From NCBI RefSeq assembly GCF_024623785.1, contig NZ_JANKBZ010000008.1, positions 248,001 through 312,000 of the forward strand: DNA of 64,000 bases, in the 5' to 3' direction. Of the stretch, positions 1 to 64,000 are shown one piece after another. Source of the DNA: Archangium lipolyticum. GTDB lineage: Bacteria > Myxococcota > Myxococcia > Myxococcales > Myxococcaceae. How positions within the stretch are numbered: position 1 is the first letter of the stretch; each line of letters opens with the position of its first letter. The position numbers and the translations under genes were made by a program. Below the pieces are notes generated by a model that was given only the letters and a program-made list of their open reading frames with translations, was not told the DNA's origin and searched no databases.

Positions 1-421
1 CCACCCCGGGCCGGCCGAGCAGCAGGATGTTGAGGCCGCTGCCGATCAGATCCTTGAGCATGTCGATGGTGCCGAAGATGGCGCGCCCCACGCGCAGCGT
101 GAGGCCCACGACCTTGTTCTGACGGTTGCGGATGGCGGAGACGCGGTGGAGGGTGCGCTCGATGCCGGCGCGGTTGTCCTCGCCCACCGAGCCCACCTGC
201 CCCAGCACGTGCTCCAGGTCCTTGCGGGTGACGGGGGTTTCGGACAGGCGCACCACGCGCCCGGTGAGCCGGGCCTCGGGCGAGCGGCCGAGGTCCATCA
301 CCACCTCGAGGACCTCCGTGGGAGACAGCTCCCTCACCGCCGCCTGCAGAGGCTCGGGCAGGACACTCACGAGGAGCTGGAAGTCGTCATGGGGAACGGC
401 AATGGCGTCGCGCGAGCTCAT
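1..421 (-). CDS. R3H/AAA-type ATPase (Ycf45/SpoIIIAA-like), N-terminal part
   Basis: Partial gene running off the left edge; about 140 N-terminal residues are visible from the ATG at 421. The frame begins MSSRDAIAVPHDDF and contains the family's typical linker 'GIERTLHRVSAIRNRQNKV', then 'GLTLRVGRAIFGTIDMLKDL' and 'GLNILLLGRPGV', which is the beginning of a Walker A loop cut by the window edge. This layout is characteristic of the bacterial/plastid Ycf45-type ATPases, which usually carry a C-terminal R3H nucleic-acid-binding domain (outside this window). The cellular role of the family is poorly known. It diverges from the next gene across about 200 bp that should hold both promoters. Inferred from the pre-Walker motif; the R3H domain itself is not seen. 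Confidence 0.8.
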   Translation of the reverse strand, partial: MSSRDAIAVPHDDFQLLVSVLPEPLQAAVRELSPTEVLEVVMDLGRSPEARLTGRVVRLSETPVTRKDLEHVLGQVGSVGEDNRAGIERTLHRVSAIRNRQNKVVGLTLRVGRAIFGTIDMLKDLIGSGLNILLLGRPGV

Positions 422-624
422 GGCGTGTCTAAAGGTGAATCCTTCCGAGTCGGGTTGCACGTGTCCCCGCGGCCGAGGGGCAACGGGGCACCCGATGCTA
501 GCGGGCATCCAGGGGCACCGTCCCCTTCTCGTGACTGGGTACGTCGAGACACCCTGCATAGCTCAGCAACAGGGGCATGACTGGGGGCCTTTGCCTCCAG
601 CCTCCACGCCCGAGGAGCGACCCC

Positions 625-1152
625 ATGGCCCGGTACGACAAGGACGACGAACTCAACACCCCCCACCCGAAGCACATCGACAAGCCCAAGGGAGAGATGA
701 CCATCCGCGAGGCCGCCTCGAAAGAGATGGAGGAGCAATCCACCGGGACCACCGTCATGCGGGGAAAGGCGGTGCACGGTTTCGGAAATGGCACCGACAC
801 GTCGAAGCGGCATGGCGACATGCGGTCCATGGACATGCCGATGATGCACGGCCCAGCGCTTCAGGAGGTGGAGGCCCCCATGAAGGGCTCCACCGCCGGC
901 ATGGGGATGGGCATGCAGCCGCCGAGCACCGGGGAGTCGGTGACGCGGCTCATGGACATGATCTTCCAGCTCCCGTTCCACGCGCAGCTCAGTGTGCTGC
1001 GGATGATGGCGCCGCGGGTGCTCGGGTCCATGGACTCGAGGGATCTGGACAACTTCCTGCGCGACCTGCGCTCGGAGATCTCCACGGTGGAGTCGGGTGA
1101 GGAAGGCACCGGAACGCGCATCACGAACACACCGGACATCCAGGGGACGTGA
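625..1152 (+). CDS. Hypothetical protein with Met/His-rich central segment
   Basis: A 175-residue protein of unknown function. The ATG at 625 is chosen because GAGGAG lies 7-8 bases upstream; an upstream in-frame start at 577 has no comparable site. The N-terminal third is highly charged (DKDDE, KHIDKPKGEM). Residues about 70-105 are rich in methionine and histidine (HGDMRSMDMPMMHG, then GMGMGM), and the last 60 residues look like a compact helical domain (SVTRLMDMIFQLPFHAQL, LRMMAPRVLGSMDSRDLDNF). There is no signal peptide or membrane segment. The M-x-M pattern resembles Cu(I)-binding stretches, but this is only suggestive. It stands alone, divergent from the ATPase and convergent with the cyanophycin operon. 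Confidence 0.7.
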   Translation: MARYDKDDELNTPHPKHIDKPKGEMTIREAASKEMEEQSTGTTVMRGKAVHGFGNGTDTSKRHGDMRSMDMPMMHGPALQEVEAPMKGSTAGMGMGMQPPSTGESVTRLMDMIFQLPFHAQLSVLRMMAPRVLGSMDSRDLDNFLRDLRSEISTVESGEEGTGTRITNTPDIQGT

Positions 1153-1251
1153 GCGGCGTCCCTCCCCGGTGGCCGACATGGGAGGGAGGGCTCGCCCGGT
1201 GGGCTGTCCTCCCTTCCGACGCAACCCGTCGTCGCCCAGTTCGTTCTCAGC

Positions 1252-2190
1252 TCAGTCCTTCTCGTCCCGGCGCGAGGGAGTGCCCAGGCCGAGTGCCGAG
1301 GAACGGATTCCCGCGCTGGCACTGGCGGCCATGAACCGGAGCACCTGCCGCGGGTCCTCCATCATCCGCTTCAGCTCGCCCCCGAGTTCCTGGAACAAGC
1401 TCCGGTAGAGCTCCATCTTCTCCGCGTCCGACAGCGGGGAGGCATGTCCCAGCGGTGGCAGCCGCCGCTGCCAGGCGCGCGAGCGCATCAACTGCGTGCG
1501 CAGGAAGTCCAGGACGTCGATGGGCGTCGGGGGCATGAGGCCCACCGAGATGGAGATGGACTCCTGCTCCGGCGCGCTCACGTGGTGCCAGTAGCCGCCG
1601 GGAATGTAGAGCCAGTCACCAGCCTCGAGTCGGCACTCCTGCACCGGCGTCCGCTCGCGCGAGACGTCCGGCGCATCGTTGAGCGTCTCGTGGAGGGGCG
1701 TGGGGTTGAGCGTGTTGCGCCGCAGCAGGTAGCTCTTGGCGCCCAGGGTCTGGAAGATGAAGACCTCTTCGGGGTCGCAATGCCAGCCAAAGCTGCCGTG
1801 CCCCGCGGGGGTGCAATAGAGCTGAAGGTTGACCGTGCCCTGAAGCTCGGCGGAGAGCGTACGCCCCAGCTCCGCGAGGCCGGCGTCGTGCCGGTCCGCG
1901 TGCCGCAAGACGATGGAATATCCCTGCGCGTGGAGCGCGCGGGCCTCGCGGGCGCTCGTGGGCCTGGGGCCGGTCCACAGCTTGCCATCGCGAACGAGCA
2001 GCAGGTCGCACTCGGGGGTCTCGATGAGGCGCTCGGCGGTGTCCCACGTCGCCAGCTCTCGCAGCTTCGAAGCGGCGGAGGGCCGCGCGAGCGGCTGCTG
2101 GAGGTAGTGCTCCTGGAGGAAGACGGAACGAGGGAGATCGCCCAACAGGGTATCAATGAGCATGACGCGGGCATTGTACCGGAGCGACAT
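1252..2190 (-). CDS. Cupin-4/JmjC-type Fe(II)/2-oxoglutarate oxygenase
   Basis: A 312-residue protein of the cupin_4 (YcfD/ROXA-like) oxygenase family, whose characterised members hydroxylate arginine or histidine side chains of proteins. The metal triad is visible: GWHCDPEE gives H137 and D139, and GGYWHHVSAP gives the distal histidine (202/203). A C-terminal helical region follows (SDAEKMELYRSLFQELGG). Translation may start at 2190 or at the ATG at 2163 (MLIDTLLGDL); neither has a strong ribosome site, and the latter matches family starts better. It is the last gene of the cphA operon, only 15 bp after cphB, which suggests cotranscription. The substrate is unknown; a role in cyanophycin metabolism is inference only. 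Confidence 0.8.
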   Translation of the reverse strand: MSLRYNARVMLIDTLLGDLPRSVFLQEHYLQQPLARPSAASKLRELATWDTAERLIETPECDLLLVRDGKLWTGPRPTSAREARALHAQGYSIVLRHADRHDAGLAELGRTLSAELQGTVNLQLYCTPAGHGSFGWHCDPEEVFIFQTLGAKSYLLRRNTLNPTPLHETLNDAPDVSRERTPVQECRLEAGDWLYIPGGYWHHVSAPEQESISISVGLMPPTPIDVLDFLRTQLMRSRAWQRRLPPLGHASPLSDAEKMELYRSLFQELGGELKRMMEDPRQVLRFMAASASAGIRSSALGLGTPSRRDEKD

Positions 2191-2205
2191 CCCGGAGGGG
2201 GGATG

Positions 2206-3033
2206 TCACACGGTGGAGGTCGAGGAGGGAGGGATGGGCCGGCGTTCCTTCAGGTTGAAGCGGTCGTCCCGGCCCAGCACGTGGACGCGCGCGTCGTGGA
2301 TGGTGAGGATGCCCTCGGACTGCCGGTCCGACAGGCTGGTGAAGCGGATGCCGGTGCCGTCGATGACGTAGATGGCACCCGAGCCCAACACGGTGAATTC
2401 CTCGTCGTTCGTCACGTGGATGGCGGTGTCCTCGTCGATGCCGATGCCCAGGTTGTGCGGGTTCTGCGCGACGGCGCCCATGAGCCGCCCGAAGCGGCCC
2501 CGCTCGGCGAAGTGCGAGTCCACGATGACGCCCTCCAACAACCCGAGCCCCGGAGCCATGGACAGGGAGGTGAGACGGGACTGATTGGTGGGGCCGCTGA
2601 TGAGCATCGTCTCGGACATGGCCGCCGCGCCCGCCGAGGTGCCGACGATGGTCGCCCCCTCCTCATGCAACGCGAAGATGCGGTCCAGCAGCGGCGAGCC
2701 CCCCATCTGGCTGGTGATGCGCAGCTGGTCGCCGCCGGTGAAGAACAGCACCGAGGCCCCCTCCAGCTTCTCCACGTTGGCCGGGTCATAGGCCTGCTCG
2801 CGGTTGCGGATGTCGAGCACCTCCATGTAGCGCACGCCCAGCCGGCCGAAGGCCTTGCGGTACGTCTCCGCCGTGGCCTCGGGCTCCATGGTGGCCACGG
2901 TGAGCACGACGATGCGCCCCCCGTCGTCCTGCGCCTTCTTCGCGGCCTGCCGCAGGATGGTCCGCTCCTCGTCCGACTCCTTCTGCTCGTGGCCACCGAT
3001 GACCAGCAGGTCACCCCGGCGCTTCTTCTTCAT
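2206..3033 (-). CDS. cphB: Cyanophycinase
   Basis: A 275-residue serine exopeptidase of family S51 that cleaves cyanophycin (multi-L-arginyl-poly-L-aspartate) into beta-Asp-Arg dipeptides. The nucleophile elbow GTSAGAAAM is present, as are LLVIGGHEQ near the N-terminus, the substrate-pocket segment SGPTNQSRL, and DSHFAERGRFGRL followed by GIGIDEDTAI, all characteristic of CphB. Length is normal for the intracellular enzyme (about 270). There is no signal peptide, so it works in the cytoplasm on granules. Its ATG overlaps the stop of the upstream dipeptidase gene by 4 bp (ATGA), implying translational coupling. Identification is very secure. Confidence 0.96.
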   Translation of the reverse strand: MKKKRRGDLLVIGGHEQKESDEERTILRQAAKKAQDDGGRIVVLTVATMEPEATAETYRKAFGRLGVRYMEVLDIRNREQAYDPANVEKLEGASVLFFTGGDQLRITSQMGGSPLLDRIFALHEEGATIVGTSAGAAAMSETMLISGPTNQSRLTSLSMAPGLGLLEGVIVDSHFAERGRFGRLMGAVAQNPHNLGIGIDEDTAIHVTNDEEFTVLGSGAIYVIDGTGIRFTSLSDRQSEGILTIHDARVHVLGRDDRFNLKERRPIPPSSTSTV

Positions 3034-4145
3034 GACATGTCTCCTTCCCCGCCCTCGAGCAGCCGCCCGTCCCGCACCCGCTGCCGTCCCCGAGCGAAGA
3101 CGTGGACGACCTCCAGCGTGCGTGCCTCCAGCACCACCACGTCACCCTCCACGCCCGGCGCGAGCCGCCCCTTGCGGTGCAGCTTCAGCGCCGCCGCGGG
3201 ATTGGCCGTGAAGAAGGGTAGGACCTGTTCGAGCAAGAACCCATGCTCGCGCACGGAGGCGACCAGTTCCTGATGCAGCCGGGCCGGCTCGGCGCCCGCG
3301 GTATGGGCATCCGAGGACACGGTGAGCCGCTCGGGCACGCCTCCGTGTTCCAGGTAGTAGCGGATCCACCGGCCCACTCCGGGATCCACCGTGTCCACGT
3401 CCACGAAGGCCCCCCGGCGCGACAAGGCGATGGCATCGTCCATCAGCGCGTCACTGCGGTTGGCGTGTGTGGCGTAGATGTACTCCGGCGCCACCTCGTA
3501 CCCGTCGAGCAGCGCATGGAGCGGCCGCATCAGGGTGCGGCCCGGCCCGACGTGGAAGTGCGTGACGCCGGCCTTGCCCGCCATCCTCCCGCCCACCATC
3601 GCCGAGGACACCACCCGCGCCAGGTCGTCCAGCGAGGGGTGGCTGGAGCGGGCGTCGGAGATGGCCAGTTCCCCCACGCCGATGACCCGGTCGATGAGGA
3701 CCAGGTCATCCATCACGGAGCCTGTGAGCGTGGCCGGAGGGACGTAGAAGCCGCCGGTGTAGAGGAAGGCGCTCACTCCCTGCTCGACCAGTTGCCGGAC
3801 CTTGCCCACCAGCGCGCTCAGGTGCCGCGTGGTGCCATCCGTTCCCAGACAGCCCACCACGGTGGTGATGCCGGCGAGCAACAACTGCTCCAGGGAGACC
3901 TCGGGCCTGCGGCTGGCGAAGCCCTTCTCCCCGCCGGCCCCAATGAGGTGCTGGTGCGGGTCCACGAGGCCGGGGACGACGAGGCCCCCCCGGGCGTCGA
4001 CCACCTCGTAGGGCAACCCGAGCGCGATCAACGCGGCTTCGTCCACCTCGCCCAGCCGGGCCACGCGCTCGCCCACCAGCAGCACCGGCTGGATTCCCGC
4101 CGGTGCTGGCGCGTGGAGGACTCCGTTGCGAATGAGAGTGAGCAC
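3030..4145 (-). CDS. iadA: Isoaspartyl dipeptidase (beta-aspartyl peptidase), metal-dependent
   Basis: Amidohydrolase-superfamily enzyme resembling E. coli IadA, which hydrolyses beta-aspartyl dipeptides; here the natural substrate would be the beta-Asp-Arg released by cyanophycinase. Visible motifs are GLVDPHQHLIGAGGEKG (metal-binding H-x-H and substrate loop), GCLGTDGTTRH, LTGSVMDDL with VIGVGELAISDARSS, HFHVGPGR, YATHANR and SSDAHTAG with the catalytic aspartate. The GTG at 4145 gives 371 residues and starts 14 bp after the cphA stop; an open frame continues upstream to 4193, overlapping cphA, but family proteins begin near 'LTLIRNGVL'. It ends in a 4-bp overlap with cphB, placing it between synthetase and depolymerase in one operon. 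Confidence 0.94.
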   Translation of the reverse strand: MLTLIRNGVLHAPAPAGIQPVLLVGERVARLGEVDEAALIALGLPYEVVDARGGLVVPGLVDPHQHLIGAGGEKGFASRRPEVSLEQLLLAGITTVVGCLGTDGTTRHLSALVGKVRQLVEQGVSAFLYTGGFYVPPATLTGSVMDDLVLIDRVIGVGELAISDARSSHPSLDDLARVVSSAMVGGRMAGKAGVTHFHVGPGRTLMRPLHALLDGYEVAPEYIYATHANRSDALMDDAIALSRRGAFVDVDTVDPGVGRWIRYYLEHGGVPERLTVSSDAHTAGAEPARLHQELVASVREHGFLLEQVLPFFTANPAAALKLHRKGRLAPGVEGDVVVLEARTLEVVHVFARGRQRVRDGRLLEGGEGDMS

Positions 4146-4159
4146 CGGACCCGTGTCCC

Positions 4160-6850
4160 CTACATGAGGCTCCGAGACACGGGCAGCTCGCACACCCCGG
4201 ACTCCTCATCCGCCTCCACGTCGGCGAGGGACTCGAGGACCTCCAGCGCCTCCTCGACGATGTCCGCGATGATGACCAGCCGGTCCCCGGGCCGGGAGCG
4301 TTGGAAGCCGAGGAGGATGCCCTCGCGCCCGTCCGCGGCGAAGTGGTGGGGCGTGTCCGGAGCCAGGCAGCTGCGCATCAACTGGGGAACCTCCAGCTCC
4401 GCGCGCTCGCGGCGATCCTTCAGGTCATGGAACACGTACTCGTCCACGAAGGGCAGCGTCTCCTGGACGGTGGCCAGGATGTCCTCGTCGCGGCGATCTC
4501 CCGGCAGGCCAATCACCATCAGGGTGCGGCGGGAGCCGTCGCGGGGCAGCGCCTCGGCGATGGCACGCATGGCGCCGACGTTGTGCCCGTAGTCCAGGAT
4601 GACCTGCCGCCCCGCCAGCCCCAGGACGTTGAAACGCCCCGGCGCCATGCGGTGGTCCGAACGGAAGGTGGTCAGCGCGCGGACGATGAGCGCGGGGTTG
4701 AGCCCCTGGGCCCAGGCCGCGGCAGTGGCGGCGAGCGCGTTCTCGAGCTGGAAGCGCAGGGCGCCTCCCGCGGTGAAGGTGATGCGCTCCAGTTCCACCA
4801 GCAGCTGGCGGCGATCCCCCCTGGCCGTGACGATGAACCCGTTCTCGACGAACACGCCGCTGCCGCCCTGGGCCAGGTGCGCCTGGAGGATGGGGTTGTC
4901 CGGCCTGCGCGAGAAGTAGACGACCTGGCCCTTGGAGGCGGCCGCCATCTCCGCCACCAGTGGATCATCCGCGTTGAGCACCGCCGAACCATCCTCCGAC
5001 ACCGACTCGATGACGACCTGCTTCACCCGCGCCAGCTGCTCCAGCGTGTTGATGCCACCGAGCCCCAGGTGGTCCGGGCTGACGTTGGTGACGATGCCCA
5101 CGCTGCACCAGTCGAAGCCGAGGCCCTCGCGCAGGATGCCGCCGCGCGCCACCTCCAACACCGCCACCTCCACGCGCGGGTGCAGGAGGACGGCCTGGGC
5201 GCTCCTCGGCCCCGAGCAATCACCCTCGAGGATGCGCTCGCCGCGGATGTACGTCCCGTCGGTGCTCGTCATGCCCACGCACTGGTGCGCCGTCTCGAAC
5301 ATGTGTGCCACCAGCCGGGTGACGGTCGTCTTCCCGTTGGTGCCGGTGACGGCGATGATGGGGATGCGCGAGGGCGCCCCATCCGGATAGAGCGACTCCA
5401 CGATGGGCACGCCCACGTCGCGTGGAATGCCATTCGTCGGCTGCAGGTGCATGCGCAGCCCCGGCGCCGCGTTCACCTCGACGATGGCTCCGCCCTGCTC
5501 CATCACCGGGCGCCGGATGTCCTTGCACAGCAGGTCGATGCCCGCGACGTCCAGGTTGAGCACCTGCGCTGCGAGCTCGGCCATGCGTGCGTTGCTCGGG
5601 TGCACCTCGTCCGTCACGTCCGTGGCGGTGCCACCGGTGGACAGGTTGCAGTTCTGGCGCAGCTTGACGACCTGGCCCTGTGCCGGAACGGACTCCCCGG
5701 TGAGCCCCTGCTGACCGAGCACCACCTGTGCCGCGTCGTCCAGCCGGATGCGGGTGAGGGAGCTGCTATGGCCCGGCCTCCGGCGGGGATCCTGGTTGGC
5801 CACCTCGACCAGTTGCGCCACCGTGCGCCGGCCATCCCCGATGACCTGTGCCGGGTCCCTCCGCGCCGCGGCCACCATCTTCCCATTGACGACCAGGAGC
5901 CGGAAGTCATCGCCTTCGATATGCCGCTCGACGAGCACGTCGCCGCGGTACTGGCTGGCGACCTCGTACGCGGCGCGGACCTCGGCCTCGGAGCGCAGGT
6001 TCACCATCACGCCCTTGCCCTGGTTGCCCGCCTCCGGCTTGAGGATGACGGGCAGGCCGAGGTCCTGGGCCACCTCCCAGGCCTCGTCCGCCGAGCGCAC
6101 CGTGCGGCCCTCGGGCACGGAGATGCCCACGTTGCGCAGCACGCGGTTGGTGAGGGGCTTCTCCTGGCAGATCTCCACGGCGAGCGAGGACGTGTCGGAC
6201 GTCTGCGAGGCGAGGATGCGCTTCTGGTGGATGCCGTAGCCGAGCTGCACCAGGCTGCCGGTGGGCGTCAGCCGGCGCACCGGAATCTTCCGGCGGCGCG
6301 CGGCATTGACGATGGCGCGGGTGCTCGGGCCCATCCGGTACTCGTCGGCCATGTCCCGCAGGCGCTCGAGGGCCGCGGGCGCGTCGTAGGGCTCGTCGAA
6401 CATGGCCGCGAGCGTCATCTCCAGCGCCGTCTTGAAGGCCTCGCGCGCGGGCTCCTCCTCCTCATAGGCGACCACGACGGTGTACACCCCCGTCTCGCCC
6501 GTGCCCCGCGCGCGGCCATACGCCACGTCGAAGCCCATCTCGTTCTGGATGGCGATGGTGACGTGCTCGGTGATGTGCGCCAGGTACGTGCCGCGCCGCA
6601 GCCGCTCCACGAAGCCCCCGGGCCGGCCGATGCTGCATTCGTGCACGTGCAGCCCGGGCAACCAGGACGTCAACCGCTCGACGAAACCGGGGAAGGAGTT
6701 GCTCGGCCGCGTCTCCAGCGGACCGATGTCCAGCTCGACGCGCAGCACGGTCTTGTATGCGTAGAGATTGGGCCCGCGGAGGGCCTGGACCCTGCGAACC
6801 GTCACGCCATGGGAAGTCATGAGAATTAATTCCGGGTCGGGTTGATTCAC
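4160..6850 (-). CDS. cphA: Cyanophycin synthetase
   Basis: An 896-residue ATP-dependent ligase that polymerises Asp and Arg into cyanophycin without a ribosome. Three modules are visible: an N-terminal domain (about 1-165) with HITEH (H92, E95, H96), an HxxEH arrangement like the cryptic hydrolytic site known in some CphAs; an ATP-grasp domain (about 225-485) with KPEAGNQGKGVMVN; and a Mur-ligase-like domain from about 495 with VTGTNGKTTVTRL. Both ligase domains look intact. The start could be the GTG at 6850 or the ATG at 6820 (MTSHGVTVRRVQ); neither has an ideal ribosome site. A 23-bp imperfect palindrome overlaps the GTG. First gene of the operon cphA-iadA-cphB-cupin. Length is normal for the family. 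Confidence 0.97.
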   Translation of the reverse strand: MNQPDPELILMTSHGVTVRRVQALRGPNLYAYKTVLRVELDIGPLETRPSNSFPGFVERLTSWLPGLHVHECSIGRPGGFVERLRRGTYLAHITEHVTIAIQNEMGFDVAYGRARGTGETGVYTVVVAYEEEEPAREAFKTALEMTLAAMFDEPYDAPAALERLRDMADEYRMGPSTRAIVNAARRRKIPVRRLTPTGSLVQLGYGIHQKRILASQTSDTSSLAVEICQEKPLTNRVLRNVGISVPEGRTVRSADEAWEVAQDLGLPVILKPEAGNQGKGVMVNLRSEAEVRAAYEVASQYRGDVLVERHIEGDDFRLLVVNGKMVAAARRDPAQVIGDGRRTVAQLVEVANQDPRRRPGHSSSLTRIRLDDAAQVVLGQQGLTGESVPAQGQVVKLRQNCNLSTGGTATDVTDEVHPSNARMAELAAQVLNLDVAGIDLLCKDIRRPVMEQGGAIVEVNAAPGLRMHLQPTNGIPRDVGVPIVESLYPDGAPSRIPIIAVTGTNGKTTVTRLVAHMFETAHQCVGMTSTDGTYIRGERILEGDCSGPRSAQAVLLHPRVEVAVLEVARGGILREGLGFDWCSVGIVTNVSPDHLGLGGINTLEQLARVKQVVIESVSEDGSAVLNADDPLVAEMAAASKGQVVYFSRRPDNPILQAHLAQGGSGVFVENGFIVTARGDRRQLLVELERITFTAGGALRFQLENALAATAAAWAQGLNPALIVRALTTFRSDHRMAPGRFNVLGLAGRQVILDYGHNVGAMRAIAEALPRDGSRRTLMVIGLPGDRRDEDILATVQETLPFVDEYVFHDLKDRRERAELEVPQLMRSCLAPDTPHHFAADGREGILLGFQRSRPGDRLVIIADIVEEALEVLESLADVEADEESGVCELPVSRSLM

Positions 6851-6870
6851 ACAGACGGTACGGCTGTGTG
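6848..6870. promoter_or_regulatory. Imperfect palindrome over the cphA GTG start
   Basis: CACACAG at 6848-6854 and CTGTGTG at 6864-6870 form 7-bp perfect arms; with the central nine bases the site is symmetric except at two mirrored pairs. It covers the GTG start codon of cphA at 6850 and its immediate upstream region. It could be a protein operator or an mRNA hairpin that hides the start; which of these, if either, cannot be decided from the sequence. Confidence 0.4.
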
Positions 6871-6952
6871 ACCTCTTTCAGAGGTATCCCTGCCCTTCCC
6901 GACCTGCACCTGTCCCTGGGTTCAATCAAAGCCTCGCACCGGAGACACGTTG

Positions 6953-7528
6953 TCAGCCCGGCAACGACGCGGTGCGGCGGGATGAGGCCCGCACCGTCCG
7001 GAAGCTGAGCGAGTACCGCAGGGTCTTCACCGGAGAGAGCGTGTGCTGCCAGCTCGAGCGCGCCGCTCCGGCCAGGATGTAGAGGGAGCGTGGCGCGAGC
7101 TCGAGCGCTGCTGTCTGGTATGCGCCGTCCACCTCTCGACGGAAGCGCATCCGCGCCGCTCCGAGCAGCGAGACGCCGATGACACAGGGGCCGAACATCG
7201 GCGCATCGCGGTGCCAGCCGATGCTCGCACCGGGTGGGTAGCGGGAGACGAGCGCCTCCTCGAGCTCGCCGGGGTCGAGTCCCGCGGCGGCGGCGCAGCG
7301 CTCCCTCAGTGGTTCGAGGAAGGGCGGCACGGGTGGGGCGGGCGTGAGCCTCCAGGATTCATACCCGTAGTCCCAGCCGTAGTGCACCACGGTGCGCCGG
7401 GCCACCACCCCGTGCATGTGGATCTCCCGGAAGTCGAGCCGGGAGAGCTCGTCCACCAGCGTGCGCTCCTCTTCCTCGGTGAGGAAGCCGGGCAGGTAGC
7501 GCAGCCCTTCGGGAAGCCCGGTCACCAT
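6953..7528 (-). CDS. AlkB-like Fe(II)/2-oxoglutarate dioxygenase
   Basis: A 191-residue member of the AlkB superfamily, which oxidatively removes alkyl groups from DNA or RNA bases. Ligands are visible in GWHRDAP (H-x-D) and in SWQHTLSPVKTLRYSLSFRT, which gives the distal His and the arginine that binds 2-oxoglutarate. LVSRYPPGASIGWH is the usual lead-in to the metal site. The N-terminus (GLPEGLRYLPGFLTEEEER) matches AlkB homologues with a short substrate lid. It begins 3 bp after the stop of the DUF2231 gene, so the two are probably cotranscribed. Whether it repairs nucleic acid or acts on another substrate is not determined. Confidence 0.88.
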   Translation of the reverse strand: MVTGLPEGLRYLPGFLTEEEERTLVDELSRLDFREIHMHGVVARRTVVHYGWDYGYESWRLTPAPPVPPFLEPLRERCAAAAGLDPGELEEALVSRYPPGASIGWHRDAPMFGPCVIGVSLLGAARMRFRREVDGAYQTAALELAPRSLYILAGAARSSWQHTLSPVKTLRYSLSFRTVRASSRRTASLPG

Positions 7529-7531
7529 CGG

Positions 7532-8203
7532 TCAGACCCGAGGCACCTCGGGGCCCGGAACGGTGGTGTCGCGGGACAGGGCCTCGAGCCCCACCGTGGG
7601 ACCCTCGTAGCCCCGGCCGAAGCCCTTGGCGCCAGGCTCCAACGGATGCGCGCCCGAGAAGAGGCTCTTCGCGCGGCCGAACAGCCAGCGCACGCCCTGG
7701 AGCCCGTCGCGCAGGAGCGCCCGGGGCGCCTCGCGGGACAGGAGCGGCGGCCCCTTCAACGTCCCCGACACGGTGTCCTTCGGCATCGGGTTGATGCCCA
7801 CGCCCAGCTCGTAGACCATCTTCCCGCCGAGCGTGGCGGTGTACAGCGCCGCGGCGTTGGCCAGCAGCCCGACCACGGTCTGGCCCACCGAGGGAGGCCG
7901 GCCCAGCCGCCACAGCGTCACGCCCACGGCCCCCAACGTGATGCAGGCATTGCCCAGGCCGTGGAGGAACACCATGTCCCGGGCGCGGGGTTCCTCGAGC
8001 TTCACCTCCTGGGAGGCGGCCAGTCCGGCCAGCCCCGCGAAGAGCGCGCTCACCGTACCGGCCACCCAGAAGCGCCGGCCCACCTTCGCCCAGGACCGGT
8101 CCCCGCTGGTGACCGCGATGAGATCGGCCACCGCCGCGGTGGGCAGCAGGGCCAGTGGAGCGTGAACGACAGAGGGATGGAGTTCGTGAAGGAGCATCTT
8201 CAT
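7532..8203 (-). CDS. DUF2231-family membrane protein
   Basis: About 223 residues from the ATG at 8203 (MKMLLHELHPSVVHAPLALL). The opening 'HPSVVHAPLALLP' and four hydrophobic segments within the first 150 residues (about 10-30, 45-62, 76-100 and 108-130) are typical of DUF2231 membrane proteins, sometimes linked to haem or redox processes by their conserved histidines. The C-terminal 75 residues are polar, lack membrane segments and end in a Gly/Pro-rich tail. The frame stays open upstream to 8854, but that extension has no signal or family similarity and runs antisense to the GH2 gene, so it is rejected. Function unknown. Confidence 0.75.
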   Translation of the reverse strand: MKMLLHELHPSVVHAPLALLPTAAVADLIAVTSGDRSWAKVGRRFWVAGTVSALFAGLAGLAASQEVKLEEPRARDMVFLHGLGNACITLGAVGVTLWRLGRPPSVGQTVVGLLANAAALYTATLGGKMVYELGVGINPMPKDTVSGTLKGPPLLSREAPRALLRDGLQGVRWLFGRAKSLFSGAHPLEPGAKGFGRGYEGPTVGLEALSRDTTVPGPEVPRV

Positions 8204-8412
8204 GCCAGGAGGGTAGACACCCCGCCGCGCGAGCCTCGCTCCCCTGCCCGGAGACCATCCGTCCGCGGCGAAGCTGGCGGACCGCGAGCACGGGGAGCGG
8301 GCAGGCCTGCGCTGTCCCTCCTTCCGTGGAGGACACCAGCCACGGCTGGCCTCCCCCCGAGAGGGCCTGACCATGAGCAACTTATGGCTGCTTGAACTCA
8401 AGGGCCCCCACC

Positions 8413-8616
8413 ATGACAGCACCAGACACTGAACCCAGAACAACAACGGAACAGGGCGGCGAACAGGCTCCCGAGGACACCCGCTCGGCCCAGCCGGACG
8501 CGGTTCCCGCGTCCCCTGGCGGAAAGGCCTCGACGGCGCCTGGCGAGGACATCCAGGTGTGCGCATCGGACACCATCGACGAAGGCGACGGAAACTACCT
8601 GGAGCCGCCAGACTGA
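8413..8616 (+). CDS. Small acidic hypothetical protein
   Basis: A possible 67-residue protein (MTAPDTEPRTTTEQGG...GDGNYLEPPD), rich in Thr, Pro, Glu and Asp, with one cysteine near the C-terminus (QVCASDTIDEG). A weak AAGGG lies about 9 bases before the ATG. It has no membrane or signal segment and looks intrinsically disordered. It lies between the divergent DUF2231 gene and the GH2 gene. The composition could suit a short secreted or modified peptide, but nothing proves that; an antisense open frame of similar length exists, so translation is uncertain. Confidence 0.4.
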   Translation: MTAPDTEPRTTTEQGGEQAPEDTRSAQPDAVPASPGGKASTAPGEDIQVCASDTIDEGDGNYLEPPD

Positions 8617-8820
8617 TGGGCGCGAGCGCTCCACGAGGTGAGCGTGCCGGTCCGCTCCGCGACCTGGCATGCAACGCGCGGTGAACACCCGGCGTCGCGC
8701 GGTGCCTACTCTTGGCGCATGGGTAGCCAGGACTCGACGCGTGCGGCAAGCACTTCCGCTGTACCGGGGGCCACTGTACCGGAGGCCACTCCCGCCCCCT
8801 CCGCATGGGCGGGAGCGGCA

Positions 8821-10677
8821 ATGGATGAAGCAACGCAGGTGCGTGGCTATCCACGCCCTCAACTGCGGCGTGCCGCCTGGTGCCCGCTCAATGGCTCCTG
8901 GGACTTCGCGCTCGACCCGCTCGGGCGCTGGTCGGTTCCAGCCGAGGTGGGCTGGAACGCTCGCATCCTCGTGCCCTTCGCTCCGGAGACGGAGAGCAGC
9001 GGCGTGGGGGATACCAGCTTCTACCGCGCGTGCTGGTACCGCCGCGCCTTCGAGCCTCCCCCGCTCGGGCCCCAGGAGCGGCTGGTGCTGCACTTCGGGG
9101 CGGTGGACCACGCGGCCACCGTCTGGGTCAACGGCTCGCGCTGCGCGTACCACGAGGGGGGCTACTCGCCCTTCAAGGTCGACATCACCGACCTGCTCCA
9201 CCGCGACGGCCCGCAGGAGATCGTCGTGCGCGCGGAGGACGATCCGGCCGACCTCGCCAAACCCCGGGGCAAGCAGGACTGGCAGCTCGAGCCCCACTCC
9301 ATCTGGTACCCACGCACCACCGGCATCTGGCAGACGGTGTGGCTCGAGCGGGTCCCCGTCACCCGCATCGAGGGCCTGCGGTGGACGCCCAACCTGGCGC
9401 GCTGGGAGCTGGGGCTCGAGGTGCACATCGAGGGGCTGCGCCCCGAGGGGCTGCGGCTGAACGTACAGCTGAGCGTGGGGGACACCCTGCTCGCCCGCGA
9501 CTCGTACACGGTGGTGCTGGGGGAGGTGTATCGCCGCATCGCGCTGTCCGACCCGGGCATCGACGACTTCCGCAACGAGCTGCTGTGGAGTCCCTCCTCG
9601 CCCACGCTCATCCAGGCCCGGCTGGAGCTGCGCGGCGCCGATGGCCAGTTGTTCGACGCGGTGGACAGCTACACGGCGCTGCGGGCCGTCTCGGTGCAGG
9701 GTGACCGCTTCGTGCTCAACGGGAGGCCCTACCCGCTGCGGCTGGTGCTCGACCAGGGCTACTGGGATGCCACCGGCATCACCGCGCCGGACGACGCGGC
9801 GCTCCGGCGCGACGTGGAGCTCGCCCGGGCCATGGGCTTCAACGGCGTGCGCAAGCACCAGAAGATCGAGGACCCGCGCTACCTCTACTGGGCGGACCGG
9901 CTGGGGCTCATCGTCTGGGAGGAGATGCCCAGCGCGTACCGCTTCACCCGCCAGTCCGTCGAGCGGCTCACCCGCGAGTGGCTCGAGGTGCTCGCGCGCG
10001 ACTACAGCCACCCGTGCATCGTGGCGTGGGTGCCGCTCAACGAGTCCTGGGGCGTACCCAACCTGCCCGACAACGTCGCCGAGCGGCACTACGTGCAGGC
10101 GCTCTTCCACCTCACCCGCACGATCGACCCGATACGCCCCGTCATCGGCAACGACGGTTGGGAGAGCGTGGCCACCGACATCATCGGCATCCACGACTAC
10201 GACGCCGACCCCGCGAAGATCGCCCAGCGCTATCGCTCGCACGAGGTGCGCCCGCACCTGTTCCAGCGCGAGCGTCCCGGCGGACGGGTGATCGTCCTCG
10301 ACGGCCACCCGCATATCGATCATCCCATCGTCCTCTCCGAGTTCGGCGGCATCTCGATGGCGCGTGGCGACCAGCGGGAGTGGGGCTACTCCCAGTGCAA
10401 GAATCCGGAGGAGCTGGCACACCGCTACACCGCGCTGCTCGAGGTGGTGCGCTCACTCGAGCTGTTCGCGGGCTTCTGTTACACGCAGTTCGCCGACACG
10501 TACCAGGAGGCGAACGGGCTGCTCTACTCGGACCGCACGCCCAAGTTCCCCCTGGAGCAGATAGCGAAGGCCACACGCGGCCCGCGATTCTTCAGCGACA
10601 TTCCCATGCCCCCCGCCCCTTCCGGGCGGCCCCGCCCCACCACCGAGACAGGCGAGCCCGAGCCCGCGGGGGCCTGA
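8821..10677 (+). CDS. Glycoside hydrolase family 2 enzyme (beta-galactosidase/glucuronidase type)
   Basis: A 618-residue GH2 enzyme from the ATG at 8821, preceded by GGGAGCGG; upstream in-frame starts at 8719 and 8638 would add a low-complexity Ala/Ser/Pro leader. Domains in order are a jelly-roll sugar-binding domain (about 10-165, WCPLNGSWDFALDP and DTSFYRACWYRRAF), an Ig-like domain, and a TIM barrel from about 290. Catalytic glutamates are E408 in PLNESWG (acid/base) and E507 in VLSEFGG (nucleophile). There is no signal peptide, so it is probably cytoplasmic. galK starts 18 bp downstream, which favours a galactoside as substrate, but GH2 members also cleave glucuronides and mannosides and the residues seen do not decide. 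Confidence 0.9.
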   Translation: MDEATQVRGYPRPQLRRAAWCPLNGSWDFALDPLGRWSVPAEVGWNARILVPFAPETESSGVGDTSFYRACWYRRAFEPPPLGPQERLVLHFGAVDHAATVWVNGSRCAYHEGGYSPFKVDITDLLHRDGPQEIVVRAEDDPADLAKPRGKQDWQLEPHSIWYPRTTGIWQTVWLERVPVTRIEGLRWTPNLARWELGLEVHIEGLRPEGLRLNVQLSVGDTLLARDSYTVVLGEVYRRIALSDPGIDDFRNELLWSPSSPTLIQARLELRGADGQLFDAVDSYTALRAVSVQGDRFVLNGRPYPLRLVLDQGYWDATGITAPDDAALRRDVELARAMGFNGVRKHQKIEDPRYLYWADRLGLIVWEEMPSAYRFTRQSVERLTREWLEVLARDYSHPCIVAWVPLNESWGVPNLPDNVAERHYVQALFHLTRTIDPIRPVIGNDGWESVATDIIGIHDYDADPAKIAQRYRSHEVRPHLFQRERPGGRVIVLDGHPHIDHPIVLSEFGGISMARGDQREWGYSQCKNPEELAHRYTALLEVVRSLELFAGFCYTQFADTYQEANGLLYSDRTPKFPLEQIAKATRGPRFFSDIPMPPAPSGRPRPTTETGEPEPAGA

Positions 10678-10695
10678 GCCACGAGAGGAACGGCG

Positions 10696-11826
<1,131 letters not shown>

Positions 11827-11943
11827 TCGCCCCCCCTGAGCAGGCGACGGAGCGAGCCTCCTTTGTACCCCAGGTCAGTAGGAGTGACTGGGATGGGTGA
11901 CCACCCTCCTCACGTACCCAAGGGCGTGTACGGAGGAGGGCGG

Positions 11944-13137
11944 ATGACGATGCAGTCGAGCCACAATGTGATGGAAACCGGCCAGCAGCCGGATCTGGTG
12001 TGCCTCTCGCACTTGCGCTGGAACTTCGTCTTCCAGCGCCCCCAGCACCTGCTCAGCCGCTTCGCGCGGGAGCGCCGGGTGTTCTTCTTCGAGGAGCCCA
12101 TCTACGACCGGAAGCAGCCGCGGCTCCAGGTCACCCGCTCTCTCGAGGGTGTCTGGGTGGCGGTGCCACACCTGCCCGAGGGGCTCGACGAACAGCGGGT
12201 GGTGGCCATGCAGCGGGCGATGCTCGACGAGCTCCTCGCCCGGCATGCCGTGCACCGGTACGTGAGCTGGTACTACACGCCGATGGCGCTGCCCTTCACG
12301 CGGCACCTCGAGCCCCGGGCGGTGGCCTACGACTGCATGGACGAGCTGTCCGCGTTCCGGGGCGCGCCTCCCGCGCTGCTGCGCCACGAGGTGGAGTTGC
12401 TCGAGCGCGCGGACCTGGTCTTCACCGGTGGCCAGAGCCTCTACGAGGCCAAGCGGGACCGGCACCCCTGCGTGCATGCCTTCCCCAGCAGCGTGGACGT
12501 GGCACACTTCGCCACCGCGCGCCGCCCCCTGAAGGATCCGGAGGATCAGGCGTCCATCCCCCATCCACGGCTCGGCTTCTTCGGCGTGGTGGACGAGCGG
12601 ATGGATGTCGCGCTGCTCGAGGCGGTGGCCGACGCGCGCCCGGACTGGCAGCTCGTCATCATCGGCCCGGTGGTGAAGATCGACCCGGCGACCCTGCCAC
12701 GCCGGCCCAACCTCCACTTCCTGGGCGGCAAGCTCTACACCGAGCTTCCTGCGTACCTGGCGAACTGGGACGTGGCGCTGATGCCGTTCGCGCGCAACGA
12801 ATCCACGCGCTTCATCTCGCCCACCAAGACGCCCGAGTACCTCGCGGCCGGCAAGCCCGTGGTGTCCACGTCCATCCGTGACGTGGTGCGCCCCTATGGC
12901 GAGCAGGGCCTGGTGCGCATCGCGGACACGCCGGAGGACTTCGTGCGCGCCTGCGAGGCGGCCCTGGCCGAGGACCGCGCCACCTGGCTCCCCCGGGTGG
13001 ACGCCCACCTGGCGACGATGTCCTGGGACACCACCTGGTCCCAGATGAAGGCCCTGCTCGACGCCGCCTCGGGACGGCGCGAGGAGGCGGCGAAACCCAG
13101 GAGCGCGGCGGCAGCCGAGGACCTGGCCACCATTTGA
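11944..13137 (+). CDS. GT-B-fold glycosyltransferase
   Basis: A 397-residue protein from the ATG at 11944, set by a strong GGAGGAGGGCGG ribosome site; the open frame to 11863 lacks one. It has the UDP-sugar-dependent GT-B architecture: an N-terminal half with LSHLRWNFVFQRPQHLLSRF and YDCMDELSAFRG, and a C-terminal half with RLGFFGVVDERMD, IIGPVVKIDP, LPRRPNLHFLGG and the donor-site segment SPTKTPEYLAAGKPVVST. The C-terminal 20 residues are Ala/Arg-rich. It is followed 41 bp later by UDP-galactopyranose mutase; that neighbour makes a galactofuranose or galactose donor plausible, but the acceptor (polysaccharide or lipid) is unknown. Confidence 0.85.
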   Translation: MTMQSSHNVMETGQQPDLVCLSHLRWNFVFQRPQHLLSRFARERRVFFFEEPIYDRKQPRLQVTRSLEGVWVAVPHLPEGLDEQRVVAMQRAMLDELLARHAVHRYVSWYYTPMALPFTRHLEPRAVAYDCMDELSAFRGAPPALLRHEVELLERADLVFTGGQSLYEAKRDRHPCVHAFPSSVDVAHFATARRPLKDPEDQASIPHPRLGFFGVVDERMDVALLEAVADARPDWQLVIIGPVVKIDPATLPRRPNLHFLGGKLYTELPAYLANWDVALMPFARNESTRFISPTKTPEYLAAGKPVVSTSIRDVVRPYGEQGLVRIADTPEDFVRACEAALAEDRATWLPRVDAHLATMSWDTTWSQMKALLDAASGRREEAAKPRSAAAAEDLATI

Positions 13138-13178
13138 GACCACCGGCGCGAGCGTGCGCCCCGACAAGGAAGACGACG

Positions 13179-14312
13179 ATGTTCGACTACATGGTGGTGG
13201 GAGCGGGATTCGCGGGCAGCGTGATGGCCGAGCGGCTCGCCAGCGTCCACGGCAAGAAGGTCCTCGTGGTGGAGAAGCGGCCCCACATCGGCGGCAACGC
13301 CTATGACCACTACAACGATGACGGGCTGCTCGTGCACAAGTACGGGCCGCACATCTTCCACACCAACTCCCAGGACGTCTTCGACTACCTCAGCCGCTTC
13401 ACCGAGTGGCGGCCCTACATGCACCGGGTGCTGGCGAGCGTGGACGGGCAGTTGATGCCCATCCCCATCAACCTCACCACGCTCAACCAGTACTTCGGCC
13501 TCAACCTCACCTCCTTCGAGGTGGAGGCCTTCCTGCAGAAGCTGGCCGAGAAGCGCGAGGCCATCCGCACCTCCGAGGACGTCGTCCTCAGCAAGGTGGG
13601 GCGTGAGCTGTACGAGAAGTTCTTCCGCAACTACACGCGCAAGCAGTGGGGCCTGGATCCGAGCGAGCTGGACTCCACCGTCATCGCCCGCATCCCGGTG
13701 CGCACCAACCGGGATGACCGCTACTTCAGCGACAAGTACCAGGTGATGCCGCTGCATGGGTACACCCGGATGTTCGAGCGGATGCTCGCGCACCCCAACA
13801 TCAAGGTGCTGCTGAACACCGACTACCACGAGGTCAAGGACATCATCCCGTACCGGGAGATGATCTTCACCGGCCCGGTGGACGAGTACTTCGACTACTG
13901 CTTCGGCAAGCTGCCCTACCGCTCCCTGAAGTTCCGCCACGAGACGCACAGCCAGGAGCGCTTCCAGCAGGCGCCGGTGGTGAACTTCCCCAACGAGTAC
14001 CCGTACACGCGCTGCACCGAGTTCAAGTACCTCACCGGGCAGGAGCACCCGAAGACGAGCGTCGTCTACGAGTACCCCACGGCCGAGGGAGACCCATACT
14101 ACCCGGTGCCCCGCCCGGAGAACGCCGAGCTGTACCGCAAGTACGAGCAGCTCGCGAAGGACACCCCGGGCGTGCACTTCGTGGGACGGCTGGCCACGTA
14201 CAAGTACTACAACATGGACCAGGTGGTGGCGCAGGCCCTCACCCTGTGCACGAAGATCATCGGCGTGCGCCGCAGGGATCTGCTCGAGATGCAGGTGGAG
14301 GGGCACGCGTGA
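13179..14312 (+). CDS. glf: UDP-galactopyranose mutase
   Basis: A 377-residue flavoenzyme that interconverts UDP-galactopyranose and UDP-galactofuranose. The FAD-binding start MVVGAGFAGSVMAERLA, GGNAYDHYND, KYGPHIFHTN, FRNYTRKQWG, FTGPVDEYFD, the TRCTEFKYLTGQ segment and the C-terminal FVGRLATYKYYNMDQVV are textbook for bacterial Glf. The ATG follows AAGGAAG at the usual distance. Its TGA overlaps the GTG of the next gene in GTGA. UDP-Galf is used only for glycoconjugates, so this gene assigns the whole cluster to surface polysaccharide or glycolipid building. Length is standard for the family. Confidence 0.96.
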   Translation: MFDYMVVGAGFAGSVMAERLASVHGKKVLVVEKRPHIGGNAYDHYNDDGLLVHKYGPHIFHTNSQDVFDYLSRFTEWRPYMHRVLASVDGQLMPIPINLTTLNQYFGLNLTSFEVEAFLQKLAEKREAIRTSEDVVLSKVGRELYEKFFRNYTRKQWGLDPSELDSTVIARIPVRTNRDDRYFSDKYQVMPLHGYTRMFERMLAHPNIKVLLNTDYHEVKDIIPYREMIFTGPVDEYFDYCFGKLPYRSLKFRHETHSQERFQQAPVVNFPNEYPYTRCTEFKYLTGQEHPKTSVVYEYPTAEGDPYYPVPRPENAELYRKYEQLAKDTPGVHFVGRLATYKYYNMDQVVAQALTLCTKIIGVRRRDLLEMQVEGHA

Positions 14313-16660
14313 GCCCTACCTCCGGAGGACCTCGGGGACTCCCCGAGCTGTGGGGCGGCATCGAAGGCACGGTCAACCGCGTGGGCGACCGGTACTTCGA
14401 CCAGATGCGGCGCAGTGGCCACTGGGAGCGCATCGAGGATCTGGATCTCATCGCCGCGCTCGGTATCAAGGCCCTGCGCTACCCGGTGCTCTGGGAGCAG
14501 CTCGCACCGCTCGGCCCCTCGCGGGCGGACTGGACGTGGCCGGACGCGCGGCTGGCACGGCTGCGGCAGTTGGGGGTGCGGCCCATCGTCGGACTCGTGC
14601 ACCACGGCAGCGGGCCGCGGCACACCAGCCTGGTGGACCCGGCCTTCCCCTTCGAGCTGGCGCAGTACGCGCGGGCCGTGGCCGAGCGCTACCCGTGGGT
14701 GGAGGACTACACCCCCGTCAACGAGCCACTGACCACCGGGCGCTTCAGCGGGCTGTACGGCCACTGGTACCCGCACGGCAAGGACTACACCACGTTCGCG
14801 CGGACGATGGTGGTGCAGTGCCGCGCCATCGTGGAGGCCATGCGCGCCATCCGCGAGGTGACACCCGGGGCCCGCCTGATCCAGACAGAGGACATGGGGC
14901 GCACCTACAGCACCCCGCACCTCGTCTACCAGGCGGAGTTCGAGAACCACCGGCGCTGGCTGAGCCTGGACCTGCTCTGCGGGCGCATCGACCGCCACCA
15001 CCCGCTGTGGCCCCACCTGCTGAGCTGGGGCGTCTCCGAGAAGGAGCTCGGGTGGTTCCTCGACAACCCCATGCCCCCGGACGTGGTGGGGCTCAACTAC
15101 TACATCACCAGCGACCGGCTGCTCGACGAGCGGATGGAGCACTACCCGGCCTGGTCCCACGGCGGCAACGGACGCGATGCCTACGCGGACGTGCACGTGG
15201 CCGGGGTGTGGAAGGACGCCATCTCCGGCCATCGGGACGTGCTCTCGTGGGCGTGGGAGCGCTACCGGCTGCCGGTGGCCTTCACCGAGGTGCACCTGGG
15301 CTGCACACGGGAGGACCAGCTCCGCTGGCTGGGCGAGGCATGGGACGCGGCCTGCTCGCTGCGCCAGGAGGGCGTCGACGTGCGCGCCCTCACCGTGTGG
15401 AGCCTGCTGGGGGCCTACGACTGGAACACGCTGGTGACGGCCGAGCGCGGCTTCTACGAGCCGGGCGTCTTCGACATACGCTCGCCGCGCCCGCGCCCCA
15501 CCGCGCTGGCCCACATGACACACGCGCTGGCCACTCGTGGGGACTTCGAGCACCCGGTGCTCGCCTCGCCGGGCTGGTGGCGGCGTGACGACAGGCCGGA
15601 GCCGAACTTCGCCGCGAGCCTCCACGGTGACAGCCCGGTGCCCTACGTGACGTACGTGCCCCCCCGGCGCCCGGGCTCCGAGGCACCCCGTCCCCTGCTC
15701 ATCACTGGAGCAACCGGGACGCTGGGACGCGCCTTCGCCCGGCTGTGCACGAACCGGGGTATCGCCTTCAAGCTCCTGTCACGTCAGGAGCTGGACATCG
15801 CCTCACCGAAATCGGTGGAGAGGGCACTCGAGCGACACCAGCCCTGGGCCGTCATCAACGCCGCGGGCTACGTGCGCGTGGATGACGCCGAGCTGGATGC
15901 CGAGCGGTGCTTCCGGGAGAACACCGTCGGTCCGGAGGTGCTCGCCACCCTCTGCGGCACGAATGGCGTGCGGCTGGTCACCTTCTCCTCGGATCTCGTC
16001 TTCGGTGGCTCGCGCAGCTCGGCCTATCTGGAGAGCAGCCGGGTCCAACCGCTCAACCAATACGGCCGGAGCAAGGTGGAAGCCGAGCGCCGGGTCCTGG
16101 GGCGGATGCCCGAGGCACTGGTGATCCGCACGGGTGCCTTCTTCGGCCCATGGGATCGCCACAACTTCGTCACCCTCGCGCTCGGAGCGCTCGCGAGCGG
16201 GAAGCGCTTCGCGGCGGTGAACGACGTGATCGTCTCCCCCACGTACGTGCCGGATCTCGTGCACACCTGCCTGGATCTGCTCCTCGACGAGGCGAGCGGC
16301 GTCTGGCACCTCACCAACGAGGGAGAGGTGACGTGGGCGGAGCTGGCCACCCAGGCCGCCCGTCTGGCCGGGTTGGATCCGCGGCGGGTGGTGGCCAGGC
16401 CCCTGATCTCTTTCGGGTGGGCAGCGGCGCGACCTCGCTATAGCGTCCTGGGGAGCGAGCGCGCACAGTTGATGCCCCCGCTCGCCAAGGCCCTCGAGCG
16501 TTACCTCGAGGAGGATGAGCACAAGCCCGCGCGAAAGGCGGCCGGCGGTGGCCGGGTGGCCTGCGTGGAGTGTGGAGGGAATGCCGATGAAAGTCATGGT
16601 GACGGGCGGTGCGGGCTACATCGGGAGCGTGGTGACGGAGGAGTTGCTGCGGGGGGGTGA
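14309..16660 (+). CDS. Fusion of GH1-like glycosidase domain and RmlD-type sugar-nucleotide reductase
   Basis: A 783-residue two-domain protein. Residues about 10-440 form a family-1 glycosidase-like TIM barrel with both expected glutamates: E139 in YTPVNEPLTT and E327 in PVAFTEVHLG. Residues about 460-735 form an SDR domain of the dTDP-4-dehydrorhamnose reductase type, with LLITGATGTLGRAFA, INAAGYVRVDDAE, the YGRSK catalytic pair and FSSDLVFGG. The GTG start overlaps the glf stop by 4 bp. The last 45 residues (Gly/Arg-rich) have no family counterpart and run 74 bp into galE, so the 3' end may have been extended by loss of an earlier stop. Such fusions exist in other bacteria; the combined reaction is unknown. 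Confidence 0.85.
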   Translation: MSPTSGGPRGLPELWGGIEGTVNRVGDRYFDQMRRSGHWERIEDLDLIAALGIKALRYPVLWEQLAPLGPSRADWTWPDARLARLRQLGVRPIVGLVHHGSGPRHTSLVDPAFPFELAQYARAVAERYPWVEDYTPVNEPLTTGRFSGLYGHWYPHGKDYTTFARTMVVQCRAIVEAMRAIREVTPGARLIQTEDMGRTYSTPHLVYQAEFENHRRWLSLDLLCGRIDRHHPLWPHLLSWGVSEKELGWFLDNPMPPDVVGLNYYITSDRLLDERMEHYPAWSHGGNGRDAYADVHVAGVWKDAISGHRDVLSWAWERYRLPVAFTEVHLGCTREDQLRWLGEAWDAACSLRQEGVDVRALTVWSLLGAYDWNTLVTAERGFYEPGVFDIRSPRPRPTALAHMTHALATRGDFEHPVLASPGWWRRDDRPEPNFAASLHGDSPVPYVTYVPPRRPGSEAPRPLLITGATGTLGRAFARLCTNRGIAFKLLSRQELDIASPKSVERALERHQPWAVINAAGYVRVDDAELDAERCFRENTVGPEVLATLCGTNGVRLVTFSSDLVFGGSRSSAYLESSRVQPLNQYGRSKVEAERRVLGRMPEALVIRTGAFFGPWDRHNFVTLALGALASGKRFAAVNDVIVSPTYVPDLVHTCLDLLLDEASGVWHLTNEGEVTWAELATQAARLAGLDPRRVVARPLISFGWAAARPRYSVLGSERAQLMPPLAKALERYLEEDEHKPARKAAGGGRVACVECGGNADESHGDGRCGLHRERGDGGVAAGG

Positions 16661-17558
16661 CGAGGTCGTCGTCTACGACAGCCTCTACAAGGGCCACCGG
16701 GAGGCGGTGGTGGAGGGCGCCACCTTCGTGAAGGGCGATCTGCTCGACACGGCGCTGCTGCGCGAGACGCTCGCCCACCACAAGGTCGAGGCGGTGGTGC
16801 ACATGGCGGCCGACTCGCTGGTGGGCGAGTCGGTGAAGGTGCCGGCGAAGTACTACCGCAACAACGTCCTCGGGGGGCTCAGCCTGCTGGATGCCATGCT
16901 CGGGGCGGAGGTGAAGTACCTCGTCTTCTCCTCCACCGCCGCCGTCTACGGTGAGCCGGCGAAGCAGCCCATCGAGGAGACCGACCCCACCCAGCCCACC
17001 AACCCTTATGGCGAGACGAAGCTCGCCTTCGAGCGGGCCCTGCGCTGGTACGACGGGGCGCACGGGCTGAAGTACGTGAGCCTGCGCTACTTCAACGCCG
17101 CGGGCGCCACCGAGCGCAGCGGCGAGCGGCACAATCCCGAGACGCACCTCATCCCGCTGGTGCTCCAGGCGGCGACGGGCCAGCTGCCCGAGGTCACCGT
17201 CTTCGGCGATGACTACCCCACCCCGGATGGCACCTGCGTGCGCGACTACATCCACGTGGTGGACCTGGCGCAGGCGCACATCCTCGCCCTGCACGCGCTG
17301 GCCAAGGGGCACCCGAGCTCCATCTACAACCTGGGCTGCGGTGGAGAGGGCTACAGCGTGAAGCAGGTCATCGACTGCGCCCGCCGCGTCACGGGACGGG
17401 ACATTCCCGTGCGCAAGGGAGCGAGGCGGGCGGGAGATCCCGCGGTGCTCATCGCCAGCTCCGCGCGCATCGTCCGGGAGCTGGGCTGGCGTCCCACGCA
17501 ACAGAAGCTGGACGCCATCGTCGAGTCCGCCTGGCGCTGGATGCAGCGCAACCGCTAG
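16587..17558 (+). CDS. galE: UDP-glucose 4-epimerase
   Basis: A 323-residue extended SDR enzyme interconverting UDP-glucose and UDP-galactose. VTGGAGYIGS is the NAD-binding loop, FSSTAAVYGEP and NPYGETKLAFE supply the Ser/Tyr/Lys triad, and RYFNAAGAT, VRDYIHVVDLAQAH and NLGCGGEGYSV are GalE hallmarks. The ATG at 16587 is preferred because GGAGGGA lies 8 bases upstream; ATG 16581 is too close. The gene begins inside the tail of the GH1-RmlD gene. It supplies UDP-galactose to the mutase encoded two genes upstream. Its stop codon overlaps that of the convergent M24 gene in a shared CTAG. Confidence 0.95.
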   Translation: MKVMVTGGAGYIGSVVTEELLRGGDEVVVYDSLYKGHREAVVEGATFVKGDLLDTALLRETLAHHKVEAVVHMAADSLVGESVKVPAKYYRNNVLGGLSLLDAMLGAEVKYLVFSSTAAVYGEPAKQPIEETDPTQPTNPYGETKLAFERALRWYDGAHGLKYVSLRYFNAAGATERSGERHNPETHLIPLVLQAATGQLPEVTVFGDDYPTPDGTCVRDYIHVVDLAQAHILALHALAKGHPSSIYNLGCGGEGYSVKQVIDCARRVTGRDIPVRKGARRAGDPAVLIASSARIVRELGWRPTQQKLDAIVESAWRWMQRNR

Positions 17559-18634
17559 CGCACGAGGACGTCGGGCCTCGGGAGCCCCTCCACCTGCACC
17601 GTGGGCCAGCGCGGGTCCACGGTGAGGTTCTCCAGGCCATCCGGGGACACGACGATGGTGTCCTCGATCTTCGCCCCGGGCAGGGAGGGGTTCCACGCCA
17701 CCGCGTTGTAGAGCTCGAGCGCCACCGTCATGCCGGGGAGCGCCACCACGTCCCGGGAGAGATAGCCGCACGAGCCCCCCTGGTGGTGGAACGCCTCGCC
17801 CCCGGGATGCCCGGCCGCGGCATAAGCCTGGACGAGCGCGTCGTAGACCTGACCGAGCGTGGCGCCCGGGCGGGAGGCCTGGAGCGCGGCGGCCTCGATG
17901 CGCGCCACGTCGGTGATGAGCCGGCGCTCCTCGGCGGAGGGGGGCCGGAAGTAGACGAAGCGGGTGAGGTTGGCGAAGAGGCCGTGCCGGCGGGCGCAGA
18001 AGACGAGCATGGCCCGGCCCCCGAGCCGCTCCTTCGAGGCCGTGGCGTGCCGGTGCAGGGGGAGACGGCGCTCCTCACCGACGAGGGTCAGCGTGGGATG
18101 GATGCCTCGCGCCCAGAGCGCCTCGGCTCCGGCGCCGGCCAGCTCGAATCCCGTCCACTCGGGCCTGGCGGCGAGCAGTACGTCGGTCATGGCCGCGGCC
18201 GACTCCCGTCCGAGCGCGCGGTAACGCTCGAGCTCCTCGGGAAGGAGCGACCAGCGGGCACGCAGCAGACCCGCTGGCAGCGGCACCTCGCCCGCGGTGG
18301 GCCGGTCCGAGGCGATGGAGCCAGCTCCTCGACGCTCGGACACGAAGGCCTCGCGCCGGGCCTTGTCCGTCCACGGGTGGGCCCAGACCGGCAGCCCCGC
18401 GGGGACCTCCTCCTGCTCCAGCCGCGCCTCCTCGATGACGTCCGTGAGCACCCAGGCCCCGTCAGGGGTGATGAGCACCTCCGCGACGCCGGCCTCCGCC
18501 GTGAGGATGACGACGCTGGAGCCACCACACGTCGCCCAGGCGAACCAGTCCACGCCTCGCAGGCGGACCGCGCCCAACCCGTGCTCCTGCATGTTTGCTC
18601 GCACCAGGGCGAGCTTGGTCGACAGTTCGTTCAT
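17555..18634 (-). CDS. M24-fold (creatinase/aminopeptidase P) protein lacking metal aspartates
   Basis: A 359-residue 'pita-bread' protein with an N-terminal creatinase-like domain (about 1-125) and a C-terminal M24 domain. In true metallopeptidases the first two ligands are aspartates in a D...G...D-x-T-R pattern; here the aligned segment is FCARRHGLFANLTR, giving Cys213 and Asn222 instead. The histidine in AFHHQGG and a glutamate in KIEDTIVV (E324) remain. It therefore probably cannot bind the usual two metals and is either a metal-free hydrolase, as creatinase is, or a binding protein. The ATG is preceded by GGAG. Its substrate is unknown. Confidence 0.85.
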   Translation of the reverse strand: MNELSTKLALVRANMQEHGLGAVRLRGVDWFAWATCGGSSVVILTAEAGVAEVLITPDGAWVLTDVIEEARLEQEEVPAGLPVWAHPWTDKARREAFVSERRGAGSIASDRPTAGEVPLPAGLLRARWSLLPEELERYRALGRESAAAMTDVLLAARPEWTGFELAGAGAEALWARGIHPTLTLVGEERRLPLHRHATASKERLGGRAMLVFCARRHGLFANLTRFVYFRPPSAEERRLITDVARIEAAALQASRPGATLGQVYDALVQAYAAAGHPGGEAFHHQGGSCGYLSRDVVALPGMTVALELYNAVAWNPSLPGAKIEDTIVVSPDGLENLTVDPRWPTVQVEGLPRPDVLVR

Positions 18635-18719
18635 GACGGCTCCACGTGGTGACAGAAGTTATGGGGAAGATGGACCATGGGGCCGAACGCCGCGAAGCAC
18701 AAGGCCGGACAGCGGCGGG

Positions 18720-19817
18720 TCAGTCTTCCGGCGCCTCGCTCCCCTCCACCACCGTCGCCCCGAGTTCCTTCGTCAGCCGCAACGGCTCCGCGCGTGAGCG
18801 CTTCGCGATGGCCTGGGCCAGGGGCTCGGCGTGCGTCGTCACCCAGACCTGGCTGTGCATCGAGGCATCCACGATGAGCCGGCCGAGGGGCTCCAACAGA
18901 TCCGGGTGCAGACTCGTCTCCGGCTCGTTGAGCGCGAGGAACGCCGGGGGCCTGGGGCTCAGGAGCGCCGCCAGGAGGCACAGGTAGCGCAGCGTTCCGT
19001 CCGACAGCTCGCGCGCCGCCAGGGGACGCAGCAGCCCCGGCTGGTGGAGGAAGAGGCTGAAGCGCCCCTGAGGCGCCTGCACCTCCAACCGAGAGCCGGG
19101 GAACGCATCGGAGAGGGCCCGCTCCAGCGCCTCGTGGTCCCCAATCTCGATGATGGTCCGCAGTGCGGCGGCCAGATCGCGCCCGTCATGCGCCAGTACC
19201 GGGGTGCGCACGCCCACCTGTGGCGAGCGCATGGGGGCGTCCGGATCCGTGCGGAAGTGGTGATAGAAGCGCCACATCCGCAACGTGCGTTGCAGCTCGG
19301 ACAGGCGCGGGAAGCGGTGCGGCTCGGCGAGTTGGGACAACACCGATTCACTGGCCCAGAGCTGCACGGGGAACGTGGTCCGGCTCCCTTCGGAGTCGCG
19401 CACGAAGGCCGTGCGATCCTTGCGCTCCATCAGCACCGCCCGCCGCTTTCCATCCACGGTCCACAGGTGCTCTTCCTTCACTTCCGGGTCCAACTTGAAG
19501 AGGGTCGGATCCGTTGGCGAGGTGGGCACCGGGCCGAGACTCAGCTCGTACGCGAGGTCGTCGAGGGAGACACCCACCGTCATGCGCAGGGGCTTCTTGT
19601 CGCGCGAGCCCGCCCAGAGCACGCTGGGCACGCCGCCCTCCTCCGCGAGCACCTGGGCCAGCCGGCCCTCGGCCGCGGCGGACAGCAGGTAGAGCGAGCG
19701 GTAGAGGTTCGTCTTCCCGCTGCCGTTGGGCCCCACGATGACGGTGAGCGGCCCCACGGGCAGGACGAGCTTGCGCACCGAGCGGTACCCGGCGACCTCG
19801 AGCTGGGTGATGGGCAT
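18720..19817 (-). CDS. RecF/SMC-like AAA family ATPase
   Basis: A 365-residue ABC-type ATPase of the AAA_21/OLD-like class. VIVGPNGSGKTNLYRSL is Walker A (about residue 29), ARELSDGTLRYLCLLAALL contains the ABC-type signature, and FLALNEPETSLHPDL is the extended Walker B; HSQVWVTTHAEPLAQ supplies the switch histidine. There is no coiled-coil arm of SMC length and no TOPRIM domain as in OLD nucleases, so it is a stand-alone ATPase. Family members act in DNA repair, phage defence or toxin systems, often with a partner nuclease; the neighbour downstream is an M24-like protein 85 bp away and no obvious partner is seen. Cytoplasmic. Confidence 0.88.
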   Translation of the reverse strand: MPITQLEVAGYRSVRKLVLPVGPLTVIVGPNGSGKTNLYRSLYLLSAAAEGRLAQVLAEEGGVPSVLWAGSRDKKPLRMTVGVSLDDLAYELSLGPVPTSPTDPTLFKLDPEVKEEHLWTVDGKRRAVLMERKDRTAFVRDSEGSRTTFPVQLWASESVLSQLAEPHRFPRLSELQRTLRMWRFYHHFRTDPDAPMRSPQVGVRTPVLAHDGRDLAAALRTIIEIGDHEALERALSDAFPGSRLEVQAPQGRFSLFLHQPGLLRPLAARELSDGTLRYLCLLAALLSPRPPAFLALNEPETSLHPDLLEPLGRLIVDASMHSQVWVTTHAEPLAQAIAKRSRAEPLRLTKELGATVVEGSEAPED

Positions 19818-19897
19818 GACACCACACCCTAGAACACGCCCGGGACACGGTTCAGGGGTATCTTGACCGGCTGACTGCCCCCAGGAGGAGCTGTCAC

Positions 19898-20755
19898 ATG
19901 TTCACCCGTTTCACTGCGTCGAGCGTGCCTGGCCTGGTCATTCTCGGTGTGCTGGCCGGATGCGCCACGGGGACTCTTTCGGGAAGCAAGGTGGGCTCCA
20001 CGTCCGCGGCGGGACACCGCACACCGAGCCACTACGCACAGTCCACGGACTCGGCGACGAGCGGCTGCCTGCGCAACCCCGCCTGCTACGGCCAGTCGGG
20101 AGACGACGCCATCATTCCCTGGCTGTCGCGCGCGGCGCGCGCGGCCCGCACCACCGCCACCCTCGCGACGATGCTGGCGGACACGGAGGTCCAGGTCGTC
20201 GAGCAGGTACTGACCCAGTGCGCCAAGGCGGCCCATCAACAGGTCAACGCCGGGGACAAGGAACTCCAGGGGCAGGAGCCCACCCGGGAGCAGTGCAAGG
20301 AGGTGCTCCGCAAGGAGGGGGACAAGGAAATAACGCGTGCCATGGAGCTCGGGGCCAGGAAGCACAAGCTGGCCCTGGATTGTGCACGGGCAGCGTTCGC
20401 CGAGCGCTTCTCGGAGAACGTCACCGTGGAGCCGACCTATCAGCAGGACACGGCCACGGGACGGTGGATGCGGCTCGACCCCAAGAAGGTGGCGGAGTGG
20501 CTTGAATTGGGGCTGACCGGCAAGCTCTGGGGATCGCTGGTGCCCGACATCGTGATTCACGCCGCTGGCGATCCGAACCAGGTTCGGCATGTCTACGACT
20601 TCAAGTTTCCCTGCCCGGCCAATAACGAACCTTCTTGGAGAAAATCCACCAAAGGCCAGCCTCATCATCCGAACGATCAAAGAGCGATGTATAGAAAGGC
20701 ACTCCTTGGAGGAAAGAGCGAGCCCAGACTCGTCACTCCCGAAGGAGTCAAATGA
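19898..20755 (+). CDS. Lipoprotein with C-terminal PD-(D/E)XK nuclease domain; SitA-like toxin candidate
   Basis: A 285-residue protein with a type II signal peptide and lipobox (VLAGC, Cys22), a Ser/Ala-rich linker, a helical middle (about 75-205) and a C-terminal tip carrying a PD-(D/E)XK-type nuclease pattern: VPDIVI (P216, D217), then VYDFKFPCP (D234, K236), then QRAMYRKAL (Q261), resembling VRR-Nuc/restriction-like enzymes. GGAGGAG precedes the ATG. The stop overlaps the next gene, a DUF3396 immunity-type protein. A lipid-anchored nuclease with a linked immunity gene is the arrangement of myxobacterial Sit toxins passed between cells by outer-membrane exchange. The last 180 bp are visibly more AT-rich than the flanks, as in exchanged toxin tips. 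Nuclease activity is inferred. Confidence 0.75.
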   Translation: MFTRFTASSVPGLVILGVLAGCATGTLSGSKVGSTSAAGHRTPSHYAQSTDSATSGCLRNPACYGQSGDDAIIPWLSRAARAARTTATLATMLADTEVQVVEQVLTQCAKAAHQQVNAGDKELQGQEPTREQCKEVLRKEGDKEITRAMELGARKHKLALDCARAAFAERFSENVTVEPTYQQDTATGRWMRLDPKKVAEWLELGLTGKLWGSLVPDIVIHAAGDPNQVRHVYDFKFPCPANNEPSWRKSTKGQPHHPNDQRAMYRKALLGGKSEPRLVTPEGVK

Positions 20756-21666
20756 TGAGCGAGCACTACCCGCGCGTACGTCTCTACAAAAACAAGCTCG
20801 TGGGAGGAAGCCACCTCTTCATCCGGGAGAGCGTGAGCATCACTCTGTACATGAGGCGCTCCTACCAGGAGGTAGTGCAGCAGGTGATTAGCGCCCTGGA
20901 AGCGTATCGCCACAAGCTCGGGCCCCAGGCGCTCGGTTGGTACATCGACCCGGATAGCGGCGACTGGGAGCAACTTGATGACAAAAGCTGGGCGAACTTG
21001 CGGCAGATGTTGCTCACAGGAACCATCGCCCAACTCTGGCTGCGTGAGTCACCCAGTGAAACCACGGGATACGAGGTTCTCTATTACGGTCGGCTGCTCG
21101 ACGTGGCCGATGAAGATGAGACCAGTGTGGTGTCCTTCCGCCTCCCCACGGAATACATGGAGGAGCACGGGCCAGAGCAGGTGCGGGAATTGGCGCTGGA
21201 ACTGGCGACGGAGCTGCCCTTCACCACCGGCCATGCCGGCCTCGCCTTCCACTTCCCAGAGAGCATGCTCGGCACCACGGAGCGCATCCGTGACCTGTCC
21301 TTCCGCCATCCCGGCCTGGACATTCCAGGAGTGCACTTCGAATCCCTCTCCATCGGCACGCGGGTGGACGGGGTGCACTGGCTGAACTTCCTGGGTCCTC
21401 CCGTCCTGGGTGAGTTGGGTGGCGCCACTGGCCTGCGACAGCGTCTTCACTCGCCCAGCACCGCCGTGCAGGAACTCGAAGGAGAGCGGGCGGTGGTGAC
21501 GCTGGGGAAATGGCCGGAGGCGGGAGATACGGAGCAGGGCCACACGCTGCCCGAGTACCGCGAGCTGGCACGCGTGCTGGAACCCTGGCTGTACATGGGC
21601 CGCGCTCGCTTCAGTGGTTTCAGCGAGGAGGACATGCGGCGGTGGGAGCGGCGCTTCCTCGACTGA
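20752..21666 (+). CDS. DUF3396 (TsiV-like) immunity-type protein
   Basis: A 304-residue cytoplasmic protein of the DUF3396 type, a family that includes immunity proteins against type VI secreted VRR-Nuc nucleases. Supporting segments are RESVSITLYMRRSYQEV, ALGWYIDPDSGDWEQLDD, TEYMEEHGPEQVRELALELA, LPFTTGHAGLAFHFPESM, HPGLDIPGVH and RVDGVHWLNFLGPPVLGELGG. There is no signal peptide. The start is the ATG at 20752, in ATGATGAG overlapping the toxin stop, after GAAGGAG, so the two genes are translationally coupled. Pairing with an upstream nuclease lipoprotein argues that it neutralises that nuclease. The family call rests on remembered motifs and cannot be tested here. Confidence 0.75.
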   Translation: MMSEHYPRVRLYKNKLVGGSHLFIRESVSITLYMRRSYQEVVQQVISALEAYRHKLGPQALGWYIDPDSGDWEQLDDKSWANLRQMLLTGTIAQLWLRESPSETTGYEVLYYGRLLDVADEDETSVVSFRLPTEYMEEHGPEQVRELALELATELPFTTGHAGLAFHFPESMLGTTERIRDLSFRHPGLDIPGVHFESLSIGTRVDGVHWLNFLGPPVLGELGGATGLRQRLHSPSTAVQELEGERAVVTLGKWPEAGDTEQGHTLPEYRELARVLEPWLYMGRARFSGFSEEDMRRWERRFLD

Positions 21667-21930
21667 CGCTCGCTGCCACCCAGGTGACACTGCGCTCTCC
21701 GTGCGCATTCGCACTGCATGAGAAGCGCCCACTCCCGCGTTCTCAGAGCGTGTGAATCACTCGCGGTAGCTGTCATGCAGCCTGCTCGCCTGCCCCCCGG
21801 CGGGCATGTGTGCCGTGCACGAGACAACGCACGCTCGCAAAGCGCCATCGTCCCACACTCCCCGTGCCTGAAAGCCGTTCCTAGTTCTAGGCCCTCACGC
21901 GCTGTGCGTGCCTCGAACAAGGGGGATGGT

Positions 21931-24357
21931 GTGGGACTGGAACACGCGACGCTCCGAGGCCTCTTGCGGCCCGCGAGTCAGCTGATGGGCTGGCCGCTGA
22001 TGGCCGCCCTCTGGGTGGCGCCCGCCTGGGCCGAGCCGCCCGCTCCGCAACAGGAAGGAGAGATCTCCAACCTCGCCGAGAGCGCCTCGTCCAAGCATCA
22101 ACTGGACTCCTCGCTGGACAGTGAGGACGAGGAGGCCCCTCCCGAGTTCACCCTCGGACCCGTGGAACAGGTCCCCCCGGGGGAGCGCCGCTGGGTGCAC
22201 AAGTTCGAGCGCGCGGACCTCACGTCCTACTTCGCCGAGGGAGAGCTCGCCAAGGCCAAGGACGCCTTCGACCGGGGCCGATACCGCACCGCGCGACAGA
22301 TACTGGAGACGCAGGACGCCACGCCCCCGGTGCGCTACCTCCGGGCGATGAGCGCCCTGCGCATGGGCCAGTGGGCCACGGCGGCCGAGGAGCTCGCGTC
22401 GCTGGCCGAGGCCCACCCGCCCCTGCGCGACTACTGCCACTTCGAGGCGGCGCGCGCCTATGAGCGGCTGCGCAAGTGGACCGAGGCCGTCCAGCACTAC
22501 TCGGCCGTGTCTCCCGGCGCCCGGCGCTACGAGGAGGCCCGCTTCGGCATGGCGTACATCCTCGAGAAGAAGAAGCGGGACTACGCCGGCGCCCTGGCGG
22601 CCCTCACTCCCATCGTCCAGACGGAGACGCCCAAGCCCAACAACCCCGCCCAGGCCGAGGCGTGGCTGACCATCGCCCGGCTGGCGCGCTACCAGGCAGA
22701 TTACAACGGCGAGCACCGGGCGCACCTCGCGGTGTGGGCGCTCCACCCCTTCTCCAGGGAAGCCTCCGCGGCCGTGAAGGGCCTGCGCGATCTGCCCTAC
22801 GTGCCCAAGTGGAAGGTGGCGCGCGCCGAGACGCTGCTCTCCCTGCACCACAACCTCGAGGCGTTGGACATGCTGGAGCGGCTGCTGCCCAAGATGGAGC
22901 TGCCGGATCCGCTCGCCTGCCGCGCGCACTTCGCCTACGGCACGGCGCTGCGCAAGGAGCGTAAGCACTCGCTGGCCATCCGCGCGCTGCGGCCCGTCGT
23001 CGAGCAGTGCCAGGACGCCGCGCTCCGCCCGCGCGCCCTCTACGTGCTGGGCTACTCGGAGTCGGTGGTGGAGCCGGAGAGCTCCGTCGCCACCTACCTG
23101 AAGCTCGCGCAGGACTACCCGCAGCACCCCTACGCGGACGACGCCCTCTTCTACGCGGCCGGCAAGGCGCTGGAGCGCGGGGAGAAGGCGGCGGCCATGA
23201 GCTACCTGGACCAGCTCATCGCCCGCTATCCGGAAGGCAACTTCGCGGCCGAGGCCCTCTTCCAGCGCTTCTGGGTGTACCGCGCCGAGGGCCAGCCCGA
23301 CGCGGCGCTCGAGGCCCTCTCCCGCATCGAGGCCCTCCAGGGCAAGGGCTCCACGCACGAGTCGGTGCAGCGGGCCCGCTACTGGCGCGCGCGCATCCTG
23401 ATGACGCAGAGCCGCGCCGCGGAGGCCCATGCACTGCTGGAGCGGGTGGCGGCCGAGGGCGCGGCCACGTGGTACGGGCTGATGGCGCGCTCCCGGCTGG
23501 CACGTGAGGCTCCGGAGCGGGCCCGCGCCGTCTCCGAGAAGCTGCGCGCCCCCGTGAGCGTCATGGATGTCTGGCCCCTGGACGCGGGCAACCTCGCGAA
23601 GGATCCCCACTTCATCACCGGCATCGAGCTGATGAGGCTGGAGCACCGGGAAGGCGCCGCCGAGCTGCTGGCCGTGGACCGCAAGGGCCGCAGCGAGGAG
23701 TCCATCCGGCTGCTCTTCCACATCCTCAACACCACCGGCCACGAGCGTCACGCGCGCCCCATCGCCTGGGCCCTGCGCCGCGAGGGACTGGCCGCGCCCA
23801 CCGAGGCCGAGACGCGCCTCATCTACTCGGCGGCCTACCCGCACGCCTTCCGCGACCTGGTGGTGCGGCACAGCCGGGCGGCGCGGGTGAACCCGGACCT
23901 GATGCAGGCCCTCATCCGCGAGGAGAGCGCCTTCAACCCCAGGGCGCGCTCGTCCACCGGGGCGCTCGGGCTGGCCCAGCTCATGCCCGCCACGGCCTTC
24001 GCGGTGGCGCGCCAGCTCAACGTGCCGCTGGCCACGCCCACGGCGCTGCTCGAGCCCCGGGAGAACATCCGCCTCGGCTCGGCGTACCTGGGCAGCCTGC
24101 AGCGCCGCTTCGCGGGCAACCCGGCGCTCGCGGTCGCCAGCTACAACGCCGGTCCCGGCGCGGTGGATCGCTGGCTGTCGCGCTTCCCCGATGCCGAGCT
24201 GGACGAGTGGGTGGAGCAGATTCCGGTGGAGGAGACGCGCCTCTACGTCAAGCGCGTGCTCGGCAGTGCCGCGACCTACCAGCTCCTCAACGCCTCGGAC
24301 TCGCTCACCACGCTGGCCTTCGGGGAGCGTGGCTCCAATAATGCGGGCTCGCGCTGA
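21931..24357 (+). CDS. Soluble lytic murein transglycosylase (Slt-like) with tetratricopeptide superhelix
   Basis: An 808-residue periplasmic enzyme that cleaves peptidoglycan glycan strands to 1,6-anhydro-muropeptides. The GTG at 21931 follows AAGGGGGAT and is directly upstream of a signal peptide (LMGWPLMAALWVAPAWAEP). A long region of helical TPR-like repeats (about 95-560; for example YLRAMSALRMGQWATAAEEL and YYAAGKALERGEKAAAM variants) forms the doughnut seen in Slt70. The C-terminal SLT domain has the catalytic glutamate at about residue 665 in IREESAFNPRARSSTGALG, then GLAQLMPATA and VASYNAGPGAVDRWL. An in-frame extension upstream to 21718 is rejected for want of a ribosome site. A GNAT gene follows after 5 bp. 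Confidence 0.92.
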   Translation: MGLEHATLRGLLRPASQLMGWPLMAALWVAPAWAEPPAPQQEGEISNLAESASSKHQLDSSLDSEDEEAPPEFTLGPVEQVPPGERRWVHKFERADLTSYFAEGELAKAKDAFDRGRYRTARQILETQDATPPVRYLRAMSALRMGQWATAAEELASLAEAHPPLRDYCHFEAARAYERLRKWTEAVQHYSAVSPGARRYEEARFGMAYILEKKKRDYAGALAALTPIVQTETPKPNNPAQAEAWLTIARLARYQADYNGEHRAHLAVWALHPFSREASAAVKGLRDLPYVPKWKVARAETLLSLHHNLEALDMLERLLPKMELPDPLACRAHFAYGTALRKERKHSLAIRALRPVVEQCQDAALRPRALYVLGYSESVVEPESSVATYLKLAQDYPQHPYADDALFYAAGKALERGEKAAAMSYLDQLIARYPEGNFAAEALFQRFWVYRAEGQPDAALEALSRIEALQGKGSTHESVQRARYWRARILMTQSRAAEAHALLERVAAEGAATWYGLMARSRLAREAPERARAVSEKLRAPVSVMDVWPLDAGNLAKDPHFITGIELMRLEHREGAAELLAVDRKGRSEESIRLLFHILNTTGHERHARPIAWALRREGLAAPTEAETRLIYSAAYPHAFRDLVVRHSRAARVNPDLMQALIREESAFNPRARSSTGALGLAQLMPATAFAVARQLNVPLATPTALLEPRENIRLGSAYLGSLQRRFAGNPALAVASYNAGPGAVDRWLSRFPDAELDEWVEQIPVEETRLYVKRVLGSAATYQLLNASDSLTTLAFGERGSNNAGSR

Positions 24358-24362
24358 GCCCC

Positions 24363-25169
24363 ATGTCCATCGACGAGATTCACGAATCCAACACCCAGTT
24401 CCATGACGCCTGGCGCTTCTTCGCCAGGAACAGTGTCGCCGGGGAGGTACTCGACCTGCCCGAGGTGTCCATCGCGTCGAGCAACGTCTCCTGGTCGATG
24501 ATGAACGCGGCCTTCCTCCCCGGTCCGGTGGAGACCGAGGAGGCCCTGGGGCGGGCCGCGGCCACCGCCGCCCGCTACTTCGCGCCGGGGAAGCACGGGT
24601 GGATGTTCGCCCTGTGCGAGGACCAGCTGCCCCCCCGGTTGAGGACGCGGGCCGAGGCGCTGTTGGCCCCCCACGGGTTGGCGCCCTCCCTGGTGGCCAC
24701 GGGCATGGTGGCCGAGCGTCTCGCGCCGCCCATGCGGCCCCTGCCGGTGATGGACATCCGCCAGGCCAGGGATGCCGAGGGCCGACAGCACCTCTGCGAC
24801 GTCAACTCCCGCTGCTACGACGTGCCGATACCGGTGGGGCGCGAGGCCTTCGACGTGCCGGCCCTCTTCTCGGGTGAAGGCAGGGGCTATGTCGGCTTCC
24901 GTCAGGGGGAGGCCGCCACCAGCACGGCCGTCATCCGGGTGAACGGCGTGGCCTACATCTCCATGGTGGCCACGTTGCCCTCGCACCGGCAGCTCGGCTG
25001 CGCCGAGGCCGTCATGCGGCACGCGCTCGACGAGGCGAAGCAGGCCTGGGGCATCGAACGCACGGTGCTGCACGCCACCCCGGTGGGGCTGCCCGTCTAC
25101 CGCCGCATGGGCTACCGGCCCGTGACGCGCCTCCACTTCTACATGGCGGCGCCCCCACAGGGCCGGTGA
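24363..25169 (+). CDS. GNAT-family N-acetyltransferase
   Basis: A 268-residue protein whose C-terminal half is a GNAT fold: VAYISMVATLPSHRQLGCAEAVMRHALDEA contains the acetyl-CoA pyrophosphate loop (Q/R-x-x-G-x-A type) and VLHATPVGLPVYRRMGYRPV is the usual last strand and helix. The N-terminal 130 residues form a second, degenerate GNAT-like domain (WSMMNAAFLPGP, RTRAEALLAPHGLAPSL). The ATG lies 5 bp after the transglycosylase stop, so the two are probably cotranscribed, though no strong ribosome site is seen. Substrate unknown. It ends 6 bp from the convergent DUF3014 gene. Confidence 0.85.
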   Translation: MSIDEIHESNTQFHDAWRFFARNSVAGEVLDLPEVSIASSNVSWSMMNAAFLPGPVETEEALGRAAATAARYFAPGKHGWMFALCEDQLPPRLRTRAEALLAPHGLAPSLVATGMVAERLAPPMRPLPVMDIRQARDAEGRQHLCDVNSRCYDVPIPVGREAFDVPALFSGEGRGYVGFRQGEAATSTAVIRVNGVAYISMVATLPSHRQLGCAEAVMRHALDEAKQAWGIERTVLHATPVGLPVYRRMGYRPVTRLHFYMAAPPQGR

Positions 25170-25175
25170 GCCGGC

Positions 25176-26009
25176 TCAGCGGCTCGCGGAGGGCAGCCCG
25201 AGCGCGCTTCGCAGCTCGCGCAGCTTCGCCTGGATGGCGCGCGCGTTGGCCGGCCCCATGCGCAGCAGGTGCTTCTGCGCGGCGCCGAGTTGCTCCAGCT
25301 CCGGGGCCGCGTAGGCGTAGTGCACGCCCGGCGTGTCCACCACCTCGATGTCGCCCTCGGGCACGGGCGTGTCGAGCAGCCGCTGGATGGCGTTCGCGAG
25401 CGTCTGCTCGAAGCCCTGGCCGGGGCGGCTGATCTCCTTGTGGGCCTCGTCGATGAGCGGCCTGAGCACGCCGTAAGCCCGCGCGGTGGCCTGCGTGTCG
25501 AGCGAGGAGACGACACGCACCACGGGGTCGTAACGGGCGAAGCTCTCGGGGGCGATGAAGGTGCGGCCATCGCGCTCGGCGACCTGGAAGGCCCCCTGGG
25601 GCGCCAGGAACGCGAGCGCCGCGCGCGGGCTCTCGCCCTCGGCGATGTTGCCGATGGCCGAGGTGAAGCGCCGGATGAGATCCTCGGTGGAGGAGAGCCA
25701 CTTCTGAAGATCGGGCTGGGGGGACAGAGGGCCCACCAGCTCGCGCACGCGGGCGTCGCTCTGAGACAGGGGCGGCAGGCGCACGGCGGGAGTCCCGGCA
25801 TCCTCGTCCGCCGAGGGCGCTGGAGCGGCGGCCACTGGCCCGGCGGGAGCGGCCGGAGCCGGGGCCTGCTTCTCACCGCGCAGGAAGTACCAGGCAAGGC
25901 CGGCCCCCACCATCAGGACCGCGACGATGCCCACCACCAGGGCCTTGCCAGAGGACCTGGGCGGCGGTGCGGCGACAGGGACACCTCGAGGCTGCTGCGG
26001 ATCGCTCAT
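25176..26009 (-). CDS. DUF3014 membrane-anchored protein
   Basis: A 277-residue protein with a short cytoplasmic N-terminus, one transmembrane helix (about 23-43, [20 protein letters not shown]), a Pro/Ala-rich linker to about residue 75, and a periplasmic helical domain: [51 protein letters not shown] and [19 protein letters not shown]. These match the DUF3014 family, of unknown function and common in proteobacteria. Its ATG overlaps the TGA of the upstream sigma-54 activator gene by 4 bp, so the two form a coupled operon. The link to peroxide defence is by position only. Confidence 0.82.
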
Positions 26010-27610
26010 GATTCCTCCTGAGGGGTACGAGCCACGTACTGCTCCAACCGGGCGATGCCCAGCTTCTTCATCCGGCTCTGCAACGTGGAGGGTTTGAGAC
26101 CCAACAGCGCCGCCGCGCCCCCCGGGCCGTAGATGCGGCCCTGCGTCAACGCCAGCACGCGCAGGATGTGCTGGCGCTGCACCTCCTCCAGCGTGGGCAC
26201 CGCGCCCTCCGGCAACGGTGGCAGTGGCAACGGCTCCGCCCCCGCCTTCGTCCCTGGCGTGCGCAGGGGCAGATCGAAGGCCTCCGCCCCCAGCTCCGGC
26301 TTGCGCGACAAGATGGTGGCCCGCTCCAGCGCGTTGGCCAGCTCGCGGATGTTGCCCGGCCAGTCATAGGCCGCGAGGCGGGCGATGCCCTCCGCCGTCA
26401 CCTTCATCCCCCGCCGTCCGGTGCGCTTCGCCAGCTCGGCCAGGAGGAACGCGCACAGCTGCGGCAGGTCCTCCAGCCGCTCGCGCAGCGGGGGCAGCCG
26501 CAGCGGGAAGACGCTCAGCCGGTAGTACAGATCCTCCCGGAAGCGCCGCTGGGCAATGGCCTGTTGCAGGTCCACGTGGGTGGCCGCGAGGATCCGCGCG
26601 TCCGAGCGCACCGTGCGATCGCTCCCCACCGGCTCGAAGGTCTTCTCCTGGAGGGCCCGCAGCAGCTTGGCCTGGAGCTCCACCGGCAGCTCACCCACCT
26701 CGTCCAGGAAGAGCGTGCCACCGTGCGCCATCTGGAAGCGCCCGGCCCTGTCGCGCGTGGCGCCCGTGAAGGCCCCCTTCACGTGGCCGAACAGCTCGCT
26801 CTCCAGCAGCCCCGCGGGGATGGCCGCGCAGTTGAGCGTCACGAAGGGCCCCTCCGCCCTCGAGCTCCAGCGGTGTACCGCCCGCGCCAGCCGCTCCTTG
26901 CCCGTGCCCGTCTCCCCCAGCAGCAGCACCGGCGTGTCCGTCTCCGCCACCTGCCGCCCCCGCATCGCCAGCTCGCGCACCGCCGGGCTGCGCGACGTCT
27001 CCAACACCCCCACCTCGTCCCCGCCCAGCTGCGACTCCAACAGCCGCGCGTGCTCGTGCTCCCGCCGGTGCAGCACCTCGAAGGTGCTCTTCTGCTCGGC
27101 CTGCTGCAGCGAGGTGGCCAGCATCTGCCCGTACACCTCCACCAGCTCCACCACCGCCTGCGGGTACGTCTCGCACTCCGTCCTGTCCAACGTCAGCAGG
27201 CCGTAGCAGCGCTCCCCCGCGCACAGCGGCACCACCATGCACGAGTGCCCCGGCGGCAGGTCGAGCACCCCATCGAAGGGGTCTCCATCTCCGTGCGCGT
27301 GGTCCTCCTGGGTGAAGGCCCGGGCGCGGCGCGTCTCCAGTGCCTGTCCCAGCGTGGGAAAGTCCGCCAGCTTCAGCTCGTGGCGGCGCACCTTCTCCGA
27401 GGCCAGCGGCCCCCGCGCGGCCACCGACACCAGTTTCCCTTCTCGCAGCAAGAAGAGGGTGGCGAGGTCGAAGCGCACCACGCGGGTGAGCCAGTCCAGG
27501 CCCCGGCGCAGCAGCTCCCCCACGGCCTCCTCGGAGGTCGCCAGCTCGATCAGGTCCCGGGCATCCCTCAGGGGCCCGGTTCGCGTCACCGCAACGATGT
27601 CGTCCGCCAT
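26006..27610 (-). CDS. GAF-domain sigma-54-dependent transcriptional activator
   Basis: A 534-residue enhancer-binding protein. An N-terminal GAF domain (about 20-175) carries four cysteines (124, 130, 135, 146), which would suit redox or ligand sensing. The AAA+ domain has Walker A GETGTGKE (232-239), GAFTGA (279-284) for sigma-54 contact, and Walker [10 protein letters not shown]. The C-terminal Fis-type helix-turn-helix is in [21 protein letters not shown] (about 499-519). The layout is NorR/FhlA-like. It is transcribed divergently from ahpC-ahpD, whose upstream region has a sigma-54 promoter and repeated ACCGAA elements, so it very likely activates that operon. It overlaps the DUF3014 gene by 4 bp. 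The inducing signal is not known. Confidence 0.93.
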
Positions 27611-27635
27611 GCGTCAGCTTAAATAACCGGAGCGC

Positions 27636-27684
27636 CACCGAAATGTCAGTGGCGTCCGACACCGAAGTTTCGGTATGCACCGAA
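27636..27684. promoter_or_regulatory. Three ACCGAA elements, likely activator-binding sites
   Basis: ACCGAA occurs at 27637, 27661 and 27679, each preceded by C. The middle copy is part of a palindrome, ACCGAA-GT-TTCGGT, at 27661-27674; the outer copies are half-sites followed by similar TG..CAG sequence. They lie about 70-110 bp upstream of the sigma-54 promoter at 27748, the usual distance for enhancer sites, and next to the activator gene's own start. They probably bind the GAF/AAA+ activator. Confidence 0.65.
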
Positions 27685-27747
27685 GTGGCAGCGCCGTTCA
27701 GGGAGTGAGGAAGAGTCAACCCTTTGGAATCACGGGTGTCGTTTCCC

Positions 27748-27763
27748 TGGCACGGAGGCTGCT
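27748..27763 (+). promoter_or_regulatory. Sigma-54 promoter of ahpC-ahpD
   Basis: TGGCACGGAGGCTGCT matches the -24/-12 consensus (TGGCAC-N5-TTGCA/T) at all but one base, with exactly ten bases between the invariant GG (27749-27750) and GC (27761-27762). Transcription should start near 27774, giving an mRNA leader of about 65 bases before the ahpC ATG. A divergent sigma-54 activator gene and ACCGAA elements upstream support it. Confidence 0.8.
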
Positions 27764-27839
27764 CCAAGTAGTACGCGAAGAAACCCTTAGCCGGTCTGCC
27801 AGGCAGGCAGGCCTCAACAACCCAAAGGAGTCGAACCAA

Positions 27840-28394
27840 ATGCTGACCGTTGGCGACAAGCTTCCCGCATTCAACGTGACCGGTGTTGTGAGCCTGGAGA
27901 AGGGCAAGGAGTTCAAGGAGATCAACCAGGACACCTACAAGGGCAAGTGGCTGGTCCTCTTCTTCTGGCCGAAGGACTTCACCTTCATCTGCCCGACCGA
28001 GATCGCCGAGTTCGGCAAGCGTGAGAAGGACTTCCAGGACCGCGGCGCGCAGGTGCTCGGCGTGAGCACCGACAGCGAGTACGTGCACCACGCGTGGCGC
28101 ACGCACCACCCGGACCTCAAGAACCTGCCCTTCCCCATGCTGGCCGACATCAAGCGCGAGCTGAGCACGGGCCTGGGCGTGCTGCACAAGGACGCGGGCG
28201 TGGCGCTGCGCGCGACCTTCATCATCGACCCGCAGGGCATCATCCGGCACGTGTCGGTGAACGACCTGTCGGTGGGCCGCAACGTGAGCGAGGTGCTCCG
28301 CACGCTGGACGCGTTCCAGACGGACGAGCTGTGCCCCTGCAACTGGCAGAAGGGCGAGGAGACCCTCACCAAGAAGCTGGCGAAGGCGGGGTAA
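27840..28394 (+). CDS. ahpC: Alkyl hydroperoxide reductase AhpC-type peroxiredoxin
   Basis: A 184-residue typical 2-Cys peroxiredoxin that reduces hydrogen peroxide, organic peroxides and possibly peroxynitrite in the cytoplasm. The peroxidatic cysteine is C51 in FTFICPTEIAEF; resolving cysteines are C165 and C167 in DELCPCNWQ, the arrangement seen in the mycobacterial AhpC that uses AhpD as reductant. The ATG at 27840 follows AAAGGAG at 9 bases. ahpD begins 6 bp after the stop, matching that partnership. Transcription probably starts from the sigma-54 promoter at 27748. Confidence 0.95.
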   Translation: MLTVGDKLPAFNVTGVVSLEKGKEFKEINQDTYKGKWLVLFFWPKDFTFICPTEIAEFGKREKDFQDRGAQVLGVSTDSEYVHHAWRTHHPDLKNLPFPMLADIKRELSTGLGVLHKDAGVALRATFIIDPQGIIRHVSVNDLSVGRNVSEVLRTLDAFQTDELCPCNWQKGEETLTKKLAKAG

Positions 28395-28400
28395 TACGCC

Positions 28401-28928
28401 ATGGCGTCGCTCGAAGTCGTTCGCGGTGAGCTGGCGGATGCCCACAGGGACACCCGCCTCAATCTCCAGTCCGTGCTGGAGAGCGGAAGCCTGACCCCCG
28501 AGCAGCGCTGGGGGGTGGCGGTGGCGTGTGCCTTCGCGGCTCGTAACGAGAAGCTGAAGGAAGCCATCCTCCACGAGGCTCGCCAGGCCCTGGGCGAGAA
28601 GGCCGAGCCCGTCGTCGAGGACGCGCGCGCCGCGGCCTCGCTGATGGCGATGAACAACGTCTACTACCGGTTCCGTCACATGGTGGGGAAGGAGTCGTAC
28701 TCCACCAAGCGGGCCGGTCTGCGGATGAACCGGCTGATGCAGGTGCTCACCAACAAGGTGGACTTCGAGCTCGTCTGCCTCGCGGTGAGCGCCATCAACG
28801 GCTGTGAGACGTGCATCAAGGCCCACGAGAAGGTCGTCATCGAGGGCGGCCTCTCCGAGGACCAGGTGCACGATGCCGTCCGCATCGCCTCGGTCGTCCA
28901 CGCGGCGGCGGTGGGTCTCGAGTCGTAG
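28401..28928 (+). CDS. ahpD: Alkyl hydroperoxide reductase AhpD
   Basis: A 175-residue carboxymuconolactone-decarboxylase-fold protein that recycles AhpC with electrons from dihydrolipoamide-type donors. The catalytic set is E123, C135, C138 and H142 in DFELVCLAVSAINGCETCIKAH, split here as DFELV then NGCETCIKAHEK; the spacing (12, 3, 4) equals that of characterised AhpD. It is the second gene of the ahpC-ahpD operon and is followed by a strong hairpin terminator. No separate promoter is seen. Confidence 0.95.
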   Translation: MASLEVVRGELADAHRDTRLNLQSVLESGSLTPEQRWGVAVACAFAARNEKLKEAILHEARQALGEKAEPVVEDARAAASLMAMNNVYYRFRHMVGKESYSTKRAGLRMNRLMQVLTNKVDFELVCLAVSAINGCETCIKAHEKVVIEGGLSEDQVHDAVRIASVVHAAAVGLES

Positions 28929-28953
28929 GCGTTCCGCTTCATGCTGACATCAG

Positions 28954-28994
28954 ACGCGCCCTCCGGTGGAAACGCCGGGGGGCGCGTCGCTTTT
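28954..28994 (+). terminator. Rho-independent terminator of ahpC-ahpD
   Basis: A 13-bp stem (28954-28966 paired with 28975-28987, one T-G wobble), an 8-base loop (TGGAAACG), then CGC and TTTT at 28991-28994. It starts 26 bp after the ahpD stop and separates ahpD from dps. Confidence 0.85.
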
Positions 28995-29039
28995 CAGCGC
29001 GGCGCATCCAATCTCCAAACCACACGAAAGGAAGAACGC

Positions 29040-29516
29040 ATGTACCGCAGCCCGAGCCCCCTCCCCGAGCAGACCCGCTCCGCCGTCTCCGCCACCCTCA
29101 ACGAGCGCCTGGCGGATGGATTGGATCTGCACAGTCAGATCAAGGTCGCGCACTGGAACATCAAGGGCCCGCAGTTCGCGGCGCTGCACCCGCTCTTCGA
29201 GACGTTCGCGGTGAGCCTGGCGGCGCACAATGACTCCGTGGCCGAGCGCTCGGTGACGCTGGGTGGCAAGGCGTACGGCACCGCCCGGCACGTGGCGAAG
29301 ACGAGCCGCATCCCGGACTACCCGCAGGAGACGACGAGAGATCTGGAGCACGTGCGGCTGCTGGCCGAGCGCATCGAGGCCTACCTGAGCGGCGTGCGCG
29401 AGAGCCGCAAGCTGGCCGAGCAGCACCAGGACACGGACACGGTGGATCTGCTCACCGGCATCATCACCGAGTTCGAGAAGCACGCCTGGTTCCTGCGTGC
29501 CTCCCTGGAAGGCTAG
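29040..29516 (+). CDS. dps: Dps-family DNA-protection ferritin
   Basis: A 158-residue mini-ferritin that oxidises and stores iron, limiting hydroxyl-radical damage to DNA. Ferroxidase residues lie in KVAHWNIKGPQFAALHPLFE (His38, His50, Glu54) with NDSVAERSVTLGG following. The ATG is set by AAAGGAAG 6 bases upstream. It sits just beyond the ahpD terminator, so it has its own promoter in the roughly 50 bp between or depends on readthrough. Placement beside ahpC-ahpD makes a coherent peroxide/iron defence block. It converges with a small lipoprotein gene 3 bp away. Confidence 0.93.
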   Translation: MYRSPSPLPEQTRSAVSATLNERLADGLDLHSQIKVAHWNIKGPQFAALHPLFETFAVSLAAHNDSVAERSVTLGGKAYGTARHVAKTSRIPDYPQETTRDLEHVRLLAERIEAYLSGVRESRKLAEQHQDTDTVDLLTGIITEFEKHAWFLRASLEG

Positions 29517-29519
29517 AGC

Positions 29520-29900
29520 CTACTTCTGGGGTGCGTCGTCCGTCGGTCCCTCGTCGATGACCTCGGACTTCGCCTTCACGTCGCCGTCCTTCCCGGAGGC
29601 GGCGTTCGTGTCATCCGTCTCCGGCGGCGTCTCTCCGCCGGGGAACCGGGGCTCCTGCTGGACGTCCCAGCGCTGTCCGTCGGGCGTGGTGACCGTGGTG
29701 TTGTTGCCGCTGCCGCCGGTGGCCTCGCCGTCATAGACGGTGGGCGCTCCCTCGCGGGCCTCGCGCGCCTGCTTGTCGTCATCCTCCGCCTGCTGCAGGG
29801 GTGGCTTGTCGGCCTGGGCTTCGTCGTCCACGTTCGAGCCGTGGGCACAGCCCCAGAGGGACAGCGCGCAGGCGGCGGCCAGTAGGGAAAGCTTCTTCAC
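29520..29900 (-). CDS. Small acidic lipoprotein, unknown function
   Basis: A 126-residue lipoprotein with signal MKKLSLLAAACALSLWGC (lipobox SLWGC, Cys18). The mature part is hydrophilic and disordered-looking, rich in Asp, Glu, Gly and Thr (ADKPPLQQAEDDDKQ, GGSGNNTTVTTPDGQRW), without recognisable domain. Translation starts at a GTG after AAGGAGGTG, an excellent ribosome site. It lies 111 bp downstream of the S9 peptidase gene on the same strand. Function unknown. Confidence 0.8.
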   Translation of the reverse strand: MKKLSLLAAACALSLWGCAHGSNVDDEAQADKPPLQQAEDDDKQAREAREGAPTVYDGEATGGSGNNTTVTTPDGQRWDVQQEPRFPGGETPPETDDTNAASGKDGDVKAKSEVIDEGPTDDAPQK

Positions 29901-30011
29901 GTCACACCTCCTTGTCCGATTCCGTCCCTGGACAAGGTGGGTGCCCTCCAGTCGGAGGCAAGGAAGGGAACGGGCACCCGGGAATGGGCCCGGATGCCCG
30001 CCCGCCCTGGC

Positions 30012-32258
30012 TCAGCGGCCCTGGTCGGCCGCGACGGCCTGCCCGGGGTTCACGCCCATCTGGTACAGCGTGAAGGCCCACAGGTCGGAGTACTCCTCGA
30101 TGACCTTGGTGGTGGGCTTGCCCGCGCCGTGGCCGGCCTTCGTCTCGATGCGGATGAGCACCGGAGCCTCACCGGCCTGCGCCGCCTGGGCGGCCGCGGT
30201 GAACTTGAAGCTGTGGCCCGGCACCACGCGGTCGTCATGGTCCGCGGTGTGGACGAGCATGGGCGGGTAGCGCGTGCCCGGCTTCAGGTTGTGCAGCGGC
30301 GAGTAGGCCTGGAGCGCCTTGAACTCCTCCGGGTTCTCCGAGGAGCCGTAGTCGCTCGTCCAGGCCCAGCCGATGGTGAACTTGTGGAAGCGCAGCATGT
30401 CCATCACGCCCACGCCCGGCAGGGCCACGCCGAACAGCTCCGGACGCTGCGTCACCGCCGCGCCCACCAGCAGGCCACCATTGGAGCGGCCGGTGATGGC
30501 CAGCTTCGGGGTGGACGTGTACTTGTTGGCGATGAGCCACTCGGCCGCGGAGATGAAGTCGTCGAAGACGTTCTGCTTCTGCAGCTTCGTGCCGGCCTTG
30601 TACCACTCGCGGCCGTACTCTCCACCGCCGCGCAGGTTGGCCACGGCCCAGACACCGCCCTGCTCCATCCACACCAGGCTGCCCACGCTGAAGCCCGGAG
30701 TCAGCGACACGTCGAAGCCGCCGTAGCCGTACAGCATGGTGGGGTTCGTCCCATCCAGCTTCAGCCCCTTCTTGTGGCTGAGGAACATGGGGACGCGGGT
30801 GCCGTCCTTGCTCGTGAAGAAGACCTGCGTCGTCTCGTACAGCGACGGGTCGAACTTCACCTTGGGCGCCTTGTACACCTGGCTCTGGCCGGTCTTCAGG
30901 TCATACCGGTAGATGGTCGCGGGCGTGGTGTAGCTGGCGTAGGAGTAGAAGGTCTCCGTGTCCGTGCGCTTGCCGAAGAAGCCGGAGGCGGTGCCCAGGC
31001 CGGGCAGCGCCACCTCGCCCACGGGCTTGCCCTCGCGCGAGAACAGGCGCACCTGCGAGCGGGCATCCTTCAGCACGTTGACGATGAACCGGTCATTGAC
31101 CAGGCTCACCGAGGAGATCGTCTCCTCGCCCTGGGGGATGATCTCCTTCCAGTTCTTGCGCTCCGGCTTGCGCAGGTCGATGGCGACGACGCGGCCACGC
31201 GGCGCGTCCAGGTCCGTCTTGAACCAGAAGAGCGTCCCGTCGTTGTCGATGTAGTCGTAGTCCGCGTCCCAGTCGCGCAGCAGCTCGACGACCTTGGCCT
31301 TGGGGTCCTTCAGGTCCTTGTAGAAGATGAGGTTCTTGCGCTCGGTGCCGCGGGAGATCCGGATGAGCAGGTAGCGCCCGTCGTCGGTGACGCGGCCGCC
31401 GAAGCCCCACTCCTTGTGGTCCTTGCGCTCGTAGACGAGGGTGTCCTCGCTCTGCGGCGTGCCCAGCTTGTGGAAATAGAGCTTCTGGAAGTAGTTGGCG
31501 CCGCTCATCGCCTCGGCGGCCTTCGGCTCGTCATAGCGGCTGTAGAAGAAGCCCTTGCCGTCCTTCGTCCACGAGGCGCCGGAGAACTTCACCCACTTGA
31601 TGATGTCCGGCAGGTCCTTGCCGGTGCGCACGTCGCGCACGTGCCACTCGACCCAGTCACTGCCGGAGGCGGCCAGACCGTACGCGAGCAGGTTGCCGTC
31701 ATCCGAGATGGACAGGCCGCTGACGGCCACCGTGCCGTCCGCCGACAGCGTGTTCGGATCCAACAACACCCGGGGCTCGGCCTCGAGCGAGTCGGCCGTA
31801 TAGAGCACCGACTGGTTCTGCAGGCCATTGTTGCGGCTGAAGAAGTAGCGGTTGCCCTCGCGCATGGGCACGCTGAACTTCTCGAAGTCCCACAGCTCGG
31901 TGAAGCGCTGCTTGAGCTGTGCACGGCCCGGAATCTTCTCCAGATAGCCGAAGGTGAGCTTGTTCTGGGCTTCGATCCACTGGCGGGACTCGGGCGAATC
32001 CGGGTTCTCCAACCAGCGGTACGGGTCCGCCACCTTCGTGCCGTGGTAGTCGTCGACCACGTCGTCCTTGCGCGCGGCCGGATAGGCCAGGCGCGCGGGA
32101 GCCTGGGCGGAGGGGCTCGCCGGAGTGGAGGCGGCGGTCTCGCTGGAAGTGGAAGCCTGGGACGCGCCGGAGGACTGGGCCTCCAGCTGCGCCGGAGCAT
32201 GACTGCAGTGCGTGAGCCAGAGGGCACACGCGGCGGCGGACAAAGCGCGGATTCGCAT
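30012..32258 (-). CDS. Prolyl oligopeptidase-family serine peptidase (S9A), exported
   Basis: A 748-residue enzyme from the ATG at 32258 (MRIRALSAAACALWLTHC), with an export signal; the Cys at 18 is preceded by His, a poor lipobox, so it is secreted or perhaps lipid-anchored. A Ser/Ala/Pro linker is followed by ADPYRWLENPDSPESRQW, the usual POP N-terminal segment, a seven-bladed propeller, and the alpha/beta-hydrolase domain with nucleophile GRSNGGLL, the acid in HTADHDDRVVPGHS and the histidine in KAGHGAGKPTTK. POPs cut short peptides after proline. It lies downstream of an M13 peptidase gene on the same strand, suggesting joint peptide digestion. Confidence 0.92.
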   Translation of the reverse strand: MRIRALSAAACALWLTHCSHAPAQLEAQSSGASQASTSSETAASTPASPSAQAPARLAYPAARKDDVVDDYHGTKVADPYRWLENPDSPESRQWIEAQNKLTFGYLEKIPGRAQLKQRFTELWDFEKFSVPMREGNRYFFSRNNGLQNQSVLYTADSLEAEPRVLLDPNTLSADGTVAVSGLSISDDGNLLAYGLAASGSDWVEWHVRDVRTGKDLPDIIKWVKFSGASWTKDGKGFFYSRYDEPKAAEAMSGANYFQKLYFHKLGTPQSEDTLVYERKDHKEWGFGGRVTDDGRYLLIRISRGTERKNLIFYKDLKDPKAKVVELLRDWDADYDYIDNDGTLFWFKTDLDAPRGRVVAIDLRKPERKNWKEIIPQGEETISSVSLVNDRFIVNVLKDARSQVRLFSREGKPVGEVALPGLGTASGFFGKRTDTETFYSYASYTTPATIYRYDLKTGQSQVYKAPKVKFDPSLYETTQVFFTSKDGTRVPMFLSHKKGLKLDGTNPTMLYGYGGFDVSLTPGFSVGSLVWMEQGGVWAVANLRGGGEYGREWYKAGTKLQKQNVFDDFISAAEWLIANKYTSTPKLAITGRSNGGLLVGAAVTQRPELFGVALPGVGVMDMLRFHKFTIGWAWTSDYGSSENPEEFKALQAYSPLHNLKPGTRYPPMLVHTADHDDRVVPGHSFKFTAAAQAAQAGEAPVLIRIETKAGHGAGKPTTKVIEEYSDLWAFTLYQMGVNPGQAVAADQGR

Positions 32259-32364
32259 GGTGGCGCGCGAACCTACCAGCCCGGGGGCGTATTTCCGAAA
32301 CAGGCACATGACTCGCCGCGTCGGAAGCGCCCCCGGGAGCGCGCCATCAATCCAACCTCTCAGC

Positions 32365-34437
32365 TCACCAGACCTTGACGCGCTTCTCGGGCGGCAGGTA
32401 CGCGCCGTCGCCCTCCTTCACACCGAAGGCGTTGTAGAACTCGGGCATGTTGCGCACCACGCCGTTCACCCGGTACTCGCCCGGGGAGTGCGGGTCGGTG
32501 AGCAGCTGCTGCCGGAGCGCGTCGTCGCGGTTGAGCGAGCGCCACACCTGGGCCCAGCCGAGGAAGAAGCGCTGGTCGCCGGTGAAGCCCTCGATGACCG
32601 GGGCCTCCTTGTCACCCAGCGACAACTTGTAGGCCTTGTAGGCCACCGTCAGGCCGCTCAGGTCGCCGATGTTCTCACCCAGGGTGAGCTTGCCGTTGAC
32701 GTTCATGCCCTGCAGCGGGCTGAAGGCGGAGTACTGATCCGACAACATGCCGGTGCGCTGCTGGAAGGCGGCCTTGTCGGTCTGGCTCCACCAGTCGCGC
32801 AGGTTGCCGTTGCCGTCGGAGCGGGCCCCCTGGTCGTCGAAGCCGTGGCTGATCTCATGGCCGATGACGCCGCCGATGGCGCCGTAGTTGGTGGCGTCAT
32901 CCGCCTCCGGGTTGAAGAACGGCGGCTGGAGGATGGCGGCCGGGAAGACGATCTCGTTCATCGTCGAGCTGTAGTAGGCATTCACCGTCTGCGGCGTCAT
33001 GCCCCACTCGGCCCGGTCGATGGGCTTGCCGAGCCGGTCGATGATGCGGCGGTACTCGAACGCGTTGGAGCGCTTGATGTTGCCGTAGAGATCGTCCCTG
33101 GCGATGGTGAGCGCGGAGTAGTCGCGCCACTTCTCCGGGTAGCCGATCTTCACGGTGAATCTGGCCAGCTTGTCCTGGGCCTGGGCCTTGGTGTCCGGGC
33201 TCATCCACTCGAGCTGGTCGATGCCCTGCTTGAAGGCGACCTGCAGGTTCTTCACCAGCTCCTGCATGCGGGCCTTGCTCTCGGGGCTGAAGTTGCGCTC
33301 CACGTAGAGCTTGCCGACCGCCTCGCCCAGCGAGCGATCCACGGCCTCCACGCCGCGCTTCCAGCGGGGACGGTTCTCCTGCAGGCCCTGCAGCGTCTTG
33401 CCACGGAAGGCGAAGTGGGCCTCCTCGAAGGGCGTGCTCAGCAGGGGCGCCGCGTCGTCGAGCAGCTTGAAGGTGAGGTATTGCTTGAGCACCGGCAGCG
33501 GCGTGCTGGCCAGCAGCGCGTCAGCGGCCTGGAAGTAGTCCGGCTGGCGCACGATGATGCCCGGCGTCTTCTCCGCGCCCTGGGCCTTGATGTAGCGCGT
33601 CCACGAGAAGTTCGGGGTGAGCTTCTCCAGCTCCGCCACGCTCTTGAAGTTGTAGGTGGCCTCGCGGTCGCGGTTGCGCACGCGATCCCAGTGCTTCTCG
33701 GCGAGCGCGGTCTCCAGGGCCATGATGGCCTTGGCCGCGCCGGCGGGATCCTTCTCACCGCCCAGACGCATCAGCGTCTCGATGTAGGTGAGATAGGCGG
33801 CGCGCGTCTCGGCCAGACGCGCATCCTGCTTGAGGTAGTAGTCGCGATCCGGCAGGCCCAGACCGCTCTGGTTGACGTAGGCGATGTAGCGCTCCGCCTG
33901 CTTCGCGTCCTGGCCCACGAAGAGGACGAACGGCGTCGGGACGCCCGCGCGCGTCAGCTCGGCGAACAGCTCGGGGAGCTGCTGCTTGTCCTGGAGGGCG
34001 GCGATGCGGTTGAGCTCCGCGCGCGCCGGCTCGAGGCCGAGCGCCTGGATGCGCGCCGTGTCCATGAAGCTCTCATACAGGTCGCCGATCTTCTGCGCGT
34101 CCGAGCCGGCCTTCTTCTCCTTGGCGGCGGCGGCCTCCTCGATGAGGGTGCGCAGAGCGGCCTCGCTCTTGTCACGCAGCTCGATGAAGGAGCCGTAACG
34201 GCCCTTGTCCGCCGGAATCTGGGCGGTCTTCAGCCACGTGCCGTTGACGTAGCGGTAGAAGTCATCCTGGGGGCGCACGCTGGAGTCGAAGTTCTTCGTG
34301 TCGACGCCGAGCGCCCGCGGCTTGGACGCCTGGGCGGACGGGGTGTTCTGCGTGGTGGCCGTGCACCCGCCCAGGAGAAGGCAGGCCCCGAGCGCGCCCT
34401 GCGCCCAGGAGTTGCGGAGGAACTTCTTGCTGTTCAT
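32365..34437 (-). CDS. M13-family metallopeptidase lipoprotein (neprilysin/PepO-like)
   Basis: A 690-residue zinc endopeptidase. The ATG at 34437 (MNSKKFLRNSW) gives a lipoprotein signal with lipobox LLGGC. The zinc site is GHEISHGFDDQGARSDG, with the third ligand in LGENIGDLSGLTVAYKAY; NAYYSSTMNEIVFPAAILQPP is the substrate-binding segment. The N-terminal domain is RPQDDFYRYVNGTWLKTA. The mature enzyme should face the periplasm or cell surface and cut short peptides. It lies between a GST gene upstream (176 bp) and the S9 peptidase gene downstream (106 bp), all on one strand. Length is normal for bacterial PepO. Confidence 0.95.
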   Translation of the reverse strand: MNSKKFLRNSWAQGALGACLLLGGCTATTQNTPSAQASKPRALGVDTKNFDSSVRPQDDFYRYVNGTWLKTAQIPADKGRYGSFIELRDKSEAALRTLIEEAAAAKEKKAGSDAQKIGDLYESFMDTARIQALGLEPARAELNRIAALQDKQQLPELFAELTRAGVPTPFVLFVGQDAKQAERYIAYVNQSGLGLPDRDYYLKQDARLAETRAAYLTYIETLMRLGGEKDPAGAAKAIMALETALAEKHWDRVRNRDREATYNFKSVAELEKLTPNFSWTRYIKAQGAEKTPGIIVRQPDYFQAADALLASTPLPVLKQYLTFKLLDDAAPLLSTPFEEAHFAFRGKTLQGLQENRPRWKRGVEAVDRSLGEAVGKLYVERNFSPESKARMQELVKNLQVAFKQGIDQLEWMSPDTKAQAQDKLARFTVKIGYPEKWRDYSALTIARDDLYGNIKRSNAFEYRRIIDRLGKPIDRAEWGMTPQTVNAYYSSTMNEIVFPAAILQPPFFNPEADDATNYGAIGGVIGHEISHGFDDQGARSDGNGNLRDWWSQTDKAAFQQRTGMLSDQYSAFSPLQGMNVNGKLTLGENIGDLSGLTVAYKAYKLSLGDKEAPVIEGFTGDQRFFLGWAQVWRSLNRDDALRQQLLTDPHSPGEYRVNGVVRNMPEFYNAFGVKEGDGAYLPPEKRVKVW

Positions 34438-34613
34438 GAGTGCTCGCTGTGCTGTGTCGGGTGAAACGAAGGCAGCCAACCCGCCGGGCGGGGAGGAATT
34501 CCCAAGGCCCCCTGGATTCCAGCCGTCCCGTCAGGTCGGCGCATGCTGCCCGAGGCGGGCGAGGGGCATCCACCCACCCGCCGTGAGCCCCTCCGACACG
34601 GAGCGTCGTCATG

Positions 34614-35402
34614 TCACCCGGTGAAGCCCCGGGCCGGGCGCTGGCGGTCCTCCTGATAGCGCCGCGCGAGCCACTGGCCCGCGGGCCGTGCGTTGATGGC
34701 CGCGCGCATCTCTTCTATCGCGGGGGCCGTTGGCTGGCCGGGCCGGTGGTAGGGAGAGCCCTCGGGGGCCAACAGGGGCGCGTAGAGGGACGCCGCGGTG
34801 ATGTCCGCGAGCGACAGGGACGCGCCCACCAGGTAGCGCGAGGGGTCTCCTTGAATCTCACGCTCCAGCCGCTCGAGCCCCTCCAGCAGCTTCACCCGGG
34901 ACTCCTCCACCTTGGGGGGAGTCAGCTGGTACTGGCGCCGGATGGCCTGCTTGATGAGGGGGACCAGCGCGCGCCCGAGCAGACGCATCGGCGGGGGGAA
35001 CGCACCGAACATGATCGGCGTGATGTCCACGCCACTGCCGAAGAGCTGCGCGTACACCCAGCGGCGCACGTGCTTGCCGGCCATCTCGTCGAAGAAGGCC
35101 TCCAGTTCGAGGACACGCTCGCGCTCGGCGCCGGAGGCGGGAATCAGCGCGGGAGCCGACGGGTAGGCGCGCTCCAGGTGCAGGGCGATGTCGGTGGAGT
35201 CCGTGACGACGTTGCCGCGATCCACCAACAGGGGCACGGTGCCGCGCCCTCCCTTCGTGAGGCGCTTCGTCAACAGGCGGTGCGGGCCGGGGATGAGGTT
35301 CTCCACGCCGTAGGAGAGGCCCTTGGCGTCGAGGTTCCACCGGGTCTTCTCGCAGTAGTGCGAGATGGTGAACTGGTACAGGGTGCGTTCGGGATGGGGC
35401 AT
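34614..35402 (-). CDS. Glutathione S-transferase family protein
   Basis: A 262-residue protein with an N-terminal thioredoxin-fold domain (TLYQFTISHYCEKTRWNLDAKGL, GTVPLLVDRGNVVTDSTDIALHLER), where a Cys in SHYCEK occupies the catalytic position and VTDSTDIA supplies the glutathione-binding serine, then a helical C-terminal domain with YLVGASLSLADITAASLYAPLL. The N-terminal layout suits GST-fold thiol transferases acting on xenobiotics or protein mixed disulfides. Longer than classic GSTs (about 210) because of an insertion around residues 115-165. Substrate unknown; first of a run of minus-strand genes. Confidence 0.88.
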   Translation of the reverse strand: MPHPERTLYQFTISHYCEKTRWNLDAKGLSYGVENLIPGPHRLLTKRLTKGGRGTVPLLVDRGNVVTDSTDIALHLERAYPSAPALIPASGAERERVLELEAFFDEMAGKHVRRWVYAQLFGSGVDITPIMFGAFPPPMRLLGRALVPLIKQAIRRQYQLTPPKVEESRVKLLEGLERLEREIQGDPSRYLVGASLSLADITAASLYAPLLAPEGSPYHRPGQPTAPAIEEMRAAINARPAGQWLARRYQEDRQRPARGFTG

Positions 35403-35607
35403 GTCGGGAGCCTCGGAAGGCCGCGGAGCATAGCTGTCCGAACCGCCCTCCCGTCACCCGCGTCGGCCCGGGTGTGCAGCCCCCTGCACGACTCCCCCTC
35501 CTCGCCTCGGAACTTCGGGGGGTTGCGCGGAAGGCACACGGGTTGCTCTCCCAGGCACGGGCCCCCCGCTCTGTGCAGCGGGCCCCCATCCAGAGGAGAA
35601 TCCCCCC

Positions 35608-36414
35608 ATGCGAATTCCTGCCTGCCTCGCCCTCGTCATCCTCTCCACCGCCTGCGGCAAGGAGCCGCCCACGAAGGAGGAGATCGAAGACGCCCGCGCT
35701 CGCGTGGACCTCGCGGTGCTCGCGGCCAACCAGGTGCGCGTGGCGCTCGAGGTGCTCGGAATCCTGCCCGTCTATACCTGCGGTGAGTCACGGCGCACCT
35801 TCGTGGGCCGGGCCGCCGAGGGCGCCCGCACGAAGGTGGCCTGTGTCACCGCCACCGCCGAGGCCCTGGACGACTCCTCGGACGCGGTGGTGCTCTCCTT
35901 CCCCGACACGGGCTGCACCGTGGGCGGGCGCACCGTGTCCGGGCACAGCTCCTTCATCTACAAGGGCGGAGAGGACCGGATGGATGTCTTCGCGGAGCTC
36001 CGCGAGCTGAAGGTGGACGGACAGCCGCTCCAGGCCAAGGTGGGCTACGGCACCTGCAGCGACGAGAAGCGCTTCTGGGCCGAGAGCACTGGCGACCTGC
36101 CGGGCCGGGCGAGCAGCAGCTACAGCGTGAACGCGAACGTGGGCGTGCGCGATGGGGTTCCGATCTTCGGCGGCACCACGCTCGTGCTCAACGGGCCGGG
36201 CGAGGTGACCGGCTCCCTGGGCACGGACCGCGTCACCTTCTCCGAGCTGCAGTACGAGGTGGGTGAGTATCTCCCCAAGAAGGGCGAGGCCCTCATCGAG
36301 ACGGCCAAGGGCCACCAGGTGCGGGTCAACTTCAGCGAGGTGCTGTGGCGCCTGGGCAAGGTGGAGGTGGAGATCGACGACCGGGCGCCCATCACCGTGC
36401 CCGTCATCCGCTGA
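35608..36414 (+). CDS. Lipoprotein of unknown function
   Basis: A 268-residue lipoprotein: signal MRIPACLALVILSTAC with lipobox LSTAC. The mature protein has a short helix (TKEEIEDARARVDLAVLAANQ) and then a beta-rich body with several cysteines (VYTCGESRR, KVACVTAT, DTGCTVGG, YGTCSDEK), probably disulfide-paired in the periplasm. AGAGGAGAA precedes the ATG. No family is recognised. It is the first gene of a plus-strand run leading to the PHA-synthase-like gene, but a functional link is not implied. Confidence 0.8.
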   Translation: MRIPACLALVILSTACGKEPPTKEEIEDARARVDLAVLAANQVRVALEVLGILPVYTCGESRRTFVGRAAEGARTKVACVTATAEALDDSSDAVVLSFPDTGCTVGGRTVSGHSSFIYKGGEDRMDVFAELRELKVDGQPLQAKVGYGTCSDEKRFWAESTGDLPGRASSSYSVNANVGVRDGVPIFGGTTLVLNGPGEVTGSLGTDRVTFSELQYEVGEYLPKKGEALIETAKGHQVRVNFSEVLWRLGKVEVEIDDRAPITVPVIR

Positions 36415-36438
36415 GCCCGATGAGGTAGATTGCGCGGT

Positions 36439-36876
36439 ATGACCGCCCCAGACTCCCGCCCCACCCCTGGAATGCTCGCCCGTGCCCTGAAGACGGTCGG
36501 GCGGCTCACCAGCTCCGAGACCCGCTCGGGCAAGGTCTTCGCGAAGGCCGAGCAGGGTCTCACCCAGGTAGCCGCCCGCCTCGCCGAGAGCCCCACCTTC
36601 CTTCGCCTCAGCGGCGGACTGATGCGCCGGGGCTTCTCCCTGCAGATCCGCCGCACCTCGGTGATGGAGAAGACGCTGCACTCGCTGCGCGTGCCCACCG
36701 CCTCCGAGGTCGAGGTCCTGCGCGACCAGCTCCGCCGCATGGGCGACCAGGTGGAGGCGCTCGGCTCGCAGCTTGAGCACGTCGTCGAGCTGTTGGAGCG
36801 CCAGGAGCAGCAGTCGGCTCCCACCCCCAACGCCCCCTCCGCTCCCCGCCGGCGCCGGACCAGCGCCGCCCGATAG
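36439..36876 (+). CDS. PhaE-like/phasin-like coiled-coil protein
   Basis: A 145-residue protein with helical N-terminal part (LARALKTVGRLTSSETRSGK) and a C-terminal coiled coil whose start, RVPTASEVEVLRDQLRRMGD, resembles the end of class III PHA-synthase subunit PhaE and PHA-granule proteins; the tail is Pro/Arg-rich. There is no signal peptide. It lies upstream of a TetR regulator and a PhaC-type protein, which supports a role with that enzyme, either as an activating subunit or as a granule-surface protein. It is much shorter than typical PhaE (about 350), so the equivalence is tentative. Confidence 0.65.
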   Translation: MTAPDSRPTPGMLARALKTVGRLTSSETRSGKVFAKAEQGLTQVAARLAESPTFLRLSGGLMRRGFSLQIRRTSVMEKTLHSLRVPTASEVEVLRDQLRRMGDQVEALGSQLEHVVELLERQEQQSAPTPNAPSAPRRRRTSAAR

Positions 36877-36888
36877 CGCGCCCGGACC

Positions 36889-37485
36889 ATGCCCCGTACG
36901 CCCCAGCAGTACCAGCAACTGAAGGAGGAGCGGAGGAGCGCGCTGCTGAAAGCCGCCCGCGAGGTCTTCGCTCGCCGGGGACTGGCGGCCACCAAGATGG
37001 CGGACCTCGCCGCCGCGGCGGGGATCAGCTACGGGCTCGTCTACCACTACTTCCCGGACAAGGAGTCCGTGTTCGCCACACTCGTAGAGGAGGCGATCCA
37101 GGACGGCATCCGGAACCTCACCGAGGAGCGGCAGGGGCCCGGCACCCCCTGGGAGCAGCTCCAGCGGTTCTGCACCCGGATGTTGGAGTACATCCGGGAT
37201 GAGCCCTCGCTGCCGCTCATCCTCGTCCAGGCGCACGCCAGCGAGAGCATCCCCGCCCCGGTCGAGCAGGCCCTGGAGCGCTATACCACCCAGTTCTTCC
37301 AGCAACTGGTGGAGCTCATCGAGGCCGGACAGCGCGAGGGGCAGATCGTGAAGCTCCCCGCCGCGGAGCTCGCGCGGCTCCTGTTGTCCACCGTGCAGGG
37401 GCTCGCGCTGACGCAGGTGCTCCCCCGGCCGGGCAATGCCCCGTTCCCGGCCACCGATACCGTGCTCCGGCTCTTCAGGCCCTGA
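36889..37485 (+). CDS. TetR/AcrR-family transcriptional regulator
   Basis: A 198-residue repressor-type protein. The N-terminal helix-turn-helix is clear: LLKAAREVFARRGLAATKMA then DLAAAAGISYGLVYHYFPDKESVFATLVEEA. The C-terminal ligand and dimer domain (about 60-198) is all-helical and variable. It starts 12 bp after the PhaE-like gene and ends 57 bp before the PhaC-like gene, so it probably regulates this cluster. The inducer is unknown. The gap after it contains GGGGCGCCCC, a perfect 10-bp palindrome near 37491, which may be an operator. Confidence 0.93.
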   Translation: MPRTPQQYQQLKEERRSALLKAAREVFARRGLAATKMADLAAAAGISYGLVYHYFPDKESVFATLVEEAIQDGIRNLTEERQGPGTPWEQLQRFCTRMLEYIRDEPSLPLILVQAHASESIPAPVEQALERYTTQFFQQLVELIEAGQREGQIVKLPAAELARLLLSTVQGLALTQVLPRPGNAPFPATDTVLRLFRP

Positions 37486-37542
37486 CACACAGGGGCGCCC
37501 CGCCGCGCTATGGTAGGGGCTCCTGCTTCCCGGAGTCCTCCC

Positions 37543-38673
37543 GTGAATAGGCCCGCCCAAGCCTTCCAGCGGATCCGCTCGTTCGTCTCGTCCCAGGTCG
37601 ATGTCTCGCGCTCGCTCGCGCAGGCCCTGCAGGACCGCTCCATCAACCCCTACCCGTACCTCAAGCCCTTCATCGAGAAGGCCGCCGGCGTCCGCGAGCC
37701 CCCCATCAGCCCCACGCCGCACTCGGTGGTGTACACGCGCGGCAGCATGCGCCTGTTGCGCTACGCCGCGCCCCGGCGCCGCCACCGCACGCCCATCCTC
37801 TTCGTCTACTCGCTCATCAACCGCTGGTACATCCTCGACTTCCTGCCCGGGCGCAGCCTCATCGAGTACCTCACCCGCCAGGGGTATGACGTCTACGCCA
37901 TCGACTGGGGCACCGCCGGCCCGGACGAGCAGAACCTCAGCTGGAGCGAGCTGCTCGGCGGCCACCTGCGCACCGCCGTGCGCTGGACGCTGCGCGTGAG
38001 CGGCAGCGAGGACCTGACGCTCTACGGCTACTGCATGGGTGGCACCATGGCGCTGGCCTACACGGCCCTCTACCCCGAGGGCGTGCGCAACCTCGTGGTG
38101 CAGGCCACCCCCGTGGACTTCAGCAAGGGCGGCATCTACTCGCTGTGGACGCAGCAGCGGCACTTCGACGTGGACTCGCTGGTGGACGCCTACGGCAACG
38201 TGCCCACCTACGTGCTGGAGAGCGGCTTCTTCATGGCCGGCCCCGTCCAGCGCATCACCAAGTGGCTCGACGTGTGCCGGCAGATCGATGACCCGGGCTT
38301 CGTCACCACCTTCCTCGCGCTGGAGCGCTGGGGCTCCGATGCCGTGCCGTTCCCCGGTGAGGTGTACCGGCAGTACATCCGTGACTGCTACCAGCAGAAC
38401 CTCTTCTGCCAGAACCGCATGGAGGTGGGGGGCGAGCGCGTGGACCTGGGCAGCATCCCCTGCCCCGTGCTCAACATCATCGCGGAGCAGGACAACATCG
38501 CTCCGCCGGCCATGAGCGAGCCGCTGCCGGACCTGGTGAAGGAGTGCGAGACGATGCGCTTCCCGGTGGGCCACATCGGCCTGTCGGCTTCCAGCAAGGC
38601 GCCGGTGAAGGTCTGGCCGCGCATCGCCGCCTGGATCGGGCAGCGCTCGCGGCCGATGGAGGGAGGAGAATGA
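37543..38673 (+). CDS. Class III poly(3-hydroxyalkanoate) synthase-like protein (PhaC)
   Basis: A 376-residue alpha/beta-hydrolase of PhaC type. The lipase-like box is YGYCMGGTMA with Cys164 replacing the usual serine, as in PHA synthases; the acid and base are in IIAEQDNIAPP and FPVGHIGLSASSKA. FVYSLINRWYILDFLPGRS and YDVYAIDWGTAGPDE are PhaC signatures. The GTG at 37543 is chosen because GGAG lies 8 bases upstream; ATG 37510 is an alternative. Length suits class III PhaC (about 360), which needs a partner PhaE; the small coiled-coil protein upstream could serve. The stop overlaps the next gene (ATGA). Confidence 0.87.
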   Translation: MNRPAQAFQRIRSFVSSQVDVSRSLAQALQDRSINPYPYLKPFIEKAAGVREPPISPTPHSVVYTRGSMRLLRYAAPRRRHRTPILFVYSLINRWYILDFLPGRSLIEYLTRQGYDVYAIDWGTAGPDEQNLSWSELLGGHLRTAVRWTLRVSGSEDLTLYGYCMGGTMALAYTALYPEGVRNLVVQATPVDFSKGGIYSLWTQQRHFDVDSLVDAYGNVPTYVLESGFFMAGPVQRITKWLDVCRQIDDPGFVTTFLALERWGSDAVPFPGEVYRQYIRDCYQQNLFCQNRMEVGGERVDLGSIPCPVLNIIAEQDNIAPPAMSEPLPDLVKECETMRFPVGHIGLSASSKAPVKVWPRIAAWIGQRSRPMEGGE

Positions 38674-39569
38674 ACGAAGTGCGAGCACGGGAAGACGGAG
38701 CCCGGGTCCGGGAAGGTTCCCTCCGGCTGCGCGATGGGCGCCGGCTGGCGTACGTCGAGTCCGGGAACCTGGAGGGCCTTCCCGTCATCTTCATTCACGG
38801 CAATCCCGGCTCCCGCTACATGCGGCACCCGGACGACGAGCTCACGGCGAGCCTGGGCGTGCGGCTCATCACCCCGGACCGTCCCGGCTACGGGCTGTCC
38901 GACTTCCAGCGGGGACGCACGCTGCTGGACATGCCGTCGGACATCGAGCAGCTGGCCAACGCGCTGGGGCTGGGCCGCTTCGCCGTCATGGGCGTGTCCG
39001 CGGGAGGCCCCTACGTGGCGGCCTGCGCGTACCGCCTGGGCGAGCGGCTCACGGGAGCGGCCATCATCTCCGGCTCCGCGCCCTTCAACCGCAGCGGGGC
39101 CGTGGAAGGCGTCAACCGGGACTACCGCACCGCCTACGCCCTGGCCACCTGGCCGCACTGGCTGCTACAGCCCATCATGACCCTCCACGACAGGTCCGTG
39201 CGCCGCCGGCCGGACAGGGCCCTCGCGGCGGTGCTCGCGCACTGCTCCGCGGATGACCGCGCCGTGCTGTCGGACCCGCTCATCGGCGCGCAGGTGCAGG
39301 GCTTCCGCGTCGAGGCCACGCGCCAGGGCGTGCAGGGCATGGCGCGGGAGGCCCGGCTGCTCACCACCCCCTGGGGCTTCCCACTCGGGGACATCCGCGT
39401 GCCGGTGCACCTCTGGTACTGGGAGGGAGACTCCATCGTGCCGCAGCAGATGGGGCGCTACCTGCACGCGCGTATCCCCCACACGGTGCCCCACTTCCTG
39501 CCGGGTGGAGGGCACTTCTCCATCTATACGCATTGGAAGGACATCCTCAGGGAGCTCGTCCTCCGCTAG
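38670..39569 (+). CDS. Alpha/beta-hydrolase
   Basis: A 299-residue serine hydrolase: oxyanion segment FIHGNPGSRY, nucleophile GVSAGGPYV, acid in WEGDSIVPQQM and the base in LPGGGHFSIYTHW. ITPDRPGYGLSDFQ is typical of haloalkane dehalogenase/epoxide hydrolase-like relatives. Its ATG overlaps the PhaC stop by 4 bp after GGAGGAG, so it is translated with PhaC. A role in releasing hydroxyacids or CoA esters near PHA metabolism is possible but not shown. Cytoplasmic, no signal peptide. Confidence 0.9.
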   Translation: MNEVRAREDGARVREGSLRLRDGRRLAYVESGNLEGLPVIFIHGNPGSRYMRHPDDELTASLGVRLITPDRPGYGLSDFQRGRTLLDMPSDIEQLANALGLGRFAVMGVSAGGPYVAACAYRLGERLTGAAIISGSAPFNRSGAVEGVNRDYRTAYALATWPHWLLQPIMTLHDRSVRRRPDRALAAVLAHCSADDRAVLSDPLIGAQVQGFRVEATRQGVQGMAREARLLTTPWGFPLGDIRVPVHLWYWEGDSIVPQQMGRYLHARIPHTVPHFLPGGGHFSIYTHWKDILRELVLR

Positions 39570-39579
39570 CGTAGGGGGC

Positions 39580-40845
39580 GTGAGCGACGACACTTCCCTG
39601 CCAGCGTTCCGCACCGTGCCCCGCACGGGCGTCATCTACGTCACCGCAGAGGCCATGCGCCGGGGCTACCGAGGTGGAGACCCCGAGTGGTGCAACCTCG
39701 GCCAGGGCCAGCCCGAGACGGGCGAGCTTCCCAACTCGCCCCCCCGCGTCAGCAGCGTCACGGTGGACGTGAACGACCTGGAGTACGCCCCCGTGGCCGG
39801 CCTCTGGGAGGTGCGCGAGGCCATCGCCTCCCTCTACAACCGGCTCTACCGGCGCGGCCTGCCCAGCCAGTACAGCGCGGAGAACGTCTCCCTCTCCGGC
39901 GGTGGCCGGGCCGCCCTCACCCGCGCCGCGGCCAGCCTCGGTTCCGTCAACCTCGGCCACTTCCTCCCGGACTACACCGCCTACGAGGAGCTGCTGGACG
40001 TCTTCAAGGCCTTCACCTCCATCCCCATCCTCCTGGAGGGCGAGCGCGGCTACGCCTTCACCCACGAGGATCTGCGCCGTGAAATCCAGGGCCGGGGCCT
40101 GTCCGCCCTCCTCTTCTCCAACCCCTGCAACCCCACCGGCAAGCTGGTGCAGGGCGAGGAGCTCGCGCGCTGGGTGTCCGTGGCCCGGGAGCTGGAGTGC
40201 GGCCTGCTCATCGACGAGTTCTACTCGCACTACATCTGGACGGGCCGCCCCGGCCAGCTCCCCGTGGAGAGCGCCGCCCGCTACGTGGAGGACGTCAACA
40301 AGGATACCGTCGTCCTCTTCGACGGCTTCACCAAGAACTGGCGCTACCCGGGCTGGCGCATGACGTGGACGATTGGCCCCCGCCAGGTCATCGACGCGGT
40401 GTCCAGCGCGGGCAGCTTCCTGGACGGCGGCGGCAGCCGGCCCCTGCAGCGCGCGGCCATTCCCCTCCTGGACGAGCAGGCGGTGGTGAAGGAGACGCTG
40501 GCCATCAACCACCACTTCCGCGAGAAGCGCGACCGCTTCCACTCGCGCCTGGAGCGGTTGGGCATCCGCACGGACCGCCCGCCCGATGGCACCTTCTATG
40601 TCTGGGGCAATGTCTCCGGACTGCCTCCGCCCCTCAACGATGGCATGGGCTTCTTCCGCGCCGCGCTCGACCAGAAGATCATCACCGTGCCCGGCGAGTT
40701 CTTCGACGTGAACCCGGGCAAGCGGCGCGCCCGCCCCTCGCGCTTCCGCAGCTACGTGCGCCTGTCCTTCGGCCCCTCCATGGAGGTGCTGGAGAAGGCG
40801 CTGGGCCGGCTGGAGGCGATGGTGCTGCGCTACACCGCCGGCTGA
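39580..40845 (+). CDS. PLP-dependent aminotransferase, class I/II
   Basis: A 421-residue fold-type I aminotransferase. Features are NLGQGQPETGELPNSP, YAPVAGLWEVREAIASLY, the SNPCNPTGKLV motif, IDEFYSHYIW with the PLP-binding aspartate, FDGFTKNWRYPGWRMTW with the Schiff-base lysine, and SRFRSYVRLSFG with the carboxylate-binding arginine. The GTG at 39580 follows a G-rich stretch (AGGGGG) that is very close to the start, so the start is less certain. It lies 10 bp after the hydrolase gene. The amino donor and acceptor cannot be read from the sequence. Confidence 0.9.
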   Translation: MSDDTSLPAFRTVPRTGVIYVTAEAMRRGYRGGDPEWCNLGQGQPETGELPNSPPRVSSVTVDVNDLEYAPVAGLWEVREAIASLYNRLYRRGLPSQYSAENVSLSGGGRAALTRAAASLGSVNLGHFLPDYTAYEELLDVFKAFTSIPILLEGERGYAFTHEDLRREIQGRGLSALLFSNPCNPTGKLVQGEELARWVSVARELECGLLIDEFYSHYIWTGRPGQLPVESAARYVEDVNKDTVVLFDGFTKNWRYPGWRMTWTIGPRQVIDAVSSAGSFLDGGGSRPLQRAAIPLLDEQAVVKETLAINHHFREKRDRFHSRLERLGIRTDRPPDGTFYVWGNVSGLPPPLNDGMGFFRAALDQKIITVPGEFFDVNPGKRRARPSRFRSYVRLSFGPSMEVLEKALGRLEAMVLRYTAG

Positions 40846-41024
40846 CCCGCGCGTGTCCTCCCGCCCGCTGACCGGGCGGGCCTGGACCCGCATCACGTTT
40901 TTCGTCCGTCACATCTTCGCCGCCCATCACAAAAATCAGCTCGGGAACTCCAATCCTGACGAGTGGCAAGGAACGCATCCCGCGCCGGCCACTCATCAAT
41001 CCCACACAATTGGAGCATTCCAAG

Positions 41025-42575
41025 ATGAGTATGATGAGGTGGAACGAGGACGAGGCTCGGCGGCTGGTCCTCGGGCAGCTGGTGTCGCTGGTGGACGGTG
41101 TGCGGACGCTCGCCATCCGCACCCAACAGGGCAAATTCCGCAAGCACGAGCCCATCACCGTCTTCCGCCCCCAGACGCTCCAGGAGCTGATGGGCCAGGT
41201 GGAGGAGGAGCTGAAGAAGCTCGCCACCGAGCACGGCGAGCTCCGGGACTTCGCCGACGCGATGCGCGCCCTGTTGCACCGGCTCCCCGACACCAGCCCC
41301 CGCGAGATGTACGACGCGGTGATGGACGCCTCGGAGCAGTGGCTCGGCGACGTGGCGGACGAGGACACCGATGGCCTGCGCTCCGACTCGCAGCACCCCA
41401 CGCAGCTCGAGGAGGTGTCGCTCCTCATCGACGACCTGCGCCGCGAGCGCCGCAAGCCCACCCGGCGCGAGAAGCTGGCCATCCACATGGCGCACGAGGA
41501 GCTCGCCAATGGCTCCCGGTTGCAGCTGCCCTACAAGCCCCTGCCCATCCCCGGCTTCGGCGACACGCAGACGTACATGTCCGTGACCGACCCGGGCGAG
41601 GGCCACATCGCGGGCACCACCACGCGCGAGGAGTGGATGCGCGGCGTGCTCGTGCACGTGGAGCACCTGGAGCGCGGACACCAGGACCGCGAGTCGGTGG
41701 AGTCCTACCGGATTCCCCGCATCCTCAACGTGGCCAAGGTGCGGCTGCACGTGGCCGGCCGCGCGCCCGTCACCAGCTTCATCGGGCGGCCCATGTTCGA
41801 CAGCGGCAAGTTCCACCTGGACCTGTGGAAGACGGTGCAGACCATGGCCGGCACCTGCACCGCCATGTTCCAGCTGGGCGTGGCCGAGTGCAAGGTGGCC
41901 ATGGAGCGCATGACGGCCTCGCAGATCATCGAGTTCATGCGCGGCCTGCGCGGCAACATCCTGCGTGACGCGCGCACCCAGCTGCTGTCCGCGGCCTTCA
42001 ACCTCAACTCGCCCATCCTGGATGACCGCGACGGTGGCACGCGGCTCGTCACCGGCCGGCGGGAGATCGGCCTGCTGGGCATCGAGCTCGTCAAGGCAGG
42101 GGGCTTCGACAAGGTCACCTGGGACGGCTCGACGGACACGTACCCCAGCGTCCCGGTGATGGAGCAGCTCACCCATGCCGAGGCGCTGGAGCTGGTGCAC
42201 CGGGCACACGAGCGCGGGCTGCGCACCTACTTCTCCGCCGGCTTCCGCTTCCCCCACATCCCGCTGGCCGTCTACACCGGCGTGGACGGGGTGGGCATCG
42301 GCGGCGCGCAGATCCTCCGGTACATGGACTCGAGGACCGGCTACCACGGCCCCTTCCAACCGGAGAACATCTCGCGCATCCTCGCCATCCGCGACGAGGC
42401 CGCCCGCAGCCCCCTGGGCCGCGCCGCCGCCCAGCTCGCCCGGCTCGACTGGCTGTCCTCCCAGCGCCGCCTGGATGACCGCCAGGAGCAGTTCCGCATC
42501 GAGCTCTACGAGGCCCTGTCCCGCCAGCAGGTGGACGGCCTCCTGGAAGACACCGACGCCCGGTCCGCCGCCTGA
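41025..42575 (+). CDS. Uncharacterised protein with possible C-terminal barrel domain
   Basis: A 516-residue soluble protein that I do not recognise. The ATG at 41025 follows TTGGAGCATTCCAAG with a good ribosome site. The N-terminal 170 residues are helical and charged (EEARRL-like start, then TLQELMGQVEEELKKL and RRERRKPTRREKLAIHMAHE). The centre (about 180-330) has GFGDTQTYMSV, RILNVAKVRLHVAGR and IGRPMFDSGKFHLDLWKTVQ. The last 180 residues alternate strands and helices (GIELVKAGGFDKVTWDGS, ALELVHRAHERGLRTYFSAG, YTGVDGVGIGGAQILRY), which resembles a TIM-barrel phosphate-binding half. No signal or membrane segment. The 179 bp upstream show no clear promoter. Confidence 0.8.
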   Translation: MSMMRWNEDEARRLVLGQLVSLVDGVRTLAIRTQQGKFRKHEPITVFRPQTLQELMGQVEEELKKLATEHGELRDFADAMRALLHRLPDTSPREMYDAVMDASEQWLGDVADEDTDGLRSDSQHPTQLEEVSLLIDDLRRERRKPTRREKLAIHMAHEELANGSRLQLPYKPLPIPGFGDTQTYMSVTDPGEGHIAGTTTREEWMRGVLVHVEHLERGHQDRESVESYRIPRILNVAKVRLHVAGRAPVTSFIGRPMFDSGKFHLDLWKTVQTMAGTCTAMFQLGVAECKVAMERMTASQIIEFMRGLRGNILRDARTQLLSAAFNLNSPILDDRDGGTRLVTGRREIGLLGIELVKAGGFDKVTWDGSTDTYPSVPVMEQLTHAEALELVHRAHERGLRTYFSAGFRFPHIPLAVYTGVDGVGIGGAQILRYMDSRTGYHGPFQPENISRILAIRDEAARSPLGRAAAQLARLDWLSSQRRLDDRQEQFRIELYEALSRQQVDGLLEDTDARSAA

Positions 42576-42605
42576 GACGCCCCACTCCCCCTTGAAGAAC
42601 CGCAG

Positions 42606-42680
42606 TGCCCGCCGGGCGCGAGCCCGAGCAACTGGTCCGATGATCGGACCAGTTCGCGCGAAGCGCGCCCGGCGGGCGCA
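42606..42680. repeat. Nested inverted-repeat element
   Basis: Outer 14-bp perfect arms GCCCGCCGGGCGCG (42607-42620) and CGCGCCCGGCGGGC (42664-42677) enclose a 25-bp palindrome with 12-bp arms, AACTGGTCCGAT-G-ATCGGACCAGTT (42630-42654). Short TTGAA/TTCAA arms flank it further out (about 42592 and 42688). There is no T-run, so it is not a standard terminator. It separates the unknown gene from zwf. It could be a mobile REP-like element or an operator. Confidence 0.75.
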
Positions 42681-42734
42681 TCCCCCTTTCAAGAGCACCC
42701 GAGGAGGGCGCTCATCTCCCTGGAGAGACACCCG

Positions 42735-44255
42735 ATGCAGACCGCCGCCGTGACCCTGGAGGAGCCGCGATATACGGAAGCCATCGCTACCGTCCGGGCC
42801 GAACCGTGCACCTTCGTGCTCTTCGGCGCGTCCGGAGACCTGGCCCGGCGCAAGCTCCTGCCCGCGCTCTATCACCTCGCCCTGGAGGGGCACCTGCCCC
42901 CGGAATCCGCCATCATCGGCGCGGCGCTCCCAGTAATGAGCACCGAGCAGTTCCGCGCCAGCATGCGCGAGGCCATCGAGTGCGCTCCCGGGGCCCGCCC
43001 GGTGGACGAGGCCGCCTGGCGCACCTTCTCGCGCAGGCTCCACTACCTGTCCATGGATCTCTCCAGCGCCGAGGACTACCGGCGCCTGGGGCACATGCTC
43101 GAGCGCGTGGACCGCGAGCATGGCACGCACGGCAACCGCGTCTTCTACCTGTCGCTCGCGCCCACGCTCCACGCGCAGACGGTGCACCACCTGGGCGAGA
43201 CCGGGCTCACGCACGGCCGGGGCTGGGCGCGGCTCGTGGTGGAGAAGCCCTTCGGAACGGACCTGGAGACGGCCCGGTCCCTCAACCGGCACATCCACCG
43301 CTACCTCGACGAGTCGCGCGTGTACCGGATGGACCACTACCTGGGGAAGGAGATGGTCCAGAACCTGCTCGTGCTGCGCTTCGCCAACCGCATCTTCGAG
43401 CCGCTGTGGGACCGCGGGCACATCGACCACGTGCAGATAACGAACGCCGAGACGGTGGGCGTGGAAGGGCGTGGCGGCTACTACGAGAAGGCGGGCGTGG
43501 TGCGTGACATGCTTCAGAACCACCTGCTCCAGGTGCTCGCGCTCGTGGCCATGGAGCCCCCTTCGAGCCTTTCGCCGGAGGCGGTGCACGACGCGAAGAT
43601 GGAGGTGATGGCGGCGGCGCGTGCCTTCTCGCCCGAGCGCATCCGCACCGAGTGCGTGCGCGGCCAGTACGGCCCGGGGCTCCTCGGTGGACAGCTCGTG
43701 CCCGGCTACCGGCAGGAGCCGGGCGTCGCCCCCGACTCGCGCACCGAGACCTTCGCGATGCTGACGATGCGCTTCGACAACCCACGCTGGGCCGGCGTGC
43801 CCTTCTACGTGCGCTCCGGGAAGCGGCTGTCCCAGCGGCTCACCGAGGTGGTGGTCCAGTTCAAGGAGGGGCCGCTGGGCCGGGGCTCTCCCAACCAGCT
43901 CCACCTCCGCATCCAGCCCGACGAGGGCATCGCCCTGCGCTTCGCCACGAAGGCACCGGGACGGGCTGCGCACCCCCATGAAGTGGCCCTGGACTTCCGC
44001 TATGGGAACACCTTTGGCACCCGGCTCGCCGAGGCCTACGAGCGCCTGCTGCTGGACTGCATGCTCGGCGTCTCCACGCACTACGTGCGCAACGACCTGG
44101 TCGAGCGCGGCTGGGAGCTCATGATGCCCCTGCTGGAGGCCTGGGGCTCCAAGCGCGACGAGGTGCCCCTGCACACCTACGCCGCGGGAACGTGGGGCCC
44201 CACCGCCGCGAGCGGCCTGTTGGAGGCCAACGGCCGGCGCTGGAGCGGATGCTGA
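42735..44255 (+). CDS. zwf: Glucose-6-phosphate 1-dehydrogenase
   Basis: A 506-residue enzyme oxidising glucose 6-phosphate to 6-phosphogluconolactone with NADP(+), the entry to the oxidative pentose-phosphate pathway. FGASGDLARRKLLPALYHLA is the dinucleotide site, RMDHYLGKEMVQNLLVLRFAN the active-site signature (catalytic His and substrate Lys), and VEKPFGTDLETARSLN the conserved Lys region. Length is standard. GGAGAG precedes the ATG. It follows the nested inverted repeat and converges with a regulator gene 5 bp away. Its NADPH would serve peroxide defence and biosynthesis. Confidence 0.97.
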   Translation: MQTAAVTLEEPRYTEAIATVRAEPCTFVLFGASGDLARRKLLPALYHLALEGHLPPESAIIGAALPVMSTEQFRASMREAIECAPGARPVDEAAWRTFSRRLHYLSMDLSSAEDYRRLGHMLERVDREHGTHGNRVFYLSLAPTLHAQTVHHLGETGLTHGRGWARLVVEKPFGTDLETARSLNRHIHRYLDESRVYRMDHYLGKEMVQNLLVLRFANRIFEPLWDRGHIDHVQITNAETVGVEGRGGYYEKAGVVRDMLQNHLLQVLALVAMEPPSSLSPEAVHDAKMEVMAAARAFSPERIRTECVRGQYGPGLLGGQLVPGYRQEPGVAPDSRTETFAMLTMRFDNPRWAGVPFYVRSGKRLSQRLTEVVVQFKEGPLGRGSPNQLHLRIQPDEGIALRFATKAPGRAAHPHEVALDFRYGNTFGTRLAEAYERLLLDCMLGVSTHYVRNDLVERGWELMMPLLEAWGSKRDEVPLHTYAAGTWGPTAASGLLEANGRRWSGC

Positions 44256-44260
44256 GCCCC

Positions 44261-45736
44261 TCAGCGCTTTCGAGGGCGTGCGAGAGCCAGGCGATGCACG
44301 GCCTCGCGCAGCTCCTGGGGAGCCAGCGAGGCGAAGCCCAACCGGAAGGCGGAGGGGCCCCGCCCCTCGAGCGCGAAGGAGCGGCCCGGAGTGACGTGCA
44401 CGCCGTGGGAGGCCGCGCGCGCCGCCCAGTCCGCCGTGTCGAGCGTCTCGTCCACCCGAGCCCAGAGCGCGAGTCCCCCAGCGGGAATCTCGAAGTCCAC
44501 GGAGCCGCCGAGCTCGCCGCGCAGCGCCTCCACGAGCGCGTCCCGGCGGACGAGGTACTCCCGGCGGGCCTTGCGCGCGTGACGCTGAAGCTCGCCCTCC
44601 TGTAGCAACTCCGACAGGGCCCGCTCCAACGGCGCATCGCCCTGGCGATCCACCACCGTTCGCAGGGCCGCCAGGGCGCTCACCAGCGGCGCCGGGGCCA
44701 CCACGTAGCCGAGCCTCAATCCCGGAGCGACCAGCTTGGAGAGCGAGCCCACGTAGACGATGCATCCGGCGCGGTCCGAGCTCGCCAGGGGCAGCACGGG
44801 CCTGCCCTCGTAGTGGAACTCGTGGTCGTAGTCGTCTTCCACCACCGCCACGCGGGCCTCGGCGGCCAGGCGCAACAGCTCCATCCTCCGGGCTGCGGTG
44901 AGGGTGACGGTGGTGGGGTACTGGTGGTGCGGCGTCACATAGACGGCACGCACCGGCCGCTTCGCCATCAACGCCTGGAGCGCGTCCACCTTCACCCCCT
45001 GGGCATCCACCGGCAGGCCCACGAGCCGGGCTCCCGCCAGGCGCAGCGCGTCCCAGGCCGGCCGGTACCCAAGCCCCTCGACGGCCACCACATCCCCCGG
45101 GCGGATGAGCGCACGCGCCACGAGGAAGAGGGCCATCTGGCTGCCCCGCGTGACGAGCACGTCGTCCGCTCCGGCGGCGAGCCCCCGCGTGCGGCTGAGC
45201 ATCCCGGCGAGGGCCTCGCGCAGACCGGGCTCTCCGCGCGCATCTCCCACGCCCAGCGTCGTCCGGGCCCGGCTGGTCAGCACCCGCCGGAAGGCACGCG
45301 CCAGCGCCACCGAGGGAGCCAGCCGCACGTCGGGAGCACCATCGTTGAACTCCAGCGTCCCCCTGGGTGGCGGAGCCCCCCGCTCGGGAGCCACCTCCTC
45401 TTGAGGAAAGGAAAAGCCCGGCCGCGAGGGCATCCGCTGACGGGGCGTGCCACCAAACCCCTTCGGTGCCGCCACCGGGAGCGCCGTGGAGACGAAGGTG
45501 CCGCGAGACGGCTCGGCGGAGGCCCACCCCTGGTGGATGAGCTCGCGATAGGCCGCGTCCACCGTGTTGCGGTGCACCCCGAGCGACTGGGACAGCGCCC
45601 GCGTCCCAGGGAGCGCATCGCCCGGGGACAACCTCCCCCGCTCGATGTCACGGACGACGGCGCGCGCCACCTGGACGAAGAGCGGCACGGACGAGGATGG
45701 ATCGACCTCCAGGGTCAGCTTCCAGGTACGCAGCAC
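44261..45736 (-). CDS. MocR/PdxR-type regulator (GntR HTH plus aminotransferase domain)
   Basis: A 491-residue regulator. The N-terminal winged helix is GntR-type (RDIERGRLSPGDALPGTRAL, SLGVHRNTVDAAYRELIHQG), and residues about 115-480 are a fold-type I aminotransferase domain with the PLP lysine in VGSLSKLVAPGLRLGYV and VVEDDYDHEFHY. MocR proteins use PLP or its adduct with an amino acid as effector. The start is taken as the GTG at 45736; a TTG-led extension to 45757 is possible. It diverges from the cupin-DapA pair across about 110 bp and probably controls it. Confidence 0.92.
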   Translation of the reverse strand: MLRTWKLTLEVDPSSSVPLFVQVARAVVRDIERGRLSPGDALPGTRALSQSLGVHRNTVDAAYRELIHQGWASAEPSRGTFVSTALPVAAPKGFGGTPRQRMPSRPGFSFPQEEVAPERGAPPPRGTLEFNDGAPDVRLAPSVALARAFRRVLTSRARTTLGVGDARGEPGLREALAGMLSRTRGLAAGADDVLVTRGSQMALFLVARALIRPGDVVAVEGLGYRPAWDALRLAGARLVGLPVDAQGVKVDALQALMAKRPVRAVYVTPHHQYPTTVTLTAARRMELLRLAAEARVAVVEDDYDHEFHYEGRPVLPLASSDRAGCIVYVGSLSKLVAPGLRLGYVVAPAPLVSALAALRTVVDRQGDAPLERALSELLQEGELQRHARKARREYLVRRDALVEALRGELGGSVDFEIPAGGLALWARVDETLDTADWAARAASHGVHVTPGRSFALEGRGPSAFRLGFASLAPQELREAVHRLALARPRKR

Positions 45737-45849
45737 CGGCCCAGTGTACTTCGCCAAACCGGCTCTTTCGAGGGTGCCGGCCGCTCTCTACCTTTCGCCT
45801 CGCTCGACGCGCGGAAGGAACCGCGCCAGCCACACGAGGAGGCCATTCC

Positions 45850-46359
45850 ATGAGCCAGAGCAGCCATGCCCAGGTCACGAAGTACCACTCCGCGGATTTC
45901 GACAAGACACCACCCCGCCCGCGCGTGGTGATGCCCGACAAGCTCTTCCACCCGGCCGTGGAGGGCGCCGGCCAGAACGAGGGCTACTCGAAGGAGCGCA
46001 AGCACCCCGTCTTCTTCGTGGACCTGCCCTCGCACGCCATCAGCATGACGATCGGCTGGCTGGAGCCGGGCCAGTCCTCCAACCGGCACCGCCACACCTA
46101 CGAGACCGTCCTCTACGTCCTCGAGGGCGAGGGGTACTCGGACATCCACGGCAAGCGCATCCCCTGGAAGGAGGGCGACGCGCTCTACATCCCGGTGTGG
46201 GCCTGGCACAACCACGTCAACACCCACCCCACGAAGCGCGCGCGCTACCTCGCCTGCGAGAACGCCCCCATGCTGCAGAACATGGGAGGCATCGCCCTGC
46301 GCGAGGAGGTGCCCGAGAAGGGCCACACGCTCGCCCACGCCGACGGGGAGGAGGCCTGA
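45850..46359 (+). CDS. Cupin-domain protein
   Basis: A 169-residue single-domain cupin. The metal motif is in GQSSNRHRHTYETVLYVLEGEGYSD, split here as SNRHRHTYETVLYVLEGEG, with HNHVN and PVWAWHNHVN as the second conserved block. Such small cupins are metal-dependent dioxygenases, isomerases or decarboxylases. AGGAGG precedes the ATG. The next gene (DapA-family) starts 1 bp after its stop, so both belong to one catabolic operon, probably regulated by the divergent MocR protein. Substrate unknown. Confidence 0.88.
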   Translation: MSQSSHAQVTKYHSADFDKTPPRPRVVMPDKLFHPAVEGAGQNEGYSKERKHPVFFVDLPSHAISMTIGWLEPGQSSNRHRHTYETVLYVLEGEGYSDIHGKRIPWKEGDALYIPVWAWHNHVNTHPTKRARYLACENAPMLQNMGGIALREEVPEKGHTLAHADGEEA

Positions 46360-46360
46360 C

Positions 46361-47251
46361 ATGAGGCGCAACGTCCCGCTTCACGGCATCATCGGCTACA
46401 CCATCACCCCCTTCCGGAGCGACGGGAAGGTGGACCTCGACACGCTGCGCACGCTCACCACGCGCATGGTGGCCTCGGGCGTCCACGCCATCGCGCCGCT
46501 CGGGAGCACGGGCAGCCTGCCCTATCTGGATGACGAGGAGCGCGAGGCCGTCGCCGCGACGACGGTGAAGGCCGTCGCGGGCCGCGTCCCGGTGATGGTC
46601 GGCGTCTCGAGCCTCACCACCGAGCGGACCGTCCACCACGCCCGCTTCGCCGAGCGCGTGGGCGCGGACGCCGTGATGATCATCCCGATGAGCTACTGGA
46701 AGCTCACCGAGGAGGAGATCTTCCGGCACTTCGACACGGTGGCGCGGGCCACGTCCCTGCCCATCATGGCCTACAACAACCCGGCCACGGGTGGGCTGGA
46801 CATGACGCCGGAGTTCCTCGGGCGGCTGCTCGAGATTCCCAACGTCACCATGGTGAAGGAGAGCACGGGGGACATCGGGCGGATGCACCGCCTGCGCCAG
46901 GTGGCCGGTGAGGAGGTGGCCTTCTACAACGGCTCCAACCCGCTCGCCCTGGCGGCCTTCGCCGCGGGAGCGCGGGGCTGGTGCACCGCCGCGCCCCACC
47001 TCATCCCCGGGCTCACCCTGGAGCTGTACCGGGCGGTGGTGGAGAAGGCCGACCTCGCGGAGGCACGGCGGGTGTTCCAGAAGCAGCTCCCGCTCCTCCA
47101 GTTCATCGTGAAGGGAGGTCTGCCTCGCACGGTGGCGGCGGGGCTGGAGCTGCTCGGGACCGAGGTGGGGCCCCTTCGCGCGCCCCTGCTTCCGCTCCCC
47201 AAGCAGGAGGTGGAAGCCCTGCGGCGCATCCTCACGGCCCTCGAGGCGTGA
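46361..47251 (+). CDS. DapA-family (dihydrodipicolinate synthase/N-acetylneuraminate lyase) aldolase
   Basis: A 296-residue class I aldolase. The Schiff-base lysine is in NVTMVKESTGDIGRM and the catalytic tyrosine in PIMAYNNPATGG; the phosphate/carboxylate loop is GSTGSLPYL, where DapA itself has G-T-T-G. That substitution and the neighbouring cupin and MocR genes suggest a catabolic aldolase or dehydratase acting on a keto-acid or hydroxyproline-like substrate, not lysine synthesis. GGGGAGGAGG precedes the ATG. It converges with a thioredoxin-like gene 12 bp away. Confidence 0.9.
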   Translation: MRRNVPLHGIIGYTITPFRSDGKVDLDTLRTLTTRMVASGVHAIAPLGSTGSLPYLDDEEREAVAATTVKAVAGRVPVMVGVSSLTTERTVHHARFAERVGADAVMIIPMSYWKLTEEEIFRHFDTVARATSLPIMAYNNPATGGLDMTPEFLGRLLEIPNVTMVKESTGDIGRMHRLRQVAGEEVAFYNGSNPLALAAFAAGARGWCTAAPHLIPGLTLELYRAVVEKADLAEARRVFQKQLPLLQFIVKGGLPRTVAAGLELLGTEVGPLRAPLLPLPKQEVEALRRILTALEA

Positions 47252-47263
47252 GGAACGCGCGCC

Positions 47264-47791
47264 TCACAGCCACAGCCGCCAGAGCAGACCGAGACGGGTG
47301 GTGTAGCCGACGACCGCCCGCTCGACGCGGCCCTCGGAGGAGAGGAAGAAGGTGGTGGGGAACTGGTCGACCTGGAAGGCCCGCATGCTCTCCGGACCCC
47401 CCAGGTACACCGGATAGTCCACACCCTGCTCCCGCATGAACCGGCGTACGTCTTCCTCGTCCTCGTAGGCCACCGCCACGGAGACGACGTGCGCCGAATC
47501 TCCCGCGGTGCGCCGGAGCGCCGAGACGTTCGAGGACTCGACCTTGCACACGCCACACCAGGGCGCCCAGAAGGTGAGCACCACCGGCTTGCCGCGCAGC
47601 TCGGACAGCCGCACCTGCTCACCAGAGAGGGTCCGCAAGGCGAGCTCCGGCGCGGCGGTTCCCGCCTTCGGCAGGCGCCGCGTCTGCCAGGCCGCCACCG
47701 CCACCATGACGAGCACCACCAACGTCAGGTCCACGGTCCAGCGCACCCACCAGCGGGTGCGTACTCGATTCCAGGATTCCCTCAGGCCCAC
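47264..47791 (-). CDS. TlpA/ResA-like membrane-anchored thioredoxin
   Basis: A 175-residue protein with one N-terminal transmembrane helix (about 19-38, VDLTLVVLVMVAVAAWQ) and a periplasmic thioredoxin domain with active site FWAPWCGVCKVES (WCGVC). ELALRTLSGEQVRLSELRGKPVVLTF is the typical TlpA/AhpC-TSA lead-in and QFPTTFFLSSEGRV has the cis-proline. It probably reduces disulfides outside the membrane, for example apocytochrome c cysteines. Start is a GTG at 47791. Divergent from the FUSC gene across 172 bp that must hold both promoters. Confidence 0.9.
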   Translation of the reverse strand: MGLRESWNRVRTRWWVRWTVDLTLVVLVMVAVAAWQTRRLPKAGTAAPELALRTLSGEQVRLSELRGKPVVLTFWAPWCGVCKVESSNVSALRRTAGDSAHVVSVAVAYEDEEDVRRFMREQGVDYPVYLGGPESMRAFQVDQFPTTFFLSSEGRVERAVVGYTTRLGLLWRLWL

Positions 47792-47963
47792 CCGTGTCCG
47801 TCCTCGGTTCCGGTTGCGACGGAAGCACTCCGTCCTCCGGACAGTCTACGCCGGGAAAGGGGCCAACGGGCCCACCACGGACCCCTCCCCCACCAGCCGG
47901 CCAGACAGCCGGGTGAGCAGATAGGCTCTTCCATCCGCACCCTCCTCGGAAAAGAGGACCGGA

Positions 47964-50111
47964 TTGCGATACCCGAAGCGCCTTCTTCATCCCAAATACC
48001 TGTGGGACCTCTTCGTGACCTCCGACCCGGATCTGGGCCGGTTGCGGATGGGGCTGCGCTCCGTACTGGGCGCCGGCCTGTCCGCCCTCATCATCTCCCA
48101 GCTGGCCAGCCTGCTGGGCGAGCCGCCCACCGTCACCATGGTGGGAATCATGATGGGGATGATGGGGTCCCAGCTCGCGACGGACCCATCCCCTCGCGAG
48201 CAGCGCCGCACCACCCTCCTCATGGCACTGCCGGCCATCGCGGCGATCCTCCTGGGGACACTCACCTCGCACATCCCCCTGCTCGGCGCGGCGGCCTTCG
48301 CGGTGACGATCTTCATCGCCACCTTCGTGCGGCGGTTCGGGCCCCGGGGGCTCGCGCTCGGGATGATCGGCTTCTTCGCCTTCTTCAACGCGCTCTACTT
48401 CCACGCGCAGGCGGCGCAGGTGCCGGCCCTCGTTGGCGCCATCGTGGTCGCGATCTGCATCGCCTACGCGGTCCGGTTCGTGCTCATCCGTGACCGCCCC
48501 AGGCTCGACCTCCACCGCTTCGTCCGCTCGTTCCGCAAGACGGTCGGCATCGTGCTCTGGGAGCTCACGGACGTCCCCGCCCACCCGCGATTGACCCGTT
48601 CCCTCATGCGCCGGTTCCGCCGAGAAGCCGATCGCCTGAACGACGCGGCGCTCGCGGTGGAGGATCTGCTCGCCCGCTGCCAGCCCGCCCTCCGGCTGCG
48701 GATCTTCGATCTGGAGCTCGCGACCGACCGGGTGATCGCCGCGGTCCGCCAGATCGTGGAATCGGGCGCGCTGGCGCGGGAAGCGCGCAAGGAGGTCCGA
48801 GCGGCCCTCGTCGCCGCGCACACCGCCGTGCGGAATGGAGACCCGGCCGCGCGGCGCTTGATGGAGGAGCACCTCGAGCACCTGCGTGCGTTCGTGCCGG
48901 GCGCGGCCGACCCCGAGCAGGCCCTGGCGGATGCCCGGCGCTTCGGCACCTCCATCACGGACCTGGTGGAGGCCGCGGCCAATCTCCCGGACGAAATCCC
49001 CCGGCTCGCACCGGGACAGACCGCCGCCCCGAATGCCCCCATCCCGAAGGCGGGCACGGGCCCGGCAACGGCGCCTCCGGAGAATGGCTTCCATCCCTCG
49101 ACGCGCCAGGCGATCCAGGCCACCGTGGCGAGCGTGCTCGCAATGGTGGTGGGCCATGCGGTGTCCCCCGAGCGCTGGTACTGGGCGGTCATCACCGCGT
49201 TCGTCATCTTCACCCGGACGAGGACGCTCGGAGAGACCCTGCTCCGAGGCTGGTCCCGGGTGCTCGGGACCTTCCTGGGGGTCATCGGTGGGGTGCTGCT
49301 CGCGGGGCTCGTCAGCGGACACCGCGTCGTCGAGCTCGTGAGCGTCTTCGTCTGCGTCTTCTTCGGCTTCTATCTGATCCGCATCTCGTACGGGTGGATG
49401 GTCTTCTGGTTCACCATGATGCTGTCGATCCTCTACAGCCTGCTCGGCCGTTTCACGCCCGACCTCCTCTACCTGCGCATCGAGGAGACGGTGATCGGCG
49501 CGGGCCTCGGGATGCTCATCGCCACCTTCCTCTTCCCGGAGCGGACGACGGTGTACATCCACGCAACCGCGAAGCAGGTCCTGTCCGCGGTCAGCGACTA
49601 CCTCGAGGAGGCCGTGGTGAACCGCTCGACGGACTCCGACCCGGCCCGGTTGATCGACTCGGCGCGGACCCTCGATGCGCGCCTGCGCGATCTACGCACG
49701 GCGGCACGTCCCCTCACCGGGCCCTTCGTCCGGTTCGCGCCAGGGACGGCGCGCAGGGTCCATTCGGTGTCCGAGCTCGCCGTCTTCGTCCGGCACCTCG
49801 CGATGGGCAAGGGCGTCCTGCAGGTGCACGAGGAAGTGCGCGGATTGATCCGCGAGGCGGGGGCCAGGCTCGCGGGCAATGCGCGTGCGCTCGCACAGTC
49901 ACTGGGCGAGGATGAACAGCCCGCGTTGGAGTCCGCGGCCGGGCTGCTCGCGAAGGCCCGGAGCTCGCTCGTGGGAGAGGAGACACTCCGGAAAGGTCCG
50001 GCGAGCCCGCCCGTCCTGCTGCACTGGCTGGCGCGCGTGGATGACACCCTCAACGTCCTGGCCAAGACCGTGGGCCCCCTCCCCAGGGGCCCCGTGCCAC
50101 AGCGGGCATAG
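47964..50111 (+). CDS. FUSC-family membrane transporter
   Basis: A 715-residue inner-membrane protein of the FUSC/aromatic-acid-exporter type (YccS, AaeB relatives). Two hydrophobic blocks, about 30-180 and 385-520, each with five to six helices (GLSALIISQLASLLG, MVGIMMGMMGSQLATDP; ATVASVLAMVVGHAVSPERW, VFVCVFFGFYLIRISYGW), flank a cytoplasmic helical region (about 190-375). RWYWAVITAFVIFTRTRTLGETLLRGWSR, split around RTRTLGETLLRG, is the FUSC signature. The start is a TTG at 47964 with AAGAGGA upstream; ATG 48048 is an alternative. Likely exports organic acids or toxic compounds. Converges with the cytochrome gene 4 bp away. Confidence 0.87.
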   Translation: MRYPKRLLHPKYLWDLFVTSDPDLGRLRMGLRSVLGAGLSALIISQLASLLGEPPTVTMVGIMMGMMGSQLATDPSPREQRRTTLLMALPAIAAILLGTLTSHIPLLGAAAFAVTIFIATFVRRFGPRGLALGMIGFFAFFNALYFHAQAAQVPALVGAIVVAICIAYAVRFVLIRDRPRLDLHRFVRSFRKTVGIVLWELTDVPAHPRLTRSLMRRFRREADRLNDAALAVEDLLARCQPALRLRIFDLELATDRVIAAVRQIVESGALAREARKEVRAALVAAHTAVRNGDPAARRLMEEHLEHLRAFVPGAADPEQALADARRFGTSITDLVEAAANLPDEIPRLAPGQTAAPNAPIPKAGTGPATAPPENGFHPSTRQAIQATVASVLAMVVGHAVSPERWYWAVITAFVIFTRTRTLGETLLRGWSRVLGTFLGVIGGVLLAGLVSGHRVVELVSVFVCVFFGFYLIRISYGWMVFWFTMMLSILYSLLGRFTPDLLYLRIEETVIGAGLGMLIATFLFPERTTVYIHATAKQVLSAVSDYLEEAVVNRSTDSDPARLIDSARTLDARLRDLRTAARPLTGPFVRFAPGTARRVHSVSELAVFVRHLAMGKGVLQVHEEVRGLIREAGARLAGNARALAQSLGEDEQPALESAAGLLAKARSSLVGEETLRKGPASPPVLLHWLARVDDTLNVLAKTVGPLPRGPVPQRA

Positions 50112-50115
50112 AACG

Positions 50116-51888
50116 TCAGAGTGACTTCAGGTACTCGAGCAGGTCGCGCTTCTCCTCGTCGGACAGGGAGGTTCCATACTCGTGCCCCGCGTTGCCGTTG
50201 CCGGGCATCGACACGTCGAAGACGAAGCGCGGCGTGCCGGAGACCTCGGTGACGTAGCCGACCCGCTCCGGGTCGTACTCCTGCTGGCCGACGGGGAAGC
50301 GCGCCGGACGCGCCGAGGCTGGCTGGAGCAGGTGCCACAGCGTGGGCACGGAGCCGTTGTGCAGGTACGGCGGAGTCGCCCAGACGCCACCCAGTGGCCG
50401 GGCCACGTACCCCTCGGGAGCGCGCCAGTAGATGAGGCCAGGGTCCAACGGTTGGATCTCCTCGGCCTTCATCCCCTCGCGCGCATACGCCCGTTGCTTC
50501 ACCCGCGCGAGCAGGTCCTGCAGCGCGGAGGGGAACGGCAGACCCTCCACCTCCGCCCCGAAGCTCCGGGCCCGGTTCCCATCGGTGCGCACCTCGGTGA
50601 GGGGCACCACGCTCCCCGTGGGGCCATGGCAGCTCTGGCACTCGCGCGCGAAGAGCTGGCCGCCGCGCTCGATGCGCGCCGGGTCCAACCTCCCGAAGAC
50701 GTCCCCAGGCCACCGGGGCGATTCAATCTTGCGCGAGAGCCGCTCCAGCTCCGCCAGGTTGCGCGGAAGCACGGAGGACGCGAAGGTCTTCGGATCGACC
50801 GTCGCGCCCATGCCGAGCGCCTGGCCGATGTTGCGCTCCATCATCGCGTTGGTGTTCCCGTCCCAGTGCAGCCACGGCTGCGTCTGGAACTCCCAGAGGC
50901 AGGGGAAGCTCACCGGGGACACGAGCACCCCCGCCGCCCTGGGCCCGAAGAGCACGCCGCGCGCCACCCCGAAGGCGTCGACCCGGCCAGGGCCCGCGTA
51001 GGTGCCGAACTTCAGCTTGCCCAGGCGCATGAAGTACAGCAGGTGCCCCCGCAGCAGACGGATGGCATCCGGAACGGTGCGAACCTGCTTCTGGCTCAGC
51101 TCATGGACGTACTGCGTGAGCTGTTCATCGAACTCCCGCACACGCTCCGGCTCCGGCCCGAGCGTCGGAGGCGCACAGGGCGACGGCGTCTGGGAACCGC
51201 AGTACCACTCCACCTGGGCCACGAGCTTCTCCTGGGCGCTCGAGTCCCCATCCGGCGTCAGGTCCGTGTCGGGATAGGCCGCCTGCAACCGCGCGGCGTC
51301 CACCGGTCCGCCTCGCTTCTGCCCGGGCAGGTGCAGGGCCAGCCGCTGGAGGAAATCCAGGAGCCGCGTCCGCTCCGCGAGCGTCCTGGACATGACCTCC
51401 ACTGCTTCCCGGTTGAAGTCCTCCATGCTGAGGAGGCCCGGCGCACCATCCACCCTCACCCGGGCCCCCCGGTAATGGAACTCGCCCACGTGGCAGGCGG
51501 CACAGTTGACGCCCACGCGCGCCGCGGGCTGACGCTCGCTGGCCGGGACGAGCGCCATTCCCACCGGCAATCCCTCGGGGTTGTCGGGGTCCGCCAGCAG
51601 ACCGAAGCGCTCGGGCTCATCCAGGAAGGACTGGAACCCGTTCACCCTCCCCTCCAGGGTGCCGCGGTTCGGAAGCGCGCGGAGGACCGCGAGCCAGAGC
51701 AGCTCGTTGCCCTGGGGCAGGTGGTAGAACTCCTGGCGCTCGCGCCGCGACAGCCCGCCCTCTCCGCTGCCGCCCGTTCCCGTACCGGGCCCGGGTGACG
51801 GAGGTGCGCGTGGCGCCGAGGCACAGCTCCCCATCACTCCCGCGAGGACCAGCCAGACGAGCACCCCCCGGACCTTCTTGCCGTCCAT
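50116..51888 (-). CDS. Di-haem c-type cytochrome lipoprotein (RoxA/RoxB or di-haem peroxidase-like)
   Basis: A 590-residue exported protein with lipobox VMGSC (Cys22). Two covalent haem sites are seen: VGVNCAACHVGEFHY and FARECQSCHGPTGSV. Additional marks are EFYHLPQGNELL, WLHWDGNTNAMMERNIGQAL, and ATPPYLHNGSVPTLWHLLQP near the end. The double CXXCH, the size, and the H-W-D-G-N-T segment resemble rubber oxygenases (RoxA/RoxB), known from Xanthomonas with homologues in myxobacteria, and more distantly bacterial di-haem peroxidases (which are shorter). GGAGGTGG precedes the ATG. The substrate cannot be decided here. Confidence 0.82.
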   Translation of the reverse strand: MDGKKVRGVLVWLVLAGVMGSCASAPRAPPSPGPGTGTGGSGEGGLSRRERQEFYHLPQGNELLWLAVLRALPNRGTLEGRVNGFQSFLDEPERFGLLADPDNPEGLPVGMALVPASERQPAARVGVNCAACHVGEFHYRGARVRVDGAPGLLSMEDFNREAVEVMSRTLAERTRLLDFLQRLALHLPGQKRGGPVDAARLQAAYPDTDLTPDGDSSAQEKLVAQVEWYCGSQTPSPCAPPTLGPEPERVREFDEQLTQYVHELSQKQVRTVPDAIRLLRGHLLYFMRLGKLKFGTYAGPGRVDAFGVARGVLFGPRAAGVLVSPVSFPCLWEFQTQPWLHWDGNTNAMMERNIGQALGMGATVDPKTFASSVLPRNLAELERLSRKIESPRWPGDVFGRLDPARIERGGQLFARECQSCHGPTGSVVPLTEVRTDGNRARSFGAEVEGLPFPSALQDLLARVKQRAYAREGMKAEEIQPLDPGLIYWRAPEGYVARPLGGVWATPPYLHNGSVPTLWHLLQPASARPARFPVGQQEYDPERVGYVTEVSGTPRFVFDVSMPGNGNAGHEYGTSLSDEEKRDLLEYLKSL

Positions 51889-52071
51889 ACCGCCACCTCC
51901 GCGTCTCCGCCGAGTGAGAAACAGGCCCGCCCTACTTGGGAAGTCCCTCGACGCGGTTCAAGTGAGAAAGGGGCCACCCAGACCCGGGAACGATGGAAGG
52001 CCCCAGTGTCCGACAGTGGCGTGGTCCAGAAGGGAGGCTTGCCCGGTTCGATTCCGCTCGAGCCACGCGGC

Positions 52072-53508
52072 TCAGGGTCCCGTGCGCGACGGTGGAGCAC
52101 CGAAATCCAGCGTGTACTCGCGCGTCACACGGGAGAGCTTGCGCTCCAGACGCTCGATGCGGCGCCGCGATGCGTCGGCGCCCTCGGCGGACGCGGCGAG
52201 CCGCGCGTGTTGCAGGGCTCGCGGGAGATCCTTGAGGTCATGCTCGTACAGCTTGGCCAGCGAGAGGTGCAGCGGCGCCGCCTTCTCCCCCCGGGCCGAG
52301 GCGAGCGCCTTGTGCAGGTTCTCCGCCGCCGTCTGGTCATCCCCCACCCGGCGAGACAGACGGGAGGCCAGCGCGAGCGCCTCGACGCCCACCGCCCCCG
52401 GGTCTCCCGCGGCGGCGGCCCGGGCGAAGGCATGGGCGCGCTCGTAGTCCCGTGCCCGCAGGGCCACCCCCGCGAAGCCGAGCAGGTCGCGCGGATCCTC
52501 TCCCTCCGCGCCGCTCGCCCGGAAGCGCCGCACCAGCACGCCCAGCAGCGCCGCCAGCAGCAGGAGGTCGTTCGCGTTGTGCTCCAGCACCGGCGTCAGG
52601 GCCGAGCCGTCCGAGCCGCGCAGGAAGCGGAAGTAGAGGTCTGGAATCAGCGCGCCGTCCACGTCATCCACCCGGTGGTAGCCGAGCACCTGCTCCTCCA
52701 GGTGCACCAGCCGCGTCCCCGAGCCGCGGTACTTGAAGACACGGCGCGCGCAGTGCAGCAGGTCCAGGTGCGGCAGCTCGGCGGGTGGAGGCACGCGGTT
52801 GAGCACGAAGCGCGTGCGCAACAGCGGCCAGTCGAAGCTCTTGCCGTTGAACGTCACCAGGCAGGAGGACTCCGCCATGCGCTCGGCCAGCACGCGCAGC
52901 ATGGGCGCCTCCTCGCCCAGCCGGCGAAGGAAGAGCTGGTGCACGCGCAGCGAGCGGCCCTCGAACCACGCGAGCCCCACCAGGAACGGCACGGTGCCCG
53001 TTCCCCCCGCGAGCCCGGTCGTCTCCGTGTCCAGGAAGAGCATCCGCTGGAAGTCCACGCCCGCGAGCCCCGGCTGGAGCGCGAGGCTGGCCACCAGCGG
53101 CGCCTCCACGTCCAGGGCCTCGGCGAGCGGCGCGCTGCCGTGCTGGTGGTCCGGTGGGAGCACGCGCTCGGCGACGTGGACCACGCCGTGAGGCGTCGTG
53201 CGCGGCTCGGCGGGCAGAGGGCCCGGACGCGGACGCGGCGCGGCGGAAGGACCCCGGCGCGCGACCGCCGCATCCTGACGCTCGGCCCAGTCGCCGAGCA
53301 TCCGGCGCAGCGCGACGATTCGCGGGTCCGGCTCCTTCCGGGGCGGCTCCGGAGCGGGAGGTGCCTCCACCGGAGCGGCGGGCACATCCACCGCTGGAGC
53401 AACGGACGCCTCCGGCTCCGGGGCTTCCGGAGCGGGAGACGGACTGGCTCCCGGCTTGCCACCGGGGCCGATACCACCGAGCCGTGCCAGCTTGCGCTTC
53501 AGGTCCAC
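52072..53508 (-). CDS. YprB/MrfB-like RNase H-fold exonuclease with TPR tail
   Basis: A 478-residue protein. Residues about 20-65 are an Ala/Pro/Glu linker; about 150-340 is a DEDD exonuclease domain with FLDTETTGLAGGTGTVPFLV, LVTFNGKSFDWPLL and the late motif VLEHNANDLLLLAALL; the C-terminal 130 residues are TPR-like helices (ARDYERAHAFARAAAAGDP, AAENLHKALASA). The order matches B. subtilis YprB (MrfB), which acts with the helicase YprA (MrfA) in mitomycin C damage repair. The helicase gene lies 12 bp upstream on the same strand. Start is a GTG with GCGAGG upstream. Confidence 0.88.
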   Translation of the reverse strand: MDLKRKLARLGGIGPGGKPGASPSPAPEAPEPEASVAPAVDVPAAPVEAPPAPEPPRKEPDPRIVALRRMLGDWAERQDAAVARRGPSAAPRPRPGPLPAEPRTTPHGVVHVAERVLPPDHQHGSAPLAEALDVEAPLVASLALQPGLAGVDFQRMLFLDTETTGLAGGTGTVPFLVGLAWFEGRSLRVHQLFLRRLGEEAPMLRVLAERMAESSCLVTFNGKSFDWPLLRTRFVLNRVPPPAELPHLDLLHCARRVFKYRGSGTRLVHLEEQVLGYHRVDDVDGALIPDLYFRFLRGSDGSALTPVLEHNANDLLLLAALLGVLVRRFRASGAEGEDPRDLLGFAGVALRARDYERAHAFARAAAAGDPGAVGVEALALASRLSRRVGDDQTAAENLHKALASARGEKAAPLHLSLAKLYEHDLKDLPRALQHARLAASAEGADASRRRIERLERKLSRVTREYTLDFGAPPSRTGP

Positions 53509-53520
53509 GGCACGCCTCGC

Positions 53521-55938
<2,418 letters not shown>

Positions 55939-55949
55939 GGAGCGGGGCA

Positions 55950-55957
55950 CTGTACAG
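55950..55957. promoter_or_regulatory. CTGTACAG palindrome upstream of the helicase start
   Basis: A perfect 8-bp palindrome 11 bases before the helicase ATG, in the position of the ribosome site or operator. The half-site CTGT/ACAG recalls SOS boxes of enterobacteria, but the spacing is wrong for a known LexA site. Recorded because the operon is repair-related. Confidence 0.25.
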
Positions 55958-56070
55958 ACGTGCACCCGGCGAGGCAACGCGCGAGCGCTCCCCTCCCCCA
56001 CCGGGACTCCGGCGAGCGTCGTGACGTGGACTTCCGAGGGCAACCCCCCATTGCGGCCCCCGGAGCCCCA

Positions 56071-56085
56071 GCGCACGTTGTGCGC
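56071..56085. promoter_or_regulatory. GCGCAC-GTT-GTGCGC inverted repeat
   Basis: Perfect 6-bp arms with a 3-bp centre, ending 2 bases before the ATG of the phosphoribosyltransferase gene. It replaces the ribosome-binding region there and could be an operator or an mRNA hairpin. Confidence 0.45.
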
Positions 56086-56087
56086 AA

Positions 56088-56774
56088 ATGGATGCCCCCT
56101 TCCGTCACCGGACCCAGGCAGGAGAGACGTTGGCCCGATCACTGGCGCGTTTCGCCGGGCGCGAGGAGGTCATCGTGCTCGCCCTTCCCCACGGGGGCGT
56201 TCCCGTGGCCTTCGAGGTTGCCCGTGCGCTCGGGGCCCAGCTGGATCTGGCCATCGTCCAGCCGATCATCCACACGATGGAGCCACCCCGGCGGGATGTG
56301 ACGCTCGGGCTGCTCGGCGATCCCTCGGCGTTGCAGCTCCACGATGCCACCCTCAACGCCTTGAACCTCTCCGATGAGGCGCTCGACCGGGCCCTCCAGC
56401 TCGCTCGCCGGAAGCTCCGCCAGCGCGTACGGGCCATGCGGCCGAACGTGCCAGTCCCCTCGCTCGAGGGCCGCACGGTGGTGGTCGTGGATGACGGCAC
56501 GGCCACGGGAGTGGTGCTCCGGCGTGCGGCGGGACTCCTCCGCCGGGCCGGCGCGCGGACCCTGGTGGCCGCCGTTCCCGTGGGCGCCGAGGAGGGATTG
56601 CGCCTGCTGGCCGGTGACTTCGAGGAGGTCGTCTGCCCGTTGCGGCCCGAGCCCTTCGTCGCCGTGCCCACCTGGTACGAGCGCTACCCGGAGGTCACGG
56701 ATGCGCAGGTGCGCGAGTTGCTGGCGCGGGCATGGAGCGAGAGGACGCCTCGGGAGGCCGTGTCCCAGGCTTGA
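56088..56774 (+). CDS. Phosphoribosyltransferase-domain protein
   Basis: A 228-residue type I PRTase-fold protein. The PRPP-binding loop is GRTVVVVDDGTATGVVLRRA; LALPHGGVPVAFEVARALGAQLDLAIV is the usual N-terminal half of this stand-alone family, often annotated as predicted phosphoribosyltransferases near stress or erythromycin-esterase genes. The centre (about 60-110) is a helical insert. The start ATG has no Shine-Dalgarno site; an inverted repeat lies there instead. Base or ligand unknown. Divergent from the MrfA-like gene, convergent with the glycosylase gene 18 bp away. Confidence 0.88.
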   Translation: MDAPFRHRTQAGETLARSLARFAGREEVIVLALPHGGVPVAFEVARALGAQLDLAIVQPIIHTMEPPRRDVTLGLLGDPSALQLHDATLNALNLSDEALDRALQLARRKLRQRVRAMRPNVPVPSLEGRTVVVVDDGTATGVVLRRAAGLLRRAGARTLVAAVPVGAEEGLRLLAGDFEEVVCPLRPEPFVAVPTWYERYPEVTDAQVRELLARAWSERTPREAVSQA

Positions 56775-56792
56775 GGGGCACGACTGACGCGC

Positions 56793-57509
56793 TCACCTCG
56801 CCGATCTCCCAGAAGGAGCGGACTTGAGGAGATCCAACGAGCGCCACAGGTACCAGCTCGCCACCGTGCGCCACGGGCGCCAACGCTCGCCGTGCGCCAG
56901 CAGCTCCTTGGGGCGCGGGAGCTCGGAGAGTCCGTACGTGAGCATGAAGCCCTTGCGGATGCCGTAGTCGTCCACCGGCAGCACGTCCGGACGGCCGAGC
57001 CGGAAGATGAGCAACATCTCCACCGTCCACTGCCCGATTCCGCGCACCTTGATGAGGTGCTCCACCAGTTCGGCGTCGCTCATGCGCTTCGCCCGGGCCA
57101 GCGTGGGAACCTCGCCATCCAGCGCCTTCGCCGCCAGGTCTCGCAATGCCGCCGTCTTGGCGCCGGAGAGTCCGGCCTCGCGCAGACCCTCCACAGGATG
57201 AGCGAGCACCGCCTCTGGCGTGAAGCGCTTCCCCGTCCCCACGCGCTCACAGACCCGGCCGAAGATGGTGGCCGCCGCCTTGCCCGTGAGCTGCTGATAG
57301 ACGATGGACTCCGCCAGCGCCAGGAAGGGGCTCTGGATCGAATTCACCTTCATGCGGAAGGGCCCCACCCGCTTCATCAGGTCGCCGAGCACCGGGTCGG
57401 CCTTCGCCAATGCTCTCCGAGCAGCGGGCGTGAAGCCCTCCGGCAGGAGACTCTCGGTGGAGGGAACGGCGTCGGTGGTGGGAAGGGCACGAGCATTCGC
57501 GGCGGGCAT
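56793..57509 (-). CDS. DNA-3-methyladenine glycosylase II-like (AlkA-type HhH-GPD)
   Basis: A 238-residue base-excision glycosylase. The helix-hairpin-helix is LIKVRGIGQWTVEMLLIF and the catalytic aspartate is in LGRPDVLPVDDYGIRKGF; AESIVYQQLTGKAAATIFGR is the family's N-terminal helix pair. It removes alkylated purines from DNA. It lacks the N-terminal domain of E. coli AlkA, as many bacterial members do. It lies 51 bp downstream of a Sit immunity gene on the same strand, and near the helicase-exonuclease pair, so this is a small DNA-repair neighbourhood. Confidence 0.92.
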   Translation of the reverse strand: MPAANARALPTTDAVPSTESLLPEGFTPAARRALAKADPVLGDLMKRVGPFRMKVNSIQSPFLALAESIVYQQLTGKAAATIFGRVCERVGTGKRFTPEAVLAHPVEGLREAGLSGAKTAALRDLAAKALDGEVPTLARAKRMSDAELVEHLIKVRGIGQWTVEMLLIFRLGRPDVLPVDDYGIRKGFMLTYGLSELPRPKELLAHGERWRPWRTVASWYLWRSLDLLKSAPSGRSAR

Positions 57510-57560
57510 GGACCCATCGTGCCATCCGCGCGGGCGCGGCGCAGCACCGCTCGACGTCCC

Positions 57561-58277
57561 CTACTTCGAGGGCAGGGGGAGGAAGGCCACGCCATCCAGA
57601 CCCAGGCGCTGGCAGGCGTCAACGAAGCGCTCGGTGCAGACGATCACGCCGGAGAAGTCCTCCAACCGGAACAGGTCCCGGTCGTTGGGAAGCGTGCTGG
57701 CGTCCAGCAAGAGGTCATCAGGCAAGGAGATGCCAAAGCGGTGACAGCGCGAGCACAGGGGTTCGCGTTGGGGAGGCAAGCAATCCGGGTGAGCACGCCC
57801 CTTGGGGAGTATTTCCAATTCGACGAAATCAGGCGAGTTGCGCTGGCGGAAACGGAGCTCGGTGCGGCACGCCTTGAGACCTCGCAGCCCCTCGGCCTCG
57901 AGCTTCTCCAGCGCCTCGCGCTGTACCAACAACCACCAGGGGTCGGGGGATACGAGTTGTCCGAAGCGACCCCGGGCATTGCCCTTGAGGGGGCCCAGAC
58001 CCGCCCCAGGCTCCAGCACGGCTCCCGGGGGCAAAAAGGGGCGAACCAGCTCACAGAGCCGTTCGTATTCCTCGAAGGGCTCGGCCCGCGCCTCCTCGAA
58101 GTCGGCCAGGGAGAGCACCGGGGTCAAGTCCACCGAGGGGTACGTCTTGGAGCCGCCTCCCCAAGTGAGCCCACATCCAGGGCAGTTGATGATCCCTGGA
58201 AGAAGCCATTTGTGCACGGCGTCAATGCGACCCATGTAATCCACCGACCTGTCTTGCTCGATTCTAAAATGGTGCAT
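57561..58277 (-). CDS. SitI6-like double-CXXCG immunity protein, copy A
   Basis: A 238-residue cytoplasmic protein of the myxobacterial double-CXXCG family, immunity proteins for SitA6-type toxins. The two cysteine pairs are INCPGCGLTWGGG (C32, C35) and LCSRCHRFG (C175, C178), which probably bind one zinc. The ATG at 58277 (MHHFRI) is chosen because GGAG lies 9 bases upstream and the same start is conserved in copy B; the frame opens at 58298. It starts 24 bp after the toxin stop. About 83% identical to copy B by eye. It should protect the cell against the toxin encoded directly upstream. Confidence 0.85.
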   Translation of the reverse strand: MHHFRIEQDRSVDYMGRIDAVHKWLLPGIINCPGCGLTWGGGSKTYPSVDLTPVLSLADFEEARAEPFEEYERLCELVRPFLPPGAVLEPGAGLGPLKGNARGRFGQLVSPDPWWLLVQREALEKLEAEGLRGLKACRTELRFRQRNSPDFVELEILPKGRAHPDCLPPQREPLCSRCHRFGISLPDDLLLDASTLPNDRDLFRLEDFSGVIVCTERFVDACQRLGLDGVAFLPLPSK

Positions 58278-58301
58278 CCGTGTGGCTCCACGCATCACTC
58301 T

Positions 58302-59015
58302 TCAATCACAGTAGTAGGGCACGAACGGGCCATTCACTCCGAACCGCAGCATGAGTTCGCCCGCGAAGCGCCAGAGTTCCTCCGGGGGAGCTGAGTTTTT
58401 CTGATCCTTGAACCGCCTCCAAGCCTCATTCCACTGACCACCATCGGTCCCTCCACTGTGCAGCCAGGTGTGGAAGCTCTTGGGGAGACGAATGGTGAAG
58501 GCGTGGATGTCGATGCCTTTGCTCTTGAACCACAGAGCCAGCACTGGCTGCTGAGGGAAGATGTGGTGTTTCTCGAAGGGTTCACGTGCGATGAGGCACT
58601 GGTGGAGGAAGAGCCTGCGCCCGCTCGACTCGCGAGTCTTCCAGTTGTGCCAGGGGATCTCGAAGATGGGGGCCGCGTGGCTGCGCTCGGACAGCGGGTG
58701 GCCCCACCAGCGGCTCGCACCAGGCCCCTCCCCCAGCGGCGCGCGGAACATCGGGGCCGGAGCCGGAGCCACGGCCTGCGCCAACACCACCGAGTGGGCC
58801 TCCACCTCCACCACGTCCTGACAGCGCCAGATGGCGCAGCGCTTCTCGTCGCACAGCGGCACCACGCAGGTCGGATCCGCGCGGGCTTCCTCCCATGAGG
58901 AGGACACGACCTCTGGCGCCTCAACGTCCTCGCGCACGTCGGGTGCCGAGGTGACACAGCCGCTCAGCAGCACGCCGAGAAGCGCGAGACTCATCCAGGA
59001 GCGCGGGAAGCCCAT
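58302..59015 (-). CDS. SitA6-like polymorphic toxin lipoprotein (TIGR02269 type), copy A
   Basis: A 237-residue lipoprotein with signal MGFPRSWMSLALLGVLLSGC (lipobox LLSGC, Cys20), a cysteine-rich segment (PTCVVPLCDEKRCAIWRCQD), an Ala/Pro linker and a C-terminal domain with KHHIFPQQ (His150-151), FHTWLHSGG and GGQWNEAW, an HNH-like nuclease pattern. In myxobacteria such lipoproteins pass between kin cells by outer-membrane exchange and kill recipients without the cognate immunity gene. The start is the ATG at 59015, conserved in copy B; a GTG at 59036 is possible. Immunity copy A follows. Nuclease activity is inferred from the H-H-H pattern only. Confidence 0.82.
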   Translation of the reverse strand: MGFPRSWMSLALLGVLLSGCVTSAPDVREDVEAPEVVSSSWEEARADPTCVVPLCDEKRCAIWRCQDVVEVEAHSVVLAQAVAPAPAPMFRAPLGEGPGASRWWGHPLSERSHAAPIFEIPWHNWKTRESSGRRLFLHQCLIAREPFEKHHIFPQQPVLALWFKSKGIDIHAFTIRLPKSFHTWLHSGGTDGGQWNEAWRRFKDQKNSAPPEELWRFAGELMLRFGVNGPFVPYYCD

Positions 59016-59044
59016 GCGGCCTATTCTACCCGCCACCTCGATGC

Positions 59045-59761
59045 CTACTTCGACGGCACGGGGAGGAACATCACACCCTCCAACCCCAGGCGCCGGCAGG
59101 CGTCGACAAAACGCTCGGTGCAGACGATCACGCCGGAGAAGTCCTCCAACCGGAACAGGTCCCGGTCGTTGGGAAGCGTACGGGCGTCCAGCAAGAGGTC
59201 ATCAGGCAAGGGGATGCCAAAGCGGTGACAGCGCGAGCACGGGGGGTCGCGATGGGGCGGCAGGCAATCCGGGTGGGTACGACCCAGAGGAAGGATTTCC
59301 AGCTCAAGAAACTCGGGTGAGTTACGCTGGCGGAAGCGGAGCTCAGTGCGGCAGCCCTTGAGTCCTCGCAGTCCCTGGGCCTCGAGCTTCTCCAGTGCCT
59401 CGCGCTGCACCAGCGGCCACCAAGCATCGGGAAACGCAAACGACCCGAAGCGGCCCTGGGCATTGCCTGCCAGCGGGCCCAGACCCGCTCCCGGTTGCAA
59501 TATCGCGCCCGGAGGCAGCAAGGGACGAACCAGTGCACACAGCCTCTCGTATTCCTCGATAGGCTCGGCCCGAGCCTCCTCGAAATCGGCCAGAGCGAGC
59601 ACCGGACTCAAATCCACCGAAGGGTACACCTTGGCTCCACCGCTCCAGGTGGCCTTGCAAGCAGGACAATTGAGGATGCCGGGAAGCCCCCATTTGTGCA
59701 CGGCGTCAATGCGGCCCGTGTAGCCCGATGACCTGTCTTGCCTGATTCTGAAATGGTGCAT
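59045..59761 (-). CDS. SitI6-like double-CXXCG immunity protein, copy B
   Basis: A 238-residue paralogue of copy A. Start ATG 59761 (MHHFRI) has GAGG 9 bases upstream. The first pair is LNCPACKATWSGG, so the glycine after the second cysteine is replaced by lysine; the second pair CSRCHRFG is intact. Differences from copy A (about 40 residues) are spread through the first two thirds (SFAF against QLVS near 107-110, AILQP against AVLEP) while the last 60 residues are nearly identical. It begins 22 bp after toxin copy B and ends 29 bp before toxin copy A, so all four genes form one transcription unit. Confidence 0.84.
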   Translation of the reverse strand: MHHFRIRQDRSSGYTGRIDAVHKWGLPGILNCPACKATWSGGAKVYPSVDLSPVLALADFEEARAEPIEEYERLCALVRPLLPPGAILQPGAGLGPLAGNAQGRFGSFAFPDAWWPLVQREALEKLEAQGLRGLKGCRTELRFRQRNSPEFLELEILPLGRTHPDCLPPHRDPPCSRCHRFGIPLPDDLLLDARTLPNDRDLFRLEDFSGVIVCTERFVDACRRLGLEGVMFLPVPSK

Positions 59762-59783
59762 CCGTGTGATCCTCGCCCCCCTT

Positions 59784-60497
59784 TTAGTCGCAGTAGTACG
59801 GAACAAGAGGCCCATCCACTCCGAATCGCATCATGAGCTCGCCCGCGAAGCGCCAGATCTTCTCTGGGGAAGCCCCTTCATCCTGCTCCTTGAACTGCCG
59901 CCAGGCCTCATTCCACTGACCACCGTCAGGCCCTCCACTGTGCAGCCAGGTGTGGAAGCTCTTGGGGAGACGAATGGTGAAGGCGTGGATGTCGATGCCT
60001 TTGCTCTTGAACCACAGAGCCAGCACTGGCTGCTGAGGGAAGATGTGGTGCTTCTCGAAGGGCTCACGTGCGATGAGGCACTGGTGGAGGAAGAGCCTGC
60101 GCGCGCTCGACTCGCGGGTCTTCCAGTTGTGCCAGGGGATCTCAAAGATGGGGGCCGCGTGACTGCGCTCGGACAGCGGGTGGCCCCACCAACGGCTCGC
60201 ACCAGGCCCCTCCACCAGTGGCGCGCGGAACATCGGGGCCGGAGCCGGAGCCACGGCCTGCGCCAGGACCACGGGGTGGGCCTCCACCTCCACCACGTCC
60301 TGGCAGCGCCAGATGGCACAGCGCTCCTCGTCACACAGCGGCACTACACAGGTCGGGTCCGCTCGGGCGTCCTCCCATGAAGAGGACACGACCTCGGGCG
60401 CCTCAACGTCCTCGCGAACATCGAGTGCCGAGGTGACACAGCCGCTCAGCAGCACGCCGAGAAGCGCGAGACTCATCCAGGAGCGCGGGAAGCCCAT
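59784..60497 (-). CDS. SitA6-like polymorphic toxin lipoprotein, copy B
   Basis: A 237-residue lipoprotein about 92% identical to copy A, with the same signal (lipobox LLSGC), the same EKHHIFPQQ and FHTWLHSGG core, and the same GGQWNEAW. Most differences cluster in residues 200-237: RQFKEQDEGASPEKIWRF here against RRFKDQKNSAPPEELWRF in copy A. That patch lies just after the presumed catalytic core and may set which immunity protein binds. The frame is open upstream to 60707, but the conserved ATG at 60497 precedes the signal peptide. First gene of the four-gene toxin/immunity operon. Confidence 0.82.
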   Translation of the reverse strand: MGFPRSWMSLALLGVLLSGCVTSALDVREDVEAPEVVSSSWEDARADPTCVVPLCDEERCAIWRCQDVVEVEAHPVVLAQAVAPAPAPMFRAPLVEGPGASRWWGHPLSERSHAAPIFEIPWHNWKTRESSARRLFLHQCLIAREPFEKHHIFPQQPVLALWFKSKGIDIHAFTIRLPKSFHTWLHSGGPDGGQWNEAWRQFKEQDEGASPEKIWRFAGELMMRFGVDGPLVPYYCD

Positions 60498-60562
60498 GCG
60501 GCCCATTCTACCCGCGGCCGCATGCCTCCCACTCCGCTCTCGAATAGTCCCCGCCCGTAGGC

Positions 60563-62071
60563 TCAGCGGATCTTCTTCGACTGCAACCCCTTCACCGCAG
60601 GCCCGTTGAGCACCTCGCCCGTCGGGCTGTAGCGCGCCCCGTGGCAGGGGCAATCCCAGGAGCGCTCGGCCTTGTTCCAGTGCACGTGGCATCCCAGGTG
60701 CGTGCACACCGGGCTCACCGCGTGAACCGCCCCGCCCTCCTCCTTGAACACGGCCACCTTCTTGCCGTCCACCTCAAGGATGCGGCCCTCTCCGGGCGGC
60801 ACCTCGGACAGGTCATGCCCCTCCGGCTTCGACAGCCGGTCCGCCACGAAGTGGAACGCCACCTCCGCGTTCTCCTGGATGAAGTCCTTCGCTCCCGCCT
60901 TCGGCTTCACCCGCGTGGCGTCGTAGAGCGCCGCGTACGGGTTCTGCCTCCCGAGGATGAGGTCCGTGAGGATCATCCCCGACAGCGTCCCGAACGTCAT
61001 ACCCGTCCCCGAGAAGCCCGTGGCCACCCAGACGTGACGCGAGCCGCTGTTGCGCCCGATGTACGCCAATCCGTCCGCCGGCTCGATGACCTGGCCGGAC
61101 CAGCGGTACTCGATCCCCGTCACCGGGAAGCGCCGCCGCGTGTATGCCTCCAGTGCCTCGTAATGGCGTTCGGTGTCCTCCTCCGCCCCCACCTTGTGGT
61201 CCTCGCCCCCGACGATGACGTAGTCCACCCCGTCCACCTTCTGGGTGCGGATGTAGTGATACGGATCCTGGCTGTCGTAATAGAGCCCCGCCTCCAGCGG
61301 GCCCTCCAGCGGACCCGCCACCGCGTAGGTCCGGTACGGGTACAGCTTCGTGTGCAGGAAGACGCGGTTGAGCGGCGTCGTGGTCGCCTCCACCACGTCC
61401 CGGCACGTGATGACGCCATGCGGGGTGGTCACCCGGCACGGCACGCCCTCGCGCAGTTCCGTCACCTGCGTCTCCTCGAAGACGTAGCTGCCGTCCCCCT
61501 GTATCCCCTCGGCGAGCGCCAGCAGGTACTCGCGCGGGTGGAACTGCGCCTGATCCTCCACGCGCAGCGCCAGCTTCACCGGGTACGGCAACGGCACCTC
61601 GTTCGTCAGCGTGCACATCAGCCCCGCCCGCCGGGCCGCGTTCGCCTCGCGCTCCAGGTCCCGCGCCTCCCGCTCCGTCTCCGCGTAGCGGTACCCGGGC
61701 ACCCGTTGGAAACCACACGAAATCCGCAGCCGCGCCACCAGCCCGGCGATCTGCTCGATGGCCGCGCGAGTGGACGCGGCGGCCATGCACGCCCCCTTCT
61801 CCCCGAAGTCCGAGGCCAGGGTGTAGTACGGCGTGTCCAACAGCTCGGTCAGATGCGCCGTGGTCTGCCCCGTCTGCCCCGTCAGCAGCCGGTGCATCTC
61901 CACCACCGCCACCCGCTTGCCCTCCTGTTTGAGCAGGTACGCCGTGGTGAGACCCGCGATCCCCCCACCCATCACCACCACGTCCACCTCGAGGTCCCCC
62001 CGCAGCGCCGGGTAGCGCCGCGCAGGGGCTGTCACCGTCCACAGCGACTTGTTCGTGCGCTCTTCCACCAT
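60563..62071 (-). CDS. FAD-dependent oxidoreductase with C-terminal Rieske domain
   Basis: A 502-residue cytoplasmic flavoprotein. The DAO-type FAD domain has VVVMGGGIAGLTTAYLL and VAVVEMHRLLTGQTGQTTAH; HVWVATGFSGTGMTFGTLSG is the second FAD contact. The last about 95 residues are a Rieske [2Fe-2S] domain with PVCTHLGCHVHWN and WDCPCHGARYSPTG (two Cys-x-His pairs). This combination occurs widely in bacteria; its substrate is unsettled, with amine or glycine-betaine-like compounds suggested for relatives. It lies upstream-adjacent to, and on the same strand as, the Sit operon (65 bp from it) and is divergent from the kinase gene. Confidence 0.93.
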   Translation of the reverse strand: MVEERTNKSLWTVTAPARRYPALRGDLEVDVVVMGGGIAGLTTAYLLKQEGKRVAVVEMHRLLTGQTGQTTAHLTELLDTPYYTLASDFGEKGACMAAASTRAAIEQIAGLVARLRISCGFQRVPGYRYAETEREARDLEREANAARRAGLMCTLTNEVPLPYPVKLALRVEDQAQFHPREYLLALAEGIQGDGSYVFEETQVTELREGVPCRVTTPHGVITCRDVVEATTTPLNRVFLHTKLYPYRTYAVAGPLEGPLEAGLYYDSQDPYHYIRTQKVDGVDYVIVGGEDHKVGAEEDTERHYEALEAYTRRRFPVTGIEYRWSGQVIEPADGLAYIGRNSGSRHVWVATGFSGTGMTFGTLSGMILTDLILGRQNPYAALYDATRVKPKAGAKDFIQENAEVAFHFVADRLSKPEGHDLSEVPPGEGRILEVDGKKVAVFKEEGGAVHAVSPVCTHLGCHVHWNKAERSWDCPCHGARYSPTGEVLNGPAVKGLQSKKIR

Positions 62072-62171
62072 GTCCTACACGCTAGGAATGCGACCGAGGG
62101 GCGGGAAGGCGAGCCACCAGGCGGCCTCGCCCGCCTGCCTGTCCTCCATTGAAGCCTTGAGGTGTGCACGA

Positions 62172-62200
62172 GCCAACACCCCTGCTGGGGGGGAGTTGGC
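62172..62200. repeat. GCCAAC...GTTGGC inverted repeat in divergent promoter region
   Basis: Six-base arms GCCAAC (62172-62177) and GTTGGC (62195-62200) with inner CCCC/GGGG pairing, about 100 bp from both divergent starts (oxidoreductase and kinase). No T-run. A possible operator; nothing else recognisable stands out in 62072-62295. Confidence 0.3.
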
Positions 62201-62295
62201 CATTGCCGCCGGGTGACGCAGAACCATGGTGATCCTCGGCTTCACCGATCCGTAACTCCCGACACCGTACCCCGAGGACACCGGAGCGACGCGTC

Positions 62296-63611
<1,316 letters not shown>

Positions 63612-63615
<4 letters not shown>

Positions 63616-64000
63616 ACAACATGGCTCGAAACGACACCTCGCCCCTCGTCCTGATCGTCGACGACTACCAGGATGCCCGGGAGATGTACGCGGAGTACCT
63701 CGAGTTCTCCGGCTTCCGCGTGGCCGAGGCCCGCGACGGCCAGGAGGCGGTGGAGAAGGCGGTCGCGCTGCACCCCTCCGTCATCCTCATGGACCTGTCC
63801 CTGCCGGTGATGGATGGCTGGGAGGCCACCCGGCGGCTCAAGAACGATGTACGCACGCGCTGCATCCCCGTGGTGGCCCTCACCGGCCACGCGCTGGACG
63901 CGAACTCGCGCGAGGCGCGGGAAGTCGGCTGCGATGCCTACGTCACCAAGCCCTGCCTGCCGGACGCGCTGGTCCGCGAGGTCGAGCGGGTGCTGGCGGC
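63612..64000 (+). CDS. Response regulator receiver-domain protein (3' end outside window)
   Basis: The first 129 residues of a response regulator cut by the right edge. LVLIVDDYQDAREMYAEYL has the acidic pair, VILMDLSLPVMDGWEAT the phosphorylated aspartate, VVALTGHALD the Thr/Ser switch and DAYVTKPCLPDAL the conserved lysine. The receiver domain is essentially complete at the edge, so the gene may be a single-domain CheY-like protein or carry an output domain beyond it. The ATG overlaps the kinase stop by 4 bp; the two are surely partners. Confidence 0.93.

What the first reader, a model, noticed from the sequence alone, without database searches (positions are those of the whole stretch)
42590..42695. 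Nested inverted repeat before zwf
Outer 14-bp and inner 12-bp perfect arms make a cruciform-capable element of about 75 bp with weaker outer TTGAA/TTCAA arms. It is not a terminator. I saw no second copy in this window. It may be a REP-like mobile element, or a two-part operator for zwf.
Basis: seen in the sequence. Interest (0 to 1): 0.55.

Follow-up and report, generated by a model that had tools for sequence, protein, structure and literature searches.

The report
Dispersed palindrome with species-specific tips
The nested inverted repeat before zwf is an old copy of a small scattered mobile-type DNA element of Archangium, whose hairpin tip is alike within each species but differs between species at the same sites, so it looks recopied between loci rather than being a switch for zwf.

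Summary
The inverted repeat is real (fold z = -8.1) but is not a zwf operator. It belongs to a dispersed family in Archangium, with related cores in a second genus.

Unit: CCGGNCGCG, 9 variable nt, 25-bp palindromic core, 9 variable nt, CGCGNCCGG (window 42612-42672). Young copies carry it inside a roughly 159-bp element with terminal inverted repeats of about 29 bp. One such copy is a clean gain in species G003, absent in two relatives. Copies lie mostly just downstream of stop codons.

The surprise is the hairpin tip. At 10 orthologous sites of two species, arms and sides are 90% identical between orthologs against 73% between paralogs. The central 9 nt are 94% identical among paralogs but only 60% between orthologs (label swap 2 of 1024; repeated in a second species pair, 2 of 256). 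Old shared copies have lost their terminal repeats (0 of 44 keep both, against 31 of 137 unshared), yet mostly carry their own species' tips. Asymmetric tips in many loci favour copying in place over selection on a symmetric site. The machinery is unknown; a co-evolving binding protein is the main rival.

The parts
42612..42672 (.). 61-bp inner unit of the family: CCGGNCGCG-N43-CGCGNCCGG
   Evidence: Arm-only pattern: 10-35 sites in each of G000-G003 and G005, control 0-3; fixed spacing in the ungapped profile of 181 copies
42607..42620 (+). left outer arm, 14-bp perfect inverted repeat
   Evidence: I3
42664..42677 (+). right outer arm
   Evidence: I3
42621..42629 (.). left 9-nt side segment, variable between loci, kept with the locus
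42655..42663 (.). right 9-nt side segment
42630..42654 (.). 25-bp palindromic core AACTGGTCCGATGATCGGACCAGTT (type A)
42638..42646 (.). 9-nt hairpin tip that evolves in concert within each genome
42690..42699 (+). CAAGAGCACC, possible remnant of the long end of the full-length element
   Evidence: inference
42591..42596 (+). weak outermost arm CTTGAA (pairs with 42688-42693); no family support found
41010..42575 (+). upstream gene, no Pfam or NCBIfam match; the element follows its stop codon
42735..44255 (+). zwf, glucose-6-phosphate dehydrogenase
   Evidence: TIGR00871 588.7 bits; PF00479/PF02781

Best explanation
The element is an old, end-stripped copy of a small non-autonomous mobile-type element of Archangium. 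It sits in the 3' intergenic space of the gene upstream of zwf. SHOWN: full-length copies are about 159 bp with imperfect terminal inverted repeats of about 29 bp around a 61-bp nested palindrome; one is a clean gain in one species; copies lie almost always between genes, mostly near stop codons; and the 9-nt tip of the inner hairpin is largely homogenised within each genome while arms and sides stay with the locus, also in old copies without terminal repeats. INFERRED: a trans-acting process recognises the palindrome, probably as a single-strand hairpin or cruciform, and recopies the core of at most 25 bp from one locus to another in place, in either orientation. The near-invariant AACTGGTC/GACCAGTT stem would be the homology or recognition site. 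Near zwf the copy most likely acts, if at all, only as a 3'-end or read-through structure of the upstream transcript; this is untested.
For: Dispersed copies. Terminal repeats: motif on 87 of 362 sides against 9 in the control window, 35 copies with both; 38 copies with one short and one long side, mostly about 159 bp. Gain: about 156 nt present in G003 L291 and absent in G000 and G001. Location: 87 tandem, 73 convergent, 17 divergent, 5 edge, 2 inside of 184; in a small background divergent gaps hold 37% and convergent 20% of intergenic length. Concerted tips; label-swap tests 2 of 1024 and 2 of 256. Age: both terminal repeats in 0 of 44 copies at shared sites and 31 of 137 others, p 1.2e-4, while shared copies show tips of the same types as the other copies of their genome. 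Copying rather than symmetric selection: asymmetric spacer CCA in 41 of 43 G001 and 17 of 19 G000 sites; a one-sided A at -3 in 20 of 56 type A sites of G002, never with its partner change; tip orientation against the sides mixed (G001 CCA tips: 30 right, 8 left, 3 none); the two ortholog pairs in which both copies have CCA are reversed (L025/L189, L051/L228). The +-4 pair covaries in G003 (20 both, 25 neither, 16 one-sided; p 2.6e-4).
Against: No enzyme was identified. Y1_Tnp matches are marginal and absent at E <= 0.001 in G005, G045, G048 and G051, which carry many copies. No transposase stood out near elements, and the two lone terminal-repeat matches in fetched loci look like chance (5 substitutions each). 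No clear target-site duplication. Copying over about 25 bp has no mechanism that I can name. Selection by a co-evolving binding protein would also homogenise tips. G003 is not uniform: 8 of 63 sites have CCA and 16 of 63 are one-sided at +-4, and one of its shared sites (L051) has CCA. The reversed pairs L025/L189 and L051/L228 have one weak flank each (68% and 72%) and sides of only 0.61 identity. L008/L326 lies in a paralogous gene family (flanks 84%).
Confidence: 0.6

Rival explanations
1. The 61-bp unit is the binding site of a chromosome-wide DNA-binding protein complex (nucleoid, chromosome-organising or transcription-end factor). The element was domesticated as a site; the protein's specificity changed in each species and selection pulled every site along.
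For: Two symmetric motifs at invariant spacing with free sequence between them. The 61-bp part outlives the terminal repeats. Genomes differ in core type: A without B in G000, G003, G048 and G051; B (ACTTGTCC) with few or no A in G004, G047, G057-G059; both in G001, G002, G005 and G045. Sites cluster around record coordinate 0 (21 of 42, 22 of 56, 26 of 66 within one twelfth either side), which in G003 lies in gidA/mnmG.
Against: Asymmetric tips in dozens of sites and tips in both orientations against the sides do not fit a symmetric dimer. Strong selection would be needed at dozens of 3' intergenic sites. Only the record start of G003 was anchored.
Confidence: 0.25
2. Ordinary mobile repeats (MITE or REPIN) with tips alike only because the copies are recent insertions.
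For: Terminal repeats and a clean gain; tandem arrays in the second genus.
Against: At orthologous sites arms, sides and flanks are conserved while the tip differs; copies there have lost their ends (0 of 44 with both), so they are old in place.
Confidence: 0.05
3. RNA element: a bidirectional transcription end or mRNA-stabilising stem-loop for the genes beside it, including the gene upstream of zwf. It may hold together with the best explanation.
For: Core centre a median of 68 bp after the stop in tandem pairs, closer to the stop in 70 of 87; 73 convergent sites. A stable fold.
Against: No T-run. Tip orientation shows no consistent bias to the transcribed strand (same/opposite: G000 1/6, G001 12/8, G002 16/8, G003 16/20). 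Explains neither tip conservation nor concerted change.
Confidence: 0.2
4. Two-part operator that controls zwf.
For: Retained before zwf in four species.
Against: Dispersed family beside unrelated genes; core begins 56 bp after the preceding stop; four different tips in the four species at this site.
Confidence: 0.04
5. DNA uptake sequence with species dialects.
For: Species dialects and inverted pairs near gene ends are known for DUS (passages of PMC3630211).
Against: Half-sites hardly occur alone: G001 has 87 half-sites in all for 42 sites. Tens of copies, not thousands.
Confidence: 0.02

Closest known systems
MITE, miniature inverted-repeat transposable element (recalled as a class)
   Same: Short, non-coding, fixed ends with terminal inverted repeats, dispersed, clean gain at one site
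   Different: No target duplication or parent transposon found; the inner palindrome outlives the ends and its tip is homogenised in place
REPIN (two inverted REPs forming a hairpin; PMC3116915, listing and passages seen)
   Same: Dispersed, extragenic, nested inverted repeats of fixed length with variable parts between conserved ones; tandem clusters
   Different: Conserved centre; tips replaced in place at orthologous sites; no RAYT found with the family
GTAG/CGTC-tagged REP superfamilies (PMC3733652, listing and passages seen)
   Same: Mostly between convergent and unidirectional genes, downstream of coding regions
   Different: No GTAG or CGTC tag at a conserved position; the terms Myxococc, Stigmatella and Deltaproteobacteria have 0 occurrences in that paper's main text
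DNA uptake sequence dialects of Neisseriaceae (PMC3630211, listing and passages seen)
   Same: Species-specific dialects; inverted pairs associated with gene ends
   Different: Short single sites in thousands of copies, in genes too; here tens of palindromes, half-sites rarely alone
REP evolution by gene conversion (Higgins et al. 1988, known only from its title in a reference list)
   Same: Asks whether gene conversion links dispersed palindromes
   Different: Here comparison of orthologous loci limits the homogenised stretch to the core

Membership tests
MITE | Short non-coding element with terminal inverted repeats at fixed ends | tested here: met
   38 copies with one short and one long side, mostly about 159 bp, conservation drops at the ends; 31 of 181 by a stricter test. 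The zwf copy itself lacks them
MITE | Insertion polymorphism | tested here: met
   L291 in G003, absent in G000 and G001; one site
MITE | Target-site duplication | tested here: inconclusive
   No clear direct repeat at the ends
MITE | Parent transposon with the same ends | tested here: inconclusive
REP / REPIN | Dispersed extragenic palindrome | tested here: met
REP / REPIN | High copy number, usually >100 per genome (abstract of PMC2817692 in a listing) | tested here: inconclusive
   17-66 type A sites in the five Archangium genomes that have them, plus type B; lower bounds, no combined total made
REP / REPIN | GTAG or CGTC tag at one end | tested here: not met
   Consensus of 181 copies; CGTC only in one class of side segment
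REP / REPIN | Associated RAYT (Y1 HUH transposase) beside the repeats | tested here: not met
   PF01797 in 5 of 30 genomes, 22.6-26.6 bits around a 23-bit cut-off, none in G005, G045, G048, G051; no core in nine Y1 loci. By sequence profile only
Intrinsic terminator | GC-rich stem followed by a T-run | tested here: not met
zwf operator | Sites at promoters of a regulon | tested here: not met
   3' bias, varied neighbours
zwf operator | Effect on zwf expression | not testable with these tools
   needs a deletion strain
DNA uptake sequence | Very many single sites | tested here: not met

The most novel reading that the evidence does not exclude
A dedicated process in Archangium and perhaps a related genus recopies a palindromic tip of at most 25 bp between dispersed hairpins, in either orientation and without moving the flanking arms. 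Dead, end-stripped copies of a small mobile element thus keep the current tip 'dialect' of their species at old inherited sites: in-place copying of a kind that I have not found described.
Probability: 0.35. Interest if true: 0.85.

Novelty: new variant of a known kind. Interest (0 to 1): 0.6.

Why it matters
Small palindromic repeats are common, but how their copies stay alike is an old question. Here orthologous sites separate copying in place from new insertion: inherited copies that have lost their ends carry the tip types of their own species, not those of their ortholog. That makes gene conversion or tip replacement between very short palindromes directly testable in a free-living soil bacterium, and it gives a family with species dialects for finding the partner protein by co-distribution.

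Tried and rejected
zwf operator: rejected as the main role. Known RNA family: none above a gathering score. RAYT partner: distribution does not match. Neighbouring autonomous gene: all-against-all comparison of 663 predicted proteins from loci with elements; of the 25 largest clusters printed, protein kinases (29 loci) and DUF2381 (15 loci, some loci fetched twice) were widest, the rest at most 7 loci; six representatives checked in Pfam were a kinase, DUF2381, a GntR-type and a LysR regulator, a sigma-54 activator and a hydrolase; the other clusters were not checked. Structure in the 9-nt sides: excess complementarity between columns reflects subtypes; left and right are anti-complementary at offset 14 (0.14 against 0.42 expected). 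DNA uptake sequence: rejected. Viruses and plasmids: the core pattern 0 in viral contigs, no match of 42595-42690 in plasmids. Prior description: searches listed no paper that I recognised as describing this family; only open-licence papers are held, and most were seen as listings.

Limits. Gene calls come from my own codon model, not an annotation. G000 undercounts: partial copies lie within about 150 nt of the ends of contigs C55, C37, C40, C8 and C53. The gap background is small: 70 gaps, 33 of 90 bp or more. Empty-site alignments: of 13 G003 sites, 6 did not reach the element in any relative (L281, L302, L305, L293, L149, L315). Ortholog pairs: 28; the label-swap test used 10 of the 11 G000-G003 pairs (L027/L326 dropped, since L326 was already paired) and 8 of 8 G001-G002 pairs; the other 9 cross-clade pairs were not tested. 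One search names 34 loci of the second genus, giving 51 distinct copies; terminal repeats were not tested there.

Full report
WHAT IS THERE. The window lies in a 12.6-Mb genome, G000:C8:248001-312000, of the genus Archangium.

A DISPERSED FAMILY. A search of the own genome with the 161-bp region gave 38 match rows at 23 places. An 86-bp query matched 9 of 39 genomes: the own, five of the same genus (one hit only in G004), and three others weakly. The core pattern with up to 1 mismatch was found in 14 of 96 family genomes: G000 17, G001 42, G002 56, G003 66, G005 30, G004 0; seven of 16 genomes of genus g33 (73, 79, 30, 15, 8, 2, 1); 2 each in G067 and G016; reversed-pattern control 0. g33 is probably Corallococcus, by recall of the genome length of G047. 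A pattern of the arms alone with 43 unspecified nt found 10, 15, 26, 35 and 17 sites in G000, G001, G002, G003 and G005, 0 in G004 and 0-2 elsewhere, against 0-3 for the control. The Archangium matches listed there (lists of G002 and G003 were capped) hold palindromic cores, some imperfect, of type A (AACTGGTCC...) or type B (AACTTGTCC or AAGTTGTCC...). Type B with up to 1 mismatch is in 14 of 96 genomes. It is absent in G000 and G003 and frequent in G002, G004, G005, G047, G057, G058 and G059.

ANATOMY. In 181 type A copies (19, 41, 56 and 63 from G000-G003, 2 from G005; one G001 copy with a short flank left out) the ungapped profile shows CCGGNCGCG, the core, and CGCGNCCGG, separated by 9 variable nt on each side. 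Outside this unit, the motif CCTGAAAGRAC lies on 87 of 362 sides (9 in the control window), at 10-15 nt or 30-39 nt in most cases. In 38 copies one short and one long side together give an element of mostly about 159 bp, ending in CTGGCTTRG on both sides, where conservation stops (a few of the 38, such as L143, look like chance). At G003 site L291 about 156 nt carrying the core and these ends are present, while G000 and G001 have none of it; with G000 closest to G003, a gain in G003 is the simplest reading. No clear target duplication is seen. In 51 copies of the second genus the core is the same and CCGG is enriched at the same distance (22 of 102 sides at offset 27; 11 at offset 21) with weaker arms; copies there often stand in tandem about 59-106 bp apart.

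LOCATION. Of 184 parsed sites (182 in G000-G003, 2 in G005): 87 between tandem genes, 73 convergent, 17 divergent, 5 at an edge, 2 inside a predicted gene. The core centre is a median of 68 bp from the upstream stop in tandem pairs, and 70 of 87 are nearer that stop than the next start. In a background of 70 gaps, divergent gaps hold 37% and convergent 20% of the length in gaps of 90 bp or more. At zwf the core begins 56 bp after the stop of a gene without Pfam or NCBIfam match. In three genomes sites cluster around record coordinate 0 (Rayleigh p about 0.0006, 0.02 and 0.05); G003's record begins in gidA/mnmG, which I recall as origin-proximal; the other two records were not anchored. A review notes insertion sequences enriched around the origin of Sorangium (passage of PMC8538405).

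CONCERTED TIPS. The tip spacer is CCA in 41 of 43 G001 and 17 of 19 G000 sites, CAA or CAG in 57 of 57 G002 sites, and mainly CAG (44 of 63) in G003, where 20 of 63 sites carry the paired C-to-T and G-to-A change at +-4, 16 a one-sided change, and 8 have CCA. Among 28 site pairs with both 1-kb flanks homologous, arms and sides follow the locus and the tip follows the species. For 11 G000-G003 pairs mean identities are flanks 91.7%, arms 0.96, sides 0.83, outer core 0.99, core centre 0.61. With 10 of these, core centre: paralogs 0.94, orthologs 0.60, unrelated cross pairs 0.60; sides plus arms: paralogs 0.73, orthologs 0.90, unrelated 0.73; 2 of 1024 label arrangements reach the observed excess, the least possible. 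For 8 G001-G002 pairs the values are 0.94, 0.78, 0.78 and 0.74, 0.81, 0.74, with 2 of 256. Copies at shared sites have lost their ends: both terminal repeats in 0 of 44, against 31 of 137 other copies (p 1.2e-4), and their tips are of the types seen in the other copies of the same genome. The zwf site has four different tips in four species.

MECHANISM. Shown: dispersion, ends, one gain, geometry, location, concerted tips. Inferred: in-place copying. For copying speak asymmetric tips in many loci (CCA; the one-sided A at -3 in 20 of 56 G002 sites), mixed orientation of the tip against the sides, and the two CCA-CCA ortholog pairs, both reversed, though with one weak flank each. The +-4 covariation (p 2.6e-4) shows that dyad symmetry matters. 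A co-evolving binding protein is the main rival. Copies also decay: the G000 copy is missing at orthologs of L334, L321, L307 and L298 and lacks its left part at L325; G001 lacks the centre at L161 and has a type B-like core at L334.

RELATION TO KNOWN THINGS. Full-length copies meet the main MITE features that I could test; target duplication and parent remain open. Position and nested hairpin are REP/REPIN-like (PMC3116915, PMC3733652, PMC8049555: passages seen), but the tag and RAYT association were tested and not met, so I do not file it there. Species dialects recall DNA uptake sequences (PMC3630211, passages), which makes unlikely.

Noticed in passing
L006, L008, L027, L146, L303, L313, L314, L316, L326, L328 and others: Several elements stand beside protein kinase and DUF2381 genes (kinase cluster 29 loci, DUF2381 cluster 15 loci; some loci fetched twice). 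These paralogous pairs include several of the divergent sites.
   Followed up: partly
G000 contigs C55, C37, C40, C8, C53 (L349), within about 150 nt of an end: Contigs of the window's own assembly begin or end close to partial copies of the element, so its copy number there is an undercount.
   Followed up: partly
L195-L202: Marginal Y1_Tnp (HUH) genes with open frames of 313-416 aa in four Archangium genomes, without the element nearby.
   Followed up: partly
L015:286-308 (genome G016, another genus): A related palindrome AACTGGTCAGACCGTCTGACCAGTT within different, G/C-rich complementary arms.
   Followed up: no
L043, L044, L363: A different GC-rich palindrome (CACCCCGTCCCTCTCCC...GGGAGAGGG-like) near zwf-like matches and beside one element site; looks like another repeat family.
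   Followed up: no
G001:C1:7616628-7618089 (L042): A. lansinium has a second zwf gene (72% identical); the best zwf matches of G004 and G005 are also 72%, so absence of the element before an unchanged zwf could not be tested there.
   Followed up: partly
window 44261-45757: Gene convergent with zwf encodes a MocR/PdxR-like regulator (NF052282, 360 bits).
   Followed up: no
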